This document shows, piece by piece, positions 1-64,000 of a stretch of DNA of 64,000 nt. The notes below the pieces were generated by a model that ran no database searches, was not told where the DNA came from, and worked only from the letters and a program-made list of their open reading frames with translations. The position numbers and the translations under genes were made by a program. The DNA is from Azospirillum lipoferum 4B (lineage in GTDB: Bacteria; Pseudomonadota; Alphaproteobacteria; Azospirillales; Azospirillaceae). The DNA is taken from positions 943,501 through 1,007,500 of the forward strand of contig NC_016585.1 in assembly GCF_000283655.1 (NCBI RefSeq), written 5' to 3'. Numbering within the stretch: the stretch's first letter is position 1; each line of letters starts with the position of its first letter.

Positions 1-2
1 CC

Positions 3-269
3 CGGATGGTGCTGCGCCACGCCCTGCCCAACGCGCTCGGCCCGATCGCCAACGCGGTGGCGCTGTCACTGTCCTATCTGGTGGGCGGCGTCATCATCGT
101 CGAGACGATCTTCAATTATCCGGGCATCGCCAAGCTGATGGTGGACGGGGTGTCCACCCGCGACCTGCCGCTGATCCAGTCCTGCGCGATGATCTTCTGC
201 TTCGGGTATCTGCTCCTGATCACCACCGCCGACATCGTCGCCATCCTGTCGAACCCGAGGCTCCGATGA
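3..269 (+). CDS. ABC transporter permease, DppB/OppB type (C-terminal part, cut by window edge)
   Basis: This is the last 88 or so codons of an inner-membrane permease; the gene starts before the window. The visible part has three hydrophobic stretches and the motif ETIFNYPGIAKLMVDGVSTRDLP, typical of the end of DppB/OppB permeases of peptide, nickel and opine importers. The stop overlaps the ATG of the second permease by 4 nt (ATGA at 266), so the two are translationally coupled. Substrate cannot be read from this fragment. Family assignment is firm; dipeptide or opine transport is inferred from the neighbours. Confidence 0.85.
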   Translation, partial: RMVLRHALPNALGPIANAVALSLSYLVGGVIIVETIFNYPGIAKLMVDGVSTRDLPLIQSCAMIFCFGYLLLITTADIVAILSNPRLR

Positions 270-1120
270 AGACACACTCCCCCACCGGCATCCTCGCGGC
301 ACGGTCGGGCTACCGGGTCAATCCGGTCGGCCTTGTCAGCTTCTTCGTGGTCCTGTTCTGGGCGCTGGTCGCCCTGTTCGCCCCCTACATCGCCCCCCAT
401 TCGGTCGGGGAGATGGTCGACCTGGATTATTTCGGCCCCATGCGGCCCGGCCTGTGGCTCGGGTCGGATTATCTCGGGCGCGACATGCTCTCCCGCGTCA
501 TCTTCGGCGCCCGCTACACCGTCGGCATCTCGCTGGCGGCGGTGTCCATCGCCTGCTTCACCGGCGTCGTGCTGGGCATGACCTCCGCGGTGCTGCGCGG
601 GCCGGTGGACATGGTGGTCAGCCGCCTGCTCGACGCGCTCAATTCCATTCCCAGCAAGCTGTTCGGCCTGATGGTGGTGGCGGCGGTCGGGTCGTCCATC
701 CCCGTGCTGATCCTGACCCTGTCGATCATCTACATCCCCGGCGCCTACCGTTTCAGCCGGGCGATGGCGGTGAACATCGACACGATGGATTTCATCATGG
801 TCGCCCGCATCCGCGGGGAAAAGCTGCCCTACCTGATCGGATCTGAGATCCTGCCCAACATCATCGGCCCGGTGCTGGCCGACCTTGGTCTGCGCTTCGT
901 CTTCATCGTCCTGCTGCTGTCGGGCCTGTCCTTCCTGGGTCTGGGTGTTCAGCCGCCCTACGCCGACTGGGGGGCGCTGGTGCGCGAGAACATCGGCGGC
1001 CTGCCCTTCGCCGCCCCGGCGGTGATCGTGCCGTCGCTGGCCATCGCCAGCCTGACCGTCAGCGTCAACCTGCTGATCGACAATCTTCCGCAGAAGATCC
1101 GGGACCGGAGTGCCTCCTGA
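266..1120 (+). CDS. ABC transporter permease, DppC/OppC type
   Basis: A 284-residue inner-membrane permease, second half of a heterodimeric channel for a peptide- or opine-type importer. An N-terminal membrane segment (about residues 23-45) is followed by the DppC-style soluble loop containing GSDYLGRDMLSR, then five membrane segments. The cytoplasmic coupling motif is at about residues 179-199 (ARIRGEKLPYLIGSEILPNI), where the ATPase docks. Starts inside the stop of the upstream permease and ends 1 nt into the ATPase gene, so one operon. No substrate-binding protein is visible; it is probably upstream of the window. Confidence 0.9.
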   Translation: MKTHSPTGILAARSGYRVNPVGLVSFFVVLFWALVALFAPYIAPHSVGEMVDLDYFGPMRPGLWLGSDYLGRDMLSRVIFGARYTVGISLAAVSIACFTGVVLGMTSAVLRGPVDMVVSRLLDALNSIPSKLFGLMVVAAVGSSIPVLILTLSIIYIPGAYRFSRAMAVNIDTMDFIMVARIRGEKLPYLIGSEILPNIIGPVLADLGLRFVFIVLLLSGLSFLGLGVQPPYADWGALVRENIGGLPFAAPAVIVPSLAIASLTVSVNLLIDNLPQKIRDRSAS

Positions 1121-2775
1121 TGACGAACCTCGTCCAAATCCGCAATCTGACGGTCGAGGCCACCACCGATTCCGGCCGCTGGATCCAGATCCTCAAGGGC
1201 ATCACCCTGGACGTCGCCGCCGGCGAAACCGTCGCCTTCATCGGCGAAAGCGGGTCCGGCAAGACCACCGCCGCCATGGCGCTGCTGGGCTACGCCCGTC
1301 CGGGCTGCCGGATTTCGGGCGGCTCGGTGCGGGTCGACGGCCATGACATGGTAACCCTGTCGGAGAAGGAACGGGCCGCGCTGCGCGGCACGGTCGTTGC
1401 CTATGTGCCGCAGAGTGCCGCCGCCGCCTTCAACCCGGCGGCGACCATCATGGATCAGGTCATCGAGGTGACGAAGATCCACCGCCTGATGCCGCCGGAC
1501 GAGGCCCGCCGCCGGGCCGTCGACCTGTTCCGCGCGCTGTCGCTGCCCGATCCCGACGGCATCGGCGACCGCTACCCGCATCAGGTGTCGGGCGGGCAGC
1601 TGCAGCGGCTGGCGGCGGCGATGGCGCTGATCGGCGATCCCAAGGTGGTGATCTTCGACGAGCCGACCACCGCGCTCGACGTCACCACCCAGGTCGAGGT
1701 GCTGCGCGCCTTCAAGGCGGTGACCGCCAAGCGCCGGATCGCCTGTGTCTATGTCTCCCACGACCTCGCCGTGGTCGCGCAGATCGCCGACCACATCATG
1801 GTGCTGCGGCACGGCGAGGTGCAGGAGATCGGAAGCGTCGACGACATCCTGACGCGCCCGAAGCACCCCTACACGAAGGAGTTGCTGCACGCCTTCCACC
1901 CGGATACCGGCGGGCGGGTTGCGGCGGCGGAGGCCTTCGCCAACACTGCCGCCCCGCTGCTGGAGATCAACACGCTGAGCGCCGGCTACGGCCCGCCGCA
2001 ATCCAACGGGCAACCGCTGGTCCTGGCGGTCAAGGGGGTGAGCCTGCAGGTGAAGCGTGGCACCAACCTCGGCATCATCGGGGAATCCGGCTGCGGGAAA
2101 TCCACCCTGGCGCGGGCCATCGCCGGCATCCTGCCGGCCTGCAAGGGCGACATCCAGTTCAACGGCAAGGAGTTGTGGCACAGCGCCCGCCAGCGCAGCC
2201 ACGAGCAACTGCGCGACCTGCAGATCGTCTTCCAGCACGCCGACACCGCGCTCAACCCGGCCAAGTCGATCGAGGACATCCTGGGCCGTCCCCTGACCTT
2301 CTATCACGGCCTGCGCGGCAAGGCCCGCGATGCGCGCGTCGATGCGCTGCTGGACATGGTCCACCTGCCCCGCGCCCTGCGCCACCGCCGCCCGGCGGAG
2401 TTGTCGGGCGGCCAGAAACAGCGGGTGAACTTCGCCCGCGCATTGGCCGCCGAGCCGAAACTGATCCTGTGCGACGAGATCACCTCGGCCCTCGACACCG
2501 TGGTCGCGGCGGCGATCATCGACCTGCTGAAGGAATTGCAGCGCGAACTCGGCCTGTCCTACATCTTCATCAGCCACGACCTGTCGGTGATCGAGGCGAT
2601 CTGCGACGAGATCATCGTGATGTATCGCGGACAGACGGTGGAGACGATCATCCCCTCCGCCCGGCAGCAGCCGCAGCACCCCTATTCGAAGCTGCTGTTC
2701 TCGTCGGTCCCGAAGCTGGACCCGACCTGGCTCGACACGCTGAACATCGACGCCGACCGGATGCGGGTGGCGTGA
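1120..2775 (+). CDS. Fused dipeptide-type ABC ATPase (DppD-DppF in one chain)
   Basis: 551 residues carrying two complete ATP-binding cassettes. Cassette 1 has Walker A GESGSGKT (residues 42-49), signature SGGQLQR and Walker B VVIFDEPTTALD. Cassette 2 has Walker A GESGCGKST, signature SGGQKQR and Walker B LILCDEITSALD. The second Walker B Glu is followed by Ile-Thr instead of the usual Pro-Thr. It energises the two permeases just upstream. In many bacteria these cassettes are separate DppD and DppF proteins; the fused form is common in rhizobia and relatives. Oligopeptide, opine and glutathione importers share this architecture, so the substrate stays open. Confidence 0.9.
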   Translation: MTNLVQIRNLTVEATTDSGRWIQILKGITLDVAAGETVAFIGESGSGKTTAAMALLGYARPGCRISGGSVRVDGHDMVTLSEKERAALRGTVVAYVPQSAAAAFNPAATIMDQVIEVTKIHRLMPPDEARRRAVDLFRALSLPDPDGIGDRYPHQVSGGQLQRLAAAMALIGDPKVVIFDEPTTALDVTTQVEVLRAFKAVTAKRRIACVYVSHDLAVVAQIADHIMVLRHGEVQEIGSVDDILTRPKHPYTKELLHAFHPDTGGRVAAAEAFANTAAPLLEINTLSAGYGPPQSNGQPLVLAVKGVSLQVKRGTNLGIIGESGCGKSTLARAIAGILPACKGDIQFNGKELWHSARQRSHEQLRDLQIVFQHADTALNPAKSIEDILGRPLTFYHGLRGKARDARVDALLDMVHLPRALRHRRPAELSGGQKQRVNFARALAAEPKLILCDEITSALDTVVAAAIIDLLKELQRELGLSYIFISHDLSVIEAICDEIIVMYRGQTVETIIPSARQQPQHPYSKLLFSSVPKLDPTWLDTLNIDADRMRVA

Positions 2776-2782
2776 CCGGCTC

Positions 2783-2816
2783 GGCACCCCGCGCGGTTCA
2801 CCGCCGCGCGGGTGCC
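2783..2816. terminator. GC-rich hairpin between convergent ABC operon and lrp-like gene
   Basis: GGCACCC-C-GCGCGG, a TTCA loop, then a CCG-containing right arm ending CGCGGGTGCC form a strong stem with one bulge. It sits 8 nt after the ABC ATPase stop and 12 nt before the stop of the convergent lrp-like gene. No T tract is evident, so it is a likely but unproven shared terminator. Confidence 0.5.
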
Positions 2817-2827
2817 TATGCGAAGCC

Positions 2828-3304
2828 TCACATCTGAAACAGCGTGGTCAGCGGCATGTGCGAGCGCACGATGGGCGACTTCAGCACGACATAGCTGAAA
2901 TACTTGTCGATGCCGATGTCCATGTCGGTCAGCTTCTCCATGATCTCCTGATATTCGCCGATGCCGGACGTGACGAACTTCAGCATGTAGTCGTAGCCGC
3001 CGGACACCAGATGGCATTCAAGAAGCTGCTCGATCTTCTTGACGGCGGCCAGGAAGCGGGCGAAATCGACCTGCCGGTGGTTCTTCAGCGTCACCTCGGT
3101 GAAGACGGTGAGGGTCTGGCCGAGTTTGCTGACGTTGATCTGGGCCGTATAGCCTTCGATGTAGCCTTCCGCCTGAAGCTTCTTGACCCGCATCAGGCAG
3201 GGGCTGGGCGACAGATTGACCAGTTCGGCCAACTCCACGTTGGTGATCCGGCCGTTCTTCTGGAGCTGATGCAGAATCTTGATGTCGATGCGGTCCAGCT
3301 TCAT
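2828..3304 (-). CDS. Lrp/AsnC family transcriptional regulator
   Basis: 158 residues, normal length for the family. The N-terminus is MKLDRIDIKILHQLQKNGRI, followed by a helix-turn-helix (VELAELVNLSPSPCLMRVKKL, about residues 22-42) and a C-terminal ligand-sensing RAM domain. The ATG at 3304 is chosen because it gives the canonical Lrp N-terminus; the frame stays open to 3373 without family-like sequence. It is divergent from the DadA-like oxidase at 3551 across 246 bp. Lrp-type proteins often control an adjacent amino-acid catabolic gene, so regulation of that oxidase, the ABC importer or both is a reasonable inference. Confidence 0.9.
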   Translation of the reverse strand: MKLDRIDIKILHQLQKNGRITNVELAELVNLSPSPCLMRVKKLQAEGYIEGYTAQINVSKLGQTLTVFTEVTLKNHRQVDFARFLAAVKKIEQLLECHLVSGGYDYMLKFVTSGIGEYQEIMEKLTDMDIGIDKYFSYVVLKSPIVRSHMPLTTLFQM

Positions 3305-3550
3305 GGGGAACCCATCCGGTTCGAGGGCGGGAGAACGGAAGACGACAGCAGAAAATTCTGCCGATCGGGCCACAACAGCTTAGCACGCGCTGCCTGCCTG
3401 TCGATAACCGAGTGGCTTTCCTCCGGCAGAACAAAGCATCGGCCACACCGGCATCGACAGAAGATAATGCCGTGGAAACGGCCAAAGCAGCGCCCACGCA
3501 TCCGCGCGCCGTGGCTAGATGGCGCAACGCCGAAATCGGAGACCCGCCCA

Positions 3551-4876
3551 ATGCCCGCCCCTTTGCAAACCATCCCGTCCTCGCCACACTTCCCCGACCA
3601 GGCGGACGTCGTCGTGATCGGCGGCGGCATCGTCGGCGTCTGGGCGGCCTATTTCCTGGCCCGGCGCGGGATGTCGGTGGCCCTGGTGGAAAAGGGACAG
3701 GTCGGGGCGGAACAGTCCAGCCGCAACTGGGGCTGGTGCCGCCAGCAGAACCGCGACGCGCGCGAATTGCCGATGGCGACCAAGAGCCTGGATTTGTGGG
3801 AGCGCTTCGCCGCCGAAAGCGGCGAGGACACCGGCTTCAGCCGTTGCGGGCTGCTCTATCTCAGCAACGACGACGGCGAACTTGCCGGCTGGGCGCGCTG
3901 GCGCGATTTCGCCCGGACGGTCGGCGTCACCACCCACATGCTGAGCGGGGCGGAAGCCGCCGAGCGCGGGCAGGCGACCGGCAAGCCATGGAAGGGCGGC
4001 GTCTTCTCGCCGTCGGACGGCATCGCCGATCCGGCCCGCGCCGCCCCCGCCGTGGCGCGGGCGATCATGAAGCTTGGCGGCACGGTGCATCAGGGCTGCG
4101 CCGCCCGCGGGTTGGAAACCGCCGGCGGACGGGTCAGCGGCGTCGTCACCGAAATGGGCACGATCCGCACGAAGCTGGTGGTCATGGCGGGCGGGGCCTG
4201 GGCCTCCTCCTTCTGCCATCAGGTCGGCGTGCGGCTCCCGCTCGCCTCGATCCGGTCGTCGATCCTGTCGGTAGGTCCCAGCCCCGCGGGTCTGCCCGAC
4301 GCCCTGCACACCGCCGCGGTGTCGATCACCCGGCGCGGCGACGGCGGGCACACGCTGGCCATCAGCGGGCGCGGGCGCGTCGATCCGACCCTTCAGCAGA
4401 TCCGCTTCGCGCCGCAATTCATGCCGATGTTCAAACGACGCTGGCGCAGCCTCATGCCCGGCGGGCTGGAGGGCTTGCGCTCCGGCCACGAGACGCTGCG
4501 GCGCTGGCGGCTCGACCGTCCGACCCCGATGGAGCGGGTGCGGGTGCTCGACCCCACCCCGGACCACGGCACCATCCGCCTCACCCACGAACGGGCGATG
4601 ACGCTGCTGCCCGGCCTGAAAGGCGCGCCGATCACCGCCGCCTGGGGCGGTTACATCGACAGCACGCCCGACGGCGTTCCCGCCATCGGCGAGGTCGGAA
4701 CCCTGCCCGGCCTGATCCTGGCCGCCGGGTTCAGCGGCCATGGCTTCGGCATCGGCCCCGGCGCCGGGCATCTGATCGCCGACCTCGTCACCGACCAGCC
4801 GCCCATCGTCGATCCCAACCCCTATCACCCCGACCGCTTCGCCGGCTTTTCCGCCGGAAAGGTCGCCGATTTCTGA
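3551..4876 (+). CDS. FAD-dependent oxidoreductase, DAO/DadA family
   Basis: 441 residues. The N-terminal dinucleotide-binding fold has the GGGIVG motif (VVVIGGGIVGVWAAYFLARR, starting near residue 17). It is followed by the family signature EQSSRNWGWCRQQ and ends with the FAD-closing FSGHGFGIGPGAGHL. The family oxidises secondary or primary amines and D-amino acids (DadA, glycine/sarcosine oxidase relatives). ATG 3551 is chosen because the Rossmann motif follows directly; the upstream open frame is not family-like. Divergent from the Lrp regulator and convergent with the LysR gene (21 bp apart). Closely resembles the oxidase at 26082. Substrate not determinable. Confidence 0.88.
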   Translation: MPAPLQTIPSSPHFPDQADVVVIGGGIVGVWAAYFLARRGMSVALVEKGQVGAEQSSRNWGWCRQQNRDARELPMATKSLDLWERFAAESGEDTGFSRCGLLYLSNDDGELAGWARWRDFARTVGVTTHMLSGAEAAERGQATGKPWKGGVFSPSDGIADPARAAPAVARAIMKLGGTVHQGCAARGLETAGGRVSGVVTEMGTIRTKLVVMAGGAWASSFCHQVGVRLPLASIRSSILSVGPSPAGLPDALHTAAVSITRRGDGGHTLAISGRGRVDPTLQQIRFAPQFMPMFKRRWRSLMPGGLEGLRSGHETLRRWRLDRPTPMERVRVLDPTPDHGTIRLTHERAMTLLPGLKGAPITAAWGGYIDSTPDGVPAIGEVGTLPGLILAAGFSGHGFGIGPGAGHLIADLVTDQPPIVDPNPYHPDRFAGFSAGKVADF

Positions 4877-4897
4877 CCGGGAAGCCGGCCGCTCCGG

Positions 4898-5803
4898 TCA
4901 AAGCCGTTCGGTTCCGCCCGGCGCGATGGCACGGGCGGCCAGGCGCAGGCACTCGCGCATCAGGTCGTGGCTGCCGGACAGCGGGCGCTCCTTGCTGGTG
5001 AGGATGGCGATGGGCACGCGGATGCCGGGACGGAAAGGCCGCTGGACGATGCCGGAAAACTGGGTCCACGGCAAAAGCCCGTCGACGACCGCAACGCCGA
5101 TCCCCTCCCGCACGAAGGGCAGAGCGGTGATCGACAGGTCGATCTCCACCGCCGGGGCGTAGACGCCGCCTTCGGCCTCCAGCGCCCCGGCCAGAAGCCG
5201 GCCGGGCAGCGTGTTCACGCGGTATGAAATCAACGTCTCCTCCGCCAGATCGGCAAAGCCGACCTGGGCGTGTCCGGCCAGCCGGTGCCCCTCCGGCATG
5301 AGGCAGACCAGCTCGGCATGGCCGACCGTTTCGACATCGAGATCGGGATGGGGCATGTCGTTCATCGCCACCCCCAACAGCACCTCGCCGCTGCGCAGCA
5401 TGTCCAGGATGTTGGCGATCGGGGCGACCAGCGACCGCACGACGATGTCGGGGTGCGCCTCGCGGAAGGCGCACAATGCCTTCGGAACGATGGACATGGA
5501 TGGCGGGGCCGAGGCGGCGAGGCGCACAAGCCCGGTTCGGCCATGGCGCATGTCGACCGTGCGCCGGCGCAACGCACCCAGTTCGGAGAAGATGCGCTCG
5601 GCCTCCGGATACAGCTCGTTGGCTTCCTGCGTCGGCACCAGACGCCCGCGCACCCGGTCGAACAGCTTGAATCCCAGCTGATCTTCGGCGTGCAGCAGGA
5701 TCTGGCTCAAGGCCGGCTGTGAAATGTTCAGCATCGCCGCCGCACCGGTAACCGTTCCACAGCGCATCAGCATGCAGAAGACTTCCAATTGGCGGGCTTG
5801 CAT
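4898..5803 (-). CDS. LysR family transcriptional regulator
   Basis: 301 residues with an N-terminal winged helix-turn-helix (residues 1-60, including CGTVTGAAAMLNISQPALSQ) and a C-terminal periplasmic-binding-protein-like effector domain. Overall layout and length are typical of the family. It is convergent with the DadA-like oxidase and divergent from the HigA/KaiC chimera, with 216 bp between. Target and effector unknown. Opine and amino-acid LysR regulators of the OccR/ArgP kind often sit next to such importer-oxidase sets, but that is only context. Confidence 0.88.
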   Translation of the reverse strand: MQARQLEVFCMLMRCGTVTGAAAMLNISQPALSQILLHAEDQLGFKLFDRVRGRLVPTQEANELYPEAERIFSELGALRRRTVDMRHGRTGLVRLAASAPPSMSIVPKALCAFREAHPDIVVRSLVAPIANILDMLRSGEVLLGVAMNDMPHPDLDVETVGHAELVCLMPEGHRLAGHAQVGFADLAEETLISYRVNTLPGRLLAGALEAEGGVYAPAVEIDLSITALPFVREGIGVAVVDGLLPWTQFSGIVQRPFRPGIRVPIAILTSKERPLSGSHDLMRECLRLAARAIAPGGTERL

Positions 5804-6019
5804 TCACGATTCCAGGCGCTGGCGGAGAGGAGACCGACCCGGCACGGCCGGGCTCCGACTATAGCGATACGCGAGCCCGGGGGTCGAGCGGCAACAGCAA
5901 GGCGGCCAAGCCAAAGAGCGGCGCAGCCTCTATGCCAAAGGGTCGATGAGGATTGCACAGGCTGCGCTTTGTCGCGCGATGCGTTACATGTGGTCGACCG
6001 TGTTTTCCGGTCAGGATCG

Positions 6020-6424
6020 ATGTCCGCAGAACTGTCTCCGTCCGCCGATCCTCCACCTCATCCCGGTGCCGTTCTGCGCAACCACGTCTTGCCCGAGCTT
6101 CGGCTGACGGTGACCCAGGCCGCCCAGGAACTGGCGATTGCGCGCCAGATGCTCCACCGCGTGCTTGCAGGCACCGCCGGCGTCACCTATCTGGCCGATA
6201 CCGTCGTGCTGCTGCGCTATTTCGAGGCGCGGGGCCGGGGCCGGCGGGCGATCTCGGTGATCAAGAAGCGCGCCGGTCCGCATGAGGATACGATCCGCGA
6301 GTACCGCATCAACGACAAGGGCATCGCCGTGGGGCCGCCTCTGGACGAGTTCCAGGGGGTGCTGCGCGGCGTGCCGGTCTATATTGGCCAAGGCGGACCT
6401 CTGCTGAAGGACGATCCTGCTTGA
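6020..6424 (+). CDS. Chimeric small protein: HigA-like HTH start joined to KaiC-like C-terminal tail
   Basis: 134 residues. Residues about 14-56 (HPGAVLRNHVLPELRLTV to MLHRVLAGTAGVT) read like the helix-turn-helix start of a HigA-family antitoxin, which normally continues with P-E-M-A. Instead, from residue 57 the chain reads YLADTVVLLRYFEARG, then RRAISVIKKRAGPHEDTIRE and EFQGVLRGVPVYIG, which is the C-terminal end of KaiC-like RecA-fold ATPases. The join is near base 6185. No Walker motifs remain, so it cannot be an active KaiC ATPase. Its stop overlaps the kinase start (TTGA at 6421). KaiC-like genes commonly precede such kinases, so this looks like a deletion that fused an upstream antitoxin gene to the end of kaiC. 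Expression is uncertain. Confidence 0.7.
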   Translation: MSAELSPSADPPPHPGAVLRNHVLPELRLTVTQAAQELAIARQMLHRVLAGTAGVTYLADTVVLLRYFEARGRGRRAISVIKKRAGPHEDTIREYRINDKGIAVGPPLDEFQGVLRGVPVYIGQGGPLLKDDPA

Positions 6425-8541
6425 GCGAGGCCGTGACCATCGAGCGCGCGCTGATCCTGGCGCCGCACGGACGGGATGCCGCCGTCGCTTCGGCCTTGCT
6501 GGGTGAGGTCGGGATCCCCGCGCACGCCTGCCCCGACCTGCCGGCACTGTGCATGGCGCTGGAGGACGGGGCCGGGCTGCTCATCCTTGCGGAGGAGGCG
6601 GTGCGCACCGCCGATCTCCAATGTCTTGCCGCCTGGATCGGCGCCCAGCCGGCATGGTCGGACCTTCCCGTCATTCTGCTCACCTTGCGGGGCGACGGCG
6701 CCGAGCGCACGCCCGAGGCGGCGCGCCTGACCGAACTGCTGGGCAACGTCACCTTCGTGGAACGCCCCTTCCACCCGACCACCCTGATCAGCGTCGTGCG
6801 GACCTGTCTGCGCGGCCGGCGCAGGCAGTACGAGGCGAGGGCGAGGCTTGCCGAGCGCGAGCGTCTCCTGGCCGACCTCGCCGACGAACGGGCACGCTTC
6901 GAAACGCTGGTGGAACACCTGCCGGTGGCGGTGAACCTGATGGACCTGAACGGCCGGACCATTCTGTCCAATCCGGCATTCCGGAGCTTCCTTCCGGATG
7001 CCGTCATCCCGTCCCAGCGGCCGGACGGCGAAGAGAGCTGGATCGGCTACGATGAGCAGGGCCGCCGCCTGCCGCGGGATCGGTATGTCGCGGTGCGGGC
7101 CCTGCGCGGCGAGACCGTCAGCGGCATCGAGTTCATCTATCGTCCTGCCGGCGGCGAGCCGGTCTGGACCCGTGTCAGCGGCGTGCCCGTGCAGGATTCC
7201 ACCGGCAAGACAGCCGGCGCGCTCGCGGTCATCGTCGACATCAGCGACCAGAAGGCGGCGCAGGAGGCGCTGCAGCGCCTTACCGCGACGCTCGAGACCA
7301 AGGTGCAGGAACGCACCCGCGAACTGGCGGCGACGCTCGACCAGCTGCGCGACGAGATCCGCGACCGCGAGCGCGCCGAGGAGCAACTGCGCCAGACGCA
7401 GAAGCTGGAGACCCTCGGTCAGCTTACCGGCGGCGTCGCTCACGACTTCAACAACCTGTTGATGGCGGTGCTCGGCAATCTGGAATTGCTGCGCAAACGC
7501 CTTCCCGCCGATCCGACGACGGAGCGCCTGTTCGACGGCGCCATGCAGGGTGCCCAACGCGGAGCGACGCTGACCCAAAGGCTTCTGGCTTTCGCCCGTC
7601 GCCAGGATCTGCAGCCGCAGGCGGTGGACCTTGCCGGGCTGCTGGACGGCATGAAAACGCTGCTGGAACGCTCGGTCGGCCCGCGCATCGTCATCCGCAT
7701 CGACGCTCCCCCGGCGACGATGGCGGCCTTGATCGATCCCAACCAGCTCGAACTGGCGATCCTGAATCTCGCCGTCAATGCCCGCGATGCCATGCCCGAC
7801 GGCGGCACGCTCACCGTGACCGTGGACGAGGCGCCGGTTTCCGTGGCTTCGGGACTGCCGCCCGGTTGCCACCCGCATGTCAGCGTGCGGGACACCGGCA
7901 CGGGAATGGATGGGGAAACGCTCGCGCGGGCGGTGGAGCCCTTCTTCTCGACCAAGGGCATCGGCAAGGGCACCGGGCTGGGCTTGTCGATGGTCCACGG
8001 TCTGGCGGTGCAGTCCGGCGGCGCGTTCCGGCTGTCGAGCGTTCCAGGCCAGGGGACGGTCGTGGAGCTGTGGTTGCCGAAGGCTGCCACACCAGCCCAG
8101 GCGGCCGAGCCGCCGCCGGCCCCGGTGGTCGACGTGTCTCCCGCCGTGGTCCTCGTGGTCGACGATGACGCGCTGATCGCCATGAGCACCGTCGATATGC
8201 TGGCCGACCTCGGGCACACGGTCCTCGAAGCGAGTTCGGGCACCGAGGCGCTGGAGCTTCTGCGCAGCGGTCAGGCGGTCGACCTGATGCTGACCGACTA
8301 TGCGATGCCGGGCATGACCGGCGTCGAGCTTGCCCAGGCAGCCCGCGCCATGGACCCGGACCTGCCGGTTCTGCTGGCAACGGGATACGCCGATCTGCCG
8401 GAGGGCGTCGTCGCCGACCTGCCGCGGCTTGCCAAGCCATACACGCAGAACCAACTCGCCGTTGCGACGGCCAAGCTGTTGGCCGAAATGGCGAGGACTT
8501 CGGCACATGCCAGGCGAAGTGGTGGTTTCCACCCCGATTAG
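6421..8541 (+). CDS. Hybrid sensor histidine kinase (pseudo-receiver, PAS, kinase, receiver)
   Basis: 706 residues from a TTG start that overlaps the upstream stop by 4 nt; a GTG at 6433 is an alternative. Residues 1-130 look like a degenerate receiver. A PAS domain spans about 155-280, followed by a coiled coil. The phospho-acceptor His is H341 in GGVAHDFNNLL; the ATPase domain has NARDAMPDGG (N453) and DTGTGMD, and the C-terminal receiver has phospho-acceptor D626 (LMLTDYAMP). There are no membrane segments, so it should be cytosolic. This architecture is often encoded directly after kaiC-like genes, and here the gene before it is a kaiC remnant. Output is unknown because no DNA-binding partner is adjacent. 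Confidence 0.9.
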   Translation: MSEAVTIERALILAPHGRDAAVASALLGEVGIPAHACPDLPALCMALEDGAGLLILAEEAVRTADLQCLAAWIGAQPAWSDLPVILLTLRGDGAERTPEAARLTELLGNVTFVERPFHPTTLISVVRTCLRGRRRQYEARARLAERERLLADLADERARFETLVEHLPVAVNLMDLNGRTILSNPAFRSFLPDAVIPSQRPDGEESWIGYDEQGRRLPRDRYVAVRALRGETVSGIEFIYRPAGGEPVWTRVSGVPVQDSTGKTAGALAVIVDISDQKAAQEALQRLTATLETKVQERTRELAATLDQLRDEIRDRERAEEQLRQTQKLETLGQLTGGVAHDFNNLLMAVLGNLELLRKRLPADPTTERLFDGAMQGAQRGATLTQRLLAFARRQDLQPQAVDLAGLLDGMKTLLERSVGPRIVIRIDAPPATMAALIDPNQLELAILNLAVNARDAMPDGGTLTVTVDEAPVSVASGLPPGCHPHVSVRDTGTGMDGETLARAVEPFFSTKGIGKGTGLGLSMVHGLAVQSGGAFRLSSVPGQGTVVELWLPKAATPAQAAEPPPAPVVDVSPAVVLVVDDDALIAMSTVDMLADLGHTVLEASSGTEALELLRSGQAVDLMLTDYAMPGMTGVELAQAARAMDPDLPVLLATGYADLPEGVVADLPRLAKPYTQNQLAVATAKLLAEMARTSAHARRSGGFHPD

Positions 8542-8590
8542 CGCGCCGATTTCCGGAACTCGCTTGCAGCAGGGCGGTCGGGGAGCCGCG

Positions 8591-9631
8591 TCAGCGTTTC
8601 AGCATCGCGAAGGCCGGCATGGCGACGCGGTGGACCAGCGGGATCAGCAGCGCGCCGAGAAGAAGCCCGACAACCCCTGCCATCCCGGCGGCCACCAGCC
8701 ATTCCATCACCGCCGCCCCCGCCGGAAGCGCGTGGCCGACCGCCGCGGCGGTGTCATGGATCGCATGCCCGAGTTCCTCCAGCCCATAGCCTTCCAGCCC
8801 ATGGATGATGATGCCGCCGCCGACCCAGAGCATCGCAGCGGTGCCGACGAGGCTGAGGAGCTTGAGAAACAGCGGCATTCCATAGACGAGGCCGCGGCCC
8901 AGCCCCTGCGTCAGCGGGCGCAGCAGCCGGTCCGCCCCGCCCGGCGCACCGGGGGCCAGCCGCCGCAGCCCGAAGAGGCTGGAGATCGGCCGGTCGTTCT
9001 GCGCCAGGGAAAGGCCGGCGTCGTCGGCTTTCACGATCAGGGCCACTGCGCCGTACACGGCGATGGTGATGCCGGTTCCGACGATGCCCAGGATCAGCGC
9101 CTGCATCCAGAAGGAGGAAACCTCCGCAGCGACGGCGGACAGCGTGATCGCCATGATCTCGGCGGACAGGATCAGGTCGGTCTTGATCGCGCTGTTCACC
9201 TTGGAATCTTCGAATTGCCGGGCCGACTGCCCGCCGGCCATGCCATCCGCACCATGGCCGTCATGGGCCGCGTGCGGCCAGACGGCTTCGAAGATCTTCT
9301 CCGCCCCTTCGTAGCAGAGGAAGGCGCCGCCCAGCATGAGCAGCGGCGTGATCGCCCAGGGTGCCACGAGGCTCAACACCAGGGCGGCCGGCAACAGCAG
9401 GATCAGCTTGTTCTTCAAGGAACCGAGAGCGATCTTGCCGATGATCGGCAGTTCACGGTCCGCCGTGAACCCCACGACGTATCGTGGCGTGACGGCGGCG
9501 TCGTCGACCACCACGCCGGCGGCTTTGGCTCCCGCCTTCGCGGCCTGCCCGGCGGCATCGTCCAGCGAGGCGGCGGCGATCTTGGTCAAGCCGACCACGT
9601 CGTCGAGCAGTGCGATCAGTCCTGTGCTCAA
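8591..9631 (-). CDS. DUF808 family inner-membrane protein
   Basis: 346 residues starting MSTGLIALLDDVVGLTKIAA, the hallmark of the DUF808 (YedI-like) family. The first 80 residues are soluble and Ala/Asp-rich (ASLDDAAGQAAKAGAKAAGV, then TPRYVVGFTADRELPII). They are followed by several membrane segments across the rest of the chain, including two near the C-terminus. Function is not established for the family. It stands alone, convergent with the hybrid kinase, and shows no obvious functional tie to the neighbours. Confidence 0.85.
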   Translation of the reverse strand: MSTGLIALLDDVVGLTKIAAASLDDAAGQAAKAGAKAAGVVVDDAAVTPRYVVGFTADRELPIIGKIALGSLKNKLILLLPAALVLSLVAPWAITPLLMLGGAFLCYEGAEKIFEAVWPHAAHDGHGADGMAGGQSARQFEDSKVNSAIKTDLILSAEIMAITLSAVAAEVSSFWMQALILGIVGTGITIAVYGAVALIVKADDAGLSLAQNDRPISSLFGLRRLAPGAPGGADRLLRPLTQGLGRGLVYGMPLFLKLLSLVGTAAMLWVGGGIIIHGLEGYGLEELGHAIHDTAAAVGHALPAGAAVMEWLVAAGMAGVVGLLLGALLIPLVHRVAMPAFAMLKR

Positions 9632-9787
9632 GGAAGCGGCTCCTCATGGTCCCGGAGCCATCTTAACAAACATCGACCCGCAGCATTCCGATTTTCATCC
9701 CTCTGCGGCGTGAGTTCGCCGTCGGTACCCTCCGTCGCGCAGCACGTCGCAAAGCTCCGAAAGCGGCAAGATGAACCGCGGCTCACC

Positions 9788-10462
9788 TCACCAGGCGATA
9801 TGGCCGGCGAGTGCCTTCGGAGCCTGGCTTGGCGACGACGAAAGGAATTCGATCGACATGCGCATCAGTTCGGGCAGGTTGTGCGCCCCGAGCTTGGCCT
9901 TGAGCTGCGAACATGTATTCACCACCGTCTTGTAGGAGACGCCCAGTTCATCGGCGATCTGCCCATAGGATTTTCCGTCGGCGATCAGGGCCATCGTCTG
10001 GAGTTCACGAGGCGTTACCGAACCCAGCGTGTTCTCGCGGCTGCGCATGCCCAGCGTGGCGACCTGCATGGCAAGCTGATGGCTGAGATAGGGTTGGCCG
10101 CGGCGCACCGCATGGAACGCCGCAAGGAAATCCTCGGGAGCGGTATCCTTCAGCAGATAACCGTTCGCACCGGCCTCCAGCGCGCGGCTGACGATGACCG
10201 CATCGCCATGCATGCTGAACACCAGGATCGGGATGCGGCTGTCCTGCACACGGATGCGGCGGATCAGCGCGAAACCGCCGAGGCCATTCCCCTGCAGGGC
10301 AAGATCGACGATCACCATGTCGGGGCGGTGACGACGGTAGGCACGGTAACCGGCTATCGCGGTGTTGGCCTCATGGATTTCCTGGACATGAGCGTCCTGC
10401 AGGACGCATCGACACCCCTGCAGCACCATCGGATGATCGTCGATGAGCAAGACTCCGGTCAT
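9788..10462 (-). CDS. NarL/LuxR-type response regulator (MoxX-like by context)
   Basis: 224 residues: a receiver domain with acidic pocket DD (residues 8-9) and phospho-acceptor D53 (MVIVDLALQG), then a C-terminal LuxR helix-turn-helix (VTPRELQTMALIADGKSYGQ onward). Its start overlaps the stop of the sensor kinase by 4 nt, so they form one operon and one signalling pair. The pair sits next to the mxa locus, transcribed away from it, which recalls the MoxYX (MxaYX) pair that controls methanol oxidation in Paracoccus. That role is inferred from position and NarL-type architecture, not proven. Confidence 0.88.
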   Translation of the reverse strand: MTGVLLIDDHPMVLQGCRCVLQDAHVQEIHEANTAIAGYRAYRRHRPDMVIVDLALQGNGLGGFALIRRIRVQDSRIPILVFSMHGDAVIVSRALEAGANGYLLKDTAPEDFLAAFHAVRRGQPYLSHQLAMQVATLGMRSRENTLGSVTPRELQTMALIADGKSYGQIADELGVSYKTVVNTCSQLKAKLGAHNLPELMRMSIEFLSSSPSQAPKALAGHIAW

Positions 10463-12033
10463 TGGCCCGCCTCCCCCCTCGTTGCCGATGTCGCCGGCAC
10501 GCGTTCATCCTCCTCCAGCGGAATCGCGACGGCGAGACAGGTTCCGCCTCCCGAGCGGCTCGAAATCGACAGCGAGCCCCCCAGCGCGGCGATGCGCTCC
10601 CTCATCCCGGTCAATCCGAGACCGGTCGCCGTCCCCACCGCAATCCCGCGCCCGTCGTCCTGGACGGAAAGGCGGATTTCGCACCCGGCCCCGGTCCTGG
10701 CCCTGGCGCCCCCGGCGGCAGCCGGACGGTCGAGTTCCTCCACCTCCACCCTGATCCGCCGCGCTCCCCCGTGCCGGACGGCATTGGTCAGCCCCTCCTG
10801 CACGCAACGATAGATGCTGAGGTCGATGGGGTCGCCGTAGCTGTAGGCCAGCTTGCCGGTGGCGAACTCGATGGCACAGTCGGGCGCCAATCGTTCGAAT
10901 TCCGACAGGAGGCCCGCTATGGCATCCGCAAGGGGGACGTGGCCCAAGGCCATCGGGCGCACGGTCTTGAGCAGGCGGCGGTTGGTCGTCTCGATCCGTT
11001 CGCCGATGTCCCGCAACGTGCCCGCGCGTTCGCGCACCGCACCGCCGATTTCCGGCGGCAGTTGTTCCGCAAAGCGGGCGAGCGATGCCACATTCGCCTT
11101 CAGGCTGAAGAGGCACGGGCCGAATTCGTCATGAAGCTCGACCGCAAGTTGCCGACGCTCGCTGTCCTGAACCGCGACCAGACGCCGGTTCAGGCACAGG
11201 TTGTCCGCCTGTGCCGCGGCAAGCGATGACGCAAGCGCGTTGAAGCGGGCGACGATATCCGCCAGTTCACCGCCCCTCGGCAACGGCAGACGGTATTGGA
11301 AATGCCCCTGTTCCAGCTCGCGGAAGCCGGCGGCGACGCGAAGCAGCGGATTCAGCACCTGCCCCAATACGACGTGAAGCACGCCGATGACGAGAACATT
11401 GACGATCAGCGCGACCAGCGCCAGATCGGTCATGTCGTCCCAGACCTCGGCGATCTCGTCGGATGCTTCGCTGACGATGGTCACCGTCCCGATCCTCCGT
11501 CCCTCCGAGAAGACCGGCACATCGCGGTTCGGAACCTCGACGCCGACGAGCGAGGCGAACCAATCCGGGGCTCCTTCCCGCGACGCCGGTTGGGCAGGCG
11601 TGGATTGGGCAAGCGTGGATTGGGGAGGCCACACCGGCTCCCCCTGGGCGGTCGTCACGAGGATGCGGACATGCCTTTGCCCGCTCAGCCGAAGCGGAAG
11701 CTTCTGGAGCCCTGCGCCGCCCCGGCTGACCCGCTGGAGATCGTCGACCGCCGTCCGCACCAGCCGTTCCGCCATCTCCATCGACGCGCCGATCTCGACC
11801 AGCGTCGCCCGCCGGGCGTTGTAGACGATGAGCAGCGACGTGGCGACGCAGGCGAGCAGGTTGATCAGGATGAAGGCCCACAGGATCTGACTGCGGATGG
11901 TGCGCTTGAACCCGAGCAGCCGTGCCAGCCTGGCCGCGCCCGCTTCCCGGCCGGGCGCAGGAGCGGTGTCGGCCGTCCGCAAGCGGTAGGATGCGCTGGA
12001 GTCGTCTTTCACGCCGACATCGGCCATTTTCAT
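10459..12033 (-). CDS. Membrane sensor histidine kinase, HisKA_3 type (MoxY-like by context)
   Basis: 524 residues. A membrane helix at about residues 50-72, an extracytoplasmic sensor region (about 73-200), a second helix (about 203-225), a HAMP-like linker, then the phospho-acceptor H301 in ERRQLAVELHDEFG. The ATPase domain carries EGLTNAVRHGG and DDGRGI. ATG 12033 is chosen because the strong ribosome site GGGGGAGG lies just upstream; a GTG at 12057 is less likely. The sensor region holds a short tandem repeat (see 11590). It is coupled to the NarL-type regulator and probably senses a signal linked to the adjacent mxa genes. Confidence 0.88.
   Translation of the reverse strand: MKMADVGVKDDSSASYRLRTADTAPAPGREAGAARLARLLGFKRTIRSQILWAFILINLLACVATSLLIVYNARRATLVEIGASMEMAERLVRTAVDDLQRVSRGGAGLQKLPLRLSGQRHVRILVTTAQGEPVWPPQSTLAQSTPAQPASREGAPDWFASLVGVEVPNRDVPVFSEGRRIGTVTIVSEASDEIAEVWDDMTDLALVALIVNVLVIGVLHVVLGQVLNPLLRVAAGFRELEQGHFQYRLPLPRGGELADIVARFNALASSLAAAQADNLCLNRRLVAVQDSERRQLAVELHDEFGPCLFSLKANVASLARFAEQLPPEIGGAVRERAGTLRDIGERIETTNRRLLKTVRPMALGHVPLADAIAGLLSEFERLAPDCAIEFATGKLAYSYGDPIDLSIYRCVQEGLTNAVRHGGARRIRVEVEELDRPAAAGGARARTGAGCEIRLSVQDDGRGIAVGTATGLGLTGMRERIAALGGSLSISSRSGGGTCLAVAIPLEEDERVPATSATRGEAGQ
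11590..11627. repeat. 15-nt tandem repeat inside the sensor kinase gene
   Basis: The unit TTGGGCAGGCGTGGA is followed by TTGGGCAAGCGTGGA and a partial third copy. On the coding strand it yields the in-frame repeat QSTLAQSTPAQ in the extracytoplasmic sensor region. The unit is a multiple of three, so copy changes would keep the frame and only alter a loop. Confidence 0.7.
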
Positions 12034-12319
12034 CCAGCCTCCCCCCGGCAGGAGCACCCGTTACCGGACTTCCGGATCGACCCGCGTCCGACGATTCGAA
12101 GGCGGTGTTCGTCGCTTCACGGCTGCCGTTTTTTTTAGTGTCATCGTGCCGCGGCGCTGGCCGGTGTGGTTGCCCGGTCATCGCCGAACTTCAAAGTTGT
12201 TCAAGTGTGGACGAGTGCGTGAGCAGACCGCAATCGCTCTTTCGGCGAATTATCGGCATAGCTGACCAATGGTCATGTGGTGACGGAACGAAGGACGCCA
12301 CCGGTCCGGTGGAGCACGC

Positions 12320-12895
12320 TCACCGATTCTGCCCGCCCGCCTCCCCCCTGAGCGCCGCCAGAACGTCGCGATGATCGTGGTTGGTGCTGCGAAGGTTGAA
12401 GTAATGCTGGCAATCCTCGCCGAACCGCCGGCTGCCGCCGTCGCTGCCGAGCGACAGGAACCCCTCGATGAGGGTGTCCGCGGATTCCGTCATGCCGCGC
12501 CCCGCCAGCATCTCCTGCAATTGCGCGACACGATTGGCGATCATGCGCGGCGTCTCGACATAGGCATGGTCGGCCTGGGCCAGGAGCGTGTGGAACGCCG
12601 CGACCGAGGGGGCGGACAGGGGCAGGTCGGCATGCGCCGCCCGACTGGCCAGCCATTGTTCCGGCGGTGTGCGGTCGCCGGCCTCCAGCCAGTTCTTGTT
12701 CGCCATCGACACCGCCGGCAGCGGCTCCAGCGGCGCCGTGCCCTGCTCCGCCGAGGAATTCCCGTCGGATTGGGAATCGCAGGCAACCGCCGCCGCCAGC
12801 AGGACGACGAGCAGCAGGCCGGACCGTAAGGCCGCCGGTGCGGACAGGACGGTCCGGCAATCGCGACCCCTTGCATATCGAAGCCAGCACGACAC
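12320..12895 (-). CDS. Putative lipoprotein, possibly MxaH-like
   Basis: 191 residues from a GTG start preceded by GGAGAAGG. A hydrophobic stretch ends in the lipobox LAAAVAC (Cys at about residue 39), so the mature protein should be a lipid-anchored periplasmic lipoprotein. The mature part includes NWLEAGDRTPPEQWLASR and ETPRMIANRVAQLQEML. I do not firmly recognise the family. It is divergent from mxaF across 371 bp, and mxaH, a poorly known methanol-dehydrogenase accessory gene, is otherwise missing from the locus. MxaH-like identity is therefore a context guess. Confidence 0.6.
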   Translation of the reverse strand: MSCWLRYARGRDCRTVLSAPAALRSGLLLVVLLAAAVACDSQSDGNSSAEQGTAPLEPLPAVSMANKNWLEAGDRTPPEQWLASRAAHADLPLSAPSVAAFHTLLAQADHAYVETPRMIANRVAQLQEMLAGRGMTESADTLIEGFLSLGSDGGSRRFGEDCQHYFNLRSTNHDHRDVLAALRGEAGGQNR

Positions 12896-13266
12896 GGCCT
12901 TCTCCGTTCCCTGCGATCATTGGCAGCCACTTGGGCAGCGATTTTGGCAGCGATTTTGGCGGCGGCGGCATGGTCGCAGCCGGCTCCCGCAGCTATGGGT
13001 ATCGCTGCCGCCCGCCGCAATCGCCCGCCTTCGCCGCCGCAGGACGGCGGTCATTATTGCCAAAAACTCCCGGTCGGATTTGCCAGACTTCCTCAAGACA
13101 GGAATGTTGGTCAGTGAAACAATCGGTCTCTGGGTAGGGCTGCCGACGGATCGCAAGCGCAGGGGCCGAGACGGCGGCGGGAGCGAAGGCCATCGCTGAG
13201 CACCGCACCGGGCGGGTCTTCGCGAGCCCACCGCCCTGTCAAAGAAAAACATCGGAGGGAACGTTG
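12896..13266. promoter_or_regulatory. mxaF: mxaF upstream region with a 12-nt iterated motif
   Basis: A 371-bp divergent intergenic region between the lipoprotein gene and mxaF. GGCAGCGATTTT occurs twice back to back (12934-12945, 12946-12957) and a degenerate third copy begins GGCGGC; this resembles an iterated activator site. AAGACA at 13095-13100, with AACAAT 17 nt further on, resembles the -35 reported for Methylobacterium mxaF promoters, but the match is weak. The ribosome site GGAGGGA is at 13254-13260. No ORF in the region looks real. Confidence 0.45.
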
Positions 13267-15150
13267 ATGAACCGCTTCCTGACGTCGTTGCCCATTGTGG
13301 CACTTACGGCGACAATCACCGCGGGAGGGCAGATCGGCGCGGTCACGCCGGCTCTGGCGAATGAAAAGCTGGTCCAGCTGTCCGAAAGCGAACAGAACTG
13401 GGTCATGCCGGGGAAGAATTACAATTCCGACAATTTCAGCAAGCTCACCCAGATCAATTCGGACAACGTCAAGCAGCTGCGCGCCGCCTGGTCCTTCTCG
13501 ACGGGGGTCCTGAACGGCCATGAAGGCGCGCCGCTGGTCGTGGATGGCAAGATGTATGTCCACGGGGCGTTCCCCAACTCCACCTTCGCGCTCGACCTGA
13601 AGGATCCGAGCCGCATCCTCTGGCAGCACAAGCCCAAGCAGGATCCGGTCGCCCGCTCCGTCGCCTGCTGCGACATCGTCAACCGCGGCCTCGCCTATTG
13701 GCCCGGCGACGGCCGCGTGCCGCCGCTGATCCTCAAGACGCAGCTCGACGGCCATGTCGTCGCCCTAAACGCGAACAGCGGCGAGGAATACTGGAAGATC
13801 GAGAATTCCGACATCCGCGTCGGCTCGACGCTGACCATCGCCCCCTATGTGGTGAAGGATCTGGTCATCATCGGCTCCTCGGGCGCCGAGCTCGGCGTCC
13901 GCGGCTATGTGACGGCGTACGACGTGAAGACCGGTTCCATGGCCTGGCGCGCCTTCGCCACCGGCTCCGACGAAGCCATGCTGATCGGCGACGACTTCAA
14001 CGCCAGCAACCCCCATTACGGCCAGAAGGGGCTGGGCCTGCAGACATGGGAAGGCGATGCGTGGAAGATCGGCGGCGGCACCAACTGGGGATGGTACGCC
14101 TACGATCCCGGCGTCGACCTCCTCTATTACGGAACGGGGAATCCGGCGCCCTGGAACGAGACGATGCGTCCCGGCGACAACAAATGGACCATGACCATTT
14201 TCGCGCGCGACGCCTCCACCGGCAAGGCCAAGTTCGGATACCAGAAGACGCCGCACGACGAGTGGGACTATGCCGGCGTCAACGTGATGATGCTGAGCGA
14301 GCAGAAGGACAAGTCGGGCAAGACGCGCAAACTGCTGACGCATCCCGACCGCAACGGCATCGTCTACACGCTCGACCGCACCAACGGCGAACTCGTTTCG
14401 GCCGACAAGATCGACGACACGGTGAACGTCTTCACCCATGTCGACCTGAAGACCGGCGTGCCGGTGCGCAATCCGGAATATTCGACCCGCATGGACCACA
14501 CCAGCCGGGACATCTGTCCGTCGGCGATGGGCTATCACAACCAGGGTCACGATTCCTACGATCCGAACAAGCAGCTGTTCTTCATGGGCATCAACCACAT
14601 CTGCATGGATTGGGAGCCCTTCATGCTGCCCTACCGGGCCGGGCAGTTCTTCGTCGGCGCGACGCTGAACATGTATCCGGGACCCAAGGGCGACCGCCAG
14701 GGCTATGAGGGCCTCGGTCAGATCAAGGCCTACAACTCCATCACCGGCGACTTCAAATGGGAGAAGATGGAGCGCTTCGCCGTCTGGGGCGGCACGCTCG
14801 CCACCGCCGGCAACCTCGTCTTCTACGGAACGCTCGACGGCTTCATCAAGGCGCGCCACAGCGACACCGGCGAGCTGCTGTGGAAGTTCAAGCTGCCTTC
14901 GGGCGTGATCGGCTATCCGATCACCTATGAGCATGCCGGCACCCAGTATGTGGCGATCATGTACGGGGTCGGCGGCTGGCCCGGCGTGGGTCTGGTGTTC
15001 GACCTGCAGGATCCGACCGCCGGCCTCGGCGCGGTGGGCGCCTTCAAGAACCTGCAGCACTACACGCAGATGGGCGGCGGCGTGATGGTCTTCTCGCTGA
15101 ACGGCCAGAGCCCCTTCGACAACGTCAGCGTCGGCGAGTACGGCGGCTGA
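13267..15150 (+). CDS. mxaF: Methanol dehydrogenase large (alpha) subunit, PQQ- and calcium-dependent
   Basis: 627 residues, periplasmic, oxidising methanol to formaldehyde with PQQ and passing electrons to cytochrome cL. A signal peptide precedes the mature chain. Key residues are present: vicinal disulfide C134-C135, metal ligands E208 and N292, and catalytic D334 in HDEWDYAG. A336, two residues after the catalytic Asp, marks calcium-type MxaF; lanthanide-type XoxF has Asp there. The active-site residues keep a constant +31 offset from the classic Methylobacterium mature numbering. ATG 13267 sits 6 nt after GGAGGGA; the TTG at 13264 is too close. First gene of mxaFJGIRSACKLD. Confidence 0.97.
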
Positions 15151-15274
15151 CACGGCGTCCGGTGACGTCGGCAGGATTGCCGCAACAGCATTGCCGATGG
15201 CCGGCGGCCTTCACATGCGCCGCCGGCGGTCGGTCGACCGCAAGCCGATCATGCCATCTGGAGTTCATCCGACG

Positions 15275-16189
15275 ATGACCCGTGCCTTCAACGAACCGGG
15301 GCCGCCCCGATCGGCCTCACGCATGCCGGCGCATGCGTCCGCCAGGGGCCGGCGCCTTGCGACAGCCGCCATCGCCCTCTCCTTTCCTCTCTCGCTGGCC
15401 TCCATCGGCGTTCTTCGGGCCGACCCTCCGGCCCTCCGGGTCTGCGCCTCCAAGGCCGCGGCGCCCTACGCCGCCGTCGACGGAAGCGGCTTCGAGAACC
15501 GCATCGCCGCCGCCGTGGCCGGGGCCATGAACCGCAAGGCGGAATTCGTCTGGACCGACAAGCCGGCGATCTTCCTGGTGCGCGACATGCTCGACAAGGG
15601 GGCCTGCGACGTCATCGTCGGTGTCGACGACGGCGATCCGCGGGTGCTCACCACCGCCCCCTATTACCGCACCGGCTACGCCTTCATCACCCGCGCCGAC
15701 AGCCCGCTGAAACTTAGCAGCTGGTCGGACGACGATCTGTCGCGCGTGCGGCGCATCGCCTACCAGTTCCATTCGCCGTCCGAGGAGATGCTGAAGCAGA
15801 CCGGCCTCTACGAGGACAACCTCATCTATCAATACTCCCTGATCAACTTCACCGACCGCCGCAATCAATACACCCAGGTGCCGGGCGATGTCCTCGTGTC
15901 GGAGGTGGCGAAGGGGGCCGCCGATGTCGCCGTCGCCTTCGCGCCGGACGTGGCGCGCTATGTGAAGGCGTCCGGCGTTCCGTTGCGGATGACGATGATC
16001 GACCGCAACGGCATGACCGCCGCCGGCAAGCTCGTTCCGCAGCAGTTCGACCAGTCGATGGCCGTGCGCAAGGACGACACCGCGCTGCGCTCCGAACTCG
16101 ATGCGGCAATCGCCAAGGTGCGCCCGCAAATCGTGGCGATCCTGCGCGAGGAGGGCATTCCTCCGATGGAACCGGGGCTTGGGCAATGA
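15275..16189 (+). CDS. mxaJ: Methanol oxidation protein MxaJ (periplasmic binding-protein-like)
   Basis: About 304 residues with an N-terminal hydrophobic export signal (RRLATAAIALSFPLSLASIGVLRADPP). A bacterial family-3 solute-binding-like fold follows (LRVCASKAAAPYAAVDGSGFENRIA, then GACDVIVGVDDGDPRV). MxaJ assists methanol dehydrogenase assembly or maturation. Position directly after mxaF and before the cytochrome cL gene is the canonical order. The start is uncertain: ATG 15275 has GGAG about 11 nt upstream, while ATGs at 15251 and 15191 are in frame. Confidence 0.92.
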   Translation: MTRAFNEPGPPRSASRMPAHASARGRRLATAAIALSFPLSLASIGVLRADPPALRVCASKAAAPYAAVDGSGFENRIAAAVAGAMNRKAEFVWTDKPAIFLVRDMLDKGACDVIVGVDDGDPRVLTTAPYYRTGYAFITRADSPLKLSSWSDDDLSRVRRIAYQFHSPSEEMLKQTGLYEDNLIYQYSLINFTDRRNQYTQVPGDVLVSEVAKGAADVAVAFAPDVARYVKASGVPLRMTMIDRNGMTAAGKLVPQQFDQSMAVRKDDTALRSELDAAIAKVRPQIVAILREEGIPPMEPGLGQ

Positions 16190-16268
16190 TGGCGCCCGAC
16201 ACCCTGCCCGAAACGCCGCCCGACACGCAGTCGATCCGTCATGGCCGCCGTGGGAGCGACGGAGCACG

Positions 16269-16847
16269 ATGAAGAGAAAGACAATCGTTGGTATCGCCCT
16301 CGGCGCCCTTCTCGGCGTCGCGGGAGCCTTGGGGGCCGAAGCGGCCCTGACCTTCAACAATACGGTCACCGGAGAGGTGCTGGACCTGAGCCAGGGACTG
16401 CCGGAAGGCCGGGACACGCCGGCCGTCAAGCAGTTCCTGGAGTCCGGCCGCAACCCCTACAACGAGAATGCCTCCTGCCTTTCCGCCGGGTCCGAGATCT
16501 TCCTGTCGGCCTGCTCCGGCTGCCATGGCCATGTGGCCGAAGGCAAGATCGGACCCGGCCTCAACGACGATTACTGGACCTACCCGAAGAACACCACGGA
16601 CAAGGGACTGTTCGAGACGATCTTCGGCGGCGCCCAGGGGCAGATGGGGCCGCAATACGGCTCGCTGTCGCTCAACGACATGCTGCTCGTGATGGCGTGG
16701 GTCCGGCATCTCTACACCGGTCCCGCAAACGGGGCGGAATGGCTCAGCGAGGAGCAGCGCCGGACCTTCACACCCTACTCGCCGGCACGGGTGGAAACGG
16801 CACGGGCTCCCGCCAATGCCGGCGAATGCCGGCCGGTGCCGAATTGA
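16269..16847 (+). CDS. mxaG: Cytochrome cL, methanol dehydrogenase electron acceptor
   Basis: 192 residues: signal peptide (MKRKTIVGIALGALLGVAGA), one c-type haem motif CSGCH near residue 81, and a likely axial Met in GGAQGQMGPQYG. It takes electrons from MxaF in the periplasm and passes them on to the terminal oxidase chain. ATG 16269 follows GGAG at 16261. Size and the third position in mxaFJGI fit cytochrome cL well. It ends 77 nt before mxaI. Confidence 0.95.
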   Translation: MKRKTIVGIALGALLGVAGALGAEAALTFNNTVTGEVLDLSQGLPEGRDTPAVKQFLESGRNPYNENASCLSAGSEIFLSACSGCHGHVAEGKIGPGLNDDYWTYPKNTTDKGLFETIFGGAQGQMGPQYGSLSLNDMLLVMAWVRHLYTGPANGAEWLSEEQRRTFTPYSPARVETARAPANAGECRPVPN

Positions 16848-16924
16848 TGCCTTCGAGTCGGACAAAGGACCGAGACCGTGGCGGCACATCCGGCCGCCCC
16901 AACAAGCGAGAAAGGATCAAACCG

Positions 16925-17260
16925 ATGACGAGACCGTCAGCCATGTCGATGCCCCGGTCCGACCGCACCGGCACCCTGCTTGCCGCCCTGGCCGTGGCCG
17001 CGGTGCTTGCCGGAACGCCCCTCCCGGCGGCGGCCTATGACGGCACCAACTGCAAGGCGCCGGGCAACTGCTGGGAGCCGAAGCCGGGTTATCCCGCGAA
17101 GATCGCCGGCTCCAAATACGATCCCAAACACGACCCGATGGAACTCAACAAGCAGCAGGAATCCATCAAGGCGATGGATGAGCGGAACCGGCAGCGGGTC
17201 GACCATTTCAAAAAGACCGGCACCTTCATCTACGACGTGAAGAAGATCCCGAAGCAATGA
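16925..17260 (+). CDS. mxaI: Methanol dehydrogenase small (beta) subunit
   Basis: 111 residues: a 37-residue signal ending AAA before YDG, leaving a 74-residue mature chain, exactly the usual length. The mature N-terminus YDGTNCKAPGNCWEPKPGYP carries the disulfide pair (mature Cys 6 and 12). The rest is Lys-rich (SKYDPKHDP, HFKKTG), as in known beta subunits. It wraps the MxaF dimer to form the alpha2beta2 enzyme. MxaI accompanies calcium-type MDH and is absent from XoxF loci, supporting the MxaF call. The ribosome site AAAGGA is at 16911. Confidence 0.97.
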   Translation: MTRPSAMSMPRSDRTGTLLAALAVAAVLAGTPLPAAAYDGTNCKAPGNCWEPKPGYPAKIAGSKYDPKHDPMELNKQQESIKAMDERNRQRVDHFKKTGTFIYDVKKIPKQ

Positions 17261-17329
17261 ACGGTGTCCCGCCGGTCGTGACCGGCGGGCATCGGTCGGC
17301 CATGACCTGGAAGGGACCTGGAAGGGGCG

Positions 17330-18364
17330 ATGATGCGTTCTGTCCGCGACGCCGACGCGACGCTGAGCGATTGGCTGGCCTGTGCCGACGAACTGCAGCG
17401 GGAGGTGGGCAAGGTGGTGGTCGGCCAGGAGCGGGTCATCCGCCTGCTGACCATCGCCGTCTTCGCCCGCGGACATGTGCTGCTGGAGGGCGATGTCGGG
17501 GTCGGCAAGACGACCCTGCTGCGCGCGCTTGCCCGCGCCATCGGCGGTACCTTCGAGCGCATCGACGGCACCATCGACCTGATGCCGACCGATCTCGTCT
17601 ATCACGCCCATCTCGCCGAGGATGGCCGGCCGCGCGTGGAGCCCGGACCGCTCCTGCGCCAGGGAGAGGACCTGTCGATCTTCTTCTTCAACGAGATCAA
17701 CCGCGCCCGCCCCCAGGTCCATTCGCTGCTGCTGCGGCTCATGGCCGAGCGCAGCGTCTCCGCCTTCAATCGCGATTACCGCTTCCCCCATCTCCAGCTC
17801 TTCGCCGACCGCAACCGGGTCGAGCAGGAGGAGACGTTCGAGCTGCCGGCGGCGGCCAGGGACCGCTTCTTCATGGAGATCGAGGTTCCGATGCCGACGG
17901 ATGACGCGATCCGGCGCCGGCTGGTGTTCGATCCGCGCTTCCACGACATCGACCGGCTGGTCGCCACCGTCCCCGAAGGCATCCTCGACGTCACCGGGCT
18001 TCCCGCCGCCGCCGAGGCGATCCAGGCCACGGTGCGGGCGAGCGAGGCCATCGAAACCTACACCGCCGCGCTCTGGGGAGCGGTGCGCGACCCGCACCGT
18101 CATGGGATCCTGCTGGACGGCGTCGACACCGAGCGGCTGGTGATCGGCGGCGCCAGCCCCCGCGGCGTCTCCTTCCTGGTTCGGGCCGCGCGGGTGAGGG
18201 CGTGGCTGGAAGGCCGCGACATGGTGGTTCCCGAGGATCTGCGCGACGTCTTCTTCGAGGTCATGGCCCACCGGATTTTCCTGGACCCGGTCTATGAACG
18301 GCGCCGCACCCCCATCGTGCAGGGCTTGTGCCGCGCGCTGTTCGAACGGGTGCCAGCGCCATGA
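17330..18364 (+). CDS. mxaR: MoxR-type AAA+ ATPase MxaR
   Basis: 344 residues. Walker A is EGDVGVGKTT (near residue 57) and the Walker B region is FFFNEINRARPQ, where Asn replaces the usual first acidic residue of MoxR DEINR. The C-terminal lid domain is all-helical. MoxR-type ATPases act as chaperones; MxaR is required for active methanol dehydrogenase, probably for calcium insertion. Two ATGs at 17330 and 17333 are possible; the second is better spaced from GAAGGGG. It overlaps mxaS by 4 nt and lies 69 nt after mxaI. Confidence 0.93.
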   Translation: MMRSVRDADATLSDWLACADELQREVGKVVVGQERVIRLLTIAVFARGHVLLEGDVGVGKTTLLRALARAIGGTFERIDGTIDLMPTDLVYHAHLAEDGRPRVEPGPLLRQGEDLSIFFFNEINRARPQVHSLLLRLMAERSVSAFNRDYRFPHLQLFADRNRVEQEETFELPAAARDRFFMEIEVPMPTDDAIRRRLVFDPRFHDIDRLVATVPEGILDVTGLPAAAEAIQATVRASEAIETYTAALWGAVRDPHRHGILLDGVDTERLVIGGASPRGVSFLVRAARVRAWLEGRDMVVPEDLRDVFFEVMAHRIFLDPVYERRRTPIVQGLCRALFERVPAP

Positions 18365-19233
18365 TGCCGGCCACGCCCATTCCCTACCGGCTGCGCTGGC
18401 GTCCCGGCGGGGCGCGGGCCGGGGCGCATCCCGGCAGCGGCGAGGGCGGCGAGGGCGTCTTCCTCCGGCACAGGCCGCTCTGGCAGAACCCCGACCCGCG
18501 GCGCATCGATCTGCGCGAGACGGTTCGGGATCCGCTGGGCAACGTGCAGGTGCGCAGCTTCGCCCGCCGCAGCGCCGTCGCCGTGGTGGCGGTGGTCGAT
18601 CTCACCGGATCCATGGCATTTGACGGCGGTTTCGATGGGGTATTCTCCCGGCGGGCCGCAAGGATGGAGATGGTGGCCGCCCTTTGCGCCACGCTGGCCG
18701 TCTCGGCCGGCAAGATGGGCGACCGCTTCGGCCTGATCGGCTGCGATGCCGGCCTGCGCGAGGATGTCTTCATCCCGGCCACCCACCGCCGGGGCGTGGA
18801 GACCGATGCCTGCGCCCGTCTTCTGGCGGCGGTGCCGCAAGGAGCCAGCGCGCAAGGGCTGCTGGAAGCGGCCGACCGGCTGCCGGCACGGCGGAGCCTG
18901 GTCGTGCTGATCTCGGACTTCCTGCTGCCGCTCGATCTGGTGGGGGCCGTGTTCGACCGGCTGTGGCGGCACGATGTCCTCCCCGTCCTGCTCCGCGACA
19001 GCGGCGAGGAAACCGACCTGCCGGCCTGGGGGCTGGTGGCTCTGCGCGACCTCGAAACCGGACAGCGTCGGCTCGCCGTGATGCGGCCAGGGCTGCGCGC
19101 GGCATGGCGCCAAGCCGCACAGGCACACCGGACCGCGCTCGACCGTCTGTTCAGGCGGCATGGACGCGCACCGTTCATCCTGACCGATCCGTTCGATCCC
19201 GATGCCCTGGCCGAACATCTGGCCGCCGGATGA
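18361..19233 (+). CDS. mxaS: MxaS, DUF58/VWA-like accessory protein
   Basis: 290 residues, cytoplasmic, with a metal-site-like motif DLTGSM in a VWA-type core (RRSAVAVVAVVDLTGSMAF) and a later LVVLISDFLLP strand. It is the usual partner of the MoxR-type ATPase in these operons and is needed for methanol dehydrogenase maturation. Translationally coupled on both sides: ATGA overlap with mxaR and with mxaA. Function at the molecular level is not settled for the family. Confidence 0.9.
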   Translation: MMPATPIPYRLRWRPGGARAGAHPGSGEGGEGVFLRHRPLWQNPDPRRIDLRETVRDPLGNVQVRSFARRSAVAVVAVVDLTGSMAFDGGFDGVFSRRAARMEMVAALCATLAVSAGKMGDRFGLIGCDAGLREDVFIPATHRRGVETDACARLLAAVPQGASAQGLLEAADRLPARRSLVVLISDFLLPLDLVGAVFDRLWRHDVLPVLLRDSGEETDLPAWGLVALRDLETGQRRLAVMRPGLRAAWRQAAQAHRTALDRLFRRHGRAPFILTDPFDPDALAEHLAAG

Positions 19234-20174
19234 GCCCCGCCATGCGCCTTCCGTCAGCCCTTTCCCTGGTCCTCGCCATCATTGCGGGCAGCGCCATGGG
19301 TCCGCTTCCGGCCGCCGCAGCCGTCCGTTCGGTGGAGCTCTCCGGCCCGCGGCCCTTCGGCGTCTTCATCGGCGACGTCATCCGCCATGAGGTCACGATC
19401 ACCGCCGATCCGGGTCTCCGGATGGTGGCCGCCTCGCTGCCCCGGCCGGGTCCGCTGACCTACTGGCTCGATCTGAGGGGGATCGACCTGGAGGATCTCG
19501 GCACCGGCGGCGGGGTGCGGCGCCACCGGCTGCATCTGGAGTATCAGAGTTTCTACGCGCCGCTCGAAACGCTGGCTCTGGAGATTCCCGCCTTCACCCT
19601 GACGCTGCAGGATGGTGACGAGCGGGCCGAGGCCACGGTCCCGGCCTGGAGGTTCCTGACATCCTCCTTGCGCGAAATCCGTCCGCAGCGCGACGAGACC
19701 GGCACCTATCTGCGGCCCGATGCGGCGCCGCGAAGCGTCCCGCTGACGGGCTGGCTGGTGGCGACCGGCGGGTCCGGCGGCTCCGCCCTCCTGCTGGCCG
19801 GGCTGATCGCCCGTCACCGGGGCTGGTGGCCGTTCCGCACCCGTGCCCGGCGTCCCTTCGCCCGCGCCGTCCGGGAGTTGCGGCACAGCCTGCGCAACCG
19901 CGCCGATGAGCGGACCTTCCGCACCGCGTTGCAGACCCTCCATCGCGCCTTCGACGCCACCGCGAAGCGGCGGCTGCTGTCGGAGGATCTTCCGATCTTC
20001 TTCGACGCGGCCCCGACATTCCGTCCGCTGCAAGGCGACATCGAGCGCTTCTTCGCCGCATCCCGGCAGGCGTTCTTTCGCAGCGACGACGCAGCGGCCG
20101 TTCGTCTCCTGCCGCCCGAAGCGCTGCTGGTTCTGGCGGGCCGTCTGGCCGCAGCGGAAAGGGCGGCGGGATGA
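19230..20174 (+). CDS. mxaA: MxaA, calcium-insertion accessory protein
   Basis: 314 residues. A signal or anchor (MRLPSALSLVLAIIAGSAMG) leads to a beta-rich periplasmic domain (residues about 35-165). One membrane helix at about 177-194 (GGSGGSALLLAGLIARHRG) follows, then a cytoplasmic Arg-rich helical tail. MxaA, with MxaK and MxaL, is required for calcium loading of methanol dehydrogenase. It overlaps mxaS and mxaC by 4 nt each. Identification is mainly by gene order plus this membrane layout. Confidence 0.85.
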   Translation: MSPAMRLPSALSLVLAIIAGSAMGPLPAAAAVRSVELSGPRPFGVFIGDVIRHEVTITADPGLRMVAASLPRPGPLTYWLDLRGIDLEDLGTGGGVRRHRLHLEYQSFYAPLETLALEIPAFTLTLQDGDERAEATVPAWRFLTSSLREIRPQRDETGTYLRPDAAPRSVPLTGWLVATGGSGGSALLLAGLIARHRGWWPFRTRARRPFARAVRELRHSLRNRADERTFRTALQTLHRAFDATAKRRLLSEDLPIFFDAAPTFRPLQGDIERFFAASRQAFFRSDDAAAVRLLPPEALLVLAGRLAAAERAAG

Positions 20175-21208
20175 CCCTGGCCTTCGACGCCCCCGCCATA
20201 CTCCTTTTGCTGCCGCTCGCGGCGCTTCCCCTGGTGGCGCCCCTCCTCGTTCCATCGTCCTGGCCTTCCCTTTCGCTCATTCCCCGCGATCCGGTATCGA
20301 CCGCTTTCGACATCGGTCTCCGGCTGGCCGCAGCCGGGGCGATTGCCGCCATCGTCCTGGGGCTGGCCGGTCTGCACCGGGTGGCGCTGCAGGAGGAGCG
20401 GATCGGCCGGGGGGCGCCCATCGTGCTGCTGCTCGACCGCAGCAGCAGCATGGACGACAGCTTCGCCGGACGTCCGCCGGATGGCGACGAGGAAACGAAA
20501 TCGGCCACGGCGCGGCGGCTGCTCATCCAGCTTCTGGCCCGCCGGCCCAACGACCGCGTCGGCATCGTCGCCTTCTCCACCGCGCCGATGCCGGTGCTGC
20601 CGATCACCGACCAGCGTGCGGCTGTGCTGGCGGCGATCGACGCCATCGACCGGCCCGGCCTGGCCTATACCGATGTCGGGCGCGGCCTCGTGCTCGCCTT
20701 CTCGATGGTGGAGTTGGACAGGCCCGACATAGCCCATGCCGTTCTGTTGGTGTCGGACGGCGCGGCGGTGATCGACCGGCGGGTGCAGGAGGCGTTGCGC
20801 GATGCCGCCGTCCGCACGCCGCTCCACCTCTACTGGCTGTTCCTGCGGACCAAGGGGAGCCGCGGCATCTTCGACGAACCGCAGAGCGCGGGGGAGGATA
20901 CGCCGCAGGCGATGCCGGAACGACATCTTCACCGCTTCCTCGCCGGGCTCGGCGCCTCCTACCGCGCGTTCGAAGCGACGAGCGCCGAGGCGGTCGAAGC
21001 GGCCATCGGCGAGATCGATTCACTCGAATCCCGCCCGACCCGCTATTGGGAGCGCATTCCCCGCCGCGACCTGTCCGGCGCGGCCTATGGCGGCGCGGCG
21101 GTGTGCGTCGGGGTCCTCATGCTCGCCAAGCTGGCCGAACGGCGGTCCGGCAGCAGCCAGGGTCCGGCGGAGGGCGCCATCCGGCACGGGAGGGCGCAGA
21201 CCCCATGA
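20171..21208 (+). CDS. mxaC: MxaC, membrane-anchored VWA-domain protein
   Basis: 345 residues with two N-terminal membrane helices (about 8-26 and 53-72), then a VWA domain whose metal site is LLLDRSSSMDD (DxSxS form). A C-terminal helix near residue 315 (GAAYGGAAVCVGVLMLAKLA in part) re-enters the membrane. The BatA-like layout fits MxaC, part of the maturation set of methanol dehydrogenase. Overlaps mxaA and mxaK by 4 nt. Confidence 0.88.
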   Translation: MTLAFDAPAILLLLPLAALPLVAPLLVPSSWPSLSLIPRDPVSTAFDIGLRLAAAGAIAAIVLGLAGLHRVALQEERIGRGAPIVLLLDRSSSMDDSFAGRPPDGDEETKSATARRLLIQLLARRPNDRVGIVAFSTAPMPVLPITDQRAAVLAAIDAIDRPGLAYTDVGRGLVLAFSMVELDRPDIAHAVLLVSDGAAVIDRRVQEALRDAAVRTPLHLYWLFLRTKGSRGIFDEPQSAGEDTPQAMPERHLHRFLAGLGASYRAFEATSAEAVEAAIGEIDSLESRPTRYWERIPRRDLSGAAYGGAAVCVGVLMLAKLAERRSGSSQGPAEGAIRHGRAQTP

Positions 21209-21822
21209 TCTCCGCCACCCGTCAGGCCCCGCCCGCCGGGCGGGCCGGCCCGTCCCGCAGGAGATGGCCACGCGGCCATGTCCTCTCCGCCATCTGCTGG
21301 AGCCTGCTCGGGCTGGCGCTCGTGGTCTGCGCGGTCTGCTCCGGCATGCTGCTGCTGACCTTGCGGGACAACCGTCTGATCGCCGGGCTTTCGGCCGGCC
21401 GGGACCTGCCGGTCGAGGAGTCGGCCGCCCCGCAGGCGCGGTTCGCCCGCGCCCATTTCCTGATGACGCGGGACCGCTTCGAAGAGGCGCAGATCCTGGT
21501 CGACCGCCTGCCGCCCGGCCGGAACGGAGTCGCGGCGATGGGGCAGTACGACCTCGCCAATGCCCGCCTGCGGGCGGCGCTGTCCCAGCTGGAAGCCGGA
21601 CGCATCGATGCCGCCGGGCCGCTGGTCCGCCTCGCCAAGGACGGCTACCGGCGTTCGCTGGCCCTCGATCCGGGGCTGTGGGACGCGAAATACAACCTCG
21701 ACGTCGCCATGCGGCTGATCAGGGACTTCCCCCAGATCGACCGCATGTCGGAGGAGGAGCCTCCCGATCTGCCGGTGCGGCTGTGGTCGGACCTTCCCGG
21801 TCTGCCAAGGGGCCTGCCATGA
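21205..21822 (+). CDS. mxaK: MxaK, methanol dehydrogenase calcium-insertion accessory protein
   Basis: 205 residues with one N-terminal membrane helix (about 28-51, LSAICWSLLGLALVVCAVCS) and a helical periplasmic region resembling a tetratricopeptide fold (ARFARAHFLMTRDRFEEAQI, then YRRSLALDPGLWDAKYNLDV). Required with MxaA and MxaL for calcium incorporation into the dehydrogenase. Coupled by 4-nt overlaps on both sides. Named by position and membrane layout. Confidence 0.85.
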   Translation: MISATRQAPPAGRAGPSRRRWPRGHVLSAICWSLLGLALVVCAVCSGMLLLTLRDNRLIAGLSAGRDLPVEESAAPQARFARAHFLMTRDRFEEAQILVDRLPPGRNGVAAMGQYDLANARLRAALSQLEAGRIDAAGPLVRLAKDGYRRSLALDPGLWDAKYNLDVAMRLIRDFPQIDRMSEEEPPDLPVRLWSDLPGLPRGLP

Positions 21823-22808
21823 AGCTGCGGATGTCCGGCGACCTGCGCTTCCGGCTTCTCGTCCTGGCCTTCCTCGGCCTGCTGGCGGCACTCGCCCGGC
21901 CGCAGACCACGGCGTCGCGTCCCGGCTTCGACCTGCTGCTGGTCACCGACATCACCGGCAGCATGAACGCGCGCGACCAGACGCTCGACGGTCGCGCGGT
22001 GGCCCGCCTGGAGTTCGTGAAGCATCGGCTTCGCAATCTGCTCGCCCGCCTGCCTTGCGGCTCCCGCGCCGGCCTCGGAATCTTCACGGAGCGGCGCAGC
22101 TTCCTGCTGTTCGAGCCGGTCGAGACCTGCGGCAGCTATGCGGCCATCGACGGGGCAATCGCCTCCCTCGACTGGCGCATGGCCTGGGAGGGTGACAGCC
22201 GGATCGTTTCGGGGCTCGACAGCGCCATCGCCATTGCCGGCGACCTGAAAAGCAGCCTGGTCTTCCTGACCGACGGGCAGGAGGCCCCGCCGCCGCCGGC
22301 GTCCGGTCCGCCACCATTCGAACGGAGGCCGGGAGCGGTGAACGGCATCATCGTCGGTGTCGGCGGCACGGTCCCGGTGCCGATCCCCCGCTTCGACGAC
22401 CGGGGGCATGAGATCGGGTTCGTCCAGGCTGCGGACGTGCCTCACGAATCGCGCCTCGGACCGCCGCCGGCGGGTGCGGCGGCCCGCGAAGGCTGGCACC
22501 CGCGCAACGCCCCCTTCGGCGCGATCCCGGTGGCCGGCACCGAGCATCTCACCTCGGTTCGCGAAGCCTATCTGCAGGGATTGGCGCAACGGACCGGGCT
22601 GGGCTACGTCCACCTGACCAGCACGGACGCCCTCGAAGCCGCCCTGCAACTCCATGCCGCCGGCCGCCCCATCGTGGCTGCGGTGGACCTCAGCCCCCTT
22701 CCCGCAAGCCTGGCGCTGCTGGCCTTGCTGACGCTGTACGGCCTGCTGCCGATCCTGGAGCGGCGTCGCCGCCGCCGGCCTGCCCATCCATTCACCGCAA
22801 AAGGTTGA
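21819..22808 (+). CDS. mxaL: MxaL, VWA-domain accessory protein
   Basis: 329 residues with a leading membrane helix (FRLLVLAFLGLLAALARP) and a VWA domain with metal site LLVTDITGSMNARD. A later LVFLTDGQEAPPPPASGPP strand follows, with a C-terminal membrane helix (PLPASLALLALLTLYGLLPI). The BatB-like layout matches MxaL. It acts with MxaA and MxaK in calcium loading of methanol dehydrogenase. The start overlaps the mxaK stop. Confidence 0.88.
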   Translation: MKLRMSGDLRFRLLVLAFLGLLAALARPQTTASRPGFDLLLVTDITGSMNARDQTLDGRAVARLEFVKHRLRNLLARLPCGSRAGLGIFTERRSFLLFEPVETCGSYAAIDGAIASLDWRMAWEGDSRIVSGLDSAIAIAGDLKSSLVFLTDGQEAPPPPASGPPPFERRPGAVNGIIVGVGGTVPVPIPRFDDRGHEIGFVQAADVPHESRLGPPPAGAAAREGWHPRNAPFGAIPVAGTEHLTSVREAYLQGLAQRTGLGYVHLTSTDALEAALQLHAAGRPIVAAVDLSPLPASLALLALLTLYGLLPILERRRRRRPAHPFTAKG

Positions 22809-22812
22809 CCCG

Positions 22813-23343
22813 ATGCTGAAACGATTCCTTCTGATCGCCGCACTCCTCCTATCGGTCACCCCCGCTTCGGCACATGGCCCGACCCCGCACAAGGTGGAGG
22901 AGAGCATCGTCATCGCGGCAGCCCCCTCCGTGGTGTGGGAAAAGCTTGCGGACTTCGCCGGTCTCGCCGGCTGGCATCCGCTGGTCGCGACCTGCACGGT
23001 TGCGGCAGAGACCGCCAGCAACGTCGAACGGACCCTCACCCTGCGCGACGGCGGCGCGCTGGTGGAGAGCCTGGACGAGATGGATGCCGCTGGACGGAGC
23101 CTTTCCTACCGCCTGATCAAGCCGAACCTCGACAGCTTTCCCGTGAGCTTCTACTCGGCCACGCTTACGGTGAGCGAAGCCCCGAACGACGGCAGCACGG
23201 TGCGATGGTCCGCACGCTTCTACCGCGGCGACACCGGGAACTACCCGCCCGAGACACTCGACGATGCAGCCGCCCAGGCGGCGATGACCAAATTCATACA
23301 GGCCGGGCTTGGAGGTCTGAAGGAGAAAACGGAACGGCGCTGA
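22813..23343 (+). CDS. mxaD: MxaD, periplasmic SRPBCC-type protein
   Basis: 176 residues: signal peptide MLKRFLLIAALLLSVTPASA, then a START/SRPBCC fold (VEESIVIAAAPSVVWEKLAD, with FAGLAGWHP). MxaD is reported to aid interaction between methanol dehydrogenase and cytochrome cL. Last gene of the cluster, 4 nt after mxaL. The mxaE, mxaH and mxaB genes that can follow in Methylobacterium are not here. Confidence 0.9.
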   Translation: MLKRFLLIAALLLSVTPASAHGPTPHKVEESIVIAAAPSVVWEKLADFAGLAGWHPLVATCTVAAETASNVERTLTLRDGGALVESLDEMDAAGRSLSYRLIKPNLDSFPVSFYSATLTVSEAPNDGSTVRWSARFYRGDTGNYPPETLDDAAAQAAMTKFIQAGLGGLKEKTERR

Positions 23344-23548
23344 CCCAGGCTCCGGCGGACGATCGGCTCAACGGATCGCCTTGGCCGGCCCGACCAGCCA
23401 AGCCCGCGAATCGCTCGAGGCGTCCTGGCGCTCGCCCAGTCACAGGTTGTCGTTGCCTGTCGCCGGAAACCGATGCAGGACGACGCCGACCGGCGTTTGC
23501 CTCAACCATTGAGCGCAGCCCACGGATAGCGTCACTGGGCAGAAAAAG

Positions 23549-23577
23549 AAGCCTGCCAATGGATATTTGGCAGGCTT
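23549..23577 (-). terminator. Rho-independent terminator reading on the minus strand
   Basis: A perfect 11-bp stem AAGCCTGCCAA / TTGGCAGGCTT with a 7-nt loop. On the minus strand it is followed at once by TTCTTTTTCT, the T tract of an intrinsic terminator. No clear minus-strand gene precedes it, so the transcript it ends is unknown. On the plus strand it could also stop mxa read-through, though without a T tract. Confidence 0.75.
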
Positions 23578-24278
23578 CCGAGAGTTAAATGCCCTTTGTG
23601 CAGAAACAACATACCGCCGCATCGGCAGCATTGTCAATGTATATTTTGCGAATCGGCAACATATTTGGATTCATTCTGTTGCTATATATGGCATTATAGG
23701 CATTATTATTTGCGTCTATATTTATAGATATCGTCCATTCCCACGCCAGAGGAATGCCTACTCTCCATAATCATGCCGACGGCGCCTCACAGCTCACGCA
23801 GTTGAAAAGACCCTCGCCGCGGTCGTCCCGGCCCCACTTTCCACAGCCGGAGAGGTCACGGCCGGAGAGATCGCGACCGGCTGGCCGGGTACAGCCGATT
23901 TCACCGCGTCCCGTCGAAGCGGTTTGAGAGACCGAAACCATCGACTGACCTGAAATATCAAAAAATTGACCGATCCGATCAAGCAGTTTGGAGCCATTTC
24001 CCAAATCTTGATTGGGCAAGTCGTCTATCGGCATCGGCAGCAATTGAGCCCACCGACCAAGCTTCCGCTAAGAAGGACGCTATCCGTGCAACACCGATCA
24101 AGCTCAGGGAAATCACTAACTCCCCGGCGCCTCGACCAAGAGATTCGAGTCGTTCCATCAGAAAACAAGATTAAAATCTCTGTGACCATGTTCGATGATC
24201 GATAACGCGTCGCTTGGCATTCCATTTTTAAAATATTCGCGCCCACATTTTCGTTCCAACGCCCGATTTGATTAAGAT

Positions 24279-24306
24279 AAATATCCGAAGGACCGGAAAT
24301 ATCCGA
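24279..24306. promoter_or_regulatory. Direct repeat AAATATCCGA x2 upstream of the amine module
   Basis: AAATATCCGA occurs at 24279-24288 and again at 24297-24306, an 18-bp period, in an AT-rich stretch about 120 bp before the first gene of the amine module. Two direct half-sites suit an AraC-type activator, and an AraC gene closes this cluster at 27663. Regulation is inferred only. Confidence 0.4.
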
Positions 24307-24422
24307 TCCCATTTCTTCGGATGCTCCCTCCCGACCACCCGCACCCGCCGGGCGAACGGCCTCCGCCGCCATCGTGAGCGCAGGAATGCTCGCCCCCGGC
24401 GCCTTCAGGAAAGAACGACACG

Positions 24423-25562
24423 ATGAGCGACCTGCCCAGGATCGATTTCCTCTATCTCTCGGAACAGGACATGGTGAAAGCCGGCGTGACCGACATGGCC
24501 GCCTGCGTGGACACGATGGAAGACATGTTCGTGCTGCTGCATACCGGCGATTACCGGATGGCCGGCGCCAACAACGACTCCCATGGCGCCATGGTGGTCT
24601 TCCCGGAAAACTCGCCGTTCCCGACCATGCCGAAGCCGACGGCCGACCGCCGCTTCATGGCGATGCCCGCCTATCTCGGCGGCAAATACTGTACCGCGGG
24701 CATGAAATGGTACGGCTCGAACATCGCGAACCGCGAAAAGGGCCTTCCCCGCTCGATCCTGATGTTCACGCTGAACGACGCCGACACCGGCGCTCCCCTG
24801 GCGCATATGTCGGCCAACCTGCTCTCCGCCTACCGGACCGGTGCGGTTCCCGGCGTCGGGGCCCGGCATCTGGCCCGCCGCGACTCCCGCGTGATCGGCG
24901 TCTATGGTCCCGGCGTGATGGCGAAAACCTCGCTGGCGGCCTTCATGGCGACCTGCCCGAACATCGATACGGTGAAGGTCCAGGGCCGCGGGCAGAAGAG
25001 CCTCGACAGCTTCATCTCCTGGACGCGGGAGACCTACCCGCAGATCACCACGATCGAAGTCGTCCACGACATCGAGACCATCGTCCGCGGTTCCGACATC
25101 GTGACCTACTGCGCATCCGGCGAGACCGGCGACGTTTCAAAATACCCCATCGTCAGGCGCGACTGGGTCAAGCCGGGCGCGTTCCTGTCGATGCCGGCAT
25201 CCTGCGAGATCGACGCCGGCATGGAAAAATCCGACATCCGCAAGGTGATGGACAACATCGGCCTCTATGAGGCGTGGTTCGAAGAACTGCCCAAGCCCGC
25301 CCATGTCCATGTCCCGGTCATCGGCGTCCGCTTCATGGACATGATCCATGAAGGAAAGATGGACCGCGAGGAACTCGAGGATCTGGGCGCGATCTGCGCC
25401 GGCGCCCGGCCGGGCCGCCGCAACGACGAGGAGATCATCATCCTGTCGGTCGGCGGCATGCCGGTCGAGGACGTCGCCTGGGGCACCGTCGTTTACCGCA
25501 ATGCCGTGAAGAAGGGGATCGGGGTGACGCTCAATCTCTGGGACACGCCGGTTCTGCGCTGA
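24423..25562 (+). CDS. Ornithine cyclodeaminase/mu-crystallin family protein (tyramine-oxidase-subunit-B-like)
   Basis: 379 residues. An NAD(P)-binding Rossmann fold of the OCD/mu-crystallin family with the glycine motif VIGVYGPGVMAKTSLAAF near residue 157, and active-site-like KWYGSN and AYRTGAVPGVGARHL. Some annotation pipelines call this subgroup tyramine oxidase subunit B; I recall that from family naming and cannot verify it. The next two genes are RidA and an FAD amine oxidase, so a role in amine or imino-acid turnover (for example reduction of a ketimine) is likely. First gene of the module. Confidence 0.8.
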   Translation: MSDLPRIDFLYLSEQDMVKAGVTDMAACVDTMEDMFVLLHTGDYRMAGANNDSHGAMVVFPENSPFPTMPKPTADRRFMAMPAYLGGKYCTAGMKWYGSNIANREKGLPRSILMFTLNDADTGAPLAHMSANLLSAYRTGAVPGVGARHLARRDSRVIGVYGPGVMAKTSLAAFMATCPNIDTVKVQGRGQKSLDSFISWTRETYPQITTIEVVHDIETIVRGSDIVTYCASGETGDVSKYPIVRRDWVKPGAFLSMPASCEIDAGMEKSDIRKVMDNIGLYEAWFEELPKPAHVHVPVIGVRFMDMIHEGKMDREELEDLGAICAGARPGRRNDEEIIILSVGGMPVEDVAWGTVVYRNAVKKGIGVTLNLWDTPVLR

Positions 25563-25608
25563 CCCGTTCCCCCCTGGCCCTTTCCCCTGGCATTTGAGAG
25601 CGTCCGAA

Positions 25609-26031
25609 ATGGTGAAGATCACCAAAGTCAAAACCGGCACGAAGCTGGAAGAGATCAGCAGCTACTCGCGCATCGTCGCGGTGGACGACTGGATCTTCGT
25701 GTCCAACACCGCCGGCCGCAATCCGGAGACGAAGGAGATTCCGGCCGACGTGACCGCCCAGACCAATCAGGTGTTCGACAACATCGAACGGGCGCTGAAG
25801 GCGGTCGACGCCAGCCTGGCCGATGTGGTTGCGACCCGGGTGTTCATCCAGAATCCGGAAGACACCCACACCGTCATGGGGATCTTCGGCGACCGGTTCC
25901 GCGGCGTCGATCCGACCACGACCGTCACCTGCCCGCCGCTCGGCTCGACCACCTACAAGGTGGAGATCGAGGTGACCGCCTACCGGGGCAGCAGCAGGGC
26001 GGAGGTGGAGCGCATCACACTCTCCCCCTGA
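25609..26031 (+). CDS. RidA family enamine/imine deaminase
   Basis: 140 residues, standard RidA (YjgF/YER057c/UK114) length. It includes VSNTAGRNPETKEIP, QVFDNIERALKAVDASLADV and ATRVFIQNP, whose Arg binds the substrate carboxylate in the family. RidA proteins hydrolyse reactive 2-imino acids and enamines released by amino-acid or amine oxidation, which fits the flanking OCD-like and FAD oxidase genes. ATG 25609 is used; a TTG at 25594 adds five residues and is less likely. Confidence 0.88.
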   Translation: MVKITKVKTGTKLEEISSYSRIVAVDDWIFVSNTAGRNPETKEIPADVTAQTNQVFDNIERALKAVDASLADVVATRVFIQNPEDTHTVMGIFGDRFRGVDPTTTVTCPPLGSTTYKVEIEVTAYRGSSRAEVERITLSP

Positions 26032-26081
26032 TCCCCCTGCCCGTCACCTTCCCCGCGCCTTTCGCATCAAGGACATCCGCC

Positions 26082-27377
26082 ATGGCCCCGGTCATCTCTC
26101 CCGTTCAGACATCCACGGTTCTGCCCAAGTCGACGACCGTCGTCGTGATCGGGGGAGGGATCGTCGGGCTGGTGACCGCCCTGACCCTCAGCGAGCGCGG
26201 CATTCCGGTGGTGGTTCTGGAAAAGGGGCGGCTGGCGGGAGAGCAGTCGTCCCGCAACCTCGGCTGGGTGCGCAAGACCTCCCGTTCCGCCCCCGACCTG
26301 CCGCTGGCCCTGGAATCGGACCGGCTGTGGGGCGCAATGAACGCGCGCACCGGCATGGATGTCGGATACCGGCAGGCCGGGATCATGTTCCTCGCCAGGA
26401 CCGAGGCCGAACTCGACGTTCATCGCCGGTGGATGAAGACGGCCGAGGCCCTGTCGCTCGACACGCGGATCCTCTCGCCGGCGGAGGTCGACCGGCTGGT
26501 GCCGGGCGGCACGGGCGGATGGGCCGGGGGCATCCACACCCCGTCGGACGGCCGCGCCGAACCCACCCTCGCCTCCAGCGCCATCGCCGCGGCAGCGATG
26601 GCGAAGGGCGCCGTCATCGTGGAGAACTGCGCCGTCCGCGACCTGTCCCGGACCGGCGGCAGGGTGAGCGGCGTCGTCACCGAAAGAGGGGAGATCGCCT
26701 GCGAGCAGGTCGTTCTCGCCGGCGGACTGTGGTCCCGCCGTTTTCTCGGCAATCTGGGCGTCTTCCTGCCCACCCTGCCGCTGGTGTGCTACGCGATCCG
26801 CACCGCGCCGATGGACGGCCCCACCGACATCGCCGTCGGCGCTCCCAACTTCTCCTTCCGCAAGCGCAAGGACGGCGGCTTCACCATCTGCCAGCGCGGG
26901 GCTGTCGGCTCGCCGCTGGTCCTCGACCATGCGCTGCTCGGCATGCGTTATCTGCCGATGTTCCGCGAAGGGCGCAGCCAACTGCGCATCAGCTTCGGCA
27001 GGGAGTTCTTCGAGGATCTCATGCTGGCGCGCCGCTGGCGTCCCTCCGCCGCCACGCCGTTCGAAAAGGTGCGGACGATGGACCCGCGTGTCGATCACGG
27101 CATCAACGCCGAGGCGATGGAGAATATCAGGTCGGCCTGGCCCGTCTTCGCCAAGGCAAGCATCGAGGAGGTCTGGGGCGGCACGATGGACATCACGCCG
27201 GATTCCCTCCCCGTGATCGACAAGGTCGAGACGATCCCCGGCCTGACGCTGGCCACCGGCTTCTCCGGCCACGGTTTCGGCACCGCCCCGGCGGCCGGGC
27301 AGCTCGCCGCCGATCTCGTGACCGGCGGAGCGCCCATCGTGGATCCGACCCCCTACCGCCTCGCCCGCCTGCAGTAA
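26082..27377 (+). CDS. FAD-dependent amine/amino-acid oxidase, DAO family
   Basis: 431 residues. Rossmann motif VVVIGGGIVGLVTALTLSER at about 22, the family signature EQSSRNLGWVRKT, and the C-terminal FSGHGFGTAPAAGQL that closes the FAD site. It is a paralogue of the oxidase at 3551 (shared EQSSRN-GW and SGHGFG motifs). Third gene of the OCD-RidA-oxidase module and probably supplies the imine handled by RidA. Substrate not determinable; amines such as tyramine are one possibility given the first gene. Confidence 0.88.
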   Translation: MAPVISPVQTSTVLPKSTTVVVIGGGIVGLVTALTLSERGIPVVVLEKGRLAGEQSSRNLGWVRKTSRSAPDLPLALESDRLWGAMNARTGMDVGYRQAGIMFLARTEAELDVHRRWMKTAEALSLDTRILSPAEVDRLVPGGTGGWAGGIHTPSDGRAEPTLASSAIAAAAMAKGAVIVENCAVRDLSRTGGRVSGVVTERGEIACEQVVLAGGLWSRRFLGNLGVFLPTLPLVCYAIRTAPMDGPTDIAVGAPNFSFRKRKDGGFTICQRGAVGSPLVLDHALLGMRYLPMFREGRSQLRISFGREFFEDLMLARRWRPSAATPFEKVRTMDPRVDHGINAEAMENIRSAWPVFAKASIEEVWGGTMDITPDSLPVIDKVETIPGLTLATGFSGHGFGTAPAAGQLAADLVTGGAPIVDPTPYRLARLQ

Positions 27378-27662
27378 TCGAAGCCTCCCCCTCACGCGCA
27401 ACATTTCCACCCTGCCATATCCGGATTGGCGAACCGGACGAAGCCGACGTGCCTGAAAGGCAGGGCCCGGCCCGGCGATTTTCTTCGTATTTCTCATAAC
27501 AATCATCTATAATAGCAATTATGGTTCTCGGCTCATCGGACGGGTGGCACAGTGCATGAGCCGGCCTAGCCCCCGACCGAGGCCGGGCCGGTTCCGCCAT
27601 TCCCGAAAGCCGGGCGGGACCGTTGGCGGTCGCGATCCTCTCATCCTTCTGGAGGAGCATCT

Positions 27663-28649
27663 TTGCTGGACATCACGCCAAATCCATCGGGAGCAGGCCC
27701 TTACCTTCCGCGGATTGCGACGGTCCGGACATCGGACATCGACGAATGTGCCGGGCAGGCACGGGGATGGTCGATGAGGTTCGTCCAGCTTTCCGGCGGC
27801 CGCTTCGATGGCAGGCTGACCGATATCCGGCTCGACCGCATGCAGCTCCTGCGCGACGTGGCCAACGCCTCCCTCGCCAAGCAGGGAACAGCCCCCAGCG
27901 GCACCATGGTGTTCAACCTGCCGATGGACGCCCACGGCGAGGGGCGTTTCGCCGGACGGGCACTGACCTTCCCAACCTGCATTGTCTCCGGCAGCGAGCT
28001 GTCGGAACTGTGCTCCCCCCGCCGGCTCGATCTGGTCTGCATCGCAGTCGAGCGCCGATGGCTTCTGGAGATGGCGGAAAACCAGGGCCGGGCGTCCGCC
28101 GCCCGCCGCCTGCGCAAGATACAGCCGTTCCTGTACGGCGATACAGCGCGGATGTGGCCCTTGAAGACCGCCGTTTCGGACATCTTCGCCGATCTGCCGG
28201 TGTTGGCCCGCGCCCTGGATCAGGCCGCGAGCCGGTTGGCAATCGAGAATGAGATTGCCGATCTGCTGCTGGACATCCTGTCGGAGGACGAGGAACGGCT
28301 GTGCATCGACACGCCGCAGAAACGGATCGCCGAGAAGGCGCGGGCCTATGTGATGGAGCATGCCGAGTTGCAGCCCTCGGTGGACGACATCTGCCGCCAT
28401 GTCGGCGTCAGCCGCCGCAAGCTGCAGAACTGCTTTCACGACACCTTCGGCTTCAGCCCGACCCACTTCCTGCGGACGATGCGGCTGGACAGAGTCCGCC
28501 GGGACTTGCGGGCCGCCGGGCGTGGCCCGGTTTCCATCGGCGACATCGCCGCCCGCTGGGGATTCTGGCACTGGAGCCGCTTCGCCAACGAATACCGCGC
28601 CCTGTTCGGGGAGTTGCCGTCGGAAACGCTGCGCCGCCCGCGCGACTGA
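27663..28649 (+). CDS. AraC family transcriptional regulator
   Basis: 328 residues. C-terminal AraC double helix-turn-helix (about 215-325, including LQPSVDDICRHVGVSRRKLQ and the second motif PVSIGDIAARWGFWHWSRFA). The N-terminal effector region resembles EutR/FeaR-like activators. The start is TTG 27663, five nt after GGAGGAG; an ATG at 27774 lacks a good ribosome site and cuts the sensor domain. It follows the amine module in the same direction, 285 bp away, and is a candidate activator of it. Confidence 0.85.
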   Translation: MLDITPNPSGAGPYLPRIATVRTSDIDECAGQARGWSMRFVQLSGGRFDGRLTDIRLDRMQLLRDVANASLAKQGTAPSGTMVFNLPMDAHGEGRFAGRALTFPTCIVSGSELSELCSPRRLDLVCIAVERRWLLEMAENQGRASAARRLRKIQPFLYGDTARMWPLKTAVSDIFADLPVLARALDQAASRLAIENEIADLLLDILSEDEERLCIDTPQKRIAEKARAYVMEHAELQPSVDDICRHVGVSRRKLQNCFHDTFGFSPTHFLRTMRLDRVRRDLRAAGRGPVSIGDIAARWGFWHWSRFANEYRALFGELPSETLRRPRD

Positions 28650-28679
28650 ACGCACGGGCGGCAACCACACCGAAACGGA

Positions 28680-30122
28680 TCAGAGCGCGTTGACGCGCGG
28701 CACCCGGCCGTGCCAGGGCTGGGCGGCTTCCAACTGGCCGGCCAGCGAGAACAACAGGTTCTCCCCGCCGAAGGGCGCCGCGAAATGCGAGCCGACCGGC
28801 AAGCCGTCCGCCGACCAGAAGAGGGGAACCGACATCGCCGGCTGGCCCGTCGCGTTGAACAGCGCAGTGAAGGGCGAGTAGCTGTGGAACAGGTCGATCA
28901 ACTCGTCGAGCGTCTGGGAATCCTCCATGTCCAAGGCGCCGATGGCGACCGGCGGCTTGGCCAGCGTCGGCGTCAGCAGCAGGTCGAAACCGGTGAGCAG
29001 CGCGGCCATGCGCCGCCCCAGCATGTGGATCGAGTCCACCGCGGCGGCATAGGCGGCGCCGCTGACCTCGCCCTTGGCGCGCAACAGGATGCGGGTGCGC
29101 GGCTCCAGCACCGATTCATCGGCCGGACGCCCCGACATGGCGCCGACCATATTGAGCAGGCTGCGGGTCTGGGCACCGATGATGGTGAAGACGCGGTCGT
29201 AGAACTCCGCTGCGCTGACCGGCAGTTCGGTCTCCTCCACCCGGTGGCCGAGGCTTTCGCACAGGCGGACGGTGTGGTCGACGGCGGCGAGGCAGTCGGG
29301 ATGGGTCGGCCAGGGCGCCAGAGACCGCACCAGCCCGATGCGCAGTGCGCCCGGCGGCCGTGCAACGGCATCCAGGAACCGGCCCTCCTGCGCCGGAGCC
29401 GCATAGGGATCGCCCGGAGCGGTGCCGGCGGTGGCGTCGAGCAGGGCGGCGCTGTCGCGCACCGACAGGGTGATGGCGTGCCCGATGCCCATGCCGGCCC
29501 AGCCTTCGCCGATCAGCGGGCCGTTCGGAACGCGGCCGCGCGTCGGTTTCAGGCCGAACACACCGCAGCAGGAGGCCGGAACCCGCAGCGAGCCGCCGCC
29601 GTCGTTGCCCTGGGCGAAGGGAACCACGCGCGCCGCCACCAGCGCCGCCGCACCGCCGCTCGATCCGCCGGGGGAATGGCCGGGCGACCAGGGATTGCGG
29701 GTGGCGCCAAACAGCTGGGATTCGGTGCTGTAGGAGGTGCCGAACTCCGGCGAGGTGGTGGTCCCGGCGATGATCGCCCCTGCCTTGCGCAGCCTGTGGA
29801 CGAGATCGGAATCGAGCGGGCCGGTCGCCTGCTCGAACAGGCGCGAGCCGTTGGTCATGCGGGCGCCCGCGACCGGCAGGAACAGATCCTTGACGAAGGT
29901 CGGCACCCCGGCGAAGGGGCCGGCACCGCGTTCCTGGTTGCGGGCGGCGTCGCGCGCCGTCTCGAACAGCGGCTCTACGATGGCGTTCAGCGTCGGGTTG
30001 ACCCGGTCCAGCCGCGACAGGGCGTCATCCAGCGCCTCCAGCGGCGTGACGTCACCCCGGCGGATCCGCTCCGCCAGATCGAGCCCGTCCCGCCACGGGG
30101 CGGTCGATGTCGGGTGTTGCAT
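28680..30122 (-). CDS. Amidase signature family hydrolase
   Basis: 480 residues with the full Ser-cisSer-Lys triad: K78 (VPTFVKDLF), cis-S154 (SPGGSSGGAA) and nucleophile S178 (GNDGGGSLRVPA). It hydrolyses an amide to the acid and ammonia in the cytoplasm. ATG 30122 is chosen because TTGGAG lies just upstream and the sequence then matches amidase starts. Third gene of a minus-strand operon after the outer-membrane channel and the MFS transporter, so it probably acts on the compound they import. Substrate unknown; aromatic or aliphatic amides are possible. Confidence 0.88.
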   Translation of the reverse strand: MQHPTSTAPWRDGLDLAERIRRGDVTPLEALDDALSRLDRVNPTLNAIVEPLFETARDAARNQERGAGPFAGVPTFVKDLFLPVAGARMTNGSRLFEQATGPLDSDLVHRLRKAGAIIAGTTTSPEFGTSYSTESQLFGATRNPWSPGHSPGGSSGGAAALVAARVVPFAQGNDGGGSLRVPASCCGVFGLKPTRGRVPNGPLIGEGWAGMGIGHAITLSVRDSAALLDATAGTAPGDPYAAPAQEGRFLDAVARPPGALRIGLVRSLAPWPTHPDCLAAVDHTVRLCESLGHRVEETELPVSAAEFYDRVFTIIGAQTRSLLNMVGAMSGRPADESVLEPRTRILLRAKGEVSGAAYAAAVDSIHMLGRRMAALLTGFDLLLTPTLAKPPVAIGALDMEDSQTLDELIDLFHSYSPFTALFNATGQPAMSVPLFWSADGLPVGSHFAAPFGGENLLFSLAGQLEAAQPWHGRVPRVNAL

Positions 30123-30196
30123 GATGCGATCTCCAAGGAACAAAGCTGAGGCGGGGACCGCGGGAGCAGGCTCCCGCGGCAATGGTTGCGGGGAGC

Positions 30197-31432
30197 TCAG
30201 GCCGATCCGGCCTCACCGGCCGGGACTTGGCGGCGAAGCCCGATGACCAGCCAGACGCCGGCCAGCCCCAGGAGGGCGAGGCTGAACACGCCGATCGCCG
30301 CCGGAACCCCCTGGGCATCGCCCTGCACATGGGCGGCGATGGCCGCGATCACGATGGGGCTGCCGAACTGGCCCAGATAGAGGCAGGAGGTGAAGCCGCC
30401 GACGCCGCGGGCGCGGGCGGCCTCCGGCAGATGCTCCAGCAGCGGGGCCAGCGCATTGGGAACCAGCAGGCCGACGCCGGTCCCGCCGATGGCGACCGCC
30501 ACGAGAGCCATCTCGTAAGTGCCGGCATGGACCAGCAGCCACAGACCCACCGCCATCAGCGCCAGCAACAGCGCGTTGACCATCCGGGTGCCGAGCAGGC
30601 GGCGCAGGCCCGGCCAGATGATGGAACCGAACAGCGACGACAGCAGCCCCAGCCCGGCCGCCAGACCGATCAGGGTGGAGGAGCTGACGCCCAGCGCGGC
30701 GATGATGCCGGGCGCCTGCACCGGCACGATGTTGGCGCCGAGCATGCCGGCGAACACCAGCAGGCAGGCCACGGCCATCCTGCGCCGGTTGTCCCGGTCG
30801 AAGGCCGCCTTGGGCCGCTCGGACCGTGGGGTGCGGACCGGCTCCCACAGCACCAGGGCCATGGCCGGCAGCAGCAGCAACGGCAGCAGATAGAGCAGGA
30901 ATGGCGTGCGCCACGAGCTTTCGCCGGCAGCCCCGCCGATCACGAAGAACAGCGACCCGACCACGCCGATCGTCACCACCTGCCGGCCGATGTAGCGCGA
31001 GCGTTCGGCGCCGCTCCAGTAATCGCCGACCAGGATGGTGCAGCAGGTCATCACCATCGCTTCGGCGCAGCCGAACAGCAGGCGGGAGAGCAGGATGAGC
31101 GACAGGTCGTTCAACTGGCTGGGGGCGGCGCCCAGAAGGGCGTAGAGCAGCGTCCCCAGGATCAGCATCGGCTTTCGCCCGAAACGGTCGGCCAGCCAGC
31201 CGGCGACCGGGGCGAACAGCGCGATGGCGAGCGCCGGCCCGGCGACCACCAGCGGGATCAGCGCATCGGCATGCGGTGTGGTGGGGCCGAACTCGGCGGC
31301 GAGCTTGGGCAGCACCGGTGCCACCATCACCGCGCCGACGATGGTCAGGCTGCTGCCCAGCAGGATCACCGCGCCCTGGCGCGCCGTGGCCGGGCGTGGC
31401 GGTGTCGATGGAAGGAATGAGGGTTCGGTCAT
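30197..31432 (-). CDS. MFS transporter
   Basis: 411 residues with 12 predicted membrane segments. The conserved loop between helices 2 and 3 reads GWLADRFGRKPMLILG, the hallmark MFS motif A. Inner-membrane secondary transporter. It sits between an outer-membrane channel and an amidase in one operon, which suggests import of an amide or related small organic compound; drug-efflux-type annotation is also possible from sequence alone. Confidence 0.88.
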   Translation of the reverse strand: MTEPSFLPSTPPRPATARQGAVILLGSSLTIVGAVMVAPVLPKLAAEFGPTTPHADALIPLVVAGPALAIALFAPVAGWLADRFGRKPMLILGTLLYALLGAAPSQLNDLSLILLSRLLFGCAEAMVMTCCTILVGDYWSGAERSRYIGRQVVTIGVVGSLFFVIGGAAGESSWRTPFLLYLLPLLLLPAMALVLWEPVRTPRSERPKAAFDRDNRRRMAVACLLVFAGMLGANIVPVQAPGIIAALGVSSSTLIGLAAGLGLLSSLFGSIIWPGLRRLLGTRMVNALLLALMAVGLWLLVHAGTYEMALVAVAIGGTGVGLLVPNALAPLLEHLPEAARARGVGGFTSCLYLGQFGSPIVIAAIAAHVQGDAQGVPAAIGVFSLALLGLAGVWLVIGLRRQVPAGEAGSA

Positions 31433-31444
31433 CGTTCCGCCCCC

Positions 31445-32383
31445 TCAGAAGGAATAGCCGACGCGCAGCGCCGTCGCATAGCCCTGGGCCCGGTTCCGCG
31501 CCCCGAACTCCTTGTAGGCATGGAAGGCGACGAGCGGCATGCCCGGTTCGACGTAACTGACCGCCGGCCCCAGCGCGAACACGCGCGCCCGGTTGCCGTC
31601 CCCCGATCCCGGTCCGCTGTCGTCGGTGATCTGTTGATACCAATAGCCGCCGAGACCGGCCACGACCGGCCCGAAATGCTGGCCGACGGCGAACTCGTGC
31701 TTGAATTCCATGCCGCTGCGGTAGTCGGTTTTATGGTTTACCGTGTTGATGTCGAGTTCGAAATTCGACGACAGCTCGAATCCGCCTTCGGTGATGTAGG
31801 TCACGCCGACCACCGGGGCGAAGGACCAATGGTTGGATCCCGGATTGAACAGGCGGTTCGCGTCATAGGATCCGGTCGGCGCCTGGATCTGGGCGACCGC
31901 GTTGACGAACAGCGACTTCGACCTCCATTGCAGCATGAGCGGATACAGCTGGATGTCGCCCAGCTTGAAGGTCTGGCTTTCGAGGGTCAGCGGCCCGCCC
32001 GGCGTCGGCACAGTCACATGCCCGCCCATATCGAGAAAGGGGACGACGCCGCCGAAGCCGACATTGGCGCCGAGGAACTGCGTCTCGGTCATCTTGATGT
32101 AGGCGGCGCCAAGCGACAGCACATGCATATTGAAATCCGACAGCCGCGTGTTGCCGCCGCCGTCCTTGACCGAACTGGCCGAATAGTAATTGGTGCGCAG
32201 GCCGACCGTACCGTAGGGCGTCGGGGGCGGCAGGATGCCGGCGCCGAATTCGAACACGCCGAAAGGCGTGGTCGGCGCTCCATTCTCGGTTGCAAGCGCG
32301 GGCGATGCGGTCAGGCCTGCCCAGACGGCGACGGCAAGCGCGACCGGACTCCAGAAGCGGCGCATCGATTTTAGTTTGCTCAT
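31445..32383 (-). CDS. Outer-membrane channel of the phenol-degradation MetA family
   Basis: 312 residues with a signal peptide (LAVAVWAGLTASPALA) and a beta-barrel pattern ending in YATALRVGYSF with terminal Phe, typical of outer-membrane proteins. Motifs such as LPPPTPYGTVGLRTNYY and the alternating hydrophobic strands fit the MetA/SphA-like family (COG4313), associated with aromatic-compound uptake. First gene of the operon with the MFS transporter and amidase. Divergent from the AraC gene at 32637. Confidence 0.78.
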   Translation of the reverse strand: MSKLKSMRRFWSPVALAVAVWAGLTASPALATENGAPTTPFGVFEFGAGILPPPTPYGTVGLRTNYYSASSVKDGGGNTRLSDFNMHVLSLGAAYIKMTETQFLGANVGFGGVVPFLDMGGHVTVPTPGGPLTLESQTFKLGDIQLYPLMLQWRSKSLFVNAVAQIQAPTGSYDANRLFNPGSNHWSFAPVVGVTYITEGGFELSSNFELDINTVNHKTDYRSGMEFKHEFAVGQHFGPVVAGLGGYWYQQITDDSGPGSGDGNRARVFALGPAVSYVEPGMPLVAFHAYKEFGARNRAQGYATALRVGYSF

Positions 32384-32636
32384 GTTGCTCCCTGCTCTTT
32401 TTGAAAATTGCTTTGTGCAGAAAGCTTAGGCAGCCAACATTTACCCCGGTTATCCGGATTCGGCACAAATTCGGCAGGCGCGGACGGATGACCGGCATCC
32501 GGCCCCCGCTCCGGCTCCGCATCCGGGTTCCCGCCCCCTTCAGTCCTTCGACAGGGAACCGCCAACCGATTCCGCTTGCCAACTGCGGGCAGGAATTTGA
32601 TATTCGAGGTCATAATCCCGCAGCCGGATCCGAATC

Positions 32637-33695
32637 ATGCCGAAGAAGACGTCTTCCGGCGATGAGCCCAAAATTTGGGCAATGGTCACGCAGAGCCTGA
32701 TCGACGCGCTGAGAGGCCGGGGCTACGCGCCCGACACCTTGCTCGGCCGCTTCGGATTGTCGGAAGCGACGCCGCGCGACCCTTACCGCGACATTCCCCT
32801 GCGCAACTATGTGGCCGCGTTCGAAGCGGCCGCCGCCTATGTCCAGGACGGCAATTTCGGGTTGTCCGTCGCCCGCAACCTCTCACCGCTCACCCTCGGG
32901 CCGGTCGGGCTGCTGTTCACCACCGCACCCACGCTTGGGGCGGCACTCAACGGATTCATCGAATACAACTGGCTGGTCCAGCAGGGGACGACCTGCAGCA
33001 TGACGCGGGATGGGGATGCATGCGTTTTCCGCTATCGCATCGAAGACAAGCGGATTTTTCCGCGCCGGCATGACGCGGAATTCTCGCTGGCCATCGTCGT
33101 CGAGATGATGCGGTCGCTGGCCGGCCCGGGATGGCGTCCGCTGGAGGTGCATTTCGAGCATGCGGCCCCGGCCAGCCTCAGAACCCACGACGCCGTTTTC
33201 AAGGCACCGCTCTATTTCAACCAGCCGGCCAACGAGCTGATCTTTCCCGCCGGCGATCTCGCGATTTCCCGCAGCGGCGTCGACCAGCGGGTCAGCGGTT
33301 TCGTCGAGCATTACCTCGGCATGCTGCGCGAGCGGGCTGCGCCCACCCAGTCGCTGGAGGACAAGGTCCGCCGCATGGCGTCGGATCATTTCCCCGGCGA
33401 CGGCTGCTTCCGCATGGAATCGACGGCCCATGCCCTCGGCCTGTCGCCCAGCACCTTGCAGCGGTCCCTGCGCCGGACGGGGGAAAGCTTCTCGTCCATC
33501 AAGCAGGACAAGCGGCGGGCGCTGACGGCGAACTACCTGACCGGATCGGACCTGTCGATCACGGAGATCGCCCATGTCCTGGGCTATGCCGACGGCGCCT
33601 GCTTCACCCGCGCCTGCCGCCGCTGGTTCGGCATGACGCCGTCGATGTACCGGAAGCGGCACCGAACGCAGGATCCGATTGCGGAGACGGAATGA
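32637..33695 (+). CDS. AraC family regulator with arabinose-binding-type N-terminal domain
   Basis: 352 residues. The N-terminal domain (about 20-205) belongs to the OruR/ArgR-like group, with PVGLLFTTAPTLGAALNGF and LEVHFEHAAP. The C-terminal AraC helix-turn-helix includes ESTAHALGLSPSTLQRSLRR and SITEIAHVLGYADGACFTRA. Divergent from the outer-membrane channel operon by 253 bp, which it probably controls. Paralogue of the regulator at 35326. Confidence 0.87.
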   Translation: MPKKTSSGDEPKIWAMVTQSLIDALRGRGYAPDTLLGRFGLSEATPRDPYRDIPLRNYVAAFEAAAAYVQDGNFGLSVARNLSPLTLGPVGLLFTTAPTLGAALNGFIEYNWLVQQGTTCSMTRDGDACVFRYRIEDKRIFPRRHDAEFSLAIVVEMMRSLAGPGWRPLEVHFEHAAPASLRTHDAVFKAPLYFNQPANELIFPAGDLAISRSGVDQRVSGFVEHYLGMLRERAAPTQSLEDKVRRMASDHFPGDGCFRMESTAHALGLSPSTLQRSLRRTGESFSSIKQDKRRALTANYLTGSDLSITEIAHVLGYADGACFTRACRRWFGMTPSMYRKRHRTQDPIAETE

Positions 33696-33699
33696 CGGC

Positions 33700-33729
33700 G
33701 GGCCGGACGTCTCTGCCGACGTCCGGCCC
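33700..33729. terminator. Bidirectional hairpin between convergent AraC and permease genes
   Basis: A perfect 12-bp stem GGGCCGGACGTC / GACGTCCGGCCC with a 6-nt loop TCTGCC, starting 5 nt after the AraC stop and ending 21 nt before the permease stop. No T tract, but position and stem strength indicate a shared terminator. Confidence 0.7.
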
Positions 33730-33750
33730 GGCTCCGCAATCGCGAAGGGC

Positions 33751-35199
33751 TCAGTCGAAGACCCGGCCGAGATTCTCGTACAGGTCGGGCTTGCACAGCC
33801 GGATCACCCGGGCCAGCAGCAGCCCGCCCAGCCCGAAGGCCAGAACCACCACCGGGAAGGCCTGGACGATGTGACTGTCGCTGCCGGTCAGCAGTTCCAG
33901 ATTCTCGGTGACCAGGAAGAAGGCCCCGATCAGGCCGATTGTGGCGACGGCCGGCATGACCAGGGTGGAGAGCAGGCCATGCTCGCCGCGGTGGTTGCGC
34001 TGGAAATACATGATGATCGCCAGGGAAACCATGATCTGCACGGCCAGGATTCCCAGCACCGCCAGCGCCGACATCCAGGAGAAGACCACCGCGAACCCGT
34101 CGGCGCCGCCCAGCACGAAGGCCAGCAGGATGGCCCCCGCAGAGAGGGTCTGCACTGTTCCGGCGACATGGGGGGAATTGTGGACCGGGTGGATCGCCGC
34201 CAGCTTGTGCCAGGCGACACCCTCGCGGCCCAGCGCGAAGAAATAGCGGTTCAGCGTGTTGTGGAAGGACAGGACGCAGGCGAAGAAGGACAGCACCAGC
34301 AACCCGTTCATCAGCGCGACCGACCAGCCGCCCAGCACCTTCTCGGCCGCCACGAAATAGAGGGCTTCCTTGTTGTTCATGGCCTCCTGCTGGATTTGCG
34401 CGGAGCCGTAATACTGGGCGATGGCCCAGGTGGAGAAGGCGTAGAACAGGGTGATGAGCAGCACGGCGACATAGGTCGCCCGCGGAATGGTCACCGCCGG
34501 ATCGCGGGCCTCCTCGCCGAAGATCGCCGTCGATTCGAAGCCGATGAAGGATCCGACGACGAAGACCAGGGCGATGCCCAGCCCCGGCCCGAACACGACC
34601 GAGGGCGAGAAATTGTCCAGGCTCAGCCCCTGGGGGCCGCCGCCCTGGAACAGGATGCCGACATCCAGCATCAGCAGCACGATGAATTCGAGGATCATCG
34701 CGACGCCGAGGATCTTGCCCGAAAAGGAGATGTTGCGCTGGCCGCACAGATGCACCAGCAGAAGCATCGCGAAAGACCAGCCGTACCACGGCACCTCAAC
34801 GCCTTGGCCCGCCAGCATTCCCGACAGGAAGACGCCCGCCAGCGCATAGACCGCGATCTGCACCGAACTGTAGGTCAGAAGCGAGATCAGCGCGCCGCCG
34901 ACCGCCAGATGCCGGCCCAGGCCCTGGGCGATATAGACATAGAAGGCCCCGGTGCCGCCGACATGATGGCTCATGGCGGTGAATCCGACGGAGAAGACGA
35001 TGTAGAGAAGCCCGGCCAGCACGAAGGCGCCGGGGACGCCTGCGCCGTTGCCGAAGGCGAAGGCCGCGGGCGACGCCCCCACCACCGCGGTCAGCGGAGC
35101 GGCGGCGGCGACGACGAAAAAGACGATATGGGCAAGTCCGATGGAATTCCGCGACAGGCGCTCACCGTTGGGCGCATGGGCGGTTGCGTCGAGGGACAT
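33751..35199 (-). CDS. APC family amino acid/amine permease
   Basis: 482 residues, about 12 membrane segments, with the APC-typical opening LSRNSIGLAHIVFFVVAAAAP and a mid-protein SFIGFESTAIFGEEARDP (the conserved loop with FE-A--GEE). Inner-membrane secondary carrier for an amino acid or amine. Divergent from the AraC gene at 35326, which probably regulates it. Could feed the amine-oxidation module but is in a separate unit. Confidence 0.88.
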   Translation of the reverse strand: MSLDATAHAPNGERLSRNSIGLAHIVFFVVAAAAPLTAVVGASPAAFAFGNGAGVPGAFVLAGLLYIVFSVGFTAMSHHVGGTGAFYVYIAQGLGRHLAVGGALISLLTYSSVQIAVYALAGVFLSGMLAGQGVEVPWYGWSFAMLLLVHLCGQRNISFSGKILGVAMILEFIVLLMLDVGILFQGGGPQGLSLDNFSPSVVFGPGLGIALVFVVGSFIGFESTAIFGEEARDPAVTIPRATYVAVLLITLFYAFSTWAIAQYYGSAQIQQEAMNNKEALYFVAAEKVLGGWSVALMNGLLVLSFFACVLSFHNTLNRYFFALGREGVAWHKLAAIHPVHNSPHVAGTVQTLSAGAILLAFVLGGADGFAVVFSWMSALAVLGILAVQIMVSLAIIMYFQRNHRGEHGLLSTLVMPAVATIGLIGAFFLVTENLELLTGSDSHIVQAFPVVVLAFGLGGLLLARVIRLCKPDLYENLGRVFD

Positions 35200-35325
35200 G
35201 AGATTGACTCCCTGCGTAGGTTTTTATTGTGTCTGGACTATGAACGTATTTTCAGCCGGCCCCATTGTATTCCGCGCCATTTTTCCGATAGAGTGCGCCA
35301 ACCCCCCGCCTGCGGACCGCCCCCC

Positions 35326-36402
35326 ATGCCCCCTGCCAATACTCTATCCGCCAGCCGGAGATCGGCGCTGATCCGGGCCTCTGCTCTTGCCCCGCTCTTT
35401 ACCCATCTGTCCCAGTACAAGATGGATATTGCTGAGTTTTTGGGCAGGCATGGCTTAATTCAGGGCATGGTGACCGATCCCTATTCAAGGCTTCCTCTGG
35501 CGCAATATGTCAGGTTGTTCGAGAGCGCGGCAGATGACCTGGCGGAGCCGAATCTGGGGATCAAGCTCGGCTTGAAGATCCGCCCGGCCGACATCGGGCC
35601 GATGGGTGTTCTGTTCTCGCTGTCTCCCACGGTGAGAGTCGGATTTGAGCGGCTCTCCACCTACGTGAAGGCCCTGCAGGGCGGGACCCAGTCGACCCTG
35701 TTCGAGGTGGGCGAGGATCTGGTGTGGAGCTACCGCATCGCCGACGCGGCGCTCTGGCCGCGCCGTCAGGATGCCGAATACACCCTCGTCGCCAACTGCC
35801 AGCTGGTCAGATCCTGCTTCGCGCAGGACTGGCGGCCGGTCGAGGTGCATTTCGAACATGCCGAGGAGGGCGACGCCGCCCTTCTCCAGCGGGTTTTCCG
35901 GGCACCCGTGCTGTTCCGGCAGTCGGGAAACCGCTTCGTCATGCGCCGCGACGACGCTTCGCGCATCCATCGGACGGAAGACCGTGGCCTGACCACCATC
36001 CTCGAACACCACATCGCCGATCTGATCGGACAGGAATATGCCGAGGAAACCATTGCCGAGCAGGTGCTCGCGCTGATCGGCCTCTATCTCGGGCAAAAGC
36101 CGATCACGGTCGAAACGCTCGCCCGCGATCTGCGGATGTCGTCCCGCAACCTCCAGCGCCGGCTGGCCGAGGAAAACACCAGCCTGCGCGACCTGTTGAC
36201 CCAGCACCGGCAGCAGATGGCCCAGGTCTACCTGTCCCAGAAGGGCGCGCGGATCTCCGAGGTGGCCAGTGCGCTCGGCTATTCGGACGAAACGGCGTTC
36301 TGGCGCGCCTTCAGGAGATGGACCGGGGTGGAACCCAGCGCATTCCGCCGGGATGCCCAGCGGGACGCCGATGGGACGGCCGGCGAAGCCGATCCCGACT
36401 GA
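35326..36402 (+). CDS. AraC family regulator with arabinose-binding-type N-terminal domain
   Basis: 358 residues. The N-terminal OruR/ArgR-like domain has PADIGPMGVLFSLSPT and VEVHFEHAEEG; the C-terminal AraC helix-turn-helix has TVETLARDLRMSSRNLQRRL and RISEVASALGYSDETAFWRA. ATG 35326 is the first in-frame start with family-like sequence. Divergent from the APC permease (126 bp), so probably its regulator. Paralogue of the regulator at 32637. Confidence 0.86.
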   Translation: MPPANTLSASRRSALIRASALAPLFTHLSQYKMDIAEFLGRHGLIQGMVTDPYSRLPLAQYVRLFESAADDLAEPNLGIKLGLKIRPADIGPMGVLFSLSPTVRVGFERLSTYVKALQGGTQSTLFEVGEDLVWSYRIADAALWPRRQDAEYTLVANCQLVRSCFAQDWRPVEVHFEHAEEGDAALLQRVFRAPVLFRQSGNRFVMRRDDASRIHRTEDRGLTTILEHHIADLIGQEYAEETIAEQVLALIGLYLGQKPITVETLARDLRMSSRNLQRRLAEENTSLRDLLTQHRQQMAQVYLSQKGARISEVASALGYSDETAFWRAFRRWTGVEPSAFRRDAQRDADGTAGEADPD

Positions 36403-36407
36403 ACTTT

Positions 36408-37712
36408 TCACTCAAGTGATTGGCGGCGGCCGAGGGACCGCATGAACTCCTCGGTATGGCCGCCCAGCGCATCGGCCAGCGCCTTCACGTCGCCGACGTC
36501 GCGCGCCAGCCCGCCGACCGCGTCGCGGGTGTCGCCCGTCAACGCCTCGCAGGCGCCGATGCGGTCGGCGGCGCTCGCCGTCCGGTCGGCGACATGCTGG
36601 ATTCCGCGTGAAATCTCCTCAGTCGCCGCGCGCTGCTGCTCGACGGAGGCGGAAATGCCGGCCATCACCTGCCCCAGCGTGCCGATGGCGCCGGCCAGGG
36701 CGCCGGTCGATTCCGCCGCCTCCCGCGCGACCGCCTGGATGCGCGCGACCTCGGCGCCGATCTCCTCGGTGGCGCGGGCGGTCTGCCCGGCGAGCGCCTT
36801 GACCTCGGTCGCGACCACCGCGAACCCCCGTCCCGCCTCGCCCGCGCGCGCCGCCTCGATGGTGGCGTTCAGCGCCAACAGGTTGGTCTGGTTGGCGATG
36901 GTGCGGATCAGATCGACGATGCCGTCGATCCGCCGAGCGGCGGCATCGAGACGGCCGACGATCTGCCGGGCCTGATCGGCCTGCCCGTCGGACCGTTCCG
37001 TCACGCCGAGGCCCGACAGAAGCTGGCGGCCGATTTCCGAGATCGAGGCCGAAAGCTCGATCGCCGCGGAGGCGACCCCGTCGGCCGCACCGTTCGCCGA
37101 CGACACCGCATCGGCGCCGACCTTCGCCAGCCGGCTGGCGTCGACGGCCAGCTCGGACAGCCTCGCGGCCTCCTGCACCGCGGCGCCGACCTTCCGCGAC
37201 AGATCCGCCTCGACGGTCCTGACGGTGGCGCTGAAGGCGCCCGACAGGTCGCGCAGGAAATCGCCCAGCTCGCGCTGGCTGCGCTGTTCCGCCTGCCGCG
37301 CCGCGACCAGCGCATCGATGTTCTGCCAGAAGCTCAGCATCACCGGGTAGCCGGCGATCCTGCAGGTCATCAGGGTGATGACGACGTGAAAGAGCGTGCC
37401 GTCCTTGCGGACATGCTGCCATTCGAAGCGGTGGTGGCCGTTGCGCTGGGCCAGCTCGACGATCTCCAGGCTGGCATCGGCCGACCGCCTGCCGTCCGGC
37501 TGGTATTCCGGATCGAAATCGTCCGGCGACACGCCGAGAATGGCCTCGCGGCTGTCATAGCCCAACATGCGCAACGCCGCATCGTTGCAGTCGACGACGA
37601 CGTCCCGATACACCAGCATGAAGGCATCGGGCGACGCTTCGAAGATATGGCGGAACAGGTGCCGCCGGAACCGCCGGCCGCCCGGCCGGCCTGCAAGGAT
37701 CGCATCCAGCAT
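36408..37712 (-). CDS. Soluble methyl-accepting chemotaxis protein with PAS sensor
   Basis: 434 residues and no membrane helix. A PAS domain occupies about residues 20-135 ([20 protein letters not shown]), followed by a coiled-coil region and the signalling hairpin. The hairpin tip is [20 protein letters not shown] with [15 protein letters not shown], which docks CheA/CheW. It should be a cytoplasmic receptor sensing redox state, energy or an internal ligand through PAS. ATG 37712 is chosen; a TTG at 37787 would overlap the terminator of the aldehyde dehydrogenase gene. Next to aromatic catabolism genes and possibly linked to metabolism-dependent taxis. Confidence 0.87.
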
Positions 37713-37770
37713 GTCTTGAATTTCCCACAATGCGGCGGCGCCGATGGCCGAAGCCGGATGGCGTGAAGAC

Positions 37771-37795
37771 GGGGCGGGCCATGGCAACCCGCCCC
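37771..37795 (-). terminator. Hairpin after the hydroxyquinol operon
   Basis: GGGGCGGG / CCCGCCCC, an 8-bp stem with a 9-nt loop, lies directly downstream of the aldehyde dehydrogenase stop on the minus strand. No T tract; likely terminator for the four-gene operon 41641-37806. Confidence 0.5.
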
Positions 37796-37805
37796 TCGCC
37801 CGAAC

Positions 37806-39314
37806 TCAGCGGAAGGCGACGCAGACAGACTTGGTCTCCAGGTAATTGTCCAGCGCGCCGCGCCCGTGCTCCCGGCCGATCCCCGACTGCTTGAAGCCGC
37901 CGAAGGGCATGTTCTGGTCCGGCAGATTGTGGCTGTTCACCCACACCGTCCCGGCCTGAATCCTGGGAACATACCGCATCATCTTGTTGAGGTCGGTCGT
38001 CCAGATCGACGCCCCCAGCCCGAAGCGGGTGTCGTTGGCCAGCCGGATCGCCTCGTCGGCATCGTCGAAGGGGGTGACGGTGACGACCGGGCCGAACACC
38101 TCCTCCTGCATCAGCGCCATGTCCTGGCGCACGTCGACGAACAGTTCCGGCGCGACATAGAAGCCGTCGGCGGGCGCGCTGCCCCGGATGACGGGCTTGG
38201 CGCCCTGTTCGACGCCGCGGGCGATGCAGGCCTGGACATGGGCCTTGTGGCGCGCCGACACCAGCGGGTTGATCTGGTGGCGCGGGTCGAGGCCGGAGCC
38301 GATCGACAGGCTGCGCGTGACGGCGGAGATGGTGTCCAGCACGCGGTCGTAGACGCCCTTCTGCGCATAGATGCGCACACCGGCGCAGCAGGTCTGCCCG
38401 GTGTTGAAGAAGCTGCCGACGCCGGCGGCGACGCCCAGCAGATCCAGGTCCATGTCGTCGAACATGATCATCGGCGCCTTGCCGCCGAGTTCCAGCGTCA
38501 CCCGCTTCATGTCGCGCACCGCCTGGACACCGATCAGCTTGCCGGTCTCGGTGGAGCCGGTGAAGCTGATCTTCGCGATGCCGGGATGAGCGACCAGCGG
38601 CGCGCCCGCCTCCTCGCCCATGCCGGTGACGACGTTGACCACGCCCTCCGGGATGCCGGCCTCCAGGCAGAGCTGCGCCAGCCGGATGGAGGTGAGCGGC
38701 GTCTCCTCCGCCGGCTTCAGCACGACGGTGCAGCCGGCGGCCAGGGCGGGCGCCACCTTCCAGGCGGCCATGGTCAGCGGGAAATTCCACGGCGTGATCG
38801 CCGCGACGACGCCGACCGGCTCCTTCCGCGTGAAGGCCTGATAGCGCATGCCCGGCGGGATCGGGATCGACACGTCGAGGGTGGACCCCTCGATCTTGGT
38901 CGCCCAGCCGGCCATGTAGCGGAAATACTCGGCCGTTCCCTGAACCTCCAGCAGCCGCGACATCATGATCGACTTGCCGTTGTTCAGCGTCTCCAGCTGC
39001 GCCAGCTCCTCGCCGTTTGCCTCGATCAGGTCGGCCAGCCGCAGCATGGCCGCCTGACGCTGCGTCGGCGGCAGGCGCGACCACGGCCCTTCGAAGGCCG
39101 CCTGCGCCGCCTTGACGGCGGCATCGACATCCTCCGCCCCGCCGGCCGGAACCTGCGCCAGAACCTCTCCCGTCGCCGGGTTGTGGACCGGATAGGTGCG
39201 GCCGCTGAGGGCCGGAACCGACCCGGCGCCGATCACCATCGCCGGCGCCTTGAGAAAGTCGACGACCGCCGGGGAAAGCTGCTCCACGGCGCTGTCGGGC
39301 TGTGCGATTTTCAT
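37806..39314 (-). CDS. NAD(P)-dependent aldehyde dehydrogenase
   Basis: 502 residues. Classic ALDH fold with cofactor motif FTGSTETGK, general base E275 (LELGGKAP) and nucleophile C309 (NTGQTCCAG). It resembles phenylacetaldehyde/betaine-type dehydrogenases and oxidises an aldehyde to its acid in the cytoplasm. Last gene of the minus-strand operon with Dabb, maleylacetate reductase and the hydroxyquinol-type dioxygenase, so an aromatic or indole-derived aldehyde is the most likely substrate, such as indole-3-acetaldehyde. That substrate is inferred. Confidence 0.88.
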   Translation of the reverse strand: MKIAQPDSAVEQLSPAVVDFLKAPAMVIGAGSVPALSGRTYPVHNPATGEVLAQVPAGGAEDVDAAVKAAQAAFEGPWSRLPPTQRQAAMLRLADLIEANGEELAQLETLNNGKSIMMSRLLEVQGTAEYFRYMAGWATKIEGSTLDVSIPIPPGMRYQAFTRKEPVGVVAAITPWNFPLTMAAWKVAPALAAGCTVVLKPAEETPLTSIRLAQLCLEAGIPEGVVNVVTGMGEEAGAPLVAHPGIAKISFTGSTETGKLIGVQAVRDMKRVTLELGGKAPMIMFDDMDLDLLGVAAGVGSFFNTGQTCCAGVRIYAQKGVYDRVLDTISAVTRSLSIGSGLDPRHQINPLVSARHKAHVQACIARGVEQGAKPVIRGSAPADGFYVAPELFVDVRQDMALMQEEVFGPVVTVTPFDDADEAIRLANDTRFGLGASIWTTDLNKMMRYVPRIQAGTVWVNSHNLPDQNMPFGGFKQSGIGREHGRGALDNYLETKSVCVAFR

Positions 39315-39348
39315 GATGTCTCCCTGTTCATTGTCGGCGGTGCCGCGG

Positions 39349-40194
39349 TCATTGGGTCCGGCGGACCAGGACGAAGTCGTATTCGGCCAGCCACCCGTCC
39401 GTCGGGTTATCGGCGGGCTTGAAATCGACGATCAGCCGGTCCTTGACCCCGAACACCGCGTCGGAGTCGAGATAGCTGTCGCCGGCAACGAAGATGTGCG
39501 TGATCAGGCGCTCGAACCCCGGAGCGCCGATCAGGAAATGCATGTGCGCCGGCCGCCAGGGATGGCGCCCCAGCGCCGCCAGCATCCGCCCCACCGGTCC
39601 GTCCGATGGAATGGGATAGGACACCGGCTTGACCCCGCGGAAGGCGTAACGTCCGTCCTCCCCGGTCACGAAGACCCCGCGGTTGTTGAAGGGCGGCTGG
39701 ATGTCCGGCTGCTGGACGTCGTAGAAGCCATCCGCATTGTCGGACCAGACATCGACCGAGGCGCCGGCGACCGGGTTTCCGTCGGTGTCGAGCACCCGCC
39801 CGCGGAACAGGCACGGCTCGCCCTTGCCGTCGAGGCTGATCGACTCCCCCATCTGCCGGACCGGCGCGCCATCGACATGGAACGGCCCGAAGACCGTGCT
39901 CTCGGTCGCCGGTGCCGGCCACCGGTGGTTGATGGCGTCGACCAGCATCGACGCGCCCAGCACGTCCGACAGCAGGATGAACTCCTGCCGGGTCCCGCTG
40001 CACATCCGGCCCGTCTCGGTCAGGAAGCCGATGGCCTGCTCCCATTCCTTCTCGGTCAGCGCGACGTCCTTGATGAAACCATGCAGATGGGTGATCAGCG
40101 ACGTCATGATGCGCCGCAGACGGGGATCCGCCCCGGCACCGATGCGGTCGATCACCGTCTCGGCGGAACGGGCTTCACTGAAATAGCCGGACAT
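39349..40194 (-). CDS. Intradiol ring-cleavage dioxygenase, hydroxyquinol 1,2-dioxygenase type
   Basis: 281 residues. N-terminal catechol-dioxygenase helical domain, then the beta-sandwich with the four Fe(III) ligands Y158 (YDVQQ), Y193 (SYPIP), H217 and H219 (RPAHMHF). It cleaves a 1,2-diol ring between the hydroxyls. Pairing with a maleylacetate reductase 9 nt upstream points to hydroxyquinol as substrate, giving maleylacetate. Catechol is a fallback, but a separate catA is at 60556. No hydroxyquinol-forming monooxygenase is in this operon. Confidence 0.85.
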   Translation of the reverse strand: MSGYFSEARSAETVIDRIGAGADPRLRRIMTSLITHLHGFIKDVALTEKEWEQAIGFLTETGRMCSGTRQEFILLSDVLGASMLVDAINHRWPAPATESTVFGPFHVDGAPVRQMGESISLDGKGEPCLFRGRVLDTDGNPVAGASVDVWSDNADGFYDVQQPDIQPPFNNRGVFVTGEDGRYAFRGVKPVSYPIPSDGPVGRMLAALGRHPWRPAHMHFLIGAPGFERLITHIFVAGDSYLDSDAVFGVKDRLIVDFKPADNPTDGWLAEYDFVLVRRTQ

Positions 40195-40203
40195 CGTCCC
40201 TCC

Positions 40204-41295
40204 TCACGAGGACAGCGGTTCCGCCCCGTCCCAGGCACGCGCGATCAGGTCGCGCAGGGCCGGACGTTCGAGGGGGCGGGGATTCCAATAGGGGTTGGAC
40301 AGGGCCAGATCGGCGGCGCGGTCGATCCCGCCCTCCGGCATTCCGAGATCCTTCAGCCCGGCGGGGGCGCCGACCGCCCGGCCGATGCGGAACAGCGCCG
40401 CCGCCGGATCGGGACCGAGAACGCGGGCAAGCCTCTCCATCGCGCCGGGGATGGCCGGCGCGTTGTAGGCCAGCGCATGGGGCAGCACGATGGTGTGGGT
40501 TTCCGAATGGGGCAGGTCGAAGCTGCCGCCCAGCGTGTGGCAGAGCTTGTGATGCAGCGCCATGCCGACCGATCCCAGGCAGACGCCGCACAGCCACGCG
40601 CCGTACAGCGCCCGGCTGCGGGCGGCGAGATCCAGGGGATCGGCGGCAATCGCCGGAAGCGCGCCGGCCAGCGCGCCGATGGCCTCTACCGCCAGCGCGT
40701 CGATGACCGGATTGCTGTCGCGGGCATAGAGCGCCTCGACGGCATGGGCGATGGCGTTGATGCCGCTGGTGCCCGACAGGCCGGCCGGCAGGCCGAGCGT
40801 CAGCTCGACGTCATAGATCACCACCTCCGGCAGGATGCGGGGCGACGATTGCGTCCGCTTCTGGCCGTTGCTGGTCTCACCCAGGATCGGCGTCATCTCC
40901 GACCCGGCATAGGTGGTCGGCAGCACGATCTGCGGCAGATCGGTGCGCAGCGCGATGGCCTTGCCGAGCCCCGTGGTCGATCCGCCGCCGATGGCGACGA
41001 GGACGTCGGCCTTGAGGCTGCGCGCCCGGTCGGTGGCGTAGTCGCTGATGTCGACCGGCGTGTGCATCGCCGCGCCGGGAAAGACGCCGACGGCACGCGC
41101 GCCCAGCAGATCGGCGAGCCGCTCGGCATCGCCCTGCTGGGCCGGGGTGGAGAGGATCAGCGCCCGCTTCGCCCCCAGGCGGTCGACCTCGTCGGGCAGC
41201 CGGGCGATGGTTCCGGGACCGAAGATCACGCGGGCGGGATTGCCGACATAGGTGAAGCTGCGCGGTTCCGAAGTGAAATCCTTGAGCGGATCCAT
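40204..41295 (-). CDS. Maleylacetate reductase (iron-type alcohol dehydrogenase family)
   Basis: 363 residues. NAD(P)-binding GGGST (VAIGGGSTTGLGKAIAL) and LPTTYAGSEMTPILGETSNG, the maleylacetate-reductase variant of the Fe-ADH family. Metal-site-like His residues occur in INAIAHAVEAL and ALHHKLCHTLGG. It reduces maleylacetate to 3-oxoadipate, the step after hydroxyquinol cleavage. ATG 41295 is 1 nt past the stop of the Dabb gene, so the two are coupled; the dioxygenase follows 9 nt downstream. Confidence 0.9.
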   Translation of the reverse strand: MDPLKDFTSEPRSFTYVGNPARVIFGPGTIARLPDEVDRLGAKRALILSTPAQQGDAERLADLLGARAVGVFPGAAMHTPVDISDYATDRARSLKADVLVAIGGGSTTGLGKAIALRTDLPQIVLPTTYAGSEMTPILGETSNGQKRTQSSPRILPEVVIYDVELTLGLPAGLSGTSGINAIAHAVEALYARDSNPVIDALAVEAIGALAGALPAIAADPLDLAARSRALYGAWLCGVCLGSVGMALHHKLCHTLGGSFDLPHSETHTIVLPHALAYNAPAIPGAMERLARVLGPDPAAALFRIGRAVGAPAGLKDLGMPEGGIDRAADLALSNPYWNPRPLERPALRDLIARAWDGAEPLSS

Positions 41296-41296
41296 G

Positions 41297-41641
41297 TCAG
41301 ACTCCTCCGGCTTGCGGAAGCGGGTAATCCACCTGGTGGCGCTCGATGCGCAGGCCGTCGAGCGCGTCGCGCACGCTGCGGTGGGCCGGATGGTCGGCAT
41401 AGGTGCGCAACGCGTCGGCACTCTCGAAGTCGGTGACCAGAACCATGTCGCAGGCATAGGAAATCCGGCTTTCGTCGATGCCGATCTCCAGATGGGTCAT
41501 TCCGGGGATGAGCCCGCGCAGGGATTCGAAGCCGCGCTTTACCGCCTCGACATTGATCCGCTTCTCTTCGACCGTCGTACCGGTGACCCGCCACATGACG
41601 ATGTGGCGGATGGGGGTCCGGACGATTGCACGATCGCTCAT
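41297..41641 (-). CDS. Dabb (stress-responsive A/B barrel) family small protein
   Basis: 114 residues with the dimeric ferredoxin-like barrel pattern (IRHIVMWRVTGTTVEEKRIN, GMTHLEIGIDESRISYACD, ADHPAHRSVRD). Dabb proteins are small alpha-beta barrels, sometimes enzymes on aromatic or polyketide substrates. First gene of the hydroxyquinol operon, immediately before maleylacetate reductase. Exact role unknown; a helper or isomerase in the ring-cleavage route is possible. A copy of the shared operator-like motif lies about 105 bp upstream. Confidence 0.82.
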   Translation of the reverse strand: MSDRAIVRTPIRHIVMWRVTGTTVEEKRINVEAVKRGFESLRGLIPGMTHLEIGIDESRISYACDMVLVTDFESADALRTYADHPAHRSVRDALDGLRIERHQVDYPLPQAGGV

Positions 41642-41741
41642 CGACAGCTCCTTGGGATTTGGCGGGAAAGCTCCGGACGCCGAGACAGCGGGAGACAGGG
41701 ATTGATGCCCACACGGATCATCGGAGGCTGACACCGGATGA

Positions 41742-41761
41742 TTACGGGATAAATCACGTAT
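41742..41761. promoter_or_regulatory. Operator-like motif, copy A (upstream of the hydroxyquinol operon)
   Basis: TTACG, ten bases GGATAAATCA, then CGTAT: an interrupted palindrome matching the pattern TTACG-N10-CGTAA with internal GTAATNNTCA-like bases. It is about 100 bp before the Dabb gene. Same motif as at 41862, 43593 and 43907. Confidence 0.55.
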
Positions 41762-41861
41762 TTTGGGAAAGAGCGTTGCAGGTTCTGCAAAGACGGATCG
41801 CCCCGACCCTCGCCGGGAGCGTCCAGCCTCGCCGATTCAAACCCTTGCCAAATCCGTTGGA

Positions 41862-41880
41862 TATGTGAACATTACCGTAA
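41862..41880. promoter_or_regulatory. Operator-like motif, copy E (before the LysR gene)
   Basis: TATGTGAACATTACCGTAA matches the reverse complement of copy C (TACGTGAAAATTACCGTAA) at 17 of 19 positions. It ends 21 bp before the LysR ATG, a position suited to autoregulation. Confidence 0.55.
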
Positions 41881-41901
41881 TTCATTCCGGACGGCGCAAC
41901 A

Positions 41902-42825
41902 ATGGACAGACTCACCGAACTCGAGGTGTTCACCAAGATCGCCGAGGAGAGCAATCTCAGCCGGGCGGCGGATGCGTTGGGCATCTCGGTCTCCGGGGTC
42001 AGCCGGCATCTGGCCAGCCTGGAAAACCGGCTCGGCGTCCGGCTCGTCCAGCGGACCACCCGCCAGCTGTTCCTGACCCCCGAGGGCGAAAGCTTCTCCG
42101 CAAACGCGCGGGAGATCCTGGCGACGCTCCGCGAGGCGGAGGCGAGCGTCAGCATGGTCGTCGCACAGCCACGCGGGACATTGCGCGTCGGCGCGTCGCT
42201 GTCCTTCGCGCTGCTGCACCTGATGCCGGTCATCCGCGAGTTCCGCGCCCGTCATCCGCTGGTCCAGATCGACCTGAAGATTTCGAACCGCTATCAGGAT
42301 CTGGTGGAGAGCGGCCTGGATCTCGCGGTCCGCACCCGCCGGGTCGAGATGGACAGCAGCGTCACGATCCGCAAGCTCGCCGAAACCAAGCGTCTGATCG
42401 CCGCCGCTCCCGCCTATCTGCGCGACCGGGGCACACCGGCCGAACCGAGGGATCTGCTCAAGCACGACATGCTGCTCTACAGCCTCGCCGACGATCCCGA
42501 ACATCTGAACCTCGCCCGCAACGGGGAACTGGTGCGCATCCCGCTTGTCGGACAGATGATCTGCAACGACGGTCAGGTGCTTCGTCAGGCCGCGCTCGAC
42601 GGGCTGGGCATCATCGTGCAGCCCGCCTACATCATCCATGCCGACATCAAGGCCGGGCGGCTGGTCCGTATCCTTGCGGATTGGGAGTTACCGCGCCTGA
42701 CGATGAATCTGGCCTTCCCGTCGCGCACCCATCTTCCCGCCCGCACCCGGCTGTTCATCAACGCCCTGGTCGAGTATTTCTCGCGGAACGATTTCGAGGC
42801 GGAGTGGGATGCCGGTCCGAAATAA
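41902..42825 (+). CDS. LysR family transcriptional regulator between hydroxyquinol and iac operons
   Basis: 307 residues. N-terminal helix-turn-helix (NLSRAADALGISVSGVSRHL) and a C-terminal effector domain, in the DhcR/AaeR-like group that starts MDRLTELEVFTKIAEE. It lies between the minus-strand hydroxyquinol operon and iacI. Four copies of a shared operator-like motif flank it (41742, 41862, 43593, 43907), so it is the best candidate for their regulator. Effector unknown; an IAA or aromatic intermediate is plausible. Confidence 0.88.
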   Translation: MDRLTELEVFTKIAEESNLSRAADALGISVSGVSRHLASLENRLGVRLVQRTTRQLFLTPEGESFSANAREILATLREAEASVSMVVAQPRGTLRVGASLSFALLHLMPVIREFRARHPLVQIDLKISNRYQDLVESGLDLAVRTRRVEMDSSVTIRKLAETKRLIAAAPAYLRDRGTPAEPRDLLKHDMLLYSLADDPEHLNLARNGELVRIPLVGQMICNDGQVLRQAALDGLGIIVQPAYIIHADIKAGRLVRILADWELPRLTMNLAFPSRTHLPARTRLFINALVEYFSRNDFEAEWDAGPK

Positions 42826-42877
42826 GGGGGGCACCGCTGCGGCGACGCTCCCCTTGTCGTGAACCAGCCCCCATTGC

Positions 42878-43456
42878 TTACGGCTGCATCAGCACCGATC
42901 TGGTCGGGTAGTCCGACGCCCAGGTCGCCGGCAGCGGGGCGACGAACACGTTCTCGGTCCGCGTCCGGGTGATCTTCCAGGTTCCGTCCGGCTCCTTGCG
43001 GAATCCGTTGTTCAGGCGCGAGGAGCGCAGCAGCGCCTTGCCGTCGGAGAACAGCCAGGGCTGCATATGGACCCATTGCCCATCCGCCGTGCGCCCACCC
43101 TCGTGAACATGGATCTGCTCCGAGGTGAGATAATGGCAGTTGAGGATCAGCGCCGGATCCTGCCGGCTGCCCCAGAAGTTCCGGAAATGCCCGCGCAACG
43201 CCTCCTTGCCTTCGACGCGGCCGAACTGGTTCGTGTAATACTCCCCAACCCCTTCCCAGACCGCATCCTCGCTGTAGAGCTGCAGGATCAGCTCGATGCG
43301 AGCCAGATCGTCGGCGACGCCGAATTCGGGATTGGGCGTGTCGCACAGGAACATGTAGCGGGCCTGCAGCCGGCGGATATCGGCCTCGGCCTCCAGAACC
43401 TCGATCCGCCGGACGAGGGCCGCAACATCGGCAGCACCATCTGTTGAGTTCGTCAT
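42878..43456 (-). CDS. iacI: SnoaL/NTF2-like small protein, IacI-like
   Basis: 192 residues of the NTF2/SnoaL-like fold (IRRLQARYMFLCDTPN, VWEGVGEYYTNQFGRVEGK, LILNCHYLTSEQIHV). Such alpha-beta cones act as isomerases, hydrolases or dioxygenase small-subunit relatives. Position divergent from iacH at the head of an iac cluster suggests IacI, an uncharacterised member of IAA degradation clusters. ATG 43456 is chosen as the first ATG of the conserved part. Convergent with the LysR gene. The name is tentative. Confidence 0.7.
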   Translation of the reverse strand: MTNSTDGAADVAALVRRIEVLEAEADIRRLQARYMFLCDTPNPEFGVADDLARIELILQLYSEDAVWEGVGEYYTNQFGRVEGKEALRGHFRNFWGSRQDPALILNCHYLTSEQIHVHEGGRTADGQWVHMQPWLFSDGKALLRSSRLNNGFRKEPDGTWKITRTRTENVFVAPLPATWASDYPTRSVLMQP

Positions 43457-43592
43457 CGCTGTGGGTCTCGCTTTTGATTGCCGGGAAAGGGAATGGCTTG
43501 CGGTGGACGGCCGAATGCGACGCACGGACCACCAGCATCCGCAAAGCGGGATTTGCAAGACACCGTAGCCGCACCCCCTCCGTCGTCAAGCG

Positions 43593-43607
43593 GTAATAAT
43601 CACGTAA
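43593..43607. promoter_or_regulatory. Operator-like motif, copy B (upstream of iacI)
   Basis: GTAATAATCA followed by CGTAA: the same core and right arm as copy C, while the left arm is not conserved. It is about 137 bp upstream of iacI and immediately upstream of a minus-strand -35-like TTGACG. Confidence 0.5.
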
Positions 43608-43906
43608 TTTTATTCCATTCGAGGCCGTTGGCGTGGAAACCCCTGCCCTTCCACGGCTTTCCGCCCCGACCGACCGGTTCCCGGTTCACGCAAAGTACTT
43701 TTGCAGAAGATGGGAGAATTTTACGTCACCGATCATGTTACGGTGATGTTGAATTGCAAGACAGTCCGCAAACTGGACGATCTTTGAAAACCGTCACGCC
43801 CGCCTCGGCAGGGATGGCGGCCCTTCGTCATGGGCGCCCGGCAATCCGCTGAAAATAAACGATTATTTTTGAGAGCAATTCAAAATTCCCGTTGACCGCG
43901 CGCTGG

Positions 43907-43928
43907 TTTACGGTAATTTTCACGTAAA
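43907..43928. promoter_or_regulatory. Operator-like motif, copy C (upstream of iacH operon)
   Basis: A perfect interrupted palindrome TTTACG-N10-CGTAAA with spacer GTAATTTTCA, ending 49 bp before the iacH ATG and overlapping the predicted -10. It is the best copy of the motif. Confidence 0.6.
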
Positions 43929-43977
43929 GACCGGCCGCGGAGGCCGCATCCCCCCTCCCTTTCATCCGGACGACACC

Positions 43978-45180
43978 ATGGCGACGCCACGCAACAATCA
44001 TGGGGCGATCTTCACGGATCTGCTGGAGCTTGGCGCTCCCGGCGGCCTGACGGTCGCGGTGAAGGACTGCCTGGACATCGCCGGCTTTCCGACCCGTTGC
44101 GGATCGGCGGCGTTCGACCAGGCCCCGGCGGCGTCCCGCCATGCCGCGGTGGTGGATGCCCTGCTGGCGGCGGGCTGCCGGATCGTCGGCAAGACGACCA
44201 TGCACGAACTGGCCTATGGCATGACCGGCATCAACGCCCGCTTCGGCACCCCGGTCAATCCCGGCTGGCCCGAGCTGATTCCGGGCGGCTCCTCTTCGGG
44301 ATCGGCGGTGGCGGTCGCCGCCGGTCTGGTGGATTTCGCGGTCGGCACCGACACCGGCGGCTCCGTCCGCCAGCCGGCGGCCTGCTGCGGGGTGTTCGGC
44401 ATGAAGCCGACCTTCGGCCGCATCGACCGCCGGGGGGCCAGCCCCGCCGACAGCTCGCTCGACTGCATCGGTCCGCTGGCGCGCAGCATCGGCATGCTGG
44501 AGCGCGCGATGGTGGCGATGGATCCGGGCTTTCTGCCGGCCAAGGGGCTGGACCGCCCTCCCCGGCTCGCCCTGCTCCGCCATCCCGACGGTGCCGGGGC
44601 GGATCGCGAGTGGACCGGTCTCCTGCCCGCCCATGCCGCCGCCATGCCCTGGGTGGAGCTGCCGCTGCTCGACGACGCCTTCCGGGCCGGGATGACCGTC
44701 ATCGCCCGCGAAACCCACCGGGCATTCGGCCATCTCCTGTCCGAACCGGCGGCGCTGGGCGACGACGTGCGCGCCCGCCTGGATGCCGCCGGACGGGTCA
44801 CCGACGAGGAACTGGCACGGGCCGAGGATGTCAGGGCGCGCTTCACCGCCGAGGTGGACGCGCTGCTGGCCGACTGCGACGCCCTGGTCACGCCCGCCCT
44901 GCCGATGCCGCCGCCCGGCCTCGACGCGGCGCGGGATCCGAAGGCGGTCCTGCCGCTGACCCGTTTCCTGCGTCCCTTCAACCTTTCCGGACATCCGGCG
45001 ATCGTCCTGCCGGCTGTCGATGACCGCGGCCAGCCGCGCGGCATCCAGATCGTCGGCCGCAAATTCGAAGACCCCCAGCTCTGCGCCATTGCGGCCTGGC
45101 TCTGCATGGCCGAACCGAACTTCCAGGCGAAGGACCATTCCCATGACTCCACGCAACGCGTCGGCCGCGACGGCGCTTGA
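43978..45180 (+). CDS. iacH: Amidase signature family protein, IacH-like
   Basis: 400 residues with the amidase triad K29 (VAVKDCLD), cis-S105 (PGGSSSGSA) and nucleophile S129 (GTDTGGSVRQPA). Amidases named IacH occur in IAA degradation clusters, where a role on amide-type intermediates or IAA conjugates is suspected but not settled. First gene of the plus-strand operon iacHABCDEFG. Its end overlaps iacA by 38 nt. Shorter than the amidase at 28680 and not a close copy of it. Confidence 0.82.
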   Translation: MATPRNNHGAIFTDLLELGAPGGLTVAVKDCLDIAGFPTRCGSAAFDQAPAASRHAAVVDALLAAGCRIVGKTTMHELAYGMTGINARFGTPVNPGWPELIPGGSSSGSAVAVAAGLVDFAVGTDTGGSVRQPAACCGVFGMKPTFGRIDRRGASPADSSLDCIGPLARSIGMLERAMVAMDPGFLPAKGLDRPPRLALLRHPDGAGADREWTGLLPAHAAAMPWVELPLLDDAFRAGMTVIARETHRAFGHLLSEPAALGDDVRARLDAAGRVTDEELARAEDVRARFTAEVDALLADCDALVTPALPMPPPGLDAARDPKAVLPLTRFLRPFNLSGHPAIVLPAVDDRGQPRGIQIVGRKFEDPQLCAIAAWLCMAEPNFQAKDHSHDSTQRVGRDGA

Positions 45181-46279
45181 AGCCCTCAAATCGGAAATCC
45201 GCGCGCGGCGCGACGAGTTCCACAAGCTCCGCCACATTCCCGTCGACATCGTCCGCAAGTTCCAGGAGGCCGGCGTCTACCGCGCCTTCGTCCCGACCCG
45301 CTTCGGCGGCGACGGCTGCTCCCCGGCGGAGTTCTGCCGGCTGGTCGAGGAGATCTCGACCGCCGACGCCTCGGCCGGCTGGGTCGCCAGCTTCGGCGTC
45401 TCCGCCACCTATCTGGCGGCGCTGCCGACCGAAACCTACGCCGGCATCTACGGCGCCGATCCCGACACGGTCTTCGCCGGCGGGCTGTTCCCGCCGCAGC
45501 CGACGCGCAAGGTCGCGGGCGGGCTGGAGTTCTCCGGCCGCTGGCCCTGGTGCTCGGGCGTGATGGGTGCGTCGATCGTCGGCGGCGGGATCAAGGTGGA
45601 GGGGGAGTCCAACGCGCTGCTGCGCACCGCCGTCATGCCGCGCGCCAAGGTCACGGTGCATGAGACCTGGGACACCATCGGCCTGCGCGCCACCGGCAGC
45701 CACGAGGTGTCGGTCGAGAACATCGTGGTGCCGGAGGAATGGACCTTCATCCGCGGCGGCAAGCCGTCGATGGACGACGCGATCTTCCGCTATCCCGCCA
45801 TGGCGCTCGCCTCCCAGGTGCTGGCCGTGGTGGCTCTGGGCACGGCGCGGGCGGCCATCGACTGGGTGCGCCAGGACGCGCTCCGCCGCAACTCGATCAC
45901 CGGCGCGCCCAGCCCGGCGGCGCGCGGCTATGTCCAGATGGGCGTCGCCCAGGCCGAAGGACTGCTTCTCGGCGCGCGGGCGGCCTTCTACGACACCATC
46001 GAACAGGCTTGGGACCAGATGCTGACCAAGGGCGAGGTCGACCGGCCGATGCAGATCCGCCTGCGGCAGGTCGCTTCCAAGGCGGCGCAGGACGGGGCCG
46101 AGGCCGCGCGCATCGCCTTCGTGCTGGGCGGGTCGGATTCGATGAACAGCGGCCACCCGCTGGGGCGCTTCATGATCGACGCCGCCTGCGTGGCGCAGCA
46201 CGCCTTCATCGGCGCCGGAAGCTGGCAGATGGCCGGTGCCGCACTGCTCGACCAGCCGGCGGCCCCCGGATTCCCATGA
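45143..46279 (+). CDS. iacA: Acyl-CoA-dehydrogenase-like flavin monooxygenase, IacA
   Basis: 378 residues of the acyl-CoA dehydrogenase fold in its two-component monooxygenase (HsaA/group D) form: PTRFGGDGCSPAEFCRLVEE, FSGRWPWCSGV and TWDTIGLRATGSHEVSVEN. IacA hydroxylates the indole ring of IAA, using reduced flavin probably supplied by IacG. ATG 45143 has AAGGA upstream and lies inside the end of iacH. The gene order with iacB and the Rieske genes makes the assignment strong. Confidence 0.9.
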   Translation: MTPRNASAATALEALKSEIRARRDEFHKLRHIPVDIVRKFQEAGVYRAFVPTRFGGDGCSPAEFCRLVEEISTADASAGWVASFGVSATYLAALPTETYAGIYGADPDTVFAGGLFPPQPTRKVAGGLEFSGRWPWCSGVMGASIVGGGIKVEGESNALLRTAVMPRAKVTVHETWDTIGLRATGSHEVSVENIVVPEEWTFIRGGKPSMDDAIFRYPAMALASQVLAVVALGTARAAIDWVRQDALRRNSITGAPSPAARGYVQMGVAQAEGLLLGARAAFYDTIEQAWDQMLTKGEVDRPMQIRLRQVASKAAQDGAEAARIAFVLGGSDSMNSGHPLGRFMIDAACVAQHAFIGAGSWQMAGAALLDQPAAPGFP

Positions 46280-46328
46280 TCCGGCCGCTCCGGCTTTCAA
46301 ACGAACCTCAAGACTGGGAACCGACGCG

Positions 46329-46694
46329 ATGAGCGAGAAGAAGCCGATCCGCACCATGCTGTGCATCGCCGTGCAGCAGAATTTCTTCGACCTTCCCTTC
46401 GATCAGACCGGTCCGGTATGGACGGCGACGAAGCAGTTCCTGGCCACCGTCCACAAGATGCCGGGCGTCACCGTGCTGGGCACCTTCGACGACGACGAGA
46501 CGATGGTCGGCACCTCGCCCACCGGGTTCCCCTGGACCTGCTACCTGCTGGGCGATTTCCCCGACCGAGAAGCGGTGGTGGCGGCCTGCAACCTGTTCCG
46601 CACCATCGAGGTCGGCGACCAGGGACACCGGCTGTGGCGCTACATGCGCATCGAGGCGCGCATGGGCCGGCCGCTGCCGACGCCCGAACTCTGA
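46329..46694 (+). CDS. iacB: Small conserved protein, IacB-like
   Basis: 121 residues with no recognised domain; features include MLCIAVQQNFFDLPFDQTG, LGTFDDDETMVGTSPTGFPW and LWRYMRIEARMGRP. A small protein of this kind sits between iacA and iacC in IAA degradation clusters and is called IacB; its biochemical role is not well defined. Assigned by position and size. 50 nt after iacA and 52 nt before iacC. Confidence 0.78.
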   Translation: MSEKKPIRTMLCIAVQQNFFDLPFDQTGPVWTATKQFLATVHKMPGVTVLGTFDDDETMVGTSPTGFPWTCYLLGDFPDREAVVAACNLFRTIEVGDQGHRLWRYMRIEARMGRPLPTPEL

Positions 46695-46746
46695 TCCCCC
46701 GGCAAGCCGGCCGGCGAACCAAGCCGGCTAACCCAAAGGAGAACCC

Positions 46747-48039
46747 ATGTCTCTCGACCATAGCCCGGCCCACGATGGCCCGGCCCAACACAATCCAACC
46801 CGCCCGGAAGACCTTGTCGAGCATGACCGGGTCCAGACGCCGCTGTACGAGGATGCCGCCCTCTTCGACCAGGAGATGGAGAAGATCTTCGCCCACACCT
46901 GGGTGTTCGTCGCCCATGGTTCGGAAGTGCCCGAGAAGGGGTCCTTCATCCTGTCCTGGGTCGGCCAGCAGCCGGTCATCGTGGTGCGCGACCGCAAGGG
47001 CGACATCAACGTCCTGGTGAACCGCTGCCGCCACCGCGCCGCCACGGTGTGCGAGGTGAAGAAGGGCAAGACCTCGTCCTTCCAGTGCCCCTACCATGGC
47101 TGGGGCTACGGCCTCGACGGCTCGCTGCGCGGCGTCCCCTACCCCGAGCAGTATGGCAAGGACTTCGACAAGTCGACGCTGGGGATGAAGGCGCTTCGCG
47201 TCGACTCCTACCAGAACATGATCTTCGCCACGCTGGACGACGGCATCGAGCCGCTGGCCGAATTCCTCGGCCCGGCGAAGAAGTGGATCGACCTGTTCAT
47301 GAAGCAGGGCGGCGGCTATCCGGTCAAGGTGCTGGGCGAGCATCAGTTCACCGTGCCGATGAACTGGAAGATCCAGCTGGAGAACACCACCGACGCCTAC
47401 CACTTCCCGGTCGTCCACAAGTCCTTCATCCAGAGCCTGGACAAGGAGGCCGAGGCCACCTTCAACTTCTTCGACAAGGCGGGCTTCGTCGAGGATCTCG
47501 GCAACGGCCATTCGGTCGCCGTCATGATCCCTGAACTGATCGATCTCGACGAGAACCTCGACGATCCGATCCCGGAGCGCTTCGCGGAGCTGGCCCAGGC
47601 GCTGCGCGACGAAGGCTTCGACGAGCCGCGCGTGCGCAAGATCGTGCGCGCCACCGGCGGCGCCGGCTTCAACCTGAACCTGTTCCCGAACGTGTCGCTG
47701 TCGCTGGCCTTCTTCCGCGTCCTGCGGCCGGTCGGCGTCAAGGAGACCGCCATCCGCCATGTCTGCCTCGGCATGGACGGCGGACCGGTCGCCGCCAACC
47801 GGATGCGGATCCGCCTGCAGGAGCATTTCCAGGGTCCGATGGGCTTCGGCACCCCCGACGACGCCGAGGTGTGGGAGCGCGTCCAGCGCGGCACGCTGGG
47901 CGGCAAGGATCTGCCGATCCTGGTGAACCGCGGCCTCGTCGACGAGGTTCCGGGCGTCGACGGCCCGCGCGGCCATCTCAGCGCCGAAACCGGCATGCGC
48001 GCCTCCTATCAGATGTGGAAAAGGATGATGGCCCAATGA
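46747..48039 (+). CDS. iacC: Rieske ring-hydroxylating dioxygenase large subunit, IacC
   Basis: 430 residues. The Rieske [2Fe-2S] ligands are C94, H96 (NRCRHRA), C114 and H117 (QCPYHGWG). The mononuclear iron ligands are H219 and H224 with bridging D216 (ENTTDAYHFPVVHK). It is the catalytic component acting with IacD and reductase IacF on an oxidised IAA intermediate on the route to catechol. AGGAG precedes the ATG. The iacD start overlaps its stop by 4 nt. Confidence 0.93.
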   Translation: MSLDHSPAHDGPAQHNPTRPEDLVEHDRVQTPLYEDAALFDQEMEKIFAHTWVFVAHGSEVPEKGSFILSWVGQQPVIVVRDRKGDINVLVNRCRHRAATVCEVKKGKTSSFQCPYHGWGYGLDGSLRGVPYPEQYGKDFDKSTLGMKALRVDSYQNMIFATLDDGIEPLAEFLGPAKKWIDLFMKQGGGYPVKVLGEHQFTVPMNWKIQLENTTDAYHFPVVHKSFIQSLDKEAEATFNFFDKAGFVEDLGNGHSVAVMIPELIDLDENLDDPIPERFAELAQALRDEGFDEPRVRKIVRATGGAGFNLNLFPNVSLSLAFFRVLRPVGVKETAIRHVCLGMDGGPVAANRMRIRLQEHFQGPMGFGTPDDAEVWERVQRGTLGGKDLPILVNRGLVDEVPGVDGPRGHLSAETGMRASYQMWKRMMAQ

Positions 48040-48530
48040 GCGGGATCACGACCGTGGACAAGGATATCGATCTGCAGGAGCTGGCCGCCTTCGTCTGGCG
48101 GGAAGCCGATATTCTCGACCGCTGCGACTACGATGCCTGGCTGGCGCTGTGGACCGAAGACGGCCATTACATCGTCCCCATCGGCAAAGGCGAGAATTAC
48201 GAGGATCAGGTCAACGTCTGCTACGACGACGCCAAGATGCGCAAGATGCGCGTCGAGCGCTTCCAGCAGGGCTTCTCGATCTCGTCTGCGCCCCCCGCCG
48301 ATACGGTGCGCACCGTCTCCCGCTTCGTGCTTCAGGGCGCGACGGGTGACGAGATCGTCCTCAGCTGCGCCGAGCATGTGGTGGAGAACAAGTTCGGCCG
48401 CCAGCGGATCTATGCGGCGAACCTGACCTACACGCTGGTGCGCAGCGATGACGGCCTGCGGATCCGCAACAAGGTGGCGCGGTTGCTGAATTCGGATGGG
48501 GAGCTGACGGCGTTCAGCTATCTGTTCTGA
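48036..48530 (+). CDS. iacD: Ring-hydroxylating dioxygenase small subunit, IacD
   Basis: 164 residues of the beta-subunit (NTF2-like cone) family: LQELAAFVWREADILDRCDY, WLALWTEDGHYIVPIG and the C-terminal LRIRNKVARLLNSDGEL. It forms the alpha3beta3 oxygenase with IacC. ATGA overlap with iacC; its TGA shares one base with the iacE ATG. Confidence 0.92.
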   Translation: MSGITTVDKDIDLQELAAFVWREADILDRCDYDAWLALWTEDGHYIVPIGKGENYEDQVNVCYDDAKMRKMRVERFQQGFSISSAPPADTVRTVSRFVLQGATGDEIVLSCAEHVVENKFGRQRIYAANLTYTLVRSDDGLRIRNKVARLLNSDGELTAFSYLF

Positions 48531-49291
48531 TGGCGGCCCCGTCTCCCGGCGCGCTCCAGACGGCGGTCGTCACCGGCGGCGCCAGCGGCCTGGGCGCCCT
48601 CACCGCCCGCGCCCTGCATCGGGCCGGCTTCCGCGTCGTCGTCACCGACCTCGCCGCCGATGCCGCCGAAGCTCTGGCCCGCGACCTCGACCTCTCCGGC
48701 GAGACCGCGGCCTCCGGCACGCTCGACGTGGCGAAGCCTGAGGATTTCCAACGGATCCTCGACCGCTGCGTCGAGCGCTGGGGCTCGGTCGAGGTGCTCG
48801 TCAACAACGCCGCCCGCACCGAGGTCAAGCCGGTGCTGGAGATCGGCGTCGACGAGTTCAACGCGGTGATGGCGACCAATGCCGGCGGCACCTTCGCCGG
48901 CTGCCAGATCTTCGGCCGCCATTTCAAGCAGCGCGGCTACGGCCGCATCGTCAACATGGCGTCGCTGGCCGGCCAGAATGGCGGGACCGCCACGGGGGCG
49001 CATTACGCCGCCTCCAAGGGGGCGATCCTGACGCTGACCAAGATCTTCGCCCGCGATCTCGCTCCCTTCGGCGTCACCTGCAACGCCATCGCTCCGGGTC
49101 CGATGGACACGCCGATGGTCCGCTCGGTGCTGACGCCGGAGCGGCTGCCGGCGGCGCTGGCGGCGATCCCGGTCGGCCAGCTCGGCGATCCCGACTTCGT
49201 GGCCGACCTCGTCACCCTGCTGGCCCGGCCCGAATCCGGCTTCGTCACCGGGGCCTGCTGGGACGTCAACGGGGGGATTTACATGCGATGA
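48530..49291 (+). CDS. iacE: Short-chain dehydrogenase/reductase, IacE
   Basis: 253 residues, classical SDR: cofactor motif TGGASGLG near residue 15, NNA (VLVNNAART), and catalytic Tyr-x3-Lys in HYAASKGAI. IacE is proposed to act in the conversion of 2-hydroxy-IAA to dioxindole-acetic acid together with IacA and IacB. Shares one base with iacD and overlaps iacF by 4 nt. Confidence 0.9.
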   Translation: MAAPSPGALQTAVVTGGASGLGALTARALHRAGFRVVVTDLAADAAEALARDLDLSGETAASGTLDVAKPEDFQRILDRCVERWGSVEVLVNNAARTEVKPVLEIGVDEFNAVMATNAGGTFAGCQIFGRHFKQRGYGRIVNMASLAGQNGGTATGAHYAASKGAILTLTKIFARDLAPFGVTCNAIAPGPMDTPMVRSVLTPERLPAALAAIPVGQLGDPDFVADLVTLLARPESGFVTGACWDVNGGIYMR

Positions 49292-50280
49292 GCGACGACA
49301 CCGACAGCAAGACCCGCATCCTGACCGTCATCGAACGGATCGAGGAGCCGGGCGACATCCTGCGGGTCAAGCTGGCGGCGCCCGACGGCGCCGCCCTGCC
49401 GGCCTTCACCGCGGGCGCGCACATCGACATCCGCCTGAGTGCCGGCGACACCGGCCTGTGGCGGCAGTATTCGCTCTGCTCGGACCCGGCCCAGGCCCAG
49501 GGTCAGGCCGGTCATTACGAGATCGGCGTCCTGCGCGACCCCAACAGCCGCGGCGGTTCCGTCGCCTTCCACCGCCTCGCGGCGCCGGGCGGCAGCTTCA
49601 CCGTCGAAGGCCCGCGCAACCATTTCGAACTGGCGGAGGACGCCCGCCGCACCGTGCTGTTCGGCGGCGGCATCGGCATCACGCCGATGCTGGCGATGGC
49701 CTGGCGGCTGCACGCCCTGAACCGGGACTTCACGCTGCATTACTGCACCCGGTCGGAGCGCGCCACCGCCTTCCGCGACACCATCGCCACAGCCCCCTGG
49801 GGCCATCGCGTGGTGTTCCATCACGACGATCTGCCGCAAGCGCAGCGCCTCGACCCCGCCCGCGACCTGCCGGAGCCGGACGCCGGGACCCACCTCTATG
49901 TCTGCGGCCCCCAGGGCTTCATGGATTGGGTGATCGGCGCCGCAAAGACCGCCGGCCATGCCCCGGCCAACATCCACCGGGAGTATTTCTCGGCCCAGGT
50001 CGACAGCACCGGCGAGGGGTTCGAGGTGACGGCGAGCCGGTCCGGCGTGACCGTGAGCGTCGGTCCCGAAGACACCATCGCCAAGGCGCTCGCCCGCGCC
50101 GGCATCTCCATCCCGGTGAAGTGCGAGGAGGGCGTCTGCGGCACCTGCGTGACCGACGTGCTCGACGGCACCCCCGATCACCGCGACCAGTTCCTCACCG
50201 ACGAGGAGCGCGCCGAGGGCAGCATGATCTGCGTCTGCTGCTCGCGCGCCCGGTCGAAATCCCTCGTTCTCGATATCTGA
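49288..50280 (+). CDS. iacF: Ferredoxin reductase with C-terminal [2Fe-2S] domain, IacF
   Basis: 330 residues: FAD-binding barrel (LWRQYSLCSDP), NAD-binding domain (LFGGGIGITPMLAMAW, YVCGPQGFMDW) and a C-terminal plant-type [2Fe-2S] cluster (CEEGVCGTCV with a later CVCC). It passes electrons from NADH to the Rieske oxygenase IacCD, replacing separate ferredoxin and reductase. This vanillate-O-demethylase-reductase-like layout is standard for the family. 12 nt before iacG. Confidence 0.92.
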   Translation: MSDDTDSKTRILTVIERIEEPGDILRVKLAAPDGAALPAFTAGAHIDIRLSAGDTGLWRQYSLCSDPAQAQGQAGHYEIGVLRDPNSRGGSVAFHRLAAPGGSFTVEGPRNHFELAEDARRTVLFGGGIGITPMLAMAWRLHALNRDFTLHYCTRSERATAFRDTIATAPWGHRVVFHHDDLPQAQRLDPARDLPEPDAGTHLYVCGPQGFMDWVIGAAKTAGHAPANIHREYFSAQVDSTGEGFEVTASRSGVTVSVGPEDTIAKALARAGISIPVKCEEGVCGTCVTDVLDGTPDHRDQFLTDEERAEGSMICVCCSRARSKSLVLDI

Positions 50281-50292
50281 GAGGAAGCGATC

Positions 50293-50802
50293 ATGTCCGC
50301 AACCGCCGCCCCGCTGCCGCCCGAAACCCAGGCCTTCCGCGACGGCATGAGCCGTCTGGGCGCCGCCGTCAATCTGGTGACGACCGACGGCCCCGCCGGC
50401 CGCCACGGCCTGACCGTCTCCGCCGTCTGTTCGGTGACCGACACGCCGCCGACGCTGCTCGTCTGCATCAACGCCAACGCTTTCGCCCATGACGCCTTCC
50501 TGGAGAACGGCGTGCTCTGCGTCAATGTGCTGAACGCCGATCACCAGGAACTGTCACGCTCCTTCGCCAAATGGACCGGCGAGGACCGCTTCGCCGGCGG
50601 CGTCTGGACGCGGGACGGAACCGGTGCCCCGGTGCTGTCCGGCGCCTCGGCCTCCTTCGACTGCCGGATCGTCGACCACCAGCGCAAGGGCACCCACACC
50701 GTGCTGTTCTGCGAGGTCCAGGCGACGGCGCTTTGCGACGGCCCCGGCGGCGGGCTGATCTGGTTCAACCGGGGCTTCCACACGCTCGGGACGTCCGCTT
50801 GA
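50293..50802 (+). CDS. iacG: Flavin reductase, IacG
   Basis: 169 residues, small NAD(P)H:flavin reductase family (FRDGMSRLGAAVNLVTTDGP, GLTVSAVCSVTDTPPTLLVC, GVLCVNVLNADHQELSRSFA). Supplies reduced flavin to IacA. Last plus-strand gene of the iac operon, convergent with iacR (16 nt apart). Confidence 0.92.
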   Translation: MSATAAPLPPETQAFRDGMSRLGAAVNLVTTDGPAGRHGLTVSAVCSVTDTPPTLLVCINANAFAHDAFLENGVLCVNVLNADHQELSRSFAKWTGEDRFAGGVWTRDGTGAPVLSGASASFDCRIVDHQRKGTHTVLFCEVQATALCDGPGGGLIWFNRGFHTLGTSA

Positions 50803-50818
50803 TTGGGGGCGACGCCGG

Positions 50819-51307
50819 TCAGACCTCGCCCAGCCGGTCGAAGACCTTCTCCAGCAGCCCGTTGAGCGCCGCCATCTCCTCGCTGGAGATGTTGACGAAG
50901 GATGCCGCCAGGATGCCGTCGGCCTCGGCCATGGCGAGCTGGCGCATCCGGTCGCCGTAAGGCGTCAAACCGACATCGGTCGCCCGCCCGTCGGTGGGCC
51001 GCACCCGTGTCGTCACCAGCCCGTCGGCAACCATCCTCTGCACGATCTTGGTCGCGGTGTTCAGTTTCAGGACGCTGGCTTCCGCGATTTCGGAAATGCT
51101 CTGATGCTCGTCCTCATACAGGCACATCAGCACGCGCCAGCGCGGCATGTCGAGGTTCAGCGGCTTCAGCCGCTTTTCCAGCACCTGCACATAGCGGCCG
51201 TTCACCCGCGAAATCCAGTAGAAGGGCCAGTCGCGGCGCATGCGTTTCTTGGAGAACGCCTGGCCCCCCGCCTGCATCGGGAGTTGGGGTGAACTGCTGC
51301 CGCTCAT
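50819..51307 (-). CDS. iacR: MarR family regulator, IacR-like
   Basis: 162 residues with a MarR winged helix (QSISEIAEASVLKLNTATKI, then VTTRVRPTDGRATDVGLT). IacR of known clusters is a MarR repressor released by IAA. ATG 51307 gives a family-like length; the frame is open further upstream without family sequence. Convergent with iacG and divergent from the outer-membrane channel at 51777. The cluster thus has both a MarR and a LysR candidate regulator. Confidence 0.85.
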   Translation of the reverse strand: MSGSSSPQLPMQAGGQAFSKKRMRRDWPFYWISRVNGRYVQVLEKRLKPLNLDMPRWRVLMCLYEDEHQSISEIAEASVLKLNTATKIVQRMVADGLVTTRVRPTDGRATDVGLTPYGDRMRQLAMAEADGILAASFVNISSEEMAALNGLLEKVFDRLGEV

Positions 51308-51776
51308 GCTGCGCCCTTCATCCGGCTGCGGCGGGACGGACGGGCTGCCAGCCGGTCCGGCCACGCTCGACACAACCATGTGGAGATGACGGGTGAATAG
51401 CGGAAAAGCTGCCGCATCACAAGACGGTTGGCAGCCGGACAGCTTGCCGCATGCAAAGCAGACGAGCGATATCTGGTGCCAACGTGAAAAACCATAAAAG
51501 AATAAATGCGTCTTCACATATTCTGGAAAAGATATTTTCAGTTTCCGGGAAGATAGCCCGACAATTACAGCGGATATAACTTAAAGATATGGCTATAATC
51601 CGCAGCACCATCAATCGATGACATGCCTGGATTTGCAGGCACCGCGTCCGATGCAACAGCTGTACTCGGACCCGACGCGGCTTCACGGATCGTGAGCATG
51701 CATGGCGCACGCAGGGCGGCCGGCCCTGGCCCCGCCCTTGCCCAAACAAGAAAATCACCCGAACGGAGACAGCTTC
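51308..51776. promoter_or_regulatory. Intergenic region iacR / outer-membrane channel
   Basis: 469 bp, with an AT-rich stretch 51480-51610. It holds an imperfect inverted repeat, GCGGATATA (51570-51578) against TATAATCCGC (51594-51603). The second arm contains a perfect -10-like TATAAT, but no good -35 is evident. It could be the IacR operator or the promoter of the channel gene. No gene seen. Confidence 0.4.
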
Positions 51777-53204
51777 ATGGTCACCGCCCAGACATTCGCC
51801 GGCACATTCGCCGGCACATGCACCGTCCGGCCGAGCGACACCCCCCGCCCCCATCGGCCGCTGCGGAGACGGATGCTCGCCGGCACGGCCCTGCTCGCGA
51901 TGCCGCTCCTCGCGATGTCCACCACCGCCCACGCGGACGTCACGCTCCATGAGCAGAACGGCGTCACCCTCGAAGGCGGCTTCACCGCCGGCATCGGTGC
52001 GGTCGCCGTGTCCAACGCCAATCTCGGCGCCGGGGTGGTCACACCGGACGGCAAGGTGCAGAAGGACCGCAGTTGGGCCGAAGGCTACATCGCCCCCAGC
52101 CTGAAGCTGACCTATGCCACCGAAAGCGCCGGCACGCTCTACAGCGGCGTGCGTGCGGTGTCGGGCGGAACAATCGGCGACGGCGATGCCGGCGGCTTCA
52201 CCCAGGGCCGCCAGGGCCGCACCGACCTCGATAACCTCTATGTCGGCTGGAGGAGCGGCGACCTGCTGTCCAGCCTGGGCAAGGATGCCGTCGACCTCGC
52301 CTATGGCCGGCAGAACTTCATGATCGGCGACGGCTTCATCATCGGCGACGGCACGCTGGATTCGCGGCGCCAGGGGACTTACTGGCTGGGGCCGCGCCGC
52401 GGCTGGAACACCGGCACCGCCGTCGCCAAATTCGACATCGCGCCGGTCCATGCCGACCTGTTCCGCCTGAAGAGCGACAAGAACAGCAACACCGACGTCA
52501 TTTATGGCGGCAATCTGGAATGGCGCTTCGGGGCGGAGGGCAAAAGCTCGCTCGGCGCCGCCTACATGCGCATCGACCAGTCGAACCTGCCGACCCGCAA
52601 GGGCATGGACATCTACAATCTCCGCGCCCTCGGCGTCACCGTCCCGTCGGTTCCGGGGCTGACCCTGTCGGCGGAATATGTGAAGCAGCACAACAGCCGC
52701 GCCGGTGCCGAGCTCGATGCCTCGGCCTGGTACGGCGAGGCCGGCTACAGCTTCGCCGACGTCGCCTGGACGCCGCGTGTCGGCTACCGCTACAGCCAGT
52801 TCAGCGGCGACAAGCCCGGCACGGCCAAGAGCGAGGCGTTCGATCCGCTCCACATGGCCTTCCCGCGCTGGGGCACCTGGCTTCAGGGCGAGATCAACGG
52901 CGAATATTTCCCGACCTCCAACAGCAACGTGAAGGTCCACAACGTCCAGTTCGCCGTCCAGCCGGCCGAGACGGTCACGCTGACCGCCCTGCTGTACGAC
53001 TTCCGCTTCGACCGCAAGCCGGCCGGCGTCACCAGCGGCCATGTCGGCAACGAGATCAACCTCGTGGTCGACTGGGGGGCGACGGAAAATCTGCTGGTCA
53101 GCGGCGTGGCCGGGCACTTCTTCGCCGGGGACGGCGGCAAGCAGTTCCTGCGTGGCAACAAGGACAGCACGGTCTTCGCGGTGATGGCGACCCTGACCTA
53201 TTGA
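51777..53204 (+). CDS. Outer-membrane beta-barrel channel, alginate-export-like family
   Basis: 475 residues. A long N-terminal export signal (about residues 1-55, hydrophobic core MLAGTALLAMPLLAMSTTAHA) is followed by a beta-barrel. Barrel features include GRTDLDNLYVGWRSGDLL, LAYGRQNFMIGDGFIIGDGT and a final strand STVFAVMATLTY. This resembles AlgE-type/alginate-export porins, which often serve aromatic uptake. The N-terminus before the signal core contains a duplicated TFAG from a 12-nt tandem repeat. GGAG at 51765 supports the ATG. Between iacR and the ABC importer, so probably the outer-membrane entry for the same substrate. Confidence 0.8.
   Translation: MVTAQTFAGTFAGTCTVRPSDTPRPHRPLRRRMLAGTALLAMPLLAMSTTAHADVTLHEQNGVTLEGGFTAGIGAVAVSNANLGAGVVTPDGKVQKDRSWAEGYIAPSLKLTYATESAGTLYSGVRAVSGGTIGDGDAGGFTQGRQGRTDLDNLYVGWRSGDLLSSLGKDAVDLAYGRQNFMIGDGFIIGDGTLDSRRQGTYWLGPRRGWNTGTAVAKFDIAPVHADLFRLKSDKNSNTDVIYGGNLEWRFGAEGKSSLGAAYMRIDQSNLPTRKGMDIYNLRALGVTVPSVPGLTLSAEYVKQHNSRAGAELDASAWYGEAGYSFADVAWTPRVGYRYSQFSGDKPGTAKSEAFDPLHMAFPRWGTWLQGEINGEYFPTSNSNVKVHNVQFAVQPAETVTLTALLYDFRFDRKPAGVTSGHVGNEINLVVDWGATENLLVSGVAGHFFAGDGGKQFLRGNKDSTVFAVMATLTY
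51792..51815. repeat. 12-nt tandem repeat in the porin leader
   Basis: ACATTCGCCGGC is present twice in tandem, giving TFAGTFAGT at about residues 6-14, ahead of the signal-peptide core. In-frame and probably neutral. Confidence 0.6.
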
Positions 53205-53212
53205 CGGTCGGT

Positions 53213-53240
53213 TGCGGACGGGTGGATGCACCCGTCCGCA
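53213..53240 (+). terminator. Terminator after the outer-membrane channel gene
   Basis: A perfect 12-bp stem TGCGGACGGGTG / CACCCGTCCGCA with a 4-nt loop GATG, 8 nt after the stop and followed by TTGTGTCTT. Good intrinsic terminator; it also separates the convergent ABC ATPase gene. Confidence 0.8.
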
Positions 53241-53289
53241 TTGTGTCTTGCCGCAGTTTTCTTTGCCGCGCTAAACCACGGCGTCGGCC

Positions 53290-54615
53290 CTACATGCCGA
53301 GATAGGCGCGGCGGACCTCGTCGTTCTTCAGCAGGTCCCGGCCGCGTCCCTGCAAGGCGATCCGCCCCGATTCCATGACATAGGCGTGATCGGCGATGGA
53401 CAGTGCGGCCCGCGCATTCTGTTCCACCAGCAGGATGGTCATGCCCGCGTCCCGCAGCATGCGGATGATGCGGAAGATGTCCGCGACGATCAGCGGCGCC
53501 AGCCCCATGCTCGGTTCGTCCAGCAACAGAAGCCTGGGCTTGCCCATCAGGGCGCGGCCCAGGGCCACCATCTGCTGCTGGCCGCCCGACAGCACCCCGG
53601 CAGGCTGGTCGCGTCGCTCGCGCAGCACCGGGAACAGGGTGAACACCTCCTCCAGCCCCTCCGCGATCTCCGCCGCCGGCCGGGTGTGGGCGCCCATGCG
53701 CAGATTGTCTTCGATGGTCATGGGGGCGAAGACATGCCGCCCCTCCGGCACCTGACAGATGCCGGCGCGCACCCGCGCATCGGCGCTGGCGCCGGTGATC
53801 GGCTTGCCCTGCATCAGGACGGATCCGGCGGATATCGGCTGGACGCCGGAAATGCAGCGCAGCAAAGTGGTCTTTCCCGCACCGTTGGCGCCGACCAGGG
53901 CCACCAGCTGCCCCGGCGGCACCTGGATGGACACGCCGTGCAGGACCTGGATGCGGCTGTAGGCGCTGGTCACCCCATCGACCGTCAGCAGCGCATCCCC
54001 CGCCGCCGACGGTTTCGGCGCGATGGGCGCATGGTCGGCCTTCGCCCCGAATCCTTCGGGCGAGGGCAGCAGCTGCGTGATCCGTGCGCGCAGCAGGGCC
54101 ACCGTCTCCGCCGGGTCGACATGGTCGAGCGGGTCGCTGCGGGCGGCGAAGGCGGCGTCGATTTCCGTCCAGTCCGCCGGGGTCAGCACTGCGCCGGCCA
54201 AGGGAAAGCACTCCTCCTCCTCGACCCGCAGATGCTCGTCCAGCTCCCGCCGGAAGCGGGCGATTTCGGCGGCAAGCTCCGTCAGGTTCTTCGCATCATG
54301 GCGATTCGGGTTGCTGGCAAGATGGCGCAGGCGCGCGAGATGGCGGCGCGCCTCGTGGTGGTCCCGGTCCAGCCGGTCGAGCATCGCCCCGCCGCGGTCG
54401 CTGCGCACACGCATCCGCGCAAACAGCAGATCGCTTTCGCGGGCATGGTGGCAATGGTCGGCGTAGGCCTCGAAATAATCGGCGATCAGCTCGACGGTGT
54501 GGAGCCCGGCCTCGTCCGCCGAGCCGGCGGCGAACCGGTCGCCCAGCACCGCCAGGGCTCCGGCGACCAGACGCATGTTGCGGTGTTCGGCCGCGATGAT
54601 GGCAAGCGCGCGCAT
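53290..54615 (-). CDS. LivF-type ABC ATPase with an N-terminal hemerythrin-like domain
   Basis: 441 residues, about 200 longer than a normal LivF. Residues about 1-165 are a helical HHE/hemerythrin-like domain with the expected ligand pattern: H11 (EHRNM), H56-x3-E60 (HHARESD), H86/H87 (RDHHEAR) and H128-x3-E132 (EHLRVEEEE). After a Pro/Ala linker, residues about 208-441 are a complete LivF cassette with Walker A GANGAGKTT (242-250), signature LSGGQQQ and Walker B LLLLDEPSMGLAP. It drives the adjacent branched-chain-amino-acid/aromatic-type importer. The fusion suggests uptake gated by oxygen, nitric oxide or iron state, but that is inference. Fifth gene of the operon, 5 nt after LivG. Confidence 0.9.
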   Translation of the reverse strand: MRALAIIAAEHRNMRLVAGALAVLGDRFAAGSADEAGLHTVELIADYFEAYADHCHHARESDLLFARMRVRSDRGGAMLDRLDRDHHEARRHLARLRHLASNPNRHDAKNLTELAAEIARFRRELDEHLRVEEEECFPLAGAVLTPADWTEIDAAFAARSDPLDHVDPAETVALLRARITQLLPSPEGFGAKADHAPIAPKPSAAGDALLTVDGVTSAYSRIQVLHGVSIQVPPGQLVALVGANGAGKTTLLRCISGVQPISAGSVLMQGKPITGASADARVRAGICQVPEGRHVFAPMTIEDNLRMGAHTRPAAEIAEGLEEVFTLFPVLRERRDQPAGVLSGGQQQMVALGRALMGKPRLLLLDEPSMGLAPLIVADIFRIIRMLRDAGMTILLVEQNARAALSIADHAYVMESGRIALQGRGRDLLKNDEVRRAYLGM

Positions 54616-54620
54616 GGTCG

Positions 54621-55385
54621 TCAGTCCTCCTCGGCGTCGGCGCCCAGATAGGCGGCGATCACCTCCGGGTTTTCGCGGATTTCGGTGGGGGTTCCCTCGG
54701 CCAGCCGGCGGCCGTAGTTCAGGACCAGGATGCGGTCGGACACGGTCATCACCAGCTTCATGTCATGTTCCACCACCACCACGGTCAGCCCCGACCGCGC
54801 CAGATCCGCCACCAGGGTCTGGATCCCGTGGGTTTCGGTGTGGTTCAGCCCCGCCGCCGGTTCGTCCAGGAACAGGATCTTCGGGTCCGACGCCAGGGCG
54901 CGGGCGATCTCCAGCCGCTTCAGGGCGCCATAGGGCATCGCGGCGGCGTCGGCCTTGATGAAGGCGCCGCAGCCCACCCGCTCCATCAGGGCGGCGGCCC
55001 GTTCGCGGCATGCCCTGTCGGCGCGCGACAGGCCCGGCCAGCGGAACATTCCGGCGAACATGGAGGAATTGAGCGTCAGATGGGCGCCGACCATCACATT
55101 GTCGATGGCGCTGAGATTCCTGCAGATCTGCAGGTTCTGGAAGGTGCGGCTCATGCCGCGCCTCGCCAATTGGTCGGGTGCGGCGCCGCCGATCTCCTGC
55201 CCCTCGAAACCGATCGAGCCGGAGGTCGGCGTGTAGAGGCCGGAGATCAGGTTGAACAGCGTCGTCTTGCCGGCGCCGTTCGGCCCGATCACCGAATAGA
55301 CGCAGCCCTTGGGAATGGTGAAGCTCACATCCTGAACCGCGTGAACCCCGCCGAACCGTTTGGACAGGTTGGCGACCGTCAGCAT
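54621..55385 (-). CDS. LivG-type ABC ATPase
   Basis: 254 residues, single cassette: Walker A GPNGAGKTT near 35, RTFQNLQICRNLSAIDNVMVG typical of LivG, Walker B ILFLDEPAAGLNHTE. The signature region reads MPYGALKRLEIARAL: YGALKR stands where LivG usually has YGxQRR. ATG 55385 overlaps the LivM stop by 7 nt. Second ATPase of the importer. Confidence 0.92.
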   Translation of the reverse strand: MLTVANLSKRFGGVHAVQDVSFTIPKGCVYSVIGPNGAGKTTLFNLISGLYTPTSGSIGFEGQEIGGAAPDQLARRGMSRTFQNLQICRNLSAIDNVMVGAHLTLNSSMFAGMFRWPGLSRADRACRERAAALMERVGCGAFIKADAAAMPYGALKRLEIARALASDPKILFLDEPAAGLNHTETHGIQTLVADLARSGLTVVVVEHDMKLVMTVSDRILVLNYGRRLAEGTPTEIRENPEVIAAYLGADAEED

Positions 55386-56425
55386 GCCGCACCCCCCTTG
55401 CCCGCGAAGCGGACGGAGCGCAGGCGCGTCGCCAGGCTGGGAACGACGCCGCGCGGCAGGAAGATCATCGTCACCACCAGGATCACCCCGAACAGCACCG
55501 AATCCCAGCCCTCGTAGCCGGCCAGGACCTGCGGCAGCAGGCCCATGACCACCGCGCCGAAGATCGATCCATAGATCGACGCCATGCCGCCCAGCACCAC
55601 GACGATGACGAGTTCCACCGATTGCATGATGCCGGCGATGCCGGGGTTTATGTATCCGGAGTAATGGGCCGACAGGCTGCCGAGCATCGCCGAGACGGTG
55701 GCGGAGAGGACGAACACGCCGATCTTGCGGCGTCGGACGTCGATGCCCGCGACCGACGCGGCGGTCTCCGAGCCGTGCAGCGCCTGCAGCGCCCGTCCGG
55801 CGGGGGAATCGATGAGGTTCTGCGCCAGGATCACGGTGCCGATCAGCAGGCCGCCGAACAGCCAGTACCATTGCCGTTCGCCCGACAGCGTCAGACCGAA
55901 CAGGCTGAAGCCGTCCACCGGCATGCCGTCGGGACCGCCGGTCCAGGCGGCCTCGTTGGCGAGGACGATGGAGATGATGATGCCCAGACCCAGGGTGGCC
56001 ATGGCGAGATAATGGCCACGCAGGCGCAGGATGACCCGCGCCACGCCCCAGGCGATCACAGCCGTCAGCAGGGCAGCGGCCAGCAGGGCCGGCAGCGGCG
56101 CCCAGCCGAAATGCGTGGTCAGCACGGCGGAGCCATAGGCGCCCAGCCCGAAGAAGCCGGCATGGCCCAGGCTGATCTGGCCGGTGTAGCCCATCAGCAG
56201 GTTGAGGGCGATGGCGTTCACCGCCAGGATGGCGATGCGGATCGCCACGTCGAAATAGAAGGCGTTTGGCAGAAGCAGCGGCAACAGCGCCACGACGGCG
56301 GCCAGCGCCGCCAGCCCGACGACGCGCCCCGTGCCGGTGCGTCCCGCCGCGGAACGCTTCAAGTCGGATTGCCTCAAGTCGGATTGCCGGTCTCGCGGCA
56401 ACGATCGATCGGGATGAAGGGTCAT
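55379..56425 (-). CDS. LivM-type ABC permease
   Basis: 348 residues with about nine membrane segments and the LivM landmark ILAVNAIALNLLMGYTGQIS, then LGHAGFFGLGAYGSAVL. Inner-membrane channel subunit of a branched-chain-amino-acid-family importer, a family also used for aromatic acids. It starts 3 nt after the LivH stop. Confidence 0.92.
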   Translation of the reverse strand: MTLHPDRSLPRDRQSDLRQSDLKRSAAGRTGTGRVVGLAALAAVVALLPLLLPNAFYFDVAIRIAILAVNAIALNLLMGYTGQISLGHAGFFGLGAYGSAVLTTHFGWAPLPALLAAALLTAVIAWGVARVILRLRGHYLAMATLGLGIIISIVLANEAAWTGGPDGMPVDGFSLFGLTLSGERQWYWLFGGLLIGTVILAQNLIDSPAGRALQALHGSETAASVAGIDVRRRKIGVFVLSATVSAMLGSLSAHYSGYINPGIAGIMQSVELVIVVVLGGMASIYGSIFGAVVMGLLPQVLAGYEGWDSVLFGVILVVTMIFLPRGVVPSLATRLRSVRFAGKGGAAC

Positions 56426-56428
56426 GGG

Positions 56429-57304
56429 TCAGATCCGATCCGTCGGTTTGGCGCCCAGCAGCCCTTGCGGACGCAGCACCAGGACGATGAAGACCAGGAC
56501 GAACGGCACCGCGTCCTTGTAGGCGGACGACACATAGCCGGCGGTCAATGCCTCGATCAGGCCCAGGAACAGGCCGCCGAACACCGCGCCCGGCCCGCTG
56601 CCCAGACCGCCCAGCGTCGCCGCCACGAAGCCCTTCAACCCAAGCATCGTGCCGGTGTCGTATGCCACCGTCGAGATCGGGGCGATCAGAACGCCGCCGA
56701 CGGCGCCGATCACCGCCGACAGCGCGAAGCTGAGCGTCAGCACCCGGCGGACGTCCACGCCGACCAGCTGGGCCGCCAGCCGGTCATAGGATGTCGCCAG
56801 CACGCTCTTGCCGATGCGGGTGCGGCCGAAGAACAGGTTCAGCCCCAGCACGATCAGCGCACCGACCGCCAGCACCCACAGGCTTTGCGGCAGGATGGTC
56901 GCGCCCAGCAGCGCCAGGGGCGCCTCGCCGGAAAAATGCGGCAGGGCGTGCGGTCTCTTGCCCAGCAGGATCTCCGTCAGCCCCCGCAGGATCATCGACA
57001 CGCCGATGGTGATGATGATGATGCTGGCGACCTCTGCGTCGCGGGCGGGGGCGACCGCCAGCCGCTCCACCAGACCGCCGACGAGCCCGGCGATCATCAC
57101 CCCGGCGACGCAGGCCAACGGCAGCGGCACGCCCGCCGCCGACAGGAAGGAGGCCGCCATGCCGCCGACCATGATGAACTCGCCCTGGGCGAAATTGATC
57201 ACGCCGCTGGCGTTGTAGATCATCGAAAAGCCGAGCGCCGACAGCATGTACATGGCGCCCAGCGTCATGCCCGACAGAATGAATTGAAGAAGCTCTGGCA
57301 GCAT
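56429..57304 (-). CDS. LivH-type ABC permease
   Basis: 291 residues, about eight membrane segments, with LivH hallmarks YNASGVINFAQGEFIMVGG and GGLGSGPGAVFGGLFLGLIE. Partner permease of LivM. It follows the binding-protein gene by 97 nt. Confidence 0.92.
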   Translation of the reverse strand: MLPELLQFILSGMTLGAMYMLSALGFSMIYNASGVINFAQGEFIMVGGMAASFLSAAGVPLPLACVAGVMIAGLVGGLVERLAVAPARDAEVASIIIITIGVSMILRGLTEILLGKRPHALPHFSGEAPLALLGATILPQSLWVLAVGALIVLGLNLFFGRTRIGKSVLATSYDRLAAQLVGVDVRRVLTLSFALSAVIGAVGGVLIAPISTVAYDTGTMLGLKGFVAATLGGLGSGPGAVFGGLFLGLIEALTAGYVSSAYKDAVPFVLVFIVLVLRPQGLLGAKPTDRI

Positions 57305-57401
57305 GGGGTCCTTTTCCTCTCGGCGGAGTGCCGGCGCCTTCCCTCACGCCGCGCCCGGAGGGGCGCAGTGGAACGGGGCGGGAGCGGACGAAGAAGACGG
57401 C

Positions 57402-58553
57402 TCACTCGGCAATCGTGAATTTGCCGTTCCTGACCGTGACGATCTTCAATGCGGAGATGTCGAGGCCCAGATGGTCCTGGGGCGACATGTTGATCATGCC
57501 GGACGTTCCGGGCAGGCCCGCCGTGTTCTCGATGAAATCCCGGACCTTGGCCTTGTCGACGCTCTTGGCCAGCGTCACCGCATTGACCCAGATGTGCCAG
57601 GCGTCGCGGGCATAGGCGCCGAAGGACGACACGTCCGTCTTGTAACGGGATTCATATTCCCTGACGTAGTCGACCGACAGTTTCTTCAGCGGATCGCTGT
57701 CCGGCAATTCGGCGGCGACCATCAGCACCGGCGCCGGCAGGCGCACCCCTTCGGCCGCCGGCCCCGCCAGGCGGATATACTCCCGCGTCGCCACCCCGGA
57801 GGTCTGGTAATGCGGCAGGTCGATGCCGAGCTGCGCGATGTTCTTGGTCACGACCACCGCGCCCTGGCCGAAGGTCACGACGAACAGGGCCTGGACGCCG
57901 GGGGTGTTCTTGATCTTCGCCAGCTGGGTGGTGACGTCGGTGTCCTTCGGGTTGAAGGTTTCATCCACCGCCACCGTGATGCCGACCTTCTGGGCGACAT
58001 TCAGCATCTCCTTGCGGGCGGACTGGCCGAAGCCGCTGGTGTCCGACAGCATGGCGATGGACTGGTAGCCCCTGGCCTTCATGTCGAGCATCACCCGCTG
58101 GCCGACCATGCGGTCGTGATGGGCGGGCTTGAACATCCAGCGCTTGACCGGCTCGACGATCACCAGGGCGCCGGCCAGGGAGATGAACGGGATCTGCGCC
58201 CGTTCGATCAGCGGGTACATCGCCATGCTGGCGCCGGTGGTGGTGCCGCCGATCAGCATGTCCACCTTGTCGTCCTCGATCAGGCGCTTGACCAGGACGT
58301 TGGCCTTGCCCGGCTCGCTGCCGTCATCGTAATGGACCAGCTCGACCGGGCGTCCCAGCAGACCTCCGGCCTTGTTGGTCTGGTCGACCATCATTTCCAG
58401 GGTCTTCAATTCCGGATCGCCCAGGCTCGACGCGCCGCCGGTCAGGGACAGGACCGCCCCGACCTTCACCGGGTCCGCGGCCGGCGCCGGCGCGGCCGAC
58501 GCGCCGATCGCCAGCGCGCAGACGACGCCCACCATCATATTGAAAAAGCGCAT
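57402..58553 (-). CDS. Periplasmic substrate-binding protein of the LivK/aromatic-acid type
   Basis: 383 residues: signal peptide (FFNMMVGVVCALAIGASAAP), then a type-I periplasmic binding fold (VKVGAVLSLTGGASSLGDPE, DDKVDMLIGGTTTGASMAMY). It captures the substrate for the Liv-type importer. The ligand pocket cannot be read from sequence; the family includes aromatic-acid binders. The location between iac and cat genes makes IAA or a related aromatic acid the leading guess. GGGAGA precedes ATG 58553. First gene of the five-gene operon. Confidence 0.9.
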   Translation of the reverse strand: MRFFNMMVGVVCALAIGASAAPAPAADPVKVGAVLSLTGGASSLGDPELKTLEMMVDQTNKAGGLLGRPVELVHYDDGSEPGKANVLVKRLIEDDKVDMLIGGTTTGASMAMYPLIERAQIPFISLAGALVIVEPVKRWMFKPAHHDRMVGQRVMLDMKARGYQSIAMLSDTSGFGQSARKEMLNVAQKVGITVAVDETFNPKDTDVTTQLAKIKNTPGVQALFVVTFGQGAVVVTKNIAQLGIDLPHYQTSGVATREYIRLAGPAAEGVRLPAPVLMVAAELPDSDPLKKLSVDYVREYESRYKTDVSSFGAYARDAWHIWVNAVTLAKSVDKAKVRDFIENTAGLPGTSGMINMSPQDHLGLDISALKIVTVRNGKFTIAE

Positions 58554-59010
58554 GGATCTCTTGTCTCCCTGAAGGATGCCCAAAGGCCCTGTTCTTTCAT
58601 GCAAGATCCTTCGGCGAGGGCCCCCGATGGAGAGCCGTCCAACCGCGGATCGCGTCGTTGCAGCTTGTCCGAAGCCTTATCTGCGGCAGGCTCGGCTGCA
58701 TTTTCTTGATGATGCGGGTAACGCCCGATCCTCCGCATCGAGGCGGAAGGATTTTCATTTTCCGAACCGGCACTGCCGCCTGTCAAGCATTCGGGTTTTA
58801 AAATTATGGGAACCAGTTTTTCTCAATCTGCAAAAATACAGTCCGGCTTCCATCCTTCATGATCATGGCGGAGCGTCCCATCGCGCCACGCATACCTGTT
58901 GGGTATGAAAACATGATCCAATCGGTTTTGGACACGAACCGTCCTTTAAAAGGATGATCTGCCCCGGAAACTTTGACGCTGCGCATACGCACAGATTTGG
59001 GGATGTTCGC
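58554..59010. promoter_or_regulatory. Divergent region between the importer operon and catB
   Basis: 457 bp, AT-richer around 58790-58960. It contains the ATAC-N7-GTAT operator-like site (58892-58906) and TTTTAAAATTATGGG near 58797. It should hold the promoters of both the importer operon and catBCA. No gene seen. Confidence 0.6.
58892..58906. promoter_or_regulatory. ATAC-N7-GTAT site, CatM/BenM-type operator
   Basis: ATACCTGTTGGGTAT is a perfect dyad (ATACC-N5-GGTAT) and fits the ATAC-N7-GTAT recognition sequence described for BenM/CatM LysR regulators. It is 104 bp before the catB start; the catR-like gene at 61675 encodes a protein of that family. Only one perfect copy is seen. Confidence 0.65.
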
Positions 59011-60189
59011 GTGACGAAAATCGAGCGGGTCGAAACCTTCATTCTGGATCTGCCGACCATCCGCCAGCATGTCCTGGCGATGGCGACGATGCGGACGCAA
59101 TCGGTCGTGATCGTCCGCATCACCGCGTCCGACGGCGTCGTCGGCTGGGGCGAAGGGGCGACCATCGGCGGCTTGAGCTATGGCGAGGAATCGGTCGAGG
59201 GCATGGCGCTGGCCATCGACACCTACATGACGCCGCTGCTGATCGGCCAGGATGCCGGGCGGGTCGGCGCCGCGATGGCGCGGATCGGCGCCTTCGTCCA
59301 GGGCAACAACACGGCCAAATGCGCGGTCGAAACCGCGTTGCAGGACGCGGCGGCTCGGCGGCTGGGCGTATCGCTGGCCCATCTGTTCGGCGGGCGGGTG
59401 CGCGACCGGCTGCCCTGCGCCTGGACGCTGGCGAGCGGGCAGTCCGACCTGGACATCGCCGAGGCCGAGCGGCTGCTCGACGCCCGCCGCCACAACATCT
59501 TCAAGCTGAAGATCGGCAAGCGTGCGCTGGCCGACGACATCGCCCACATCGCCGCGATCAAGCGCGCGCTGGGCGACCGCGCCAGCATCCGGGTGGACGT
59601 CAACCAGGCCTGGAGCGTCACCGACGCCCGGCGCGGGCTGGCGGCGCTGGCCGACGCCGGGGCCGATCTCGTCGAACAGCCGGTGGGCCGCCAGCATCTG
59701 CCGGCGCTTGCCCGGCTGACCCAGGATTTTCCCATCGCCGTGATGGCCGACGAGATCCTGCGCGGTGCCGAAGACGCCTTCCGTGTCGCCGCCGCCGCCG
59801 GGGCCGACGTCTTTTCGGTCAAGCTGGCCCAATCGGGCGGCGTCGGTCCGGCGGCGAAGGTCGCGGCCATCGCCGAGGCGGCCGGGATCGGCATCTATGG
59901 CGGCACCATGATCGAAACCGGGGTGGGGACGGCGGCGGCGGCCCAGCTGTTCGCCACGCTGCCCCGGCTGGATTGGGGAACCGAGCTGTTCGGCCCCCTG
60001 CTGTTCACCGACGATTTTCTCGCCACGCCGCTGCGTTACGAGGAGTTCGCCCTGGTCGTGCCGGATGGGCCGGGCATCGGCATCGACATCGATCCCGACC
60101 GTCTGGACGCCCTGCGCCGCGACCGTCCGCGCAGCCTCCATGCGTCCCGCGCCATTCCCCAAGCCGCAAATCCTCAAGCTGGAGAGTGA
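59011..60189 (+). CDS. catB: Muconate cycloisomerase
   Basis: 392 residues, enolase superfamily: the KxK pair K165 and K167 (FKLKIGK) and metal ligands D196 (RVDVNQAW), E222 (LVEQPV) and D247 (VMADEI). It converts cis,cis-muconate to muconolactone. GTG 59011 gives the conserved MTKIERVETFILDLPTIR start; an ATG at 58954 adds 19 unlikely residues. First gene of catBCA, 4 nt before catC. Confidence 0.93.
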   Translation: MTKIERVETFILDLPTIRQHVLAMATMRTQSVVIVRITASDGVVGWGEGATIGGLSYGEESVEGMALAIDTYMTPLLIGQDAGRVGAAMARIGAFVQGNNTAKCAVETALQDAAARRLGVSLAHLFGGRVRDRLPCAWTLASGQSDLDIAEAERLLDARRHNIFKLKIGKRALADDIAHIAAIKRALGDRASIRVDVNQAWSVTDARRGLAALADAGADLVEQPVGRQHLPALARLTQDFPIAVMADEILRGAEDAFRVAAAAGADVFSVKLAQSGGVGPAAKVAAIAEAAGIGIYGGTMIETGVGTAAAAQLFATLPRLDWGTELFGPLLFTDDFLATPLRYEEFALVVPDGPGIGIDIDPDRLDALRRDRPRSLHASRAIPQAANPQAGE

Positions 60190-60193
60190 TCCC

Positions 60194-60484
60194 ATGCTGT
60201 TCCATGTGACGATGACGGTGCGCCTGCCGGCCGACATGCCGGCGGATGCCGCCGCCGACCTGAAGGCGCGCGAGAAGGCCATCGCCGCCGACCTGCAGCG
60301 CAACGGCAAATGGCGCCATCTGTGGCGCGTTGCCGGGGCCTACGCCAATGTCAGCATCTTCGACGTCGCCGACAACGCCGAGTTGCACGACATCCTGACC
60401 GGACTGCCGCTGTTCCCCTACATGGACATCGCCGTGACGCCGCTGTGCCGCCATCCATCCTCGGTCCGCGACGGCGACGCCTGA
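60194..60484 (+). CDS. catC: Muconolactone delta-isomerase
   Basis: 96 residues, the standard size, starting MLFHVTMTVRLPADMP and containing the conserved REKAIAADLQRNGKWRHLWR and LHDILTGLPLFPYMDI. It isomerises muconolactone to 3-oxoadipate enol-lactone. GGAGAG precedes the ATG. The enol-lactone hydrolase (catD/pcaD) and later genes are not in the window. Confidence 0.95.
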   Translation: MLFHVTMTVRLPADMPADAAADLKAREKAIAADLQRNGKWRHLWRVAGAYANVSIFDVADNAELHDILTGLPLFPYMDIAVTPLCRHPSSVRDGDA

Positions 60485-60555
60485 CGGTCCTGATCGTAGT
60501 CCCGCTCCTCAGCCCCCCTCACGCCACCAACCAACAAGTTCAAAGGGAGACTCCC

Positions 60556-61476
60556 ATGCAGGCCAAGGAACTCGACGCGCTGCTGGCGCGCTTCACCCAG
60601 GTCACGCCCGGCAAGACGCCCAACCCGCGGGTCAAGGCGATCGTCGACCGCATCGTCCGCGACCTGTTCGTCACCATGAACGAGTTCGACGTCACCCCGG
60701 ACGAATTCTGGACCGCCTGCAACTACCTGACCGAGCTGGGCAAGAACAACGAGGCCGGGCTGCTGGCTCCAGGCCTTGGCTTCGAGCATTTCCTCGACCT
60801 GCTGGTCGAGGAGCGTGAGAGCGCCGCCGGCCTGAACGAGAACGGCACCCCGCGCACCATCGAAGGCCCGCTGTATGTGGTCGGCGCCCCGGTGCATCAG
60901 GGCAGCGCCCGCATCGACGACGGGCTGGACACCGAGGCGGAACCGCTGTTCATGTCGGGTGTCGTGCGCGATGCCTCGGGCAAGCCGGTCCCCCATGCGG
61001 TGGTCGAGGTCTGGCATGCCAATTCCAAGGGCAACTATTCGATCTTCGACAGCTCGCAGACGCCATTCAACAACCGCGGCACCATCCAGACCGGCGCCGA
61101 CGGGCGTTATTCCTTCCAGTCGATCATGCCGTCGGGCTATGCCTGCCCGCCGGGCAGCAGCACGCTGCAGCTGCTGGAGCTGCTGGGCCGCCACGGCGCC
61201 CGTCCCGCCCACATCCACTTCTTCGTCAGCGCCCCCGGGTATCGCAAGCTGACGACGCAGATCAACATCATGGGCGATCCGCTGATCGACGACGATTTCG
61301 CCTTCGCCACCCGCGACGGTCTGGTGCCCGACGTCCGCCGCATCGACGATCCGGCGGCGATGGAAGCCCGCGGCGTGAACCGTCCCTTCGCCGAGATCGC
61401 CTTCGACTTCCGTCTGGTCGAGGCCCGCGACGGCCTGCCGACCGATGTGGTCGAACGCCCGCGCGTCTCCGCCTGA
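60556..61476 (+). CDS. catA: Catechol 1,2-dioxygenase
   Basis: 306 residues with Fe(III) ligands Y161 (NYSIFD), Y195 (SGYACP), H219 and H221 (RPAHIHFF). It opens catechol to cis,cis-muconate, the product that feeds CatB. The N-terminal helical domain and length are typical. Third gene of catBCA, 71 nt after catC. The likely catechol source is the iac pathway 10-18 kb upstream. Confidence 0.94.
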   Translation: MQAKELDALLARFTQVTPGKTPNPRVKAIVDRIVRDLFVTMNEFDVTPDEFWTACNYLTELGKNNEAGLLAPGLGFEHFLDLLVEERESAAGLNENGTPRTIEGPLYVVGAPVHQGSARIDDGLDTEAEPLFMSGVVRDASGKPVPHAVVEVWHANSKGNYSIFDSSQTPFNNRGTIQTGADGRYSFQSIMPSGYACPPGSSTLQLLELLGRHGARPAHIHFFVSAPGYRKLTTQINIMGDPLIDDDFAFATRDGLVPDVRRIDDPAAMEARGVNRPFAEIAFDFRLVEARDGLPTDVVERPRVSA

Positions 61477-61592
61477 ACGGTCCCGGCGCCCGAGCTTCCA
61501 GTCCGTCCGGTCTGGGATGTGCCGAGAGTGCGGCCGGCCGGTTCGAGCCGACCCGCTTGAAGCGCAAATCCCAGGGGAAAACCAGAAGCCTG

Positions 61593-61630
61593 GAGTCTGT
61601 CCGGTGTTTGAATGAACACCGCACAGACTC
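61593..61630. terminator. Long hairpin between catA and catR
   Basis: GAGTCTGT pairs with ACAGACTC (8 bp), a C-C mismatch follows, then CGGTGTT pairs with AACACCG (7 bp) around a 6-nt loop TGAATG. At 38 nt it is the strongest hairpin noted in this part. It lacks a T tract, so it may terminate catBCA, act as an mRNA end structure, or sit in the catR leader; it ends 44 bp before the catR ATG. Confidence 0.55.
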
Positions 61631-61674
61631 TAGGATGACGGCTCCCCTCCGACCGGCGATGGACATTCGGTGAC

Positions 61675-62547
61675 ATGGAACTGCGGCACCTGCGCTATTT
61701 CCAGATGGTCGCGGCGGAGCGCAGCTTCACCCGCGCGGCGGAGCGGCTCCACATCGCGCAACCCCCGCTCAGCCGGCAAATCCGCCAGCTCGAAGAGGAG
61801 CTGGGGACCGAACTGCTGGTGCGGGGATCGCGCCCGCTCGAACTGACCGAGGCCGGGCGCCTGCTCTACGAGCATGCCATCCAGGTGCTGGACCGGGTCG
61901 ACGATATCCATTGGAGCCTGCGGGCGCTGGGCGGGTCGCGCCGCACCGTCTATCCCATCGGGCTGGTCGGCTCGATCCTCTACGGCTCGCTTCCCCGCGT
62001 GCTGCGCCGGTTCCGGGCATCGCGCCCCGACCTCGACGTCCGCTTGATCGAAATGACGACGCTGGAACAGCTGCCGGCGCTGCGCGACCACCGCATCGCC
62101 GTCGGCTTCGGCCGGCTGCCCTTTCAGGAACCCGGCATCGTCCAGCAGGTTCTGCATGACGAGCCGCTGGTGGCGGCGATGTCCTGCGAGTGTCCGCTGG
62201 CCGCCGGGACCGGCCCCGTGCCCCTGGCCGCCCTGGTCCGCGAGACCCTGCTGGTCTATCCCCGCAAGCCCCGGCCGAGCTATGCCGATCAGGTGCTGGC
62301 GCTGTTCCGCGACCGCGGCCTTCTGCCCAACGCGGTGGTGGAGGCGGGGGAACTCCAGACCGCGCTGGGGCTGGTGGCCTGCGGGGTCGGTTTGTGTCTG
62401 GTGCCGGAATCCGCCTCCGGGTCGCGCGGCGACCTGATTTACCGGCCGATTGCCGAAAGGGCGATCACCTCGCCGATGATCGTCAGCACGCGGGCCGGCG
62501 ACGACAACGAGGCGACCGCCGCCCTTCTCGCCATGGTGACGGAGTGA
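61675..62547 (+). CDS. catR: LysR family regulator, CatR/BenM-like
   Basis: 290 residues beginning MELRHLRYFQMVAAERSFTR, with IAQPPLSRQIRQLEEELGTE and LLVRGSRPLELTEAGRLLYE, close to the CatM/BenM/CatR group that responds to cis,cis-muconate. It lies downstream of catA on the same strand rather than divergent from catB, which is less common. It probably binds the ATAC-N7-GTAT site at 58892. Confidence 0.86.
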   Translation: MELRHLRYFQMVAAERSFTRAAERLHIAQPPLSRQIRQLEEELGTELLVRGSRPLELTEAGRLLYEHAIQVLDRVDDIHWSLRALGGSRRTVYPIGLVGSILYGSLPRVLRRFRASRPDLDVRLIEMTTLEQLPALRDHRIAVGFGRLPFQEPGIVQQVLHDEPLVAAMSCECPLAAGTGPVPLAALVRETLLVYPRKPRPSYADQVLALFRDRGLLPNAVVEAGELQTALGLVACGVGLCLVPESASGSRGDLIYRPIAERAITSPMIVSTRAGDDNEATAALLAMVTE

Positions 62548-62690
62548 GACCAAGGATTCCGTCGCAAAGTCACCGGGTGGACACGTTCAGCGACGGCACG
62601 ATGCCGGCCTTCACGGTTGCAAGAGCCCTCACCGGACATGGCGAGAGCGTGTGTTCAGAGTGGCGCAGCGAGTATTCGGCAATCGATCCG

Positions 62691-63062
62691 TCATGCAGCG
62701 TTCATGATCGAGATGATGTCCTGGGGATGGTATGGCTTCGTGACCAGGCGCCAACCACATGCGGCAATCAGGTCGCGCGTCTCGGGCGAGGTGTCGCCCG
62801 TCGTGATCACCACCGTCACGCCGCGGGGCAGTGCCGCCACGACCTCCGGCACCTCGTCCATCGCCGTGGTCGGGCCGAGATGGTAATCCGCAATGATGAT
62901 CGTCGGCTGGAGCCGCGTCTCGGCGACCAGGGCGACCACCTCCGAGCCCGTCGCTCCAGCCAGGACCTCGGCTCCCTGCGCATCGAAGAAGGCCGCTATG
63001 GCGAGCCTTATGATTGCATCGTCTTCCAGGATGGCGACGGCGGCGGTCAGGTTCTCTTGCAT
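62691..63062 (-). CDS. Receiver-domain-only response regulator
   Basis: 123 residues, a single REC domain: acidic pair in AILEDDAIIRL, phospho-acceptor Asp in IIIADYHLG, Thr in VVITTGD and the conserved Lys in RLVTKPYHPQDII. No output domain, so it acts as a phosphate relay or by protein contact. ATG 63062 is better spaced from GAGGA than ATG 63068. Divergent from the Crp/Fnr gene; its kinase is not here. Confidence 0.85.
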   Translation of the reverse strand: MQENLTAAVAILEDDAIIRLAIAAFFDAQGAEVLAGATGSEVVALVAETRLQPTIIIADYHLGPTTAMDEVPEVVAALPRGVTVVITTGDTSPETRDLIAACGWRLVTKPYHPQDIISIMNAA

Positions 63063-63281
63063 GAGCATATCCTCATCAAACCATGACCGGGAGCATGGAG
63101 GATCAGGAGAGCCGATACGGTACGGTTCCGTACCTAAAGACCCATCGGAGCCGCCCATACCTCTTCTTGGCACTGTGAAGACGGATGAAGACACTCGATC
63201 TGCAAATCCATCGCCCGCCACGAGTCCGGCTGTGGGTGACTGAGAGTTTTGTGTGCTCCCGCCAAACTGATGGGGGCATTC

Positions 63282-63995
63282 ATGTCTCGGATCGAACATT
63301 CCGCCGTCCGCAACCAGCTTCTCGCGGCACTTCCGTCCGAGGTGTTCGGGCGCTTGGCACCGTTGCTCACTCCCGTCCCGCTTGAACTCAAGCAGTCGCT
63401 CTACGCGCCGCATGAACCGATCGAAGCCGCCTACTTCGTGGAAAGCGGCATGGTCTCCCTGCTGGCGCCCTTGGAAGGCGGCGGGAGCATGGAAGTCGGC
63501 ATGGTCGGTCGCGAAGGTCTCGTCGGCCTGCCCGTGGTACTCGGTGCCGACAGCGCGCCCTCCGAAGCCATGGTTCAGGCACAAGGCACGGCCTTCCACA
63601 TCCAGACGCCGGCATTGAAACGGGTGTTCGACGACAGCGTACCGCTGAGAACCCTGCTGCTGCGCTACACGCAGGCACTCCAGACCCAGATCTCCCAGAC
63701 GGCGGTGTGCAACGGCAGCCACACGGTGGAGGAGCGTCTGGCCCGCTGGGTGCTCATCGCCCATGATCGTGCGGAGGGAAACCGGTTCCCGATGACCCAC
63801 GAGTTCATGAGCCTGATGCTGGGCGTGCGCCGTGCCGGCGTGACCACCGCTGCCGGAGTATTGAAGCGGATCGGTGCGATCGACTATGGCCATGGCGCCA
63901 TGACGGTTCTCGACCGACCGGGCCTGGAGAGTGCCGCCTGCGAATGCTACGGCATCGTGCGGCAGCAGTTCTTGCGGTTGCTGGGGACGCAATGA
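63282..63995 (+). CDS. Crp/Fnr family transcriptional regulator
   Basis: 237 residues: cyclic-nucleotide-binding-like barrel (residues about 25-125, with YAPHEPIEAAYFVESGMVSL) and a C-terminal winged helix (EFMSLMLGVRRAGVTTAAGV). There is no N-terminal cysteine cluster, so it is not an oxygen-sensing FNR; the subgroup is of unknown ligand. ATG 63282 follows GGGGG by 5 nt; an in-frame ATG at 63270 is possible. The stop is at 63993-63995, just inside the window. Confidence 0.86.
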   Translation: MSRIEHSAVRNQLLAALPSEVFGRLAPLLTPVPLELKQSLYAPHEPIEAAYFVESGMVSLLAPLEGGGSMEVGMVGREGLVGLPVVLGADSAPSEAMVQAQGTAFHIQTPALKRVFDDSVPLRTLLLRYTQALQTQISQTAVCNGSHTVEERLARWVLIAHDRAEGNRFPMTHEFMSLMLGVRRAGVTTAAGVLKRIGAIDYGHGAMTVLDRPGLESAACECYGIVRQQFLRLLGTQ

Positions 63996-64000
63996 CGACG

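Follow-up and report, generated by a model that had tools for sequence, protein, structure and literature searches.

The window analysed here is a stretch of 64,000 nucleotides of Azospirillum lipoferum 4B (contig NC_016585.1). On its minus strand lies an operon for a Liv-type importer, in which one gene (54615 to 53290) carries both a hemerythrin-like domain and a LivF-type ATPase in a single ATG-started frame of 441 residues. The features of the locus, in window coordinates, are as follows.

54046..54615, minus strand: Hemerythrin/HHE unit, residues 1–190, ligands H11, H56, E60, H86, H128 and E132
54001..54066, minus strand: disordered linker, residues 184–205, AF2 pLDDT below 50
53290..53994, minus strand: LivF-type ATP-binding cassette, residues 208–441 and the stop codon, matched by ABC_tran
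54625..54632, minus strand: Shine-Dalgarno-like GAGGAGGA, read from the sequence, 9 nt before the ATG and within the end of livG
54621..55385, minus strand: LivG-type ATPase, the partner subunit, 62–63% identical beside the fused subunit in G011 and in three genomes of the genus g169 (L121, L146–L148)
55379..56425, minus strand: LivM-type permease, operon conserved
56429..57304, minus strand: LivH-type permease, operon conserved
57402..58604, minus strand: LivJ-type substrate-binding protein, resembling aromatic-acid binding proteins by PDB sequence matches
45143..50802, plus strand: ring-oxidation genes, with NCBIfam matches that are all below the cut-offs shown and PDB matches for two
60550..61476, plus strand: intradiol (catechol-type) dioxygenase, Pfam PF00775 and PF04444

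The first-pass annotation had placed a hemerythrin-like domain and a LivF-type ATPase in one protein. Its coordinates are right, and the hemerythrin profile search that it proposed returned PF01814 above the curated cut-off (residues 4–140, E 1.8e-15, 58 bits against 25.3), while the other half matches ABC_tran (residues 225–369, E 7.8e-30); both Pfam matches are far beyond chance. The N-terminal unit has the four-helix-bundle fold of hemerythrins. Its presence was thus correctly called, but not its length of about 165 residues: we set the unit at about 190 residues, since free-standing relatives share its C-terminal part, and with these bounds the linker overlaps its end. The AF2 model has a pTM of 0.56 and does not predict the relative orientation of the domains. 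The ABC cassette and the LivJHMGF operon identify the C-terminal half as the ATPase of a Liv-type (HAAT) ABC importer, and its best PDB match is 1ji0. Over its whole length, and in operon layout, this half is like the LivF and urea UrtE ATPases, but it scores below the cut-offs of both models (259 bits against 441 for the LivF equivalog NF008626; the UrtE score is likewise under its own), and these models cover no hemerythrin domain. The continuous ATG-started frame reported earlier stands; the accompanying claim that there is no internal ribosome site is weaker, since GGCGGAG precedes GTG172. This motif lies at merely 3 nt, and an internal start there, giving a separate ATPase, therefore looks unlikely from the sequence. 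The frame has no further ATG, GTG or TTG codon between residues 172 and 215.

The fusion is genuine. The relatives that the first-pass annotation suggested scanning carry it in the window's own genus and in other families. Within the genus, full-length matches (query residues 1–441) head the matches listed for 3 of 45 genomes, and identity to the window fusion is 98% in G001, 88% in G032/A. griseum and 50% in G011. In the gammaproteobacterial family f91, we count 63 fused loci, spread over 62 of the 151 genomes, part of these matches starting no earlier than residue 34–43; most belong to the genus g169, which we guess to be perhaps Halomonas. Broader samples of Pseudomonadota, the phylum covered by the searches, gave the fusion in 4 of 369 genomes class-wide (three families), in 1 of 385 for the class of G001 and in 4 of 398 for an even sample of the phylum; these samples overlap, with G001 and G233 recurring among them. 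An added contig scan used short exact peptides, which find close relatives only. Two families beyond the window genus and f91 also have the fusion, and PF01814 was above its cut-off in all six other fused proteins scanned. A sequencing or annotation error that joined two genes can thus be rejected and has practically no probability left, because the same arrangement recurs in independent assemblies from the genus (G001, G032/A. griseum, G011), f91 and the two further families; the earlier claim that this is no annotation artefact is borne out.

All six HHE ligands, in the pattern H, HxxxE, H, HxxxE, are present in the window protein. The ligand list drawn up earlier was accurate in this respect, except that it paired H86 with H87, which varies among relatives; H86 is the conserved residue. 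We aligned 38 distinct fused and 16 free-standing proteins after removing six duplicate rows. The conservation in homologues on which the first-pass annotation had staked its reading holds for 16/16 free-standing relatives and for eight fused proteins (the window, G001, A. griseum, G011, G600, G831, G719 and G837), and fails in the other 30 of the 38 fused proteins. In those 30, H11, H128 and E132 are always kept and H56 is kept in 29, while H86 is replaced by Tyr in every one and E60 survives in four. The non-ligand residues Y47 and W149 are invariant in 12/12 ligand-complete rows. One genome, G600, carries both a ligand-complete and a ligand-broken hemerythrin–LivF fusion (L198:4012-5310 and L210).

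Hemerythrins and bacterial hemerythrin sensors have the motif H-HxxxE-HxxxH-HxxxxD, according to the accessible part of a published account (PMC9388753). The window protein has H-HxxxE-H-HxxxE instead, with R at position 90 for H and E at 133 for D. The HxE-HxxxxD of the P1B-5 pumps is equally missing: near relatives have E, D or G at position 88, and HxxxxD is absent. Judged by its ligand pattern, the predicted domain is of the HHE type, not the O2-carrier type, and a normal di-iron site is plausible in the ligand-complete fusions alone. The window lineage, five other fused genomes and 16/16 free-standing relatives all retain the six ligands, which implies selection for a metal site there.

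The free-standing relatives are informative about the partners of the domain. Each of the 16 distinct proteins of the window genus starts at an ATG of its own, which lies no more than one residue earlier. At six loci (L103, L105, L106, L109, L116, L119), a LivF-like gene ends within 20 nt of the hemerythrin ATG or overlaps it; the encoded ATPases are 39–49% identical to that of the window, a LivG-like gene precedes them and an ATGA overlap is seen. Three more hemerythrin genes (L124, L125, L126), viewed in a wider fetch, lie in a PaaX–Liv cluster. At the other seven, there was no LivF match in the 1.5 kb fetched; in one of these genomes (G023), a LivF gene occurs on contig C120 in the same orientation, at a distance of about 9.5 kb. 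In other families, a free-standing hemerythrin follows Liv genes and a CoA-transferase gene (L255), adjoins cbb3 oxidase genes (ccoNOP, ccoG) on the opposite strand (L256), or has copper-type P-ATPases as neighbors in its own orientation (L259, L260, L261); among the genes scanned, which were some of those present, the other seven of the 12 loci viewed outside the genus had no informative neighbour. The LivF-like neighbours favor a partnership of the domain with the importer and do not separate the explanations weighed below.

In the hemerythrin tree, built without near-copies and some free-standing rows, a single branch sets all 24 fused rows apart, with support 72/75 and in 66% of 200 bootstrap trees. 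In a quick LivF tree, which leaves out loci L026–L100, duplicates and near-copies of the g169 group, the fused rows are scattered; the backbone is weak, and the starred branches require at least three changes between unfused rows and the rest. Keeping the fused and the deleted rows together in one clade is nevertheless not rejected (p-AU 0.144). The simplest reading of these sequences would be one old fusion, inherited or spread and at times lost, and this is possible.

Losses of the domain are directly visible. It was removed in frame in at least two lineages, comprising five genomes, with the first hemerythrin residues left as a scar. The subunit of A. lipoferum Sp59b and Azospirillum sp. 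412522 begins with MRALAII, the first seven hemerythrin residues, and continues directly into the linker and ATPase, about 190 residues having been removed in frame; the operon and the neighboring genes are 90–98% identical to those of the window, with one small gene at 89–90%. In the g169 genomes G542, G566 and G629, which the quick LivF tree nests within the fused rows (SH-aLRT 84–85), the fused N-terminal peptide MSEQHTEMAPAQ..SEQA joins the ATPase directly. A search at E 1e-6 gave no further member of this hemerythrin family in any of the five domain-deleted genomes, for two of which completeness is 93 and 96%, and the same search gave at least one in 5/5 fused control genomes. The scars, the nesting and the lack of another copy indicate that the ancestors were fused and that the importer persists without the domain, which is therefore not strictly required. 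The ATPases of the two loss lineages are still constrained (dN/dS 0.10–0.17 and 0.01–0.04). An unfused LivF at L138 (G288) is also nested among fused ones, and its odd N-terminal extension may be a third deletion scar.

Where the domain is kept, purifying selection on it is strong in the pairs measured. Its dN/dS is 0.07–0.15 for three pairs from Azospirillum and about 0.03 for two from the ligand-broken g169 group, a third g169 pair being saturated and giving only a pN/pS of 0.22. The low values in both groups indicate that the domain does something in ligand-complete and ligand-broken fusions alike.

The neighborhood bears on what the importer carries. The PDB matches of the LivJ-type protein are 3sg0, 4dqd, 7ylt and 3tx6, the last with an entry group that includes 4fb4. 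These proteins bind aromatic acids; 7ylt appears to be IadK2. The paper on Variovorax IadK2 names 4fb4 as a caffeic-acid-bound homologue and, in its accessible part, describes nanomolar binding of indole-3-acetate (IAA) by IadK2 (PMC10374108). That system is like the window in setting a binding protein of the aromatic-acid type and its ABC transporter beside Rieske IAA chemistry, but the word hemerythrin does not occur in the main text of the paper (PMC10374108). In the window, the operon faces a ring-oxidation set of a flavin monooxygenase-like protein, a Rieske dioxygenase, an SDR, a ferredoxin reductase and a flavin reductase, which, together with the intradiol dioxygenases, resembles an IAA catabolism set; we presume that these ring-oxidation genes are iac genes. 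The first-pass annotation went too far in stating that the neighboring enzymes all consume oxygen, as the SDR, amidase and muconate-cycloisomerase-like enzymes among them use no O2. Binding-protein matches and neighbors together suggest that the substrate is probably an arylacetate-type aromatic acid, here indole-3-acetate.

Elsewhere, seven other fused loci were scanned for Paa markers, with L147 and L148 left out. Paa genes or PaaX occur at four (L121, L146, L195, L196); of the remaining three, L198 has a Rieske ferredoxin, L202 has no marker and the contig of L201 is too short. The three domain-deleted g169 loci have PaaX-like genes and PaaE. A tie of the fusion to IAA genes alone was rejected, because fused operons elsewhere sit in phenylacetate-type clusters. 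Gene order varies locally. In the window (51702-58604), in G001 and in A. lipoferum, the Liv operon and the oxidation genes converge on an intervening porin gene; in A. griseum (L021:4116-9326) they share one direction, with no porin match between. The LysR gene by the intradiol dioxygenase (window 61675-62547) has the reverse orientation in G001, the nearest genome (L122:15913-16782, 96% identical), and a local inversion at that spot therefore accounts for the difference.

Since the fusion exists in other bacteria and was cleanly lost at least twice, the domain looks like an accessory part. The repeated linkage to Liv importers and aerobic genes, the intact metal site and the selection favor an O2/redox- (or NO-) responsive HHE module on an arylacetate importer, accessory in that transport itself would not need it, and we adopt this reading tentatively, at somewhat less than even probability. 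On this reading, a complete cytosolic HHE hemerythrin protein was joined N-terminally, through a flexible linker, to the LivF-type ATPase of a LivJHMGF importer; it would bind a pair of non-haem iron atoms and may tune uptake to the capacity of the cell for the O2-dependent pathway. In the ligand-broken group, where a normal di-iron site would be missing, the same module could have been kept for contact with a partner. The stricter version, which takes up the gating by oxygen or NO proposed in the first-pass annotation and in which a di-iron HHE domain sensing O2, redox or NO directly gates the ATPase, so that oxygen licenses phenylacetate or auxin uptake and the deleted or broken forms are ungated or re-purposed, appears doubtful to us. 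Two in-frame losses keep a conserved ATPase, the motif is non-canonical, and 30/38 fused proteins lack H86 and mostly E60, yet the two pairs measured in that group show a dN/dS of about 0.03; a di-iron gate thus cannot be the general function, and the ligand-broken relatives would argue against O2 or NO gating as a general rule.

Two explanations remain serious rivals to the O2/redox-responsive module. The four-helix bundle may serve to contact a protein, namely the livG product, a permease, a regulator or a pathway enzyme, with the metal being structural or absent. The uniform H86Y replacement in 30/30 ligand-broken fusions, the dN/dS of about 0.03 in two pairs and the invariant residues such as Y47 and W149 speak for such a role, which is nevertheless unlikely, given the six ligands kept in the window lineage, the five other fused genomes and all the free-standing relatives. 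Alternatively, the domain could be a local buffer, that is, a membrane-tethered scavenger of O2, iron or radicals near the oxygenases that does not regulate the ATPase. The cbb3 oxidase and copper-ATPase neighbors of free-standing relatives would suit it, as would the suggestion of one study that the COG3945 HHE proteins found in benzoate clusters store or scavenge O2 (PMC6449761). But a buffer needs no fusion to an ATPase, and the ligand-broken group is still conserved, which makes this explanation quite unlikely. A functionless passenger drifting to loss could claim the two independent in-frame losses, but the low dN/dS of the measured pairs disfavors it, as does the presence of the domain in 62 of the 151 genomes of one family, and we regard it as very improbable.

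The fold of the window unit is common to the free-standing HHE proteins NMB1532 (2p0n), PF0695 (3cax) and the Rv2633c homolog (6q09), with detectable sequence similarity to 2p0n (E 8e-6). We know of no transporter fusion among these or the COG3945 HHE proteins. The latter share with the window a context of aromatic catabolism, as far as the accessible account of benzoate clusters goes (PMC6449761). The available text of PMC9388753 also describes DcrH, Bhr-DGC and Bhr-HD-GYP, in which, as here, a hemerythrin domain is fused to an output domain; there the output is chemotaxis or c-di-GMP turnover, and the window protein is without the canonical HxxxH-HxxxxD. Comparable too are the P1B-5 pumps, transport ATPases with a soluble hemerythrin-like domain whose role the same text calls unclear, between O2/redox and iron sensing (PMC9388753). 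These are P-type metal pumps with a C-terminal domain of the motif H-HxxxE-HxE-HxxxxD, whereas the window protein is an ABC importer subunit with an N-terminal domain. Hemerythrin on a transport ATPase thus has a precedent; for a hemerythrin domain on an ABC importer, we found no published report in the open-access literature, searched mostly by titles and the starts of abstracts.

Similar operons supply three kinds of natural test allele: fusions with the ligand set complete, fusions in which it is broken, and subunits from which the domain is cleanly deleted. What a hemerythrin-type domain does on a transport ATPase, a question that the text on the P1B-5 pumps leaves open (PMC9388753), is therefore directly testable. 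If the domain senses O2 or redox state, cells could control aromatic uptake post-translationally at the ATPase, and with it the clearance of the plant hormone IAA from the root zone.
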